Below are positions 1 through 33,760 of a stretch of 33,760 bases of DNA, piece by piece. The stretch spans positions 1-33,760 of the forward strand of contig QWQJ01000145.1 in NCBI GenBank assembly GCA_003670865.1. The letters run 5' to 3'. This stretch comes from Planctomycetota bacterium. Lineage in GTDB: Bacteria > Planctomycetota > Planctomycetia > Pirellulales > UBA1268. A program made the position numbers and the translations under genes. How positions within the stretch are numbered: position 1 is the stretch's first letter; each line of letters opens with the position of its first letter. The notes below the pieces were generated by a model. The model saw only the letters and a program-made list of their open reading frames with translations, was not told the DNA's origin and did not search any database.

Positions 1-3000
1 ACTTCAAGCATCAGCAGTCTCAGGCTTGTGGCGTAGATTCTGCCGCCGGCCGCCTCCCACTGATCACCTGGATCCCAGGTGCCGCGATGGGGTCCATCGA
101 TCACTTGGGTTGTGAGCACGAGGTCGCTCATGGCACTATTCCATTTTCGCCAAGGCTCGCCTTGCACATGGAATAAGGCCTGCGTGCCGTAGTAGCAGGA
201 ATAACTCGTGTCTTGGCCCTTGGCCGGTAGGTGCTCCAGTAAGAAGTCAATATTTTTTCTGACCTCAGGTGCGTCGATTTTGCTGCCCAGATATTCCATG
301 CACAACAGTCCTTCGGCTGTCATCGCGGGATTACCCGCACCGCCGGGGACGTAGGCAAACTCCCGCCCATCCGGTCCGCAGCGGCATTTTTCCAGCCAAT
401 TTCGAGCTTTTTCAAGCGTCTCGCCCGGAACCGTGAGGCCGGCCATCTGTCCGCTCTTGAGTGCCATTAACTGCCAGCCCATCACTGACGTGTCGCCGGG
501 TTCGCCCGGTCTATACCGCCAGCCTCCGTCGGCGTGCTGAGACTTGACGATGAAATCGATTGCCCGCTGCGCAGGCCCCATCAACGCCTCGTCCTTGGTC
601 ATGCCGAAGGCCTCGCACAAGCTAATCGTAGCAATGCCATGACTGTAGAGATACGCATTGCTGGGCTGCCCAACAAAGAGATCACCGTCCGGCTTTTGCT
701 GCTTCACGATCCACTCCAGACCCTTGCCGACCATCGCCCGATAGCGGCCCGATGTATGGGTGTGGCCGTCGCCCAGAAACGGCAAGAGCGCAAGGCCCGT
801 GGCCGCGGTGTCGCTCTGCTCGTTACCCTGCCCGGAATAGGCTTCCCCGGCGGGGCCAGCCTTAAACTGTTTGAGACTCCAGTGGCCATCTTCGAGCTGC
901 ACAAGGGCCAGCCAGTGCAGGCCCCGCTGGATCGCTTCGAGCGTGCCGGCCTGTCCCCCAAAGGCATCGATCAAATCCTGTTTTTTAGCGTCGTCGCCCT
1001 GACGTTCACGGAGCATCTGCTGCAGCCCGATCGTGTCTTGGGCATACAGCAAAGAAGTCGCCCTGCTTCGCTGGCGGACGGGAGCCACAACAGTCGGAGT
1101 GGAAAAAGTGGCGGCTGTCAATTCGGCCCTACCGCCGATGTCACCAGCCTTGAGGCTAGCCGGCCGCAGCTCAGAGCGACCGATCGCTTCGGCGAGTGAT
1201 TTGTTGGCGATTGCCCCCGATGCAGCAGCACTCGTCCGCACGACCTCGACCCCCTCCGGGCGGAGATTGTTGTCATCCTCGCTTGGCAGTCGAGGACTCT
1301 TGTCGGGGCTCAAGCGGGATATTTCCATCGGCACGATGGCTCCAGTTTCGGCAAATTCCACAGGGGCAGTCGCTGCGGTGCGACTTAAAGCCGCGCTTGC
1401 CGCCGCAGGGCGAGCAGCCGCAGCCGCCGGAAGGGCTTTGGCCTCGACATCGGCCACCAGGGTCGAGGAACGACGATCTCCCGAGGCTGAGGCGACTGTG
1501 GACCGCGTGAAATCAATCGTTGCCCCGCCGGCCTTGCGAGCGAGTTCCACTTCTACGCTGGGCGCACTTGGCGCGTCTCCCTTGACGGCTGTGAAAGCCG
1601 CTTTACTCAGAGCGTCTGTGGCAATCGTTTCTGATGGCGCGGTCGTGTCGATATTTCCAGCGCGATTCTGACGTGCGAGAGAAGATGCGTCGACAGCGTT
1701 TGCGACCGTGTTGGGCGAGGAAATAGCAGCTTGCTGTCTGTTTCCTTCAAGGTCGGCTCGAGGAATGGCCGGCGTGACAGCCTCCCGTCGCACTTCCGGT
1801 GCGATCACCTCAAGCCGCTTGGGTGCGACTTTTTGGGTCGTCACCTCCGCGATTGTGAGGGCGATCTCAACCGGCGCAAAAGACACCTGCTGTGCGGGAG
1901 CAATTGCGACCTCGATCTCTGCCTGGACCTGTTCCAGCGATTCCTGGCGGCGAATGACCTGCGGAGTCTCTTGCTCTAGAACGATGACCGGGCCGATTGC
2001 AACAACGGACCCATTCAACTGCTCGCGGTTCAAGAGTTTAGAAATTGTCACTGTCGGTACTGGTGTCGGCAGCGGTAGGGTGGGATTTTCAACCGCTTGC
2101 CTGGGCTCCGAGGTAACCTCGGCACTTGCTAGCGACTGCAAATCAGCAATCTTTTCAAAAGCCGCTGGATCAGCCACCTGGGCCGGACTCGATTCAAGTT
2201 GCACATTGGTTGCTACGATCTTTTCGATCTGCTGCTTGATCCGCTGTGCAATCGTAACGCCCTCAATGGGCACAAAGAACGCACCCGTCAGCAACAGCAT
2301 GTGGAGGCACAGTGCGACCAAAAAGAAGGCCGGCAGAGGCGCTCGCCGGAGCGATCTTTCCCGCAGATAATAGAGCACTGCTGCCATCAGCCCCAGCACA
2401 ATCACGGCCAGGAAAAGCCACCACCAGTGGCCCGCCAGCGGTGCCGCATGGGCGGTGCTCCATGTTGTTTCGGCGAAGGTCTCCGTAGCTTGGCTGGCGT
2501 AAAGGGAGTAGAGATCTGGCGAGTGCTTGGAATCGCCAGCCCGGTCGCTGCTAAAGACAATGCGGAAGCCTTCGGGCGAAAGAGCCGGATCGTGCTCGTT
2601 GGCCGAGGTGTTGATGCCGCTGCCGATATTTTCAACCGGGGCAATGCCTGCCTGTCTGAGGCGGACGCGGTAGATGTCATAATTGCGAGCGGCACCGTGA
2701 GGATTTGTGCGGTCGGATGTGAAATAGAGAAACGCCCCATCAGGAGAGACAAAGGGCTCGCCTTCGTTGGCGGTAAGTGTGTTGACGGCTTGAAAATTGA
2801 CGGCGGCGGTCCACTCGGCTCTCGCGCCATCAAGCTCTGAGACATAAAGGTCAAATTGCTGGAGGGCAACTTCAGCCCGCAAAGTCGCCCGCCATGGCAC
2901 GACAGTGGCCCCCTGATCTGCTGCAATGGCGAGACGATTTTCCATTGTGGTCGTGCGGTTACTAGCAAAAAAGAGTCGTTTACCATCGGGGGATATTGCC

Positions 3001-3563
3001 GGGTCGTATTCGTGAGCCGGCGAATTGAATAGCGGTCCCATATTTTCAGGCTCGCTCCAGCCGGCCGGCGTGCGGCGCGACACAAAGAGGTCGTAGCCGC
3101 CATAGCCGCCGGGCCGGTCGGAATAGAGATAGAGCGTGCTGCCGTCGGTCGAGATGACCGGCCCATAATCGCCCGCTGGCAAATTAAGATTTTCAACAGG
3201 CTCGCCTGCTAGCCACTGCTTTCCGTCAAACTGCGAGCGGTAGATGTCGGCTTCCCCGCCCGGTTGCCGAAGCGTGTAGTAAAGTGCCAGACCTCCTTCG
3301 GCGAACTGCGGCCGAACAAGACTCTCTGGAATCGCAGCGTCGATGACGCTCGGTGTGAGCGGCTCGGCTTGCCGCCAGGTAATTTTTCGCTGCGGCGGGG
3401 CGCTCTGTTGGGTCCATTGCTGCGTCCCGTCGACAAGCACCACTTGATGCACTCGCCGAGGTATGGCCCACAGCGAACACCCGATCACCAACAGCATCAA
3501 GAGCGTTGCCGGAATGTACCATCCGGGAAAACGCCACGCTCCTAAGGATTGCCTGCTGATCAT
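1..3563 (-). CDS. Composite membrane protein: N-terminal TM, PD40/TolB-like beta-propeller, TM hairpin, long disordered linker, squalene-cyclase/prenyltransferase-like repeat domain (C-terminus truncated by window edge)
   Basis: Own translation of the minus strand: one open frame from ATG at 3563-3561 (MISRQSLGAWRFPGWYIPATLLMLLVIGCSLW) to position 1 with no stop seen. Absent from the ORF track, presumably because it is open at the edge. PD40 motifs (DPAISPDGKRLFFASNR, EPFVSPDGAFLYFTSDR, DPALSPEGFRIVFSSDR), TMs (WWWLFLAVIVLGLMAAVLYYL; PAFFLVALCLHMLLLTGAFFVP), toroid repeats (AIQRGLHWLALVQLEDGHWS, AIDFIVKSQHADGGWRY). Confidence 0.85.
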   Translation of the reverse strand, partial: MISRQSLGAWRFPGWYIPATLLMLLVIGCSLWAIPRRVHQVVLVDGTQQWTQQSAPPQRKITWRQAEPLTPSVIDAAIPESLVRPQFAEGGLALYYTLRQPGGEADIYRSQFDGKQWLAGEPVENLNLPAGDYGPVISTDGSTLYLYSDRPGGYGGYDLFVSRRTPAGWSEPENMGPLFNSPAHEYDPAISPDGKRLFFASNRTTTMENRLAIAADQGATVVPWRATLRAEVALQQFDLYVSELDGARAEWTAAVNFQAVNTLTANEGEPFVSPDGAFLYFTSDRTNPHGAARNYDIYRVRLRQAGIAPVENIGSGINTSANEHDPALSPEGFRIVFSSDRAGDSKHSPDLYSLYASQATETFAETTWSTAHAAPLAGHWWWLFLAVIVLGLMAAVLYYLRERSLRRAPLPAFFLVALCLHMLLLTGAFFVPIEGVTIAQRIKQQIEKIVATNVQLESSPAQVADPAAFEKIADLQSLASAEVTSEPRQAVENPTLPLPTPVPTVTISKLLNREQLNGSVVAIGPVIVLEQETPQVIRRQESLEQVQAEIEVAIAPAQQVSFAPVEIALTIAEVTTQKVAPKRLEVIAPEVRREAVTPAIPRADLEGNRQQAAISSPNTVANAVDASSLARQNRAGNIDTTAPSETIATDALSKAAFTAVKGDAPSAPSVEVELARKAGGATIDFTRSTVASASGDRRSSTLVADVEAKALPAAAAARPAAASAALSRTAATAPVEFAETGAIVPMEISRLSPDKSPRLPSEDDNNLRPEGVEVVRTSAAASGAIANKSLAEAIGRSELRPASLKAGDIGGRAELTAATFSTPTVVAPVRQRSRATSLLYAQDTIGLQQMLRERQGDDAKKQDLIDAFGGQAGTLEAIQRGLHWLALVQLEDGHWSLKQFKAGPAGEAYSGQGNEQSDTAATGLALLPFLGDGHTHTSGRYRAMVGKGLEWIVKQQKPDGDLFVGQPSNAYLYSHGIATISLCEAFGMTKDEALMGPAQRAIDFIVKSQHADGGWRYRPGEPGDTSVMGWQLMALKSGQMAGLTVPGETLEKARNWLEKCRCGPDGREFAYVPGGAGNPAMTAEGLLCMEYLGSKIDAPEVRKNIDFLLEHLPAKGQDTSYSCYYGTQALFHVQGEPWRKWNSAMSDLVLTTQVIDGPHRGTWDPGDQWEAAGGRIYATSLRLLMLE

Positions 3564-3608
3564 TGGTATCTTTCGGATGGGAGACAATTATCGCCAAGAT
3601 TCTGCCGC

Positions 3609-4019
3609 TTATGTCGGTTGCTCTAACACCGTACACGCGTACTGGATTTCTTCTTTCTTGCACATACCGATCACCGTCAGCGGGAAGCGAAACGGCACAT
3701 CCTGATCAGCGCGAATCTGCACCCGCTGGTTGCCAGGATTTCGCACCACTGCTTCATGCAGGATCGCCCCGAGTTGTTCTTCTGTGTAGTCCTTGCCGCC
3801 GACATTGAACGCTCCGCCCTTGGTGATGTTGATGACAAGTTCCTGAACACCGCTGACGAGGGGCTGAGCTTGGAGAATTTCCGCCAAGTTGATCGAAACG
3901 AGCTTTTCTTCGTCGTCGAAACGGGTGGCGACGAGAAAGAAAATCAAGAGCAGAAATACGACATCAATCATCGGCGTCAGGTTCAACTCGTCATCGCGTT
4001 CGGCGGCGGGCATTTTCAT
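3609..4019 (-). CDS. ExbD/TolR family biopolymer transport protein
   Basis: 136 aa; LNLTPMIDVVFLLLIFFLVATRF is the canonical ExbD/TolR TM with conserved Asp; adjacent to an exbB-like gene. Confidence 0.95.
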   Translation of the reverse strand: MKMPAAERDDELNLTPMIDVVFLLLIFFLVATRFDDEEKLVSINLAEILQAQPLVSGVQELVINITKGGAFNVGGKDYTEEQLGAILHEAVVRNPGNQRVQIRADQDVPFRFPLTVIGMCKKEEIQYACTVLEQPT

Positions 4020-4074
4020 AGATCGGTTCCGTCAAGAGCTCTAAAATGGGTGGGGTACGGTCGGGGTTCACTGC

Positions 4075-4929
4075 TTAGGATCGCTGCGATCCCGAGGGCT
4101 GTTCCATGCGGGCAAAACTGGGCAGCAGCTGCAGGAGCAGGCCGTCCATTTTCACCATGTAACGATCCAATTTTGCGTTGAAATACGCCAGCAAGAGAAT
4201 GCACGGCACGGCGATCGTGAGACCCAGCGCAGTTGTCAACAAGGCCAGATAAATTCCTTTGGCCAGGAGTTCGGCCTTCCCCAGCCCAGCCTGGCTAGCC
4301 ATCTGGAAAGCAAAAATCATTCCCACAACCGTGCCGAACAGGCCCACTAGTGGGCCAACGTTGGCCATCACCGACAGCCCCCGTTGCTTGCCGCGGAGGA
4401 TCAAAAACTCGCGAGCCATCGCATCCTCGATCCCCTTTTCGACTTCCGCCAGAGGGCGGCCGGCCCGCAGGAGTGCGTCGCGCAAAACACGGGCCAGCGG
4501 AGCGTCGGAACTACCGGCCAAGACACGGAGATTTTCGAGCGTGTCTGTTTCGGTTCGCACGAGGTGCTCAAGTTGCTGCATGAGGGCTTCGGGCATCACT
4601 TTTTCACGGCGTAGATGAAATAGTCGCTCCAGTCCAACGGTGGTTGCAATCATCGAAAAGATGAAGAGCACAACGTAAAAACACATCCCAATCCAATCAT
4701 TGGCATTTCGCGGGATGCGAAAAATTTCTTGGCCGAGCGTGCGGAGCGTTTCACTGGACGCATCGGAGGGTGCCGACGCGATACCGGCGGCTGCTGCAAT
4801 GGGAGCAGGGGGCTGCGCGGACGCTGGTTGAATCGATACACCCGGCAGAGCGCCCAGGAGTGCGACGGCCAGAAAGATACTTCGGTACATCGCTCGTACA
4901 ACAGGGGCATGAGAAAACGATATCATCAA
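4075..4929 (-). CDS. MotA/TolQ/ExbB proton channel family protein
   Basis: 284 aa; N-terminal signal-like segment plus three TM segments; ANVGPLVGLFGTVVGMIFAFQ ... GIYLALLTTALGLTIAVPCILLLAYF typical of ExbB/TolQ. Confidence 0.95.
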   Translation of the reverse strand: MMISFSHAPVVRAMYRSIFLAVALLGALPGVSIQPASAQPPAPIAAAAGIASAPSDASSETLRTLGQEIFRIPRNANDWIGMCFYVVLFIFSMIATTVGLERLFHLRREKVMPEALMQQLEHLVRTETDTLENLRVLAGSSDAPLARVLRDALLRAGRPLAEVEKGIEDAMAREFLILRGKQRGLSVMANVGPLVGLFGTVVGMIFAFQMASQAGLGKAELLAKGIYLALLTTALGLTIAVPCILLLAYFNAKLDRYMVKMDGLLLQLLPSFARMEQPSGSQRS

Positions 4930-4975
4930 ATTCTCCTCAAATCTAAGGGGCTGCTATGAGGCCAATGGTCTAGAG

Positions 4976-7900
4976 TCACTTTTTTAACTCCGCAATCAAT
5001 CGTTTTGCATCGGCGACGCGCTCGTGCTGCGGATATTTTTCCAAGAGGGTCTCCAATGTGGCAATCGCCTTGGGCTTGTTGCCTGATTCCATGAAGCAGC
5101 GGCCGGTTTCGAAGGCCGCCATTCCCTGCCAATGTTCGTACGGATAGCCGACCGACACCGCGAGAAAGTCCTCGATAGCGTCGTCATATTTTTTTCGTGC
5201 AAAGTCGATTTCTCCCAGCATAAACCGCGCCTTTGCTGCTATCTCCGCTTCTGTTTCCTGGGTCACCTGTTGGTAGAGTTTCTCGGCCGGATCGAGCTGA
5301 TTTTGAGTCTGCATCGCAAATGCCAGACCGTAGCGGGCATCCGCCACCTGTTCAAATGTAGGGAACTGTCGCAGAAGCGCATCGAAGTGGGCTTGGCTGG
5401 CGGGCCAGTTTTTAAGATTCGCAGCACAAGTGCCTGCGCGGTACAGCGCACGGGCATGGTATTTTTCCACTTTGTCAGAAGCGACTTTTTCAAACAGTGG
5501 CAAGGCGTCGAGAAACTTTTGTTGCTCAAATAGACTTTCGGCGGCCAGTTGCCGTGCCGCCCCGGCCAGCGGACCGAGCGGAAAATCCTGCAACTCCGCG
5601 AGCAGCACCGTGGATGCATCCGCATATTTTTGTTGGCGGAATCGCATGTCGCCCAGCTTGTACTGCAGCTTTTCGCGGAGTTGTGGGTCCTTTGCGACGG
5701 AGAGTCCCGCAGCAAAGGCCTTGGAGGCTTCTTCAAACGCTGGCCCCTTGGCAGCAGCCTCGGCTTTTTCGCCGGTGGCCTCGTGAAACCGGCCAACATG
5801 AAACCAGGCTTCACCCGCTAGCGGGCTGTCTGGATGTGCTGCAACGAGGGTCGCAAATGCCTCGCGAGCCTCTTGTGCCTTACCCTCGGCCAGAAACTCA
5901 TGGCCGATCTCGTAGCGAATGCGGTCTGCATTGGGGTAGTTCTTATCGATGGCGAGAATCGCCGCCAACGTAGCTTGAGCGGCGGCACTATTTTTCTGAG
6001 CGATCTGACAGATGGCCAGCGCATAGCGGGCGTCGAGGGACTGAGCAGGGAGAGGGTTCGTGGCAATAAAGGCCCCGAAGTCCTGCACGGCTCCGTCGAA
6101 CTGCTGCAATTGCTGTCGTACCGCCCCTCGCAGAAAAAGGCCACTGGCTTTTATTGTGGCATCGCCCTTTCCGGCGAGCAGTTGGTCGAGCACCCCAAGC
6201 GACTTTTGTGCATCCCCTTTGGCGAGGATCGCCGAAGCCAGCCCATACTGCGACGCTGGCACAAGATCGGACTGTGGAAAGAGTTGAATCACTTGTTCAA
6301 ATCGCTGGATGGCAGGATCGAGTTCATTTTTTCCCCGAGCAATTTCAGCTAATTGAAAGGTCGCTTGAGGTCGCAGCGGACTGCCGGGGAATTTTGCCAA
6401 GAGTAATTCCAGTCGCTTTGCCGCCCCATCGGGATTCTTTAAAGCCAAGAGTGCCCCGGCTGCCTCAGAGAGCATTTCGTCGCCCCGCTTGGAGTCGGGC
6501 AGGATCGCTAGAGCCAGGTCGAAGGCTACAAGAGCCTCGGGGTTACGCTCGAGCTTTGCATGACTGCGGCCGATCAGATGCTGGGCTTCTGCCTTGTGCT
6601 CTGGGTCGGTGAGCGACGCGACTCGCCCCGACAGGTAGGCGATGGCGTCCTCTGGCTTACCGTCTTCTAATAAGCACCATCCGATGCGCAGCACGGCCCG
6701 TGGTAGCCGATTGTGATCGGGGTATTTTTCCACCAACTGCCGATAGAGAGCCTCGGCTTTTTTTCGCTCGGCGGCATCTTTTTGACCGAGACCCAGCAGG
6801 CTGGACTCGGCGGCAATAAAGAGCACCGTGGGCCGCAACGGACTGGCATCGTTGGCCTGATTGGCTAGAAATGTCTCGGACTGCTGCTTGGCGACAACAA
6901 AGTTTTCCTCCCCCAACGCGATCAAAGCCGACATGTATCCAGCGTGAGGAGCCAAAGCGTGCTGAGGAAATTTTGTCAGGAAGTCGCTGTAGCTGGCGGC
7001 GCTTTCTTTGCGGCGGGCGGGAATGTCGTAGGCGGCATCGGCCCGGGCCATCGCCAAATAGGGCACAAACTCTCCGCTGGTGAATTGCTTTATGGCCGGG
7101 TCGATCATCGCGATCGCTTCCTCGGGTTTGGATTGCTTGAGAAGCACGCGGCCGCTCCAGTAAGAGGCCTCTGCCTGCTCTGCGGGCTTCGCAGTAGCAT
7201 CGCCAATCACGGGCTTAAAGGCAGCGAGAGCTTCGGCCAGTTTATCTAGGTCAAAGAAGCACTTGCCTGCGGCGATCTCTGCGGCCGCTTTGAGGCCACT
7301 CTTCGGAAAGGCTATCGGCAACGTAGCAAGCACCTGCGCTGCCTCGACTTTTTTACCCTGCTCGATGCGACATTGGCCCTGACGCAACAGGGCAAAATCG
7401 GCAAGATCGTAATCCTTCTGCAGAGCGACTTCTGCAAAGCGCGACTCTGCCTCCTGAAATCGCTTCAATTCGTAGAGGCAGACGCCGTGCCGCAGCCGAA
7501 TCTCCGTAGCGAGATCATGTTTTTCAAGCTTTTGTTTTTTAAGAAACGCATCGTATGTTTCTGCCGCTGCGGCAAACTGTAATTGCTCCTGCTGGGCGAC
7601 GCCAAGGTAGTAAGCGGCATCTGCGGCTTGGCTGCTGTCGGGAAATTGGCTGAGAGTCTGTTTGTAGGTCTCGACCGCCCCTGCCTTGTCACCGGCCGCG
7701 TAGAGCGATTCACCGCGCAAGGCAAGCGACTTCGCCGCATGTCTGCTGGCGGGAAATTTCTGGACCACCAAAGCGAATTCGGTGGCCGCACTTTTCCAAT
7801 CCTCAGCCTTGCCACTGGCGGTAGCCATTTGATAGCGGGCCATGCCAAGGTTGAACAAGGCCCCGTCGCTGTTTTCAAACTGCGGATATTTCTGAGCGAT

Positions 7901-8215
7901 CACCCCAAAGGAAGCGATTGCCTCGGGGAACTTTTGAGTGTGCAACTGACAGATACCAAGATAGTAGTAGGCCTTGTCAAGCCGTTCGTCCTGTGGGTGG
8001 TCCTTAAAAAATTGTCCCCACTTCTGTGCTGCTTTTTCGTAGAGCCCGTTGTTTTGCAGGGCAGCAGAGGTGTTGAAATCTCGCGCAGCAGCGGGATCGA
8101 CCTCTTGAGCGGCAAGACTCCATGCTGTCAGCGCTAGGGCTAGACCGAGAATAACCACACGGTAGCCCGCTTGAAGCCCGCTGCCAACGAGATCCGACGG
8201 TTGGCGAATCCGCAT
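4976..8215 (-). CDS. Large secreted tetratricopeptide-repeat protein (YbgF/CpoB-like repeats)
   Basis: 1079 aa; signal peptide-like N-terminus (VVILGLALALTAWSLAAQ), many TPRs (AYYYLGICQLHTQKFPEAIASFGVIAQKYPQ...). Confidence 0.92.
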   Translation of the reverse strand: MRIRQPSDLVGSGLQAGYRVVILGLALALTAWSLAAQEVDPAAARDFNTSAALQNNGLYEKAAQKWGQFFKDHPQDERLDKAYYYLGICQLHTQKFPEAIASFGVIAQKYPQFENSDGALFNLGMARYQMATASGKAEDWKSAATEFALVVQKFPASRHAAKSLALRGESLYAAGDKAGAVETYKQTLSQFPDSSQAADAAYYLGVAQQEQLQFAAAAETYDAFLKKQKLEKHDLATEIRLRHGVCLYELKRFQEAESRFAEVALQKDYDLADFALLRQGQCRIEQGKKVEAAQVLATLPIAFPKSGLKAAAEIAAGKCFFDLDKLAEALAAFKPVIGDATAKPAEQAEASYWSGRVLLKQSKPEEAIAMIDPAIKQFTSGEFVPYLAMARADAAYDIPARRKESAASYSDFLTKFPQHALAPHAGYMSALIALGEENFVVAKQQSETFLANQANDASPLRPTVLFIAAESSLLGLGQKDAAERKKAEALYRQLVEKYPDHNRLPRAVLRIGWCLLEDGKPEDAIAYLSGRVASLTDPEHKAEAQHLIGRSHAKLERNPEALVAFDLALAILPDSKRGDEMLSEAAGALLALKNPDGAAKRLELLLAKFPGSPLRPQATFQLAEIARGKNELDPAIQRFEQVIQLFPQSDLVPASQYGLASAILAKGDAQKSLGVLDQLLAGKGDATIKASGLFLRGAVRQQLQQFDGAVQDFGAFIATNPLPAQSLDARYALAICQIAQKNSAAAQATLAAILAIDKNYPNADRIRYEIGHEFLAEGKAQEAREAFATLVAAHPDSPLAGEAWFHVGRFHEATGEKAEAAAKGPAFEEASKAFAAGLSVAKDPQLREKLQYKLGDMRFRQQKYADASTVLLAELQDFPLGPLAGAARQLAAESLFEQQKFLDALPLFEKVASDKVEKYHARALYRAGTCAANLKNWPASQAHFDALLRQFPTFEQVADARYGLAFAMQTQNQLDPAEKLYQQVTQETEAEIAAKARFMLGEIDFARKKYDDAIEDFLAVSVGYPYEHWQGMAAFETGRCFMESGNKPKAIATLETLLEKYPQHERVADAKRLIAELKK

Positions 8216-8424
8216 AGTAAAGTCTCCGGTTCAAAAACCCAACGCCGACCGTAATCTCCGCGGCAATTCCTTGGAGCAGGGATTAACCCTGCGCCCGACA
8301 TTGTGCTTGCTTGCAGAAGTGATTGCAAACGAAGGACGGAGTGCCCTTTTGGGCAGAATTATTCAATATCGCGTGAGCCAAACGGACGGCCAGCCCTCGG
8401 GGCCTACGCTGCAAGCGAATATCT

Positions 8425-9126
8425 TTAAATCCGGCCGATGAACAGCGAGTTGCAACTGCTGCTGCTGGAATGGGTGCGGGCCCGCTCCACCGTGACTGAA
8501 AAACCAGAGTGACGCATCTGTTCGGCAAACGCTGGATCGTGGCCAGCCGACCAGATCGCCAAGCAGCCAGCGGGCTTGAGTGCGGCTCTGGCCAGTAAGA
8601 GCCCGGTCGTCGTATAGAGGTTGTTATTTTTTTGGACGCTCAGGCCGCTGGCCCCGTTGTCGACATCGAGGATGATCGCGTCGAAAGCCGCCCGGCTTGT
8701 GCGCAGTAGATCCTGCACATCGCCTTGTACGAGTTTCACGCGGGAATCGGCCAAGGCATCTTTGCCAAGATTGTACTCCGGTACCAGATTCCAAGCGATC
8801 ACCTCTGGGATCAGTTCGACAACCACAACGCGAGCCTCAGGGCCGAGGTGCTTAAGGGCTTCGCGGAGCGTAAAGCCCAATCCCAGTCCGCCGATCAAAA
8901 CCCTTCCTTCGGCTGATTGACTGGGAATGTGAGCACAGGCTCGTTCAGCCAAGAGTTCCTCTGAATGGTGTTGCCGGCTCGACATCAATTCGACGCCTGC
9001 GACGCGAATCATAAACGCGCCGTCGTGTTCATGCAGCGTCATGAGTTTGCCATCAGGGGTCCAGGCTTGATCCCGCAAGAAAGTAGTTTTCATGGCATCA
9101 CTGTATCGATCCGGGAGCCGCCTCAA
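8425..9126 (-). CDS. Spermidine synthase-like SAM-dependent methyltransferase fold protein
   Basis: 233 aa; VLIGGLGLGFTLREALKHL, VVVVELIPEVIAWN, DVQDLL...FDAIILDVDNG; start may be the internal Met (MKTTFLRDQ). Confidence 0.82.
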   Translation of the reverse strand: MRRLPDRYSDAMKTTFLRDQAWTPDGKLMTLHEHDGAFMIRVAGVELMSSRQHHSEELLAERACAHIPSQSAEGRVLIGGLGLGFTLREALKHLGPEARVVVVELIPEVIAWNLVPEYNLGKDALADSRVKLVQGDVQDLLRTSRAAFDAIILDVDNGASGLSVQKNNNLYTTTGLLLARAALKPAGCLAIWSAGHDPAFAEQMRHSGFSVTVERARTHSSSSSCNSLFIGRI

Positions 9127-9223
9127 GACAGCGGATTGTTATCGCTGGTTTTTCACTCCCACCCGGCAGTGATTTTTCCGAAAAACCGCTGGCATCAACG
9201 CCAGCCAGCAGAATTTCGACGGC

Positions 9224-10030
9224 CTAGCCAGGGGTTTGAAACTCTTGGGCTAGGGCGTCCCAAAGAGCAATCCGAGCCTCGATGCCCTGTCTGGCCGTCT
9301 CGGAGGCAACTGCCCACTTTTTAGGATCGTGGCCGCAAAGGCTCGCCACAATGCGACGGCAAATTGGCGCATGGCGGGCATCGTCGTGGGCAATATGACG
9401 ATCGAGGTAATAGCGGAAGCGGCCCCAGACGGCTGGCTCACGATCGGCCAGCGAGCCCACCAGATGGCGAAACATATCGGGAATCACATCTTCCCGCCCG
9501 TATGTAAAAGCCGCCACGATGTTGAGCGTTGAGCCCGACTGAATCACATCAAACGACTGCCGCACAAATGCTGCCGACGCTACAGGTGCCTGGCTGACAA
9601 CAAGTGCCTGAGCGATCGGATTGCCTCTGGTCAAAGCGGCTAAAAGTTTTTCGATCGGCTGGGTGTCAGCCTCGGCGAGTTGCATGCTCTGGAGATAGAG
9701 TTCAAAGTGCGAGGCGTAGCCGCCATCTGGGAGTGCATCGGATTCCTCGTCGAGAACAATTTCGTTGACCAGTCGGCGGGCCTCGGCGTCGGCGGTGGGC
9801 AGCCACGGCACGCTCGTGCAAGTGAGCCGCTGCTGCATCGACTTTAGCAGGCTTTGAAAGTCCCAGACGGCCCAAACATGCCACTCCATAAATCGCCGCA
9901 GCCGTTCTGGCCGATCGATTAGAGCATAAAGAGGATGTGCAACGAGGCGATGGCGTGTGTCGCGAAGGTCGATGGCGAAACTGCTGGCGGGCGGAAGAGC
10001 GACAGTTGTGGGAGTCATGATGCCTGGCAT
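9224..10030 (-). CDS. DUF3050-family (heme-oxygenase-like fold) protein
   Basis: 268 aa; HPLYALI..RLRRFMEWHVWAVWDFQSLLKSMQQRLTCTSVPWLP...LVNEIVLDEESD pattern recalled as DUF3050. Confidence 0.8.
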   Translation of the reverse strand: MPGIMTPTTVALPPASSFAIDLRDTRHRLVAHPLYALIDRPERLRRFMEWHVWAVWDFQSLLKSMQQRLTCTSVPWLPTADAEARRLVNEIVLDEESDALPDGGYASHFELYLQSMQLAEADTQPIEKLLAALTRGNPIAQALVVSQAPVASAAFVRQSFDVIQSGSTLNIVAAFTYGREDVIPDMFRHLVGSLADREPAVWGRFRYYLDRHIAHDDARHAPICRRIVASLCGHDPKKWAVASETARQGIEARIALWDALAQEFQTPG

Positions 10031-10256
10031 GGATTGGTGGGATGAAGGCCGGGATGCGTCCGATGTGGCTAGCCCATTTTAGACAGGCTCTGCGGCGGTA
10101 GTACCACGCGGGGCAAAAACTCGGCCCGGAGGCAAAAAATCCGCTGAAAACATCTGTTTTATACACTGCTGGTGGCCCCTGCTTGAAAGGGTACGCTGAG
10201 GGTCCGCTCCTCGCTCGAAAACGCAACACACTCCTACCGCTTTAGAATCAATCGGC

Positions 10257-11744
10257 ATGCAAGCAGACTCTATTGGCATCGTGCTCGCCGGCGGATCATC
10301 ACGCCGGATGCAAGGAATGACGAACCCCAGTGCCGCTAACGCCGGCATCGGCCCCGGCGGGAAGGCTTGTCTAGAGTTTCGCGGCCGGACATTCTTAGAG
10401 CATGTTTGTGAGGCTGTGGCTGCAAGGGTGCCTGAAGTGATCGTCGTGGCAGCCCCTGGGCAGGCTTTGCCAAAGCTTCCGCTGGGCGTGCGAGTGATTC
10501 GCGATACGACGGCCAAGCTTGGGCCGCTGGCGGCTATCCGGGACGGAATGATAAGTGCCCTCGAGACAGCCCGCAGCAGCGGGCGAGCAGAGCCCCGTGT
10601 GGCAATGATTGCATCCTGCGATCTGCCGCTTTTGCGGAGTCAGATTGTAGGTCACTTGATCGAAATCGTTTCCGCAGCGATTGGTAGGTTTAGCACGCAG
10701 AAGTCATCCGCCTTTAGCACGCAGAAGCCATGCGCTTATGCTTGGGCCTTGCCAGAAGTGCATGCGCACAGGCAGGTGCTCGTCTCCGCGTTGAGCGTGA
10801 GCCTGCTACCCCACATCGAGGCCTATCTGGCCAAGGGCCGCCGCGATCTGCAGGGGTTTGCTCAGTGGCTTGAAACCATTGACCCGACGGTGATACGAAT
10901 TGTTTCGTCAGACGAACTGCGTGGGCTCGATCCTTCCCTCGAGTCTTTTTGTGACATCGATACGCCAGCAGAATTGCAATTGCTTCTTGAAGAGCACACT
11001 GACGCTCTAGGGACCGAACTTACCCACGATAGCGAGGCGGCCACGCAGTGGTTCAGCCAGTGGCATATCTACCGCTTGATCGTCGATCACGACCGACTCA
11101 GCCATCGGGGCATTCACGAGGCTCTTGGTAACTTTGTCAGAACAAACCGCTGCAGTCCGTTCTCACTGCTTGACATCGGCTGCGGCGACGCCGGGTTTAT
11201 TGCCCAGACATTTTTTCAGACGCAGATCGCATCGTATGTGGGAGTGGACGCCTCGAGTTCTGCGTTGGTCGAAGCCCGGCGGGAATTAGACTCTGTGCCG
11301 TTTCAGGTGGAGTTGGTCAAAGCCGATCTCGTGTGTCACCTTGTCGACAAAGCGGCGGCCGGTCTCCAGCGATTTGATCTGATCCTGGCCGGCTATGTGG
11401 TGCACCACTTGCCACTCGCAGAAAAGCAACTTTTTTTCAAACGCTGCCGCTCGCTGCTGGCAACCGACGGCCAGTTGCTTTTTTACGACGTCTGTCGGCG
11501 GCAGAGCGAAACCCGCCAGGAGTATCTCAACGACTATGTAACGATGATCCGATCGTGGAAAGAACTCTCCAAAGAAGCCCTCAAGAGCACCTGCCGGCAT
11601 GTCATTGAATGCGACTTTCCCGAGACCGAGGGAGTGATTATGGAGATGGCTCGCGAGGCCGGATTTGTCTGTGAAGGCAGCCAGATGTTTGCGGACCAAA
11701 CCGAATTTCATAGGCTTTTTTGTTTCTCACAAAGCAAGTCATGA
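10257..11744 (+). CDS. Fusion protein: MobA-like nucleotidyltransferase domain + class I SAM methyltransferase domain
   Basis: 495 aa single ORF; N-term IGIVLAGGSSRRMQG...GGKACLEFRGRTFLEHV...DLPLL (MobA/NTP-transferase); C-term FSLLDIGCGDAGFIAQ...YVGVDAS...FDLILAGYVVHHL (methyltransferase). Confidence 0.88.
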   Translation: MQADSIGIVLAGGSSRRMQGMTNPSAANAGIGPGGKACLEFRGRTFLEHVCEAVAARVPEVIVVAAPGQALPKLPLGVRVIRDTTAKLGPLAAIRDGMISALETARSSGRAEPRVAMIASCDLPLLRSQIVGHLIEIVSAAIGRFSTQKSSAFSTQKPCAYAWALPEVHAHRQVLVSALSVSLLPHIEAYLAKGRRDLQGFAQWLETIDPTVIRIVSSDELRGLDPSLESFCDIDTPAELQLLLEEHTDALGTELTHDSEAATQWFSQWHIYRLIVDHDRLSHRGIHEALGNFVRTNRCSPFSLLDIGCGDAGFIAQTFFQTQIASYVGVDASSSALVEARRELDSVPFQVELVKADLVCHLVDKAAAGLQRFDLILAGYVVHHLPLAEKQLFFKRCRSLLATDGQLLFYDVCRRQSETRQEYLNDYVTMIRSWKELSKEALKSTCRHVIECDFPETEGVIMEMAREAGFVCEGSQMFADQTEFHRLFCFSQSKS

Positions 11745-11893
11745 GACGGCTTGCAAGCCATCGGATCGCTTCGCTAGACCCAGTCATGCCAGTCGCATGG
11801 CCAGATAGAGCGGACTGGGCCGATTCATTCAAGCAGCCACCGGCGAATTGTTCGTCTTCGCGATCCGAGGGATGACTTCTATACTCTGACCTT

Positions 11894-14800
11894 ATGGCAA
11901 CGCGAAATTCCCGATCGAGTGGAGGCTCCCGGCGACGAGGACGGCGTTGGGCGGTCTTTTCGCTGGCAGCATTGGCTATCAGCGGCGGCCTGATCTGGAT
12001 CGCGCCTACGGTGCTGGTGCTGACGGCACTGCGAGATCGTCCGCTGCAAGCTCTTTTCGCAGGTGTCGATGGGAGCGTCTCGAGCCGTGCAGCCCGATGG
12101 GACTGGTTGGGAAGCAGCGAGTACCGCGATGTCATGCTCTGTGATTCGGCTGGGCGATCAATCGTGGCGGTGCGACGGGTCATCATCGATCGCGGGCTTG
12201 TGGCACTTGCGTTTGACCCGACGCGATTGGGTACGGTGCGGTTGATCGGTGCCAAGGCACTGGTGGAAGTGCGGCGAGGCGGTAGCGGGCTAGAAGATAT
12301 TCTGGCACCGTGGCTGGCAGCGCGGAGCCAGGCTCCCACGAGGCCAGGTGTTTCGTTTGAACTGGAACTGGTTGACGCCTCGATCGAACTGATCGACACG
12401 GAGCGTCGCGATGTCTGGAAAATCAGCGAATTGATTGCGGCTGGCACCGTGCGGGCCGACGAAACGCTAGCCGGCTGGACGATGTCGGGCAGGGTGTCGC
12501 ACGCGGGTGCGGCGATCGCAGACTCGGCTGGCTCCTTGGGAACCGTGCCGCCGCCGGCCGGGCCCCGAGCCACTTCGCACGGTTCGCATCTGCCCGCCGA
12601 GGAAGTGGCTGAGAAGTTAGAATCGAGTCAACTCGACCGCACAACGATTGCCGCCGGGGCGACTTTGATGCTGGCCCGCGACGGCGGATGGTCGGTGTCG
12701 TCTCCCGCGGCACTAGCAGCCGATGGGCCGCGGTCACTGGCGATTGCTACCAATCGCGTGCCGCTAGGAGTGTCGAGCGTGTTGGCAACGCGTTTTGATC
12801 TGACGCACGTGCTCGACGGTTTGGCTGATGTGCGGCTTGATATTGTGCTCCCGGTGGCTGGTGGCCAACAGCCAGTAGGTTTGGGTGGCGGCAGCGAAAG
12901 TGTGGCGATCACGGGCATGATCGCTGGCTCGCAACTGGCAATCTGCCACGCCGATACGCTCGCTGAGATCATCACGCTCAATCGCTGCGAGATACCGCTG
13001 GATGTCTCTCTGAATAGACAGATGCTTACGATTCGTAACTTGAAGGCGACATCGCCTCTCTTCAAGGCCGAAGCCTCGGGCCGGATGCGGGTTCCTCAAG
13101 GGGGATCGTGGGAATTGGCAGAGGCACTGATCCATGAAGATTTTGCGCTGGCCGCCGACATCGATCTAGCCGCTGCCTCGCGCGCGATTCCGGGCGGGCT
13201 CACTGTACGGCCTGACGTGCGAGTGACTGACGGTCAACTGCAACTCTCAGCCACCGCCCACGCCGATGGCACCGATCGATTGCTGGAGGTGAGACTGACC
13301 TCCAGCGACTTAGCCGCGGTGCAAAGCGTGGCATTGCCAGTGGCTGTTTCGCCCAGTGGCCAACCTCAGCCAAATGCCCAGCCCAACGAGCGTCTCCTTC
13401 GCTGGAACCAGCCGTTCACCGCTTGGCTACGCGGACGGCGGGGCCCTGCCCGAACCGATTCAATTCGTATTGAAGAGGCCCGCATCGCCTCGCCCGCCGT
13501 GGAGGTGTCGGCCGCTGGCACCGCCGAATCATCGAGCATTCAGTGGATGCTTGACATCGACAAACTGATGAAAGAAGCGGCCGAGGTGCTCGACCTTCAG
13601 TCGCTCCAAATGGCCGGCACCGCGCGAGGCAAAATTGATATGAGTCGTGTGGCTGCCACCGGGGTGTCGACGGCTAAAATTTCTGCCAGCCTCAACAACT
13701 TTGAGTTGATCGCTCCGGGTCGGCCGGCGTGGCGGGATCAGGAGATCACGCTGGAAGCAGAGGGATCAGGCAGCATGGCGGGAGGCGCGGTGCTCCTTGA
13801 TCAAGCCCATGCCAGAGTGATGTCGGCAGACGACACTCTGGAATGGACGCTCACCGGCGGCACTCTCATCGATCTAAGCGCTGGCCTTGGCCGAGTGTCT
13901 AGCGGACTGAGTCACCAGACAATCTCTGCTCCGCCATGGGTACGGGCAGCGCAAAACTCCGTGGGCATCTCCGCTGACTGTTCGCTGTCGGGAGAACTTG
14001 CCAATTGGCAGGCGCGGTTTGAAGGCCTCATGCCAGGGATCGATTGTGGAGATCTGGAACTGGCCGGAAAGATGCAACTCTCGGCCGCTCTGGCCGCCCG
14101 CGGCGATAGCTGGCAGATCACCCGAGCCGGCGGGGAAATTGAAAAGCTGGTGGCAAAGTTTTCCGGTCGGGAAGTGGCTGAGCCGCGCGTAGTGGCCAGT
14201 GCCGCAGGCCTCTATAATCCCGCGAGCGGTCAACTGGAAATCTCATCGGGAGAGATTCTCACCGCAACGATGTCGCTGCGCACCGGAGGCGTTGTGCTCT
14301 TAGCCATCAGTCCAGGCATGGTTGAATCGGCGGGTAGATCCCTGATGGACCGCTTGCGTGGCAAGGTGCAGTGGCAGGCCGATGTAGGTCGCGTGGAAAA
14401 ATGGTTGGTTTCACCCTTGGCAGCGGCGAGTTGGCCAACCGCTGGCCGAGCGTGGGGCACGGTTGAATTGTTGGATACCCAAGCAGGCCTCAACCTACGA
14501 GTAGAAGCCACTGGCAATCAGTTATCGCTCTTGAGCGCGGTCGATGCGGGTGCCTCGGGGATTGCCAGACCAGCAACGCCCAAACAGATCTGGGCTGAAC
14601 CCCGTGCCGCTGTTGTGCTGGAAGTGACTCAGAACGGCACTTCGTCTCAGTCCAAGGAGCGATTGACAATCAATAAGCTCTCACTTGAATCTTCTACGTT
14701 AGCAGTGGCGGCGACAGGTAGCGTGGGAGAATGGTCGGCACGACCACTTGTCGATTTGAATGGCACGGTGGCGTACGACTGGGATTTGCTCTCGCGTTTA

Positions 14801-16003
14801 CTCACCCCTTGGACCGGTGGAAGGATACGATTGATTGGCGGCAGCACGCGGCCGTTTGCCCTTCGAGGCCCACTGACAAGCAGCGTTCAAACCGCCATCG
14901 ATGACCGGCGTTCGCCTGAAGGATCGTCTCCTCCTCCCAGAGTGATAGCGGGCGACAATTCGGCTGGCATCCCAATTCCAGATCATTGGCTTAAGACCAC
15001 GCAAGGCCCCGACGAGTCTGAAACTAAGGCACGCGCGCGGGTGGCCTTGCCCGTGGCTACAGCGACACGGACAGGCGGCAATGCGGCCGACTTTTTACGT
15101 GCCATCTCAATTGATACATCAACGGTGTGGACGGCGGCAGAAATAGAGGGAGTGAGCATCGATGCCGGAGAGATGGCCGTCCGACTTTTTGAAGGGCAAT
15201 TAGCGCTGGGCCCATTTGACATTGGCGCCGCTGGCGGTCGGCTCCGCGGTGCGCCCTGGGTGCGGCTCATGCCATGGCCGGGAGAACTGATTGTGCCGCC
15301 GGGCCGCGTGGTCGACCGCGTGGCTCTTTCAAACGGACTGTGCGATCGATTTGTAGCTTGGATTGCGCCGCTGGTCGGTCATTCAAGCCACAGCGAGGGA
15401 TTGCTGAGCGTCGATCTGGCCGGGGCCCGATTGCCGCTAGGAGATTTTTTTGGCGGCGAACTCTCCGGTCAGATGTTATTTGAAAATTTTGAAGTGACGC
15501 CGGGCCCGCAGGCGCAGCCGCTGGTGAATCTGATCGTCAAACTCCAGTCGTTGATCGATCCGCGATTTGCATTTGGCGACAAGACGGTCTTGATGCGGAT
15601 AAGGCCCGATCCGGTTCGCGTCAAGCTGGTGGATCGGCGACTCTGGCACGATGGCCTAGTCATGGAGATGGGGCAACTGACTGTCCGTACCGACGGCAGC
15701 GTTGGTGCTGATGGCTCGCTCTCGATGATGACCGAAGTGTCATTCCGCGGTGACATCGCCGGGGGTACGCCGATTGTCGGTCAATTACTGCGCACGCCGC
15801 TGGCAATACCGCTTCGTGGCACGCTCAACCGCCCGCAGTGGGACGCTGGCGCACTCGATAAGATTCTCTCTAGGATCGTGGAAAATACCGCCCAAGCGGT
15901 CCTCACCGACGGGATTGGCCGCGGCCTAAACGGTTTGGAAACGCTCTTTGGCAATCCGCAGCCACCAGCCCCCCAATCCCCTCAGGAGAGAGCAGCGCCC
16001 TAG
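11894..16003 (+). CDS. Large AsmA/TamB-like membrane-anchored protein
   Basis: 1369 aa; basic N-terminus, one TM (WAVFSLAALAISGGLIWIAPTVLVL), then long beta-rich sequence; C-term (LSVDLAGARLPLG...GTLNRPQWD) resembles AsmA-like proteins. Confidence 0.72.
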   Translation: MATRNSRSSGGSRRRGRRWAVFSLAALAISGGLIWIAPTVLVLTALRDRPLQALFAGVDGSVSSRAARWDWLGSSEYRDVMLCDSAGRSIVAVRRVIIDRGLVALAFDPTRLGTVRLIGAKALVEVRRGGSGLEDILAPWLAARSQAPTRPGVSFELELVDASIELIDTERRDVWKISELIAAGTVRADETLAGWTMSGRVSHAGAAIADSAGSLGTVPPPAGPRATSHGSHLPAEEVAEKLESSQLDRTTIAAGATLMLARDGGWSVSSPAALAADGPRSLAIATNRVPLGVSSVLATRFDLTHVLDGLADVRLDIVLPVAGGQQPVGLGGGSESVAITGMIAGSQLAICHADTLAEIITLNRCEIPLDVSLNRQMLTIRNLKATSPLFKAEASGRMRVPQGGSWELAEALIHEDFALAADIDLAAASRAIPGGLTVRPDVRVTDGQLQLSATAHADGTDRLLEVRLTSSDLAAVQSVALPVAVSPSGQPQPNAQPNERLLRWNQPFTAWLRGRRGPARTDSIRIEEARIASPAVEVSAAGTAESSSIQWMLDIDKLMKEAAEVLDLQSLQMAGTARGKIDMSRVAATGVSTAKISASLNNFELIAPGRPAWRDQEITLEAEGSGSMAGGAVLLDQAHARVMSADDTLEWTLTGGTLIDLSAGLGRVSSGLSHQTISAPPWVRAAQNSVGISADCSLSGELANWQARFEGLMPGIDCGDLELAGKMQLSAALAARGDSWQITRAGGEIEKLVAKFSGREVAEPRVVASAAGLYNPASGQLEISSGEILTATMSLRTGGVVLLAISPGMVESAGRSLMDRLRGKVQWQADVGRVEKWLVSPLAAASWPTAGRAWGTVELLDTQAGLNLRVEATGNQLSLLSAVDAGASGIARPATPKQIWAEPRAAVVLEVTQNGTSSQSKERLTINKLSLESSTLAVAATGSVGEWSARPLVDLNGTVAYDWDLLSRLLTPWTGGRIRLIGGSTRPFALRGPLTSSVQTAIDDRRSPEGSSPPPRVIAGDNSAGIPIPDHWLKTTQGPDESETKARARVALPVATATRTGGNAADFLRAISIDTSTVWTAAEIEGVSIDAGEMAVRLFEGQLALGPFDIGAAGGRLRGAPWVRLMPWPGELIVPPGRVVDRVALSNGLCDRFVAWIAPLVGHSSHSEGLLSVDLAGARLPLGDFFGGELSGQMLFENFEVTPGPQAQPLVNLIVKLQSLIDPRFAFGDKTVLMRIRPDPVRVKLVDRRLWHDGLVMEMGQLTVRTDGSVGADGSLSMMTEVSFRGDIAGGTPIVGQLLRTPLAIPLRGTLNRPQWDAGALDKILSRIVENTAQAVLTDGIGRGLNGLETLFGNPQPPAPQSPQERAAP

Positions 16004-17415
16004 GCGTTACGAATCCGGGTATCGAGGCCGCCGATCAAGCGGGTGAGCTTTTTGCGATAGGAAAAGTGTTCCACCTCCAAACGGTGCCGAGGTGAATCGA
16101 GATAGGCAATGGCGGGCATTGCCGCGTCTCGCTGCCGCTGGCGGTAGAGCCACGCTGACGCTAGGGGAGCGCGTTTTGCGGCGACTGCCATGCGGGCCAC
16201 GATTTGGCTTTGCAAGTCGGTCAGCCCCCATTGACCGCTATCTGGCTGAATCAAACCAACTACGGCAATGTCATCCTGCGTCGGATGCAGCAGATTCAAA
16301 AAGAGTCGCGGGCAAGTCTTCTCCGCGGTCGCACAAAGATGGTGGGGGGCAATCAAAGGCAGCGATACTTGGTAGCCAGTGGCGTAGATCACCAGATCAA
16401 ATCGCTCCCTTCTGCCATCGCAAAAAAGCACATCGCTGCTGTCAAAAAGGGCCACATCGCCAGCGGTTGTGATGCTGCCAGCCCGAAAGTGATTGTAGAG
16501 TTGGCCATTCACAACGGGGTGGGTTTCCCAGAGCTTGTGGTCGGGCTTCTGTAAGCCGTGGCGGTGCGGCAGGCCGATCGTGCGGTCGATGGCGCGGAGG
16601 CTCACGAGCCTGCGCAGCCAGAGTGGAAAGCCCAGCGTGAGCATGCGTTCTGCACGTAAATCAGAGGGCCTTCCGGATAAAAATCGGGGCACAATAAAAT
16701 AGCCGCGTCGCGTGGAAAGCACCGTCTGAGAAGCATGCCCCGCGAGGTCCACCGCAATGTCGCAAGCAGAGTTGCCGCCGCCGATGACCAGCACGCGTTT
16801 GCCGGCAACATCGAGGGGCTGCGTCGGCGATTTATAGTTGCAGGCGTGCAGCAGTGAACCGGAAAAAGTACCCGGGATCGTTGGGAAAAGTGGTTGGTGG
16901 TTGTGGCCTGTGGCGATGACAACCCCGGCGTAGTGCTTGGGGGCATGACCGAGGACAGAAACGACCCAGCCCTGGCCAGCCTGCGGTTGAATGGCGGATC
17001 TCGTGTCTGGAGCCGCCGCATCTGCCGGCTCCATGCGCTCGATCCGTTGGACGGCCATCCGCGGGCGGATCTGCGAGAGCAGATTGAAGTGGCGAGCGTA
17101 GCTACGCAGATAGTCGAGGCACTGCTGGTGGTGCGGGTAGGCCGGCCACTCTCGCGGCATCGGAAAATCGGTGTAGGCGGTCATTGATTTGGAGCTGATC
17201 AATCGCGTCGACGCAAAGACGCTTGAGGCAGGAGAACCAAAATACCAGTTGCCCCCCAGATCATCTTCACGCTCAAGGCACTCTGCCTCGATTCCTGCCG
17301 CGAGTAGATTTTTGAGCGCCGTTAAGCCAGAGGGTCCGGCCCCAATTACGCACCACGGTCGAGAGGCTGAGTCGTTGGGCATGGAATGTAGAGTTTCAAT
17401 CGTTGTCGCGAGCAT
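16000..17415 (-). CDS. Flavin-containing monooxygenase / NAD(P)-binding oxidoreductase
   Basis: 471 aa; CVIGAGPSGLTALKNLLAAGIEAECLEREDDLGGNW, RVLVIGGGNSACDIAVDLA, DLVIYATGYQ; likely start is the second Met (MPNDSASRP). Confidence 0.93.
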   Translation of the reverse strand: MLATTIETLHSMPNDSASRPWCVIGAGPSGLTALKNLLAAGIEAECLEREDDLGGNWYFGSPASSVFASTRLISSKSMTAYTDFPMPREWPAYPHHQQCLDYLRSYARHFNLLSQIRPRMAVQRIERMEPADAAAPDTRSAIQPQAGQGWVVSVLGHAPKHYAGVVIATGHNHQPLFPTIPGTFSGSLLHACNYKSPTQPLDVAGKRVLVIGGGNSACDIAVDLAGHASQTVLSTRRGYFIVPRFLSGRPSDLRAERMLTLGFPLWLRRLVSLRAIDRTIGLPHRHGLQKPDHKLWETHPVVNGQLYNHFRAGSITTAGDVALFDSSDVLFCDGRRERFDLVIYATGYQVSLPLIAPHHLCATAEKTCPRLFLNLLHPTQDDIAVVGLIQPDSGQWGLTDLQSQIVARMAVAAKRAPLASAWLYRQRQRDAAMPAIAYLDSPRHRLEVEHFSYRKKLTRLIGGLDTRIRNA

Positions 17416-17493
17416 GACAGCGGTCGTCTATCGCAGTTTTTGTGCCAGCCCGATGGCGTCCCAGAGGTCGCCGCAGAACCTGCTCGCTAGAGA

Positions 17494-17750
17494 AGAGTAT
17501 ACACCGGTGGGTCGTCCGATCGGGGCGTAAGGCCTACGGCAGCGACTTGGGCCGTCGGGTCGTCAAGCCTGTGCACTTTGACCTGATCGATAGACACCGT
17601 GTAGAGAAAGTTTCCAATCCGAAGGCTTCGCTCGATGGTTGTATCGTGATTGATGGTGCCCAGATTCTTAAAGCCTAAAGGGCTGAGGACATCGATGCTA
17701 AAAAGAACCAGATCGCTGGTCCCGATCGGCGGTTGGTGTCCACAACGGAG
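17494..17750 (-). pseudogene. C-terminal relic of a secreted beta-propeller domain protein
   Basis: Open minus-strand frame without a usable start: SDLVLFSIDVLSPLGFKNLGTINHDTTIERSLRIGNFLYTVSIDQVKVHRLDDPTAQVAAVGL; RSLRIG..LYTVS..QVKVHRLDDP resembles the end of Beta_propel proteins; N-terminal part absent. Confidence 0.5.
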
Positions 17751-18108
17751 TAACAGAGAGTGCCATTCCTACAATCTTACCTTGATGCGGAAGGGATAAC
17801 CACGGCATGGGCCCTCACTACAAGAGCCGGTCATGATCGTGCGGGACGGCAGCGTGATCTCAGAGTTGTTTGGCTAAGGCTCGGGGGAACGGGTCCTGAA
17901 CGAGATCATCGATGAGTACCAGCGGAGCCTTGAGGGAGGGCAGGTCAGGCGGCGGAGACTGATGATGGGGCGGTGCCGATCCGGTTCGAGAATGGCATTG
18001 CTTGTTTCGAGACCGAAGTCGGGGGCGTCTATCGTCTGCGACGCAGATTACTCGGGGGCCGCCCTTGAAAGATTGACTTGCCGCCAGCCATGTCTCGGTA
18101 GTCCAACG

Positions 18109-18696
18109 TCAGCCGTCGGGATTATCAAGCAGTTCCTGGAGTCGGGCGGCGTGCTCGGGGATGAGGCGTGGCAGCCACGAGGCGTCGACCAGGCCGAGGT
18201 CGACGAGATCGCGCAGATGCATTCGATCCTTATCGCGGAACGAGTTGAGCTTCATGCGGACGAGGGGCTCAAGGCTTACGATCTGATAGTCGTCGGCGGC
18301 GACCGACTCGCTGACATCGGCAGACGGCAGGGGGTAGCCGGCCCGGACCTTCTCGCCGGCGAAGAGCAGATGGACGGCGTCTCGAGGGCTGCCGCCAATT
18401 CCGTCGATAAAGCACGATACTCCCATGAACTCATGGTGATGGAATCCCACGGTCTCAAGGGCCGTTTTCGCAGCCTCGAAGTCACTGCGCCGCAGCAGGA
18501 TGTCGACATCTTGTGTGGTGCGGACTGCGGCCCGATCGACCCGCGCTACCCAGGCAGCGACGGCATTGCCGCCGGCCACGGCATAGGGAACGCCAGCTTT
18601 TTCAAGCGCAGCGGTGGCCCGCAACGCCCGCTCACGAACAGCTTCAACGGCTTCGATCATCCTCCGCCAGGAAAAGTCCTTCAGTTCGACCGGCAT
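18109..18696 (-). CDS. Nucleotidyltransferase-fold protein (AbiEii/MNT-like)
   Basis: 195 aa; VPYAVAGGNAVAAW...RTTQDVDILLRRSDFE...DKDRMHLRDLVDLGLVD. Confidence 0.8.
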   Translation of the reverse strand: MPVELKDFSWRRMIEAVEAVRERALRATAALEKAGVPYAVAGGNAVAAWVARVDRAAVRTTQDVDILLRRSDFEAAKTALETVGFHHHEFMGVSCFIDGIGGSPRDAVHLLFAGEKVRAGYPLPSADVSESVAADDYQIVSLEPLVRMKLNSFRDKDRMHLRDLVDLGLVDASWLPRLIPEHAARLQELLDNPDG

Positions 18697-18790
18697 GAGA
18701 CACCTCGGCTGTCGATTGTAGCAAAAAAGTGCCGGGCACCGTGTTCACCAATTTTTTTACGGTGGTAGGGCCATCCATGGCGGGCGGAAA

Positions 18791-19132
18791 TCAGTGTTTT
18801 AGGCTCTTGCCGCCCCACGCGATTTTCACGATCAGCACCGGCTGCTTGAGATTCTCGACGACCGCCCAGCCGAAGCCGTATTCCTGCCCGATCCATCCGG
18901 GATTCCGGCTCTGTGAGTAACCGATTTTCAAATCGCCCTTATGGACGGCGCGCGGCGCGGTGACATCGCTGTCGCGCCACCAGAACTTTACATCATCGCG
19001 GACGATCCATTTGCCGTCTTTATCGACGAGGTGACCGTAGTTTTTGGGGTCGTTGACCACCTGGTAGCGCAGGCTGCCAATAGCTCCCTTCTCGTCCTTG
19101 TGCCCTTCCTCCGCCTTGCCGCTGGAGTCCAC
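18791..19132 (-). pseudogene. Internal fragment of a sialate O-acetylesterase-like / carbohydrate esterase protein
   Basis: Frame reads DKDGKWIVRDDVKFWWR...LKIGYSQSRNPGWIGQEYGFGWAVVENLKQPVLIVKIAWGGKSL then stops; lacks signal peptide/N-terminal block and C-terminal half. Confidence 0.6.
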
Positions 19133-19328
19133 GCAGGCTGTCGACGATGGGGCTGAAGAACCAGAGTAGGATCAGCGAACAATACCGATCCATATGCAGG
19201 TCGCGATTGCCTGCCTTGTCACGCTGCGTCCCCACGAAGTGCAGCCGTTCAATCAACCCCTGCAACGCCTTGAAATACTTCAAGCCGTGGATATCCTCAG
19301 GGCGTATTTTGCGGCGAGCTGCTGCCAT
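19130..19328 (-). mobile_element. 5' fragment of an IS4-family-type transposase gene
   Basis: MAAARRKIRPEDIHGLKYFKALQGLIERLHFVGTQRDKAGNRDLHMDRYCSLILLWFFSPIVDSLRGLQ, then similarity ends abruptly and sequence becomes the esterase fragment in another frame. Confidence 0.65.
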
Positions 19329-19475
19329 AGCTCACACTATGGCAACTTCGATTTCAGCGCGCAACTCCGCCCATCTTCCCTGGATTCGCTGTTTTCGCTG
19401 GTTTCCCTAGCGCGCAAATTTCGTGCCGAACACTACTGGCTGCGTCCTCTTTTCGGTCAACATATACTCAAGGGC

Positions 19476-19838
19476 ATGGATGCAACCGGCAACTCCCCTA
19501 TTTCACACCCGAGCCGAACCCGCGAGCCCCGTACGCCCTTCGAGGAGAAATACCTCGCCGAGGCCCGGCGGATTTGTCTCGCGGAAGTGACTGATCCGCG
19601 GTACGAGATTTTCCTGTTCGGGTCGCGAGCCCGGGGGCATTGCGAGCATGGCAGCGATGTCGACATTGGGATCTCCGGGCCCGAGCCGTTGCCTGAGGGG
19701 ACGTCGCATCTGCTCTGGCTGCTGACTGAGTCGGACGTTCCGTGGCGGTGTCAGGTAGTCGATTTTACGTTGGTGGCCGATGAGAAATTCCGGAAGCATG
19801 CCTATGAGGATCACGAGATATGGCGAGCGGCGAACTAG
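19476..19838 (+). CDS. MNT-domain nucleotidyltransferase (MntA-like antitoxin candidate)
   Basis: ATG at 19476, MDATGNSP...; YEIFLFGSRARGHCEHGSDVDIGISG carries the GSxxxGx(6-9)DxD signature; overlaps a HEPN-like frame. Confidence 0.85.
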   Translation: MDATGNSPISHPSRTREPRTPFEEKYLAEARRICLAEVTDPRYEIFLFGSRARGHCEHGSDVDIGISGPEPLPEGTSHLLWLLTESDVPWRCQVVDFTLVADEKFRKHAYEDHEIWRAAN

Positions 19839-20237
19839 GCCAGGATAATATCCGGCGGGCACTGAAGGGTTTTGCTGAGGTGCTCGACCTTGAGATCGAC
19901 GGTTATTCCGCTGCCATTTCGGGATGCCATTGAAAATGGCCGCATCCAGAAGTTTGAGTATTGCTCCGAGCTGTTCTGGAAATACGTGCGGTCGTGCCTG
20001 CAGTCGGAAGGGAAGGAAGTGCCCAACAGCCCGCGGGGCACGCTCAAAGAGTCGCTGGCCCGAGGCTTTCTACACGAGGCCGAATACGCGGCAGGCATGC
20101 AGATCTACGTAGACCGTAATGCATGCAGCCACATCTATCGGCAGGAGATTATGCCATTGATCCTCGGTCGGCTGCCCACGCATCTGGCCCTCATGCAGGC
20201 TGTGCTTGACCGCGTGCCGGCCGCCGAGACGGACTGA
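19820..20237 (+). pseudogene. HEPN-domain protein (HepT-like / nucleotidyltransferase substrate-binding), apparently frameshifted near its 5' end
   Basis: Frame 1: MASGELGQDNIRRALKGFAEVLDLEID... to TGA at 19931-19933; frame 2: ...PFRDAIENGRIQKFEYCSELFWKYVRSCLQ...VDRNACSHIYRQEIM (R-x4-H-x-Y) to 20237; frames offset by one nucleotide. Confidence 0.7.
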
Positions 20238-20609
20238 TCATCCCGCCAGTGCCCGTCTGCCAATGGGTCATCTCCGTACCGAAGCGACTGCGGTGGTTCC
20301 TCGCCGAACGGTCCGAGGCCACCTGCGCCCCCACGACAATCTTCATGAGCGAAGTCGAACGGCTCGTGCGCGAGGCCGCAGGCCCAGCGGCGGCACCAGC
20401 CACGGCCGACACCAAGCGGCCCCGCATCGGCGCCATTTCGTTCCTCCATCGTTTTGGCTCGGCGCTCAACAGCCATGTCCATTTCCATGCGTGCGTGACC
20501 GACGGGGGTTTTCAGCGGGCCGCGCCCGCTCCGCACGCTGACGCGGCCACACCTGCCGTCGCGTTTCATGCCGCGCGGCCGATGACCCCACGCGACCTCG
20601 ACACCCTCA
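20235..20609 (+). mobile_element. IS91-family-type transposase internal fragment
   Basis: IIPPVPVCQWVISVPKRLRWFLAERSEA...ISFLHRFGSALNSHVHFHACVTDGGFQ...VAFHAARPMTPRDLDTLT; HxH motif region of IS91/IS801-type transposases; both ends missing. Confidence 0.72.
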
Positions 20610-21497
20610 CCATGGCGTTTGCTCACGCGGATCCGACTTGGGTCTTTCTGGTATCCTCATCGGCGATCGTCCCGTTGGCCGACATGTTGGCGAAGGCCAC
20701 TGAGGAGTTGGCCGAATTGCTAGGTCCCTCCATCGGCGGCGTATTGAGTGCCACCTTGGGGAACGGGCCGGAATTGATCGTCTGTGGCTTCGCGCTGAGT
20801 AAAGGGCTAACCGGCGTCGTCAAATCTGCGATTATCGGCACCGTCTTGATAAAGGTCCTGTTGTTGTCTGGTTTGGCCATGTTCTTCGGCGGATTAAAAA
20901 GGACAAACCAGAAGTTCAACAAGACCACAGCCGGAATGTCAGCCGCGTCATAAACGCTGGCGTCCATTGGGCTGGTTGTCCCGGCGATTCTTAAACTGTC
21001 GAGCCCCGCCGCGCGGAACGAGCTAAGTCTGGAGATTTCCACGATGCTTTTCGTTCTGTATCTGCTCAGCCTGCTCTTCACGATGAAAACGCACAGGCAG
21101 TTGTTTACGGTCGCAGATCCCGATGCCCACCATCACGAGGCCGGTGAAAAACGCAGCATCTGGCCGGGACTGATGCAGTTGACTGGCATCGCTGTCGTGC
21201 TGGCGGTGGTCAGTAAAGTGATGACCGATGCACTCGACCCCGCCCTGGCTTCCCTGCACTTTTCGGAGACGTTTGCCGGGATCATCGTGCTGGGTTCGCT
21301 TGGCAACGTGGCGCAACTGATCGGTGCGATCCGCTTCGGCCGGGCCGACAAGATGGACCTGGCGATGAGCAGTACGATCGGCGCGGCGACACAGGCCTCC
21401 CTGGCGATGGCCCCCCTGCTGGTGTTTGCCGGGCAACTGTTCGACGCACCGATGGACCTGTTGTTCTCCGACTTCGAGGTGCTGGCGATTGCATTGC
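20610..21497 (+). pseudogene. Calcium/proton exchanger (Cax/ChaA-like), interrupted by in-frame TAA at 20951-20953 and truncated at the C-terminus
   Basis: TWVFLVSSSAIVPLADMLAKATEELAELLGPSIGGVLSATLGNGPELIV... then TAA then TLASIGLVVPAILKL...GIIVLGSLGNVAQLIGAIRFGRADKMDLAMSSTIGAATQASLAMAPLLVFAGQLFDAPMDLLFSDFEVLAIAL; both halves in the same frame. Confidence 0.75.
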
Positions 21498-21742
21498 AGA
21501 ACGAACTGCTCGCATTGCGTACCCCTGCGAAGTCAAAACTGATTCGCTCGGCTTCGGCCGCGAAAGGATCAATGCGATCAAATCGAAACGACGCGGCCTT
21601 CTCTCCGTCTGCACAGAAAGAGCCAAACTCGTCACTGAGTGGAAAGGTGAGATTCATTCGAACATCCCTCGCACATCCTTCTCGCCCGGCAGCAGACCGA
21701 GGACGGCCTGGGCACTCGGGTGTCTGAGGATTACGCTCTCGC

Positions 21743-23056
21743 TCATGGCTCATGCCGGAGGGCTTCTATCGTGCTGGCCAGTCGCTGGAGGGTTTCGACG
21801 GTATGGTGCCAGGAGAGACTCGCACGCACGAGGCTCCTTCCTTCTGGCACACTGGGCGGCCGGATCGCAGGCACAAAAAAACCGTTGCTGGCCAGTCGGT
21901 CGGCAAGTCGAACTGCCGCTTCGGCTGTGCCTGCCATGATCGGTACGATCTGCGCTTCAGCCTCGCCAAGATCGATGCCAGCCGACAAAAGTCTGTCGCG
22001 AAACTCAGCCGCGTTGGCCAAAAGAGTTTTGCGGCGTTGGGGTTCTTCCGCCAGAAGGCCAATCGCGCGGGTGGCTGCGGCGGCAATCGATGGTGGATGG
22101 GCGGTCGAAAATATCGACGCGCGGGCCTTGTGCCGCAGCCAGTGGATCACCGCTTGATGGCCAGCCACGAAACCACCGGCTGCCCCCAGAGCTTTGGAAA
22201 GCGTGCCAACGCGGAGATGGACGCCGTCGTTGCAGTTAGATTCCTCAACCAGTCCGCTGCCGCGAGGACCAAACACGCCTGTAGCATGTGCCTCATCGAC
22301 CATGAGAATTGCCTGATACTGATGGGCGATTTCACAGAGAGATGCCAGCGGAGCAAGCGTGCCGTCCATCGAAAAGAGTGTGTCGCTGACGATCAACTTG
22401 CGTCGAGCGACGGGGTCGCGGTCGCCTGCGAGCAGGGTCGCGAGTGCCGCCATGTCGCGGTGCGGGTAGATACGGACAGTGGCCTGTGAGAGCCGGCAAC
22501 CATCAATGATGCTGGCGTGATTTCTGGCGTCGCTGAAAATGATGTCATCGGGTCCAGCCAGGGCGGCAATCGTAGCGATGTTCGCAGCAAATCCGCTGGA
22601 AAAGAGTAGGGCGGCCTCGGTCTCGAGGAGTCGAGCGATTGACTGTTCGAGGAGTTCGTGAGACTCTGAGTGACCGCTCACCAGTGGGCTGGCTCCGGCC
22701 CCAAAACCCTCGGCACAAGCCCCCTTTGCCGCAGCCTTGGTGAGCCGCACATCGCCGGCATAGCCGAGGTAGTCATTGGAACCAAAGTTGATCAGCGGGC
22801 GGCCGTCGAGCGTGACAGCGTCTCCTTGCCGACCGCTGCGAATCCGCTGCGATCGCTCGAGCCCTCTTGCTCTGAGCGCAAGCATATCGGCCTCGATCCA
22901 GGCCAGCGGCTGAGGCAGAGGAGCAAAGGCCGTAGGTCGAGCGGGTTTTTCAAGCGTCTCAATCCGGCATGGCATCGGTAGTTTTCCCTGCTTTGTCCCG
23001 AGCAAAAGCGTCACTGGCTCTGCGGTCTTTAGTGCGGGAGTATTGGGCCGACTCAC
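21743..23056 (-). CDS. bioF: 8-amino-7-oxononanoate synthase (alpha-oxoamine synthase family)
   Basis: 437 aa; NFGSNDYLGYAGD...GAGASPLVSGHSESHELLE...IFSDARNHASIIDGCRLS...LMVDEAHATGVFGPRGSGL...VGTLSKALGAAGGFVAG. Confidence 0.92.
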   Translation of the reverse strand: MSRPNTPALKTAEPVTLLLGTKQGKLPMPCRIETLEKPARPTAFAPLPQPLAWIEADMLALRARGLERSQRIRSGRQGDAVTLDGRPLINFGSNDYLGYAGDVRLTKAAAKGACAEGFGAGASPLVSGHSESHELLEQSIARLLETEAALLFSSGFAANIATIAALAGPDDIIFSDARNHASIIDGCRLSQATVRIYPHRDMAALATLLAGDRDPVARRKLIVSDTLFSMDGTLAPLASLCEIAHQYQAILMVDEAHATGVFGPRGSGLVEESNCNDGVHLRVGTLSKALGAAGGFVAGHQAVIHWLRHKARASIFSTAHPPSIAAAATRAIGLLAEEPQRRKTLLANAAEFRDRLLSAGIDLGEAEAQIVPIMAGTAEAAVRLADRLASNGFFVPAIRPPSVPEGRSLVRASLSWHHTVETLQRLASTIEALRHEP

Positions 23057-23065
23057 CCGATCATC

Positions 23066-23548
23066 TTAGCCTACGGCATCGACCCTATTGCTTGTTGCGA
23101 GACTTTTGATCGTGCGAAACTGGGAGGCTGTCACCCGTTGCACCGAAAGCCGACTGCCGCGACGCAGCAACTCCATGCCGACAAGCGATTTGATGCCACG
23201 CAACTCTTCGAGCGCAATTTCGCGAGGAAATATTCTTAAAAGCTGGACATCAACCATCGACCAGATGGGATTGTCGGGCGATGCCTTGGGGTCGTAATAA
23301 TCACTTTTTGGGTTCCATGCCGTTGAATCCCCATAGGCCTCACGGACAATCTTTACAATGCCGGCAACTGCCGACGGATCGGCATTGGAGTGGTAGAAGA
23401 GGGCCTCGTCACCAAGCTGCATCGCGCGCAAAAAGTTTCTCGCTTGATAGTTGCGAACGCCCTCCCAGTGCGTGGTTTTTTTGACAGCCCGCGCCAAATC
23501 CTGAATCGAAAAGGCTGTCGGCTCGCTCTTCATCAGCCAGGTATGCAT
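23066..23548 (-). CDS. EVE domain-containing protein
   Basis: 160 aa; WLMKSEPTAFSIQDLARA...THWEGVRNYQARNFLRAMQLGDEALFYHSNADPSAVAGIVKIVREAYGD. Confidence 0.95.
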   Translation of the reverse strand: MHTWLMKSEPTAFSIQDLARAVKKTTHWEGVRNYQARNFLRAMQLGDEALFYHSNADPSAVAGIVKIVREAYGDSTAWNPKSDYYDPKASPDNPIWSMVDVQLLRIFPREIALEELRGIKSLVGMELLRRGSRLSVQRVTASQFRTIKSLATSNRVDAVG

Positions 23549-23660
23549 TGGTGCCTTTAATCTGCCCGGGGTAAAAGGTGTTGTTTATAGGGAAGAGCAT
23601 ACGCGTTGCAAGGATTGAGCAAAGAAAAATACTAGGAACGCTCAAAGGGGTGGGATGGGA

Positions 23661-25508
23661 CTACTTTTTCAGCCGTCCGCGCTGCATTTGTTCAAACTCC
23701 CGCTTCCCTTCTGGACGGGCACCAACCGGGGAAATCTGTAAGGCCCGATCAAAATCGACCGTAAAGGAGTATTCAATCACGAGCGCTTTTTCGGCCGTGG
23801 CGTTGGCAGCGACATCAACATCGAATCGCAACAGACCCTTGCTGCGTTCGCTGCGGAGATAGGCCGGGTCGGTTGAGAGCGGCAGTTTGAGCTCAGCCAG
23901 CGTCACGCGCACATCGCTTCCCCTATCGGCATAAGGCAAGCGATCAAAAATACGAACCGCTGCAGCCTGATCCTTGTAATTTTCAATCGCCACTCGGTAT
24001 TTGAAGCTGAGTTCACGATTGCCCCCCTGCACATTCTCCTTTTTGTCAATGAATTCGCGGCGGGCCCGCAGTTGCGGATCGGCGCCGAAGCCAACGACAA
24101 ATGTTTCCCCTCGGGCCACAGTCGGAATATCCCCGCGGCCCACAAAGCGTCCATCAAGGGAGACGGTAATCGGGCCGGCAAGCAGATCGTCGGGGCTCGT
24201 GTTTTTGAGTTCTGCTTCACGATACACATAGCTTGTCAGCACCGGAGTGGCAACATGATAGAAAGCGCTGGGAAGGGAATGTTTCATGATCCGCACCATC
24301 TGCTGATCACTCCGGCTGGCGAGGCTCACGCTGCCAGGGAGTTGGTAGCTGATGCTGGGGCCGCCGCTCTCTCCCGCGTCGCGTCGCATCGTCGCCAAAA
24401 CATCTTTGGAATTGGTGAGTTCAAGGGTCTGCGAATCGTCGGCCGCGCAAATCACATCCCAGTTGAAGCCCAGGTTATCATCAAAGTTCTGGCTGTTTGA
24501 AAATGCATTATTGGCTGATTGTTGGCGGAGCTTGATGTCCCGGAAGGCACCAGCATCCAGTTTGCTGACCGACGCAGCTGCGGGACCCTCCGGGTTTGGA
24601 GTGGGTCGTGTCAGCGATACATAAAACGGAGCCAGCCCCGGTCCGGCCGCTGATAATGCCGGGGACGCCGTCGAGAGCGTGAGCGAAACTTCCTCCCAGT
24701 TCTCACCTGTCATCTGTTGAATCAGCCCGTTGTATTCAAGGTCCACGGTCTGCCGATCTTGAGCGGCTCGACAGGTGTAGGTGGCTGACCAGCCACAATT
24801 GCTGACTAAATAATTGAGCCTGACTGTCGCCGGGCCAGCGGCATTTGTTTCCAGAAAGAGCACGGCCTCTTTGACGGTTCGCTGCGTGCCGCTGGTGAGT
24901 TCTGCTTTTTTATGTTGCAAAAGCGTGGCTTGCTCAGTGAGCTGCCGCTGTTCTTTTAAGAACACTATTTGCTCCTCGGCAATTTTCTGCCGCTCGGCAA
25001 ACGAAAAGAGGGTGACCTTTTCTAGAGCCACGGCATCCAGAACCCCTTTGGCAAGATCATTTTTTGCAGTCGGAGCTACGAAACCCTCGAGCCCGTCAAG
25101 ATATGCCGCCTTCTTCGCCGCGAGTTCCTGATTCTTTTGATTGAGTTGGAGTTTATCGGCAAGTTCCGCAAGCGCAAGATCGAATGTGCGAATGTCTTCG
25201 CGGGGCTCCTCGCCCACCGCCACTTGCCTGAGTCTGACGGCCCGAACCTCTAGCCCAGCCAGAGCCTCAGCAAATAAACTTCCCTCCACAATGTGCTGGG
25301 GCAGATCGGTTACCACCACTTCCTGGCTCCCCTTCACGGCGGTGAATAGTAGGGTGCGTGTGATCAGAGCCTGTCCCCGATAGAGCGTCACTCCGCTGAC
25401 CTTCCCAGTGACATTCCCTGGCTGTGGATCGGCGAGAGCTATTCCTCTGAGGGCCGTCACCAAGAGAGCGACAATCAGCGGAGTCAGCCGGGAAGGGTGG
25501 TGAATCAT
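23661..25508 (-). CDS. DUF4139/DUF4140 (mucoidy inhibitor MuiA-like) domain secreted protein
   Basis: Preferred start at 25508 (MIHHPSRLTPLIVALLVTALRGIALA signal peptide), in frame with the 25751 ORF; SGVTLYRGQALITRT...LNYLVSNCGWSATYTCRA...VEYSFTVDF. Confidence 0.85.
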   Translation of the reverse strand: MIHHPSRLTPLIVALLVTALRGIALADPQPGNVTGKVSGVTLYRGQALITRTLLFTAVKGSQEVVVTDLPQHIVEGSLFAEALAGLEVRAVRLRQVAVGEEPREDIRTFDLALAELADKLQLNQKNQELAAKKAAYLDGLEGFVAPTAKNDLAKGVLDAVALEKVTLFSFAERQKIAEEQIVFLKEQRQLTEQATLLQHKKAELTSGTQRTVKEAVLFLETNAAGPATVRLNYLVSNCGWSATYTCRAAQDRQTVDLEYNGLIQQMTGENWEEVSLTLSTASPALSAAGPGLAPFYVSLTRPTPNPEGPAAASVSKLDAGAFRDIKLRQQSANNAFSNSQNFDDNLGFNWDVICAADDSQTLELTNSKDVLATMRRDAGESGGPSISYQLPGSVSLASRSDQQMVRIMKHSLPSAFYHVATPVLTSYVYREAELKNTSPDDLLAGPITVSLDGRFVGRGDIPTVARGETFVVGFGADPQLRARREFIDKKENVQGGNRELSFKYRVAIENYKDQAAAVRIFDRLPYADRGSDVRVTLAELKLPLSTDPAYLRSERSKGLLRFDVDVAANATAEKALVIEYSFTVDFDRALQISPVGARPEGKREFEQMQRGRLKK

Positions 25509-25659
25509 GCGAGTGGCTCTTTTAGTAGGGGGTAGAGAATCGGGGGAAGAAACAGCAGTAGGGACGCTTTTCGCAGTAGAGACGCCTTTTTGTGGAGTCT
25601 GCTTCCCCATTTGGGCAAATGCAAGTACGGCCGCCTTGGCTCGATCGCGTGGGAATCGT

Positions 25660-27999
25660 TTATCGCCGCAGCAGGCTGACCGCAATGCGCACGCCGGCGG
25701 TATTGGGGATTGGCAAAAGACGCCTAGCCGCATTGCCCGCAGAATCGCCAATCGCCGCGCCCGGTGGCAGATTGACCCACTGGCCTAAACCAATCCCGCG
25801 ACTTGCCGTGTCGCCGGCAACCACGGTGTAGCGGAAAATGAGTGTGTCGCTGCCGGAGCCTGTGGCATAGCGCGCTTGCCGCGTTGTGCTGCCAATCTTC
25901 AAAGTGATGCTCGGCACGCCCGTGACGATCACCGATTCGCTGTAGCGAACGCTGAACGAGAGCACATCGCCAATCCGATACAGGGATGAAAGGGGAGCTA
26001 GCATGGCGACTGGCCGTGGAATGTCTGTGTCGATTCTGATGGCTGCAGTGTTTGTTGTTGGCAAGCCAAGTAGAATGTTGGCACCCGCCCTTCTTTGGAT
26101 GGTCGCGGTCGGAGGCAATGTCACGCTGCTGGCAAGAGCGATGCCGTTGGCATCGTTGTCCCCGGTCACCACCGTGTAAACAAATGTCAGTTCACGGCTA
26201 CCCGACCCACTGGTGTACAGAGCCTCTTTCACGATCGAGCCTATCGTGATGCTTATCCTGGGTGTTCCGACGACGATCACCACTGCGTTCATCGCGGCCT
26301 GCAGGGTGAGCACTTCTCCAGCCCGGTAGGTTTTAGCAGCGGGCAGACGGATCGATTGGATCACAACAGGCGGCAGGATAGGCAGTGGAGTGGGTGGGAC
26401 AACTGGAATGCTGCCCGAATCGCCGGCGACGAATGCGCCGATCGTGCCGGGGCTTGTGCGAGGCAAACCATTGCGGTCGTAGGCCACACGATTGACCAGA
26501 GTGCCAGTTGGCACAACGGGCCGGAGCGGCGCGTCTGCCCATGTAAAAAAGTCGGGGAGATCAACTGCCGCTGGAGGCGTAAAACTGGGTGACAATCGGT
26601 AGTCGCCGTGAAGCGGATCAACGAGAATCGGCTGCACAGAATTGATCAAATTGTGTGCCAGTACGTCGGCGCTCAGTGAGGCAGACTCAATTCCCAACGA
26701 GTGATCTGCGGGCCCGTTAAAAATTACATTCCCCCTGATTTGCAGGTTTGTATCGGCTCTCGCCAAGGAGGGAATATTCGACCCGATGCCCGGAGTGCGG
26801 GGCGTTGCAACGACAAACTGCTGCCACGCACTGGTGTAGCCGGCGGGATTGAGCACGACATTGTTGTAGATAAAGACATTCCGGTTGGGGACTGGCTCAT
26901 CGCCGCCGACAACCGTCGTGCCCCAGCCACCCTGCTGTAAAAATGTGCGGCAGGCGGCCTGATTGCCATCGCATGTGCGGCTGCCAAAAACAACCTCAAT
27001 CAGATGGCTTCTGGCGCCCACTCGGTAAAGGGTGTTGTGAGCCATCAGAATGTTGTATCCCCCATTGACACCGATCCCCGCACCCTGCGTGTCGTGGATC
27101 ACATTATTGATGAACTTGATGTCATAGGCTTCGTAGTGCAGCCATGGCGACACCATGAATTCAAAACCGGTGCCTTGGCCTGCCGTGAAGCCGCCCGTGC
27201 CGGCGTCATAAAATTCGTTTCCTGCCACAGTTAAATAGGCAGAGCCCCCCTTGGCATACATCGCCCAATCGACGGAGCGATGAATCTTGTTGCCGACAAC
27301 ATGGCCATACTGCACGCCGACAAAGTCCACGGCATTGTCGGTGGCGCCTGAAATGTCAGAGTTCTCAATAAACACATACTGACACTGATTCGCCTTGAGA
27401 GTTTCCTGCGGAGCAGCATAGGCAAAAATATCGCCGAGTCCGCGGATGGTTGTCTGGCGAATGAGAATATGAGAACAGGAGTCGAGGTGCAAAACATCAC
27501 CGCCCCCAGCGGAGATATCCAGGCCGATGAGGTAGAGCCAGTGGCAGTCGTAAATATTCATAGCCGGCAGTCTCGCCGTGCCAGCGCCGTCGGCGGCTTC
27601 AAGAATGATTGGCGCGGCCAGCGTGCCCCGCCTCTGTTCCCAGTAATGTGGCACATCCGATTCGGCATAGGTGCCAGCCATTAAGTGAATGCGGACACCT
27701 TGTGAAAGTGTCGTGCCAGCGGGAATGCGACCCCAGGCTTCGGTGAGCGTGCGGAGGGCCTGCTGCCGCCCTGCCCCGCTGCTGGCGTCATTGCCTTGAG
27801 TGGGATTGACCCACAGATCGGTGACCAAAGGGGTGCCAATCTCAAACGCCGGCAGAAGTGTGGCCGTCAGGGCCAGTCGCCGTTCAAACGGCTCAAAACC
27901 GATAAGTGTTTCTTTGAATTCTTTGGGCAATCGCACAGAATACCGCGTCTTAACCCTGAAAAAAAGGGGACGGATCCAACTCAAAAGAGTTTTCTGCAC
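25660..27999 (-). CDS. Secreted right-handed beta-helix protein with LEPR-like N-terminal motif and two tandem C-terminal Ig-like repeats
   Basis: 779 aa; FEPFERRLALTA near N-term; beta-helix ladder (IFIYNNVVLNP, IKFINNVIHDTQGAGIGVNGGYNILMAHNTLYRV); repeats YRAGEVLTLQ...GTPRISITIGS...YTSGSGSRELTFVYTVVTGD and YRIGDVLSFS...GVPSITLKIGS...YATGSGSDTLIFRYTVVAGD. Confidence 0.85.
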   Translation of the reverse strand: MQKTLLSWIRPLFFRVKTRYSVRLPKEFKETLIGFEPFERRLALTATLLPAFEIGTPLVTDLWVNPTQGNDASSGAGRQQALRTLTEAWGRIPAGTTLSQGVRIHLMAGTYAESDVPHYWEQRRGTLAAPIILEAADGAGTARLPAMNIYDCHWLYLIGLDISAGGGDVLHLDSCSHILIRQTTIRGLGDIFAYAAPQETLKANQCQYVFIENSDISGATDNAVDFVGVQYGHVVGNKIHRSVDWAMYAKGGSAYLTVAGNEFYDAGTGGFTAGQGTGFEFMVSPWLHYEAYDIKFINNVIHDTQGAGIGVNGGYNILMAHNTLYRVGARSHLIEVVFGSRTCDGNQAACRTFLQQGGWGTTVVGGDEPVPNRNVFIYNNVVLNPAGYTSAWQQFVVATPRTPGIGSNIPSLARADTNLQIRGNVIFNGPADHSLGIESASLSADVLAHNLINSVQPILVDPLHGDYRLSPSFTPPAAVDLPDFFTWADAPLRPVVPTGTLVNRVAYDRNGLPRTSPGTIGAFVAGDSGSIPVVPPTPLPILPPVVIQSIRLPAAKTYRAGEVLTLQAAMNAVVIVVGTPRISITIGSIVKEALYTSGSGSRELTFVYTVVTGDNDANGIALASSVTLPPTATIQRRAGANILLGLPTTNTAAIRIDTDIPRPVAMLAPLSSLYRIGDVLSFSVRYSESVIVTGVPSITLKIGSTTRQARYATGSGSDTLIFRYTVVAGDTASRGIGLGQWVNLPPGAAIGDSAGNAARRLLPIPNTAGVRIAVSLLRR

Positions 28000-28305
28000 G
28001 GCAGATACCCTGTGATTGTAAAGGTCGAGAAAGAAATGGTTTTCTTCCGATGCCCCCTTCGTGCCAGAATTCTATGCAGTCCATCGGGAGAAAGAAACTC
28101 ACGACCAGGGTCCCAAATTCATTACTGTCCCGACGCAAGGAATCCCCAAAGCCGGTAAAGGTGTACGAGGTTCTGATTGAACGCCAATCCAAGCCCATCA
28201 AAATGGGGTCTTTTGGGCAGAAATGCATGTAAATTGCATATGACAATTGAGTTGCCTATGTTCAGGAGAGCTCAATCGTATCCCCATTCGCTTGGATGAT
28301 ATCCC

Positions 28306-29283
28306 ATGCCATCGCTCCACCCCCATGTGTTGGCTCGCAATGCATGGCGGGCGTTCACGTTTGTGGAACTACTCGTCGCGATTGCCATCATTGGCACGCT
28401 GGTGGGCCTGCTCTTACCCGCCGTGCAGTCGGCCCGTAAAAGTGGACGGGCTTTGCAGTGCAAAAATAATCTCCATCAGCTCGGCGTTGCGCTCCATCAT
28501 TTTCACGATCATGCGAGGCCTTTTCCCGCTGGTTGGAAAGGCCCGCATCAAGGCCATGAGCCCGCGCTCCCTCAAGATGATCAGCCGGGCTGGGGCTGGG
28601 CGGTAAGCCTGTTGCCGCAGATTGAGCAGGAGGGCGTTTTAAATCAGATCGATTTTAAAAAGCCGCTCTATGATTCGAGCAATCCGTCCCAACACGCCGC
28701 GGTGCGAAAAGCTGCGGTTCCAGTGTTTCTCTGTCCCTCAGACATTCCCGGGCCGACACAGTCTGGATCAGGGGTCTTTGCCATCGGCAGCGACGATGGT
28801 CAGGAGGAAACAACCGTTGAGGGACAACTCTATCACAAGGTGGATGGCGAGCCATTCGCTCCGCTTTGTGACGTTGCCAAGGCCAACTAAGTTGGACTCT
28901 ACGGCACTACGGAGGTTGACGAGGCTCCAGCGGGCGGCAACGGCATCTTTTTTCGCAATAGTCGCGTTGGTTTCAAGGGGATGCTGGATGGTTCGAGCAA
29001 GACGATCCTAGTGGGGGAGCGACGATCACAGCTAGGTTGCAGTGCGTGGGCCGGCGTTGTCGTTGGAGCCAAGGCCCAGCGGGTCCGCAATGTCGGCGTC
29101 GCTGACCACACGCCCAATCATCCCGAAGGGCATTTTGACGACTTTTCAAGCCAGCATCCTGCGGGCGTGAACTTTCTATTTGGGGGTGCTTCCGTTCGAC
29201 GCTTGAACGACTCGATTGACGACGCTGTTTATCAGGCCCTCTGTACTCGGCAGGGCGGAGAAGTCGAAGGCGTTCTCGACTGA
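28306..29283 (+). pseudogene. DUF1559-type pseudopilin-like protein interrupted by one in-frame TAA (28888-28890)
   Basis: FTFVELLVAIAIIGTLVGLLLPAVQSAR...CKNNLHQLGVALHHFHD...DVAKAN-stop-VGLYGTTEVDEAPAGGNGIFFRNSRVGFKGMLDGSSKTILVGERRS to TGA 29281-29283; both parts in frame +28306. Confidence 0.82.
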
Positions 29284-29335
29284 AACGGCGTCTCCAGCCC
29301 GACGAGTAAAATCGTCTATCAGTCTCTCTTGCAAT

Positions 29336-29355
29336 TCTAATGCATATGCATTAGA
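29336..29355. repeat. 20-bp perfect palindrome TCTAATGCATATGCATTAGA
   Basis: Reverse complement identical over 20 nt; in the gap between the DUF1559 gene and the next pseudopilin gene. Confidence 0.9.
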
Positions 29356-29437
29356 GTGTGTACGGGCGTGTGAATTGCAGAAAGAACCTGCTGCCACTTC
29401 CCTTTGTCGCCCTCTCTTGTCCAGAGCCGGAATGTGT

Positions 29438-30191
29438 CATGCAAGCAGCCTCCCTGCGTAAGCAGCAAGAACCGCGGAAGCAGCATGAACCGCGAAAACA
29501 GAAAAATCGCCCGGCCTTCACGCTGGTGGAGTTGCTCGTGGTGACTACGATCATTGGCGTTTTAATGGGTCTTTTAATGCCCGCCGTGCAGTCAGCGCGG
29601 GCCGTAGCCAGACGCACTCATTGCGGCAGCAACATGCGGCAAGTTGGATTGGGGGTGCTCATGTTCGCTGACACTCACAACGGCAAATGGCCGGAAACAA
29701 CTCATAGTGTTGAGCCTGATTCCGAGACGGGTGACTTCACCAAGGCCTGGATCTACACTGTCGCTCCCTACCTCGAAAGCGTTGATGCCATTCGGATTTG
29801 TCCAGACGACCCGCTTGCCGCCGATCGACTCAAAGCCAAACTTACCAGCTACACGCTGAACGGTTGGCTGTCGAATGAAGCCAAGCCGGCATTCGATCGG
29901 ATGCGCAAAATAACCGAGCCATCAAAGTCGATCCTGGCGTTTGAACTTTCAGAGATCAAAGGCCTCGATGTGTACGCCGATCATGTCCATTCCTTCAATT
30001 GGTTTGGCAAAACCGCAAAGGCAAAGGGCACGGTGTTTACTGGCGTTTCTAACGAAGTCTCCGTTGGCCGTCACGCAGGTTTTGCCCACTACCTCTATGC
30101 CGATGGCCGCGTGGACCTGGTGAACGCATCCGACATTGCCAGTTGGTGCTCCGCCCCGTTTAGCGCCCCAGAATTTTCAAAGCCCAGATAA
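29438..30191 (+). CDS. Type II secretion/prepilin-like N-terminal methylation protein (pseudopilin)
   Basis: MQAASLRKQQEPRKQHEPRKQKNRPAFTLVELLVVTTIIGVLMGLLMPAVQSARAVARRTHCGSNMRQVGLGVLMFAD; ATG at 29438 preferred over 29358 because the prepilin peptide lies close behind. Confidence 0.88.
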
Positions 30192-30309
30192 GACTACCCG
30201 TTTTTATCCTGCAATCATTTGACCACGCAGTTTTATTTTTAGGATCGATCCTGCCGCAGTAAAACCTTCCGTTTTATTGATAATCCCCATTTAAAAAGAA
30301 AGTTTTCAG

Positions 30310-31140
30310 ATGCACGCTACACGCCAGTTGCTACCGCTGCCTCTTGTCTCTAAGCCAAGCTTTTTGGCTGCAACGTTGGTCGCGATTGAGCTGCTCTCAT
30401 GTCTCTCGGTCTGGGCCCAGCACGACGATGTAGTCCCCTATAGCAACGGCACGCAGGTCCTCACCGGAGGCCACGATGACTTAGCAAATACCACAACGCA
30501 GATTGAGAATGTGTTTGGCTATGACTTTGGCGAAACCACAGAAAATTTTGCCAGTGACCCGGGTTTCAATAATGGCTCTGCCTTTACCACAGAATCATTT
30601 CCATCCAGTGGAGCCCTGCCGGCCGGAACGCTGACGTTTCATGTGCAGTCGGGACTCCAGTATTGGAATGGAGCAGCAGGGGGTACTTTTGTGCCAGCAC
30701 CGACTGGGCTGCAGATCAAACTAACAAAGGCAGCCAATCAAATCCTCGTTTCAGGCTCGTCAGCGGCCGAGTCGGGCGGGCTCCCAATCGGCGCTACTGC
30801 CTCGGGCCGCATTCACACACATCTGGAATCAAGTATCTGGGGCGGACTCACGGCAGCATATGACCCATTGACTCTCGGCGGCCCTGACGGCGTTTACGCA
30901 TTTGGAGCAACTCTCTCGCTGCCGGGGAGCGGGCTTTCGCCATCAGATCCGATCTATTTTGTGTTCAATCAAAATCTTCCCGAGAGTTCTCATGATTCAG
31001 CCATCGACTACTTCACAAATGGTCAAACCGGTGCTCTGGTGCCAGAGCCTTCGACCGTGATTCTGGCTATTCTCGGTCTGGCGGTCATCGGTTTGACTGG
31101 TCTTGGCCGTAACGGCATGGCTCGCCCATATGGCCAATAG
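30310..31140 (+). CDS. PEP-CTERM sorting domain-containing secreted protein
   Basis: 276 aa; signal peptide; C-terminus VPEPSTVILAILGLAVIGLTGLGRNGMARPYGQ. Confidence 0.92.
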   Translation: MHATRQLLPLPLVSKPSFLAATLVAIELLSCLSVWAQHDDVVPYSNGTQVLTGGHDDLANTTTQIENVFGYDFGETTENFASDPGFNNGSAFTTESFPSSGALPAGTLTFHVQSGLQYWNGAAGGTFVPAPTGLQIKLTKAANQILVSGSSAAESGGLPIGATASGRIHTHLESSIWGGLTAAYDPLTLGGPDGVYAFGATLSLPGSGLSPSDPIYFVFNQNLPESSHDSAIDYFTNGQTGALVPEPSTVILAILGLAVIGLTGLGRNGMARPYGQ

Positions 31141-31424
31141 CGATCGGCAGATCTACGCCACCGATCAAAACGTTCCTGCTCGACACCGGATTTGGGGTCT
31201 GTCGGCGGGTGTTGCGACCGTGAGTTAGAAGGGAATACCGGCTGCGGTTAACCCAAAGACAAGGGAGTGGCTGGCAATTTGTCAGACCTTTTCCCAAGTC
31301 TCCGCCTTCCAGTTGCCGATACTTCTAATCTCGTCAGTTGGGTTTCGACATCGGGTGAGCGGATGTGGTTGGGAGCAGGGCTAGGGCTCCGATCGCAGAT
31401 CGTCTCATCGCTTTTCACTCTTAG

Positions 31425-32612
31425 ATGTCAGGAAAGATTGTTATGATCGCCATTCTGAAGAAAATGCCACAGCTGTCTGGTTCCTCTCAGGCCACCTCCC
31501 TTCGCACCACTCAGAAGGACCGAAAAGCGACTCCAAAGAGTGCAACCCTTCTAGTGCGTGAGAGCCGAAAAGCGACTCCACGGAGTGCAACCATTCTGGG
31601 TCGCGTTCCAGCCAAACAGGCTGCTTCCGGTCGCAGGTCGACCAAGCGAACTGGGTCGGGTCTCACGTTGGCCAAGCGGCCTGTATCAGATCGCACGCTG
31701 GCCAAGCGAAAGGCGATTCTTGAGGAACGCCGACGCCGCCTCTTTGATCTGGAATTAGACTACATTCCTTGCCGTCAGTTTTTGAAAGCCGATGCGGAGA
31801 AATTGGCGACTTTGGCTCCGGCAGATGCACTTGTGCCACTGGGGCAACACTCCCTGAGCTCGGCCGCCGGCAAGGGGTTGACGCCTTATTTGGCCAGCCT
31901 CTACACAACTCGGTTGCTCAGCAAGGCTGAAGAGCAGTTTTATTTCCGCCGGATGAATTGGCTTAAGTTCCGGGCGGCAGCGGCCCGGGGTAAACTCGAT
32001 CGCCGAAGGGCAACCCTCAAACAGATTGATCAGGTGGAGACCTGGATCACTGAAGCGGAAGCTGTAAAGTCGATTATCATCACATCCAATTTAAGGTTAG
32101 TTGTCTCGATTGCCAAGAAGTTTGTTGATCCCACCAATTCATTTGAGGAGTTGGTGAGCGACGGAAACATGGCGCTCTTGCGAGCGGTGGAAAAGTTTAG
32201 TTTTGAGTTGGGCAATCGGTTCAGCACCTACGCCACATACGCTGTTCAGAGACACTTTTACAGAATTTGTTTTAAAAGTCGGCAGCAGCGGACGCGATTT
32301 GTATCAGATGATCAATCGCTCAGAGAAAAAGCTGACGATCCAATGGAGACTGGTTATTGCTCGCCGCAGCAGGTTGGAGTGCTTAAGGTTTTGTTCTCAA
32401 AATTCCTAACGGAACTTGAACCCCGCGAAAGGCAGATTGTTGTGGCTCGCTTTGGTTTTGATGGGAAAGCACCCCGCACGTTTCGCGAGTTGGGGGCAGA
32501 AATGGGAGTCTGTAAGGAGCGAATTCGCCAGATTCAAACGCGAGCCATGGACAAGTTGCGCGAGATGGCCGCTGCCTCTCGCCTTGAGCAGACAGTAGGC
32601 GATTGGTTGTGA
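31425..32612 (+). CDS. Sigma-70 family RNA polymerase sigma factor with basic repetitive N-terminal extension
   Basis: 395 aa; region 2 NLRLVVSIAKKFVDPTNSFEELVSDGNMALLRAVEKFSFELGNRFSTYATYAVQRHFYR; region 4 LEPRERQIVVARFG...FRELGAEMGVCKERIRQIQTRAMDKLRE. Confidence 0.95.
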   Translation: MSGKIVMIAILKKMPQLSGSSQATSLRTTQKDRKATPKSATLLVRESRKATPRSATILGRVPAKQAASGRRSTKRTGSGLTLAKRPVSDRTLAKRKAILEERRRRLFDLELDYIPCRQFLKADAEKLATLAPADALVPLGQHSLSSAAGKGLTPYLASLYTTRLLSKAEEQFYFRRMNWLKFRAAAARGKLDRRRATLKQIDQVETWITEAEAVKSIIITSNLRLVVSIAKKFVDPTNSFEELVSDGNMALLRAVEKFSFELGNRFSTYATYAVQRHFYRICFKSRQQRTRFVSDDQSLREKADDPMETGYCSPQQVGVLKVLFSKFLTELEPRERQIVVARFGFDGKAPRTFRELGAEMGVCKERIRQIQTRAMDKLREMAAASRLEQTVGDWL

Positions 32613-32625
32613 TCGGAGAGGTTCC

Positions 32626-33405
32626 ATGCAGTCGGCACAGCAGCGAGTTTTGATTCTAGGCGCGTACGGCGGCACCGGATCGGCTCTAGCAAGGCTGTTA
32701 GTATCAGGAGGATCGCAGGTTTTTTTAGCTGGTCGAGACTCCCAACGCCTCGGATATTTAGCTGACCAACTCGCGATGCCACACGGGCTTTTAGACGCCA
32801 GCAATCCAGATGCGATTGATGCAATTGCCGATGAAGCAGCGGCAACACTCGGTGGCTTGACGGGGATCGCTAACTGCGTCGGCTCACTGCTCCTCAAGCC
32901 AGCCCATTTGACGAGCACTGCCGACTGGAATGCCACGCTCGCAGCAAATCTTTCGAGTGCATTTGGTTGCGTGCGTGCGGCGGGACGGTTGCTCAAGGCC
33001 GGTGCTCATGGCAAGGCTCTGGATGGATCGTCCGAGGGCGGATCTGTTGTGCTCGTGTCGAGTGCGGCAGCGAGGGTTGGCTTAGCGAACCACGAGACAA
33101 TTGCTGCCGCCAAAGCTGGAGTGATCGGGCTTGTGCTTTCTGCAGCTGCCACATACGCGCGACAGAAGATCCGGTTTAACGCCGTGGCACCGGGTTTGGT
33201 TCGCACGCCGCTGACAAAAGGATTGACATCGAGCGAATTAGCTGAGAAGGCTTCTGTAGCAATGCATCCGCTGGGTCGGTTGGGAGAGCCGGAGGAGGTG
33301 GCCCGCGTAATTGCCTTCTTGCTCGATCCGGCCCAAAGCTGGATCACAGCACAGGTGATCGGTATCGACGGCGGACTGGCCGATGTCCGCGGCCGTCCGA
33401 GCTAA
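32626..33405 (+). CDS. SDR family oxidoreductase
   Basis: 259 aa; VLILGAYGGTGSALARLL, VLVSSAAARVGLANHETIAAAKAGVIGL, HPLGRLGEPEEVARVIAFLLDP...ITAQVIGIDGGL. Confidence 0.95.
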   Translation: MQSAQQRVLILGAYGGTGSALARLLVSGGSQVFLAGRDSQRLGYLADQLAMPHGLLDASNPDAIDAIADEAAATLGGLTGIANCVGSLLLKPAHLTSTADWNATLAANLSSAFGCVRAAGRLLKAGAHGKALDGSSEGGSVVLVSSAAARVGLANHETIAAAKAGVIGLVLSAAATYARQKIRFNAVAPGLVRTPLTKGLTSSELAEKASVAMHPLGRLGEPEEVARVIAFLLDPAQSWITAQVIGIDGGLADVRGRPS

Positions 33406-33476
33406 CGACAGTCCTTTGCTGCACCAGGACGGGCTGAGGATGACGGCTATCCGAGGAGTTGCTATCCTCTGCCAGT

Positions 33477-33760
33477 ATGAAACCCTCTCAAAACGCTTTG
33501 GCTTCAAGATCGGCTCCCACGTTTCGCCTCTGGCTGATGATGGCACTGCAGTTCTTTATCTGGGGGGCGTGGCTGCCGCTCATCTTTGGCTATCTACCAA
33601 GTCTCGGATTCTCGCCGTGGCAGCAGTCGGCGATTTTGAATGCCTTTCCAATTGCTTCGATCATCGGCATGTTTTTTAGCAATCAGTTTGCCGATCGACG
33701 CTTCTCGGCCGAGCGGTTTTTAGCGTTCTCCCATTGTGTCGGTGGCTTGGCGATCATGGG
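33477..33760 (+). CDS. MFS transporter, nucleoside permease-like (partial, runs off right edge)
   Basis: Own translation from ATG 33477: MKPSQNALASRSAPTFRLWLMMALQFFIWGAWLPLIFGYLPSLGFSPWQQSAILNAFPIASIIGMFFSNQFADRRFSAERFLAFSHCVGGLAIMG. Confidence 0.8.
   Translation, partial: MKPSQNALASRSAPTFRLWLMMALQFFIWGAWLPLIFGYLPSLGFSPWQQSAILNAFPIASIIGMFFSNQFADRRFSAERFLAFSHCVGGLAIM

Follow-up and report, generated by a model that had tools for sequence, protein, structure and literature searches.

By cryo-EM, Ser16 and His20 of TonB, and Ser18 and His22 of TolA, contact ExbB residues Ser34-Trp38-Pro190 or their TolQ equivalents (PMC12215075). The same work describes the SHLS motif (Ser-x3-His-x6-Leu-x3-Ser), in which the Ser-His pair is the best-conserved part. 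Planctomycetes keep an outer membrane and have a largely reduced Tol-Pal (PMC8871954), and TPR-TolQ-TolR-TolR-vWA force transducers have been proposed in the PVC group (Mol Biol Evol 2025, PMC12204202), in a paper that makes no mention of squalene-cyclase-like or toroid tips. No description of toroid-tipped arms was found in a search confined to open-access journal papers. Queries combining ExbD with squalene cyclase, or planctomycete motors with prenyltransferases, gave nothing on such arms, and the main text of two published PVC essential-gene studies does not discuss the operon genes described below.

The stretch of DNA analysed here (the window, 33,760 nt) is the start of contig C3 in the Pirellulales genome bin G000 (2.29 Mb, 81% complete). 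Four co-oriented ORFs occupy its minus strand from 8215 to 1. The first gene of the unit encodes a secreted large TPR protein (4976..8215, 1079 aa), followed by an ExbB/TolQ-type motor subunit (4075..4929, 284 aa; the start codon is TTG, or ATG one codon further in), an ExbD/TolR-type motor subunit (3609..4019, 136 aa) and a composite protein that we regard as a candidate force transducer (1..3587, 1195 aa seen). The ORF positions agree with the gene order and the gaps of 46, 55 and 45 nt reported in an earlier note on this DNA; the last gap shrinks to 21 nt if the composite starts at the TTG at 3587 instead of the alternative ATG at 3563. The C-terminus of the composite is lost at the contig edge, and since complete relatives run only about 15–20 aa further, its C-terminal toroid is nearly complete in the window. 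We propose, with a probability of about 0.78, that these genes form a unit in which a motor driven by the proton motive force (PMF) would work a force-transducer arm carrying a toroid load module. Another TPR-ExbB pair of this operon type lies on a different contig of the bin (L135, G000:C81 16000–21597), which ends after ExbB. Elsewhere in the window, a 1369-aa ORF (11894–16003, plus strand) has no Pfam match at 0.001, and a MobA-like nucleotidyltransferase is fused to a methyltransferase domain (10257–11744, plus strand).

A Pfam profile search agreed with the domains that the earlier note had read in the four proteins, namely TPR, ExbB, ExbD, and PD40 with a cyclase-like toroid. ExbB matched MotA_ExbB (5e-23, 81.6 bits, cut-off 22.9) and ExbD matched the ExbD family (2e-20, 73.4 bits, cut-off 25.4); profile matches to solved TolQ/ExbB and ExbD/TolR structures agree with the motor assignment. 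With equivalences taken from alignment to solved structures, the pore threonines of the operon ExbB proteins are kept almost without exception (Thr200 in 52/52, Thr233 in 51/52), as is the TM3 proline (Pro242, 52/52). By the TM1 equivalence, which comes from a weak alignment, Ser92 is kept in 48/49 and the Trp docking partner is replaced by Val or Leu. The proton-carrying Asp19 of ExbD is invariant in 14 operon relatives. Judged from family domains and key residues, the pair is thus predicted to be a PMF-driven ExbB/TolQ-ExbD/TolR motor. The TPR protein has CpoB/BamD-like repeats matching TPR_6 and TPR_16; the window copy carries a signal peptide and no lipobox. It scores 308 bits against TIGR02795 (cut-off 90), through repeated TPR stretches, and falls below the cut-off of the CpoB model PRK10803.

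The order TPR-ExbB-ExbD-toroid recurs at at least about 40–47 loci in Planctomycetota, Lentisphaerota and Verrucomicrobiota; these surveys are samples, not a census, and beyond the first 20–30 loci the contig scan returned mostly ordinary ExbB. Among the matches listed, the unit is found in Planctomycetota at L055, L056, L057, L061–L064, L068, L075, L076 and L083, in Lentisphaerota at L058, and in Verrucomicrobiota at L060, L069 and L126, a few of these loci being cut by contig ends. Within the order it recurs in most sampled families. The operon TPR profile matches 35/149 genomes of the phylum at E<=1e-60, and most such neighbourhoods carry the unit; the profile alone overcounts, as matches without the operon occur at L139, L141, L144, L157 and others. 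Toroids were present in 4/4 Verrucomicrobiota/Lentisphaerota genomes and in 0/9 from other groups. Of 47 operon loci (a few of which are redundant, e.g. L052/L064), at most 3 share any given flanking gene family, and the four-gene order is kept all the same, which argues that the linkage is selected and is not leftover synteny. Proteins with the full propeller-TM-toroid arrangement occur in independent assemblies (L035, L036, L055, L056, L057, L068, L069, L137 and others). Two outcomes that, by the earlier note, would have refuted its proposal were not borne out, namely halves that usually lie in unlinked genes without ExbB/ExbD, and a fusion made by sequencing error: many independent assemblies have propeller and toroid in one protein beside ExbB/ExbD.

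Hydropathy indicates three hydrophobic helices in the composite (aa 24–42, 390–408 and 421–439), whose features all lie on the minus strand. TM1 (aa 24–42, 3462..3518; helix 24–40 in the structure model) precedes a PD40 β-propeller at about aa 80–370 (2478..3350). TM2 (aa 390–408, 2364..2420), also seen in the model, is predicted to lead back to the cytoplasmic side and is followed by RERSLRR, and TM3 (aa 421–439, 2271..2327) reads VALCLHMLLL, with Ala425-x3-His429 as the putative TonB/TolA-like docking pair. An Ala/Val/Ser/Glu/Thr/Pro-rich linker of ~420 aa (about aa 440–860, 1008..2270) would form the periplasmic arm, and the chain ends in an α/α toroid of squalene-cyclase-like fold (about aa 870–1195, 3..980). 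The TM hairpin and long linker noted earlier are thus both present. If the N-terminus of TM1 is cytoplasmic, the topology would place the propeller in the periplasm, RERSLRR in the cytoplasm, and linker and toroid in the periplasm.

In relatives, the helix before the linker shows variants such as SLLLH, SLLVH and SVLLH; in the window it has ALCLH, with Ala425 at the Ser position of the docking pair. We counted a toroid protein as linked when a co-oriented ExbD gene lay no more than 1.5 kb away (n=43). Ser/Ala-x3-His occurs in the TM before the toroid in 38 of these, 33 with Ser; the motif scan left 5/43 without it. The motif is also present in 31/39 unlinked toroid proteins, against a background of 81/1849 (4.4%) for the remaining membrane helices at these loci. 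All 11 aligned composites have His429. The full SHLS motif is not kept: the Leu position is hydrophobic but variable and the last Ser is not conserved. Motif and conservation are strong indirect evidence, short of proof, that TM3 docks on ExbB in the manner of TonB and TolA. The earlier proposal of a TolA/TonB-like arm is supported by this docking pair, the conserved motor residues and a gene order recurring across PVC phyla.

The four proteins would then act as one machine. Family membership and catalytic residues suggest that ExbB and ExbD assemble in the inner membrane as a 5:2 motor of the rotary type, powered by protons, and the conserved motif suggests that TM3 of the composite docks outside ExbB via Ser/Ala-x3-His, as in TonB and TolA. 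The linker would span the periplasm, and the toroid at its end would hold on to a partner, either close to the outer membrane or within the peptidoglycan. On the periplasmic side near the motor, the propeller between TM1 and TM2 may have an accessory part in sensing or docking, while the TPR protein may be a periplasmic adaptor. The job of the machine would be to pull on or move an envelope component.

Toroid paralogs are also found away from the motor genes. A genome has several of them, many arranged as tandem genes, and most carry a single Ser-x3-His membrane helix. L176 (G000:C68) carries tandem toroid genes at 6585–8171 and 8333–9946 with no ExbB/ExbD nearby, and one of the two proteins begins with an SVLVH helix in its N-terminal part; many relatives have tandem pairs of this kind (L177–L186), most with Ser-x3-His helices. 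At L192 (7098–8957), L193 (6555–8420) and L191 (6472–8271), zinc-ribbon-like CxxC motifs (such as CPRCGG and CPDCGA) lie N-terminal of the Ser-x3-His helix in orphan toroid proteins, a position that the predicted topology, if correct, would put in the cytoplasm. These unlinked paralogs look like possible orphan TonB-like arms, and would be mechanical proteins rather than cyclases. Several such arms per genome resemble multiple TonBs sharing motors, and would suit an uptake or secretion energiser of the Ton kind, in which the toroid would open a channel in the outer membrane or drive the movement of a substrate, and paralogous arms would serve different channels. In the sample of the order, 15/30 genomes gave no TonB_C match, among them all three from the window's family (G000 being 81% complete); this too would fit such an energiser, yet the other half of the order has ordinary TonB_C proteins as well. 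Moreover, no conserved outer-membrane partner, receptor or channel gene was found beside the operon at 47 loci. We regard the Ton-like role as possible but rather unlikely; it falls within the motor-arm reading as one case of it, and the weights of the two overlap.

The propeller bears on whether the motor and arm are instead a true but rearranged Tol-Pal, with the composite as TolA and TolB fused into one, as the earlier note had supposed, and a distant Pal completing the system. The unit does have TolQ-, TolR- and CpoB-like parts, and TolB is the best PDB fold match of the propeller (E 1.5e-11, TM about 0.4; model pLDDT 77.9). However, although PD40 is clearly matched (6.2e-33, Pfam), the propeller scores only 38 bits against the TolB model TIGR02800 (cut-off 343), the window proteins are likewise far below the cut-offs of the TolQ/TolR models, and TolB_N is matched neither in the window propeller nor in any of 30 genomes of the order, G000 included. 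Nor is there a Pal gene in the operon or, as the earlier note had observed, in the window; the only OmpA/Pal-type protein found in the genome sits on another contig (C50). The propeller is present in 25/43 ExbD-linked toroid proteins and missing in 18/43, and is thus accessory to the unit and does not define it. The same-genus relatives L045 and L046 have a form that lacks the propeller. The tip fold, finally, is unrelated to TolA_C/TonB_C. The proposed TolA-TolB fusion is not supported by these results, and we consider a rearranged Tol-Pal improbable. At two Verrucomicrobiota loci (L060 4458–6794 and L126 4725–7098), the gene after ExbD encodes a toroid inserted inside the PD40 propeller, and the next gene at L060 encodes a second propeller protein carrying a docking helix; propeller and toroid have thus been combined repeatedly beside the motor.

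The AlphaFold2 model of the toroid is an all-helical ring (pLDDT 90.7), and Foldseek retrieved terpene cyclases, sugar epimerases and complement TED domains at TM about 0.6. Pfam identified SQHop_cyclase_C (3e-9) and no TonB_C or TolA C-terminal domain in the composite, in line with the earlier suggestion that a toroid stands in for the usual TolA/TonB tip; VWA was not matched either. The fold, shared with epimerases and glycosidases, the SQHop_cyclase_C match and a PDB profile match to squalene-hopene cyclase (6e-22) could also indicate an enzyme cluster, in which the motor genes would be incidental to a toroid that is held at the membrane as a squalene/terpene cyclase or a domain for sugar processing. 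Against this, the catalytic DXDD(TA) reads EQSDTA in the window and is degraded in most aligned relatives (L068, with IDVDVT, is ambiguous), the cyclase models are far below their cut-offs (hopene_cyclase 42.7 bits, cut-off 431), and the structure model has a single toroid rather than the two-domain cyclase fold. The toroid gene remains next to ExbB/ExbD where the surrounding genes differ, and paralogs away from the motor still carry the docking-type helix. From its sequence and predicted structure, a cyclase role of the toroid is unlikely, and the enzyme-cluster explanation as a whole appears more doubtful still than a rearranged Tol-Pal. A cloning, assembly or binning artefact joining unrelated halves, which the truncated composite and the propeller-less L045 and L046 might suggest, is negligible, as full propeller-TM-toroid proteins occur in many independent assemblies, contig C3 fits the genus and the same genome holds a second operon. 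Misbinning of contig C3 was considered separately and rejected as unlikely, its aminotransferase being 73% identical to that of a same-genus genome.

The motor-arm scaffold also occurs with other C-terminal modules. L148, L153 and L154 carry the same operon with a propeller and an SLLVH-type helix and no toroid, and Pfam shows CarboxypepD_reg replacing the toroid in L148 and L153. Such exchange on the same scaffold is as expected of a load domain, and is consistent with the tip being an exchangeable load module. A DUF4159 protein follows TPR-ExbB-ExbD at L168 (2307–5990), and a 1681-aa vWA protein follows the TPR gene at L157 (5915–10960); both are further possible load modules.

A self-contained motor-arm operon with a residue-level motif is a concrete candidate for envelope constriction or bracing in the PVC group, testable by point mutation, and would give proton-driven force transducers a new kind of tip fold. 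It also suggests that planctomycete squalene-cyclase-like proteins with a Ser-x3-His helix are mechanical parts, though enzyme-like by family name. We speculate, from the absence of TolB_N and the published reduction of Tol-Pal in Planctomycetes (PMC8871954), that the unit might cover part of the Tol-Pal job where Tol-Pal is reduced. Still more tentative is the idea of a large family of proton-powered toroid arms in PVC bacteria, in which a core operon with its propeller and TPR parts, and several orphan arms per genome that share motors, would have taken over outer-membrane and division tasks of Tol-Pal.

Compared with squalene-hopene cyclases, terpene cyclases and complement TED, the composite is alike in its tip fold; unlike the squalene-hopene cyclases, it sets one toroid, with DXDD not kept in the window, on a membrane-anchored arm. 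With PorE, the T9SS/OmpA lipoprotein of TPR, propeller and OmpA domains, it shares PD40 repeats (NF052230, 110 bits), but this is far below the cut-off of 600, and the window protein has no OmpA domain match. The unit resembles Ton (TonB-ExbB-ExbD) in its ExbB/ExbD motor, TonB-like TM3 motif with linker, and several arm paralogs per genome; it differs in having an α/α toroid tip, not TonB_C, and no receptor gene nearby. Its likeness to Tol-Pal (TolQRA-TolB-Pal-CpoB) lies in the TolQ/TolR-type motor, the Ser/Ala-x3-His helix, the TPR protein and the PD40 propeller, whereas a TolA C-terminal domain, a TolB N-domain and an operon Pal are absent, and the propeller, anchored in the membrane, belongs to the same chain as the arm. 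By these features the system would work like TonB or TolA, yet belongs to neither Tol-Pal nor Ton. It shares with the vWA transducers (PMC12204202) the TPR gene, the motor pair, an SHLS-type TM, a disordered linker, a tip other than that of TolA, and PVC hosts. It differs from them in its toroid tip, in usually having one ExbD rather than two, and in the TM-anchored PD40 propeller that often lies ahead of the docking helix. The TPR-TolQ-TolR-vWA transducers of the PVC group are the nearest described kind, with the same logic and another tip.
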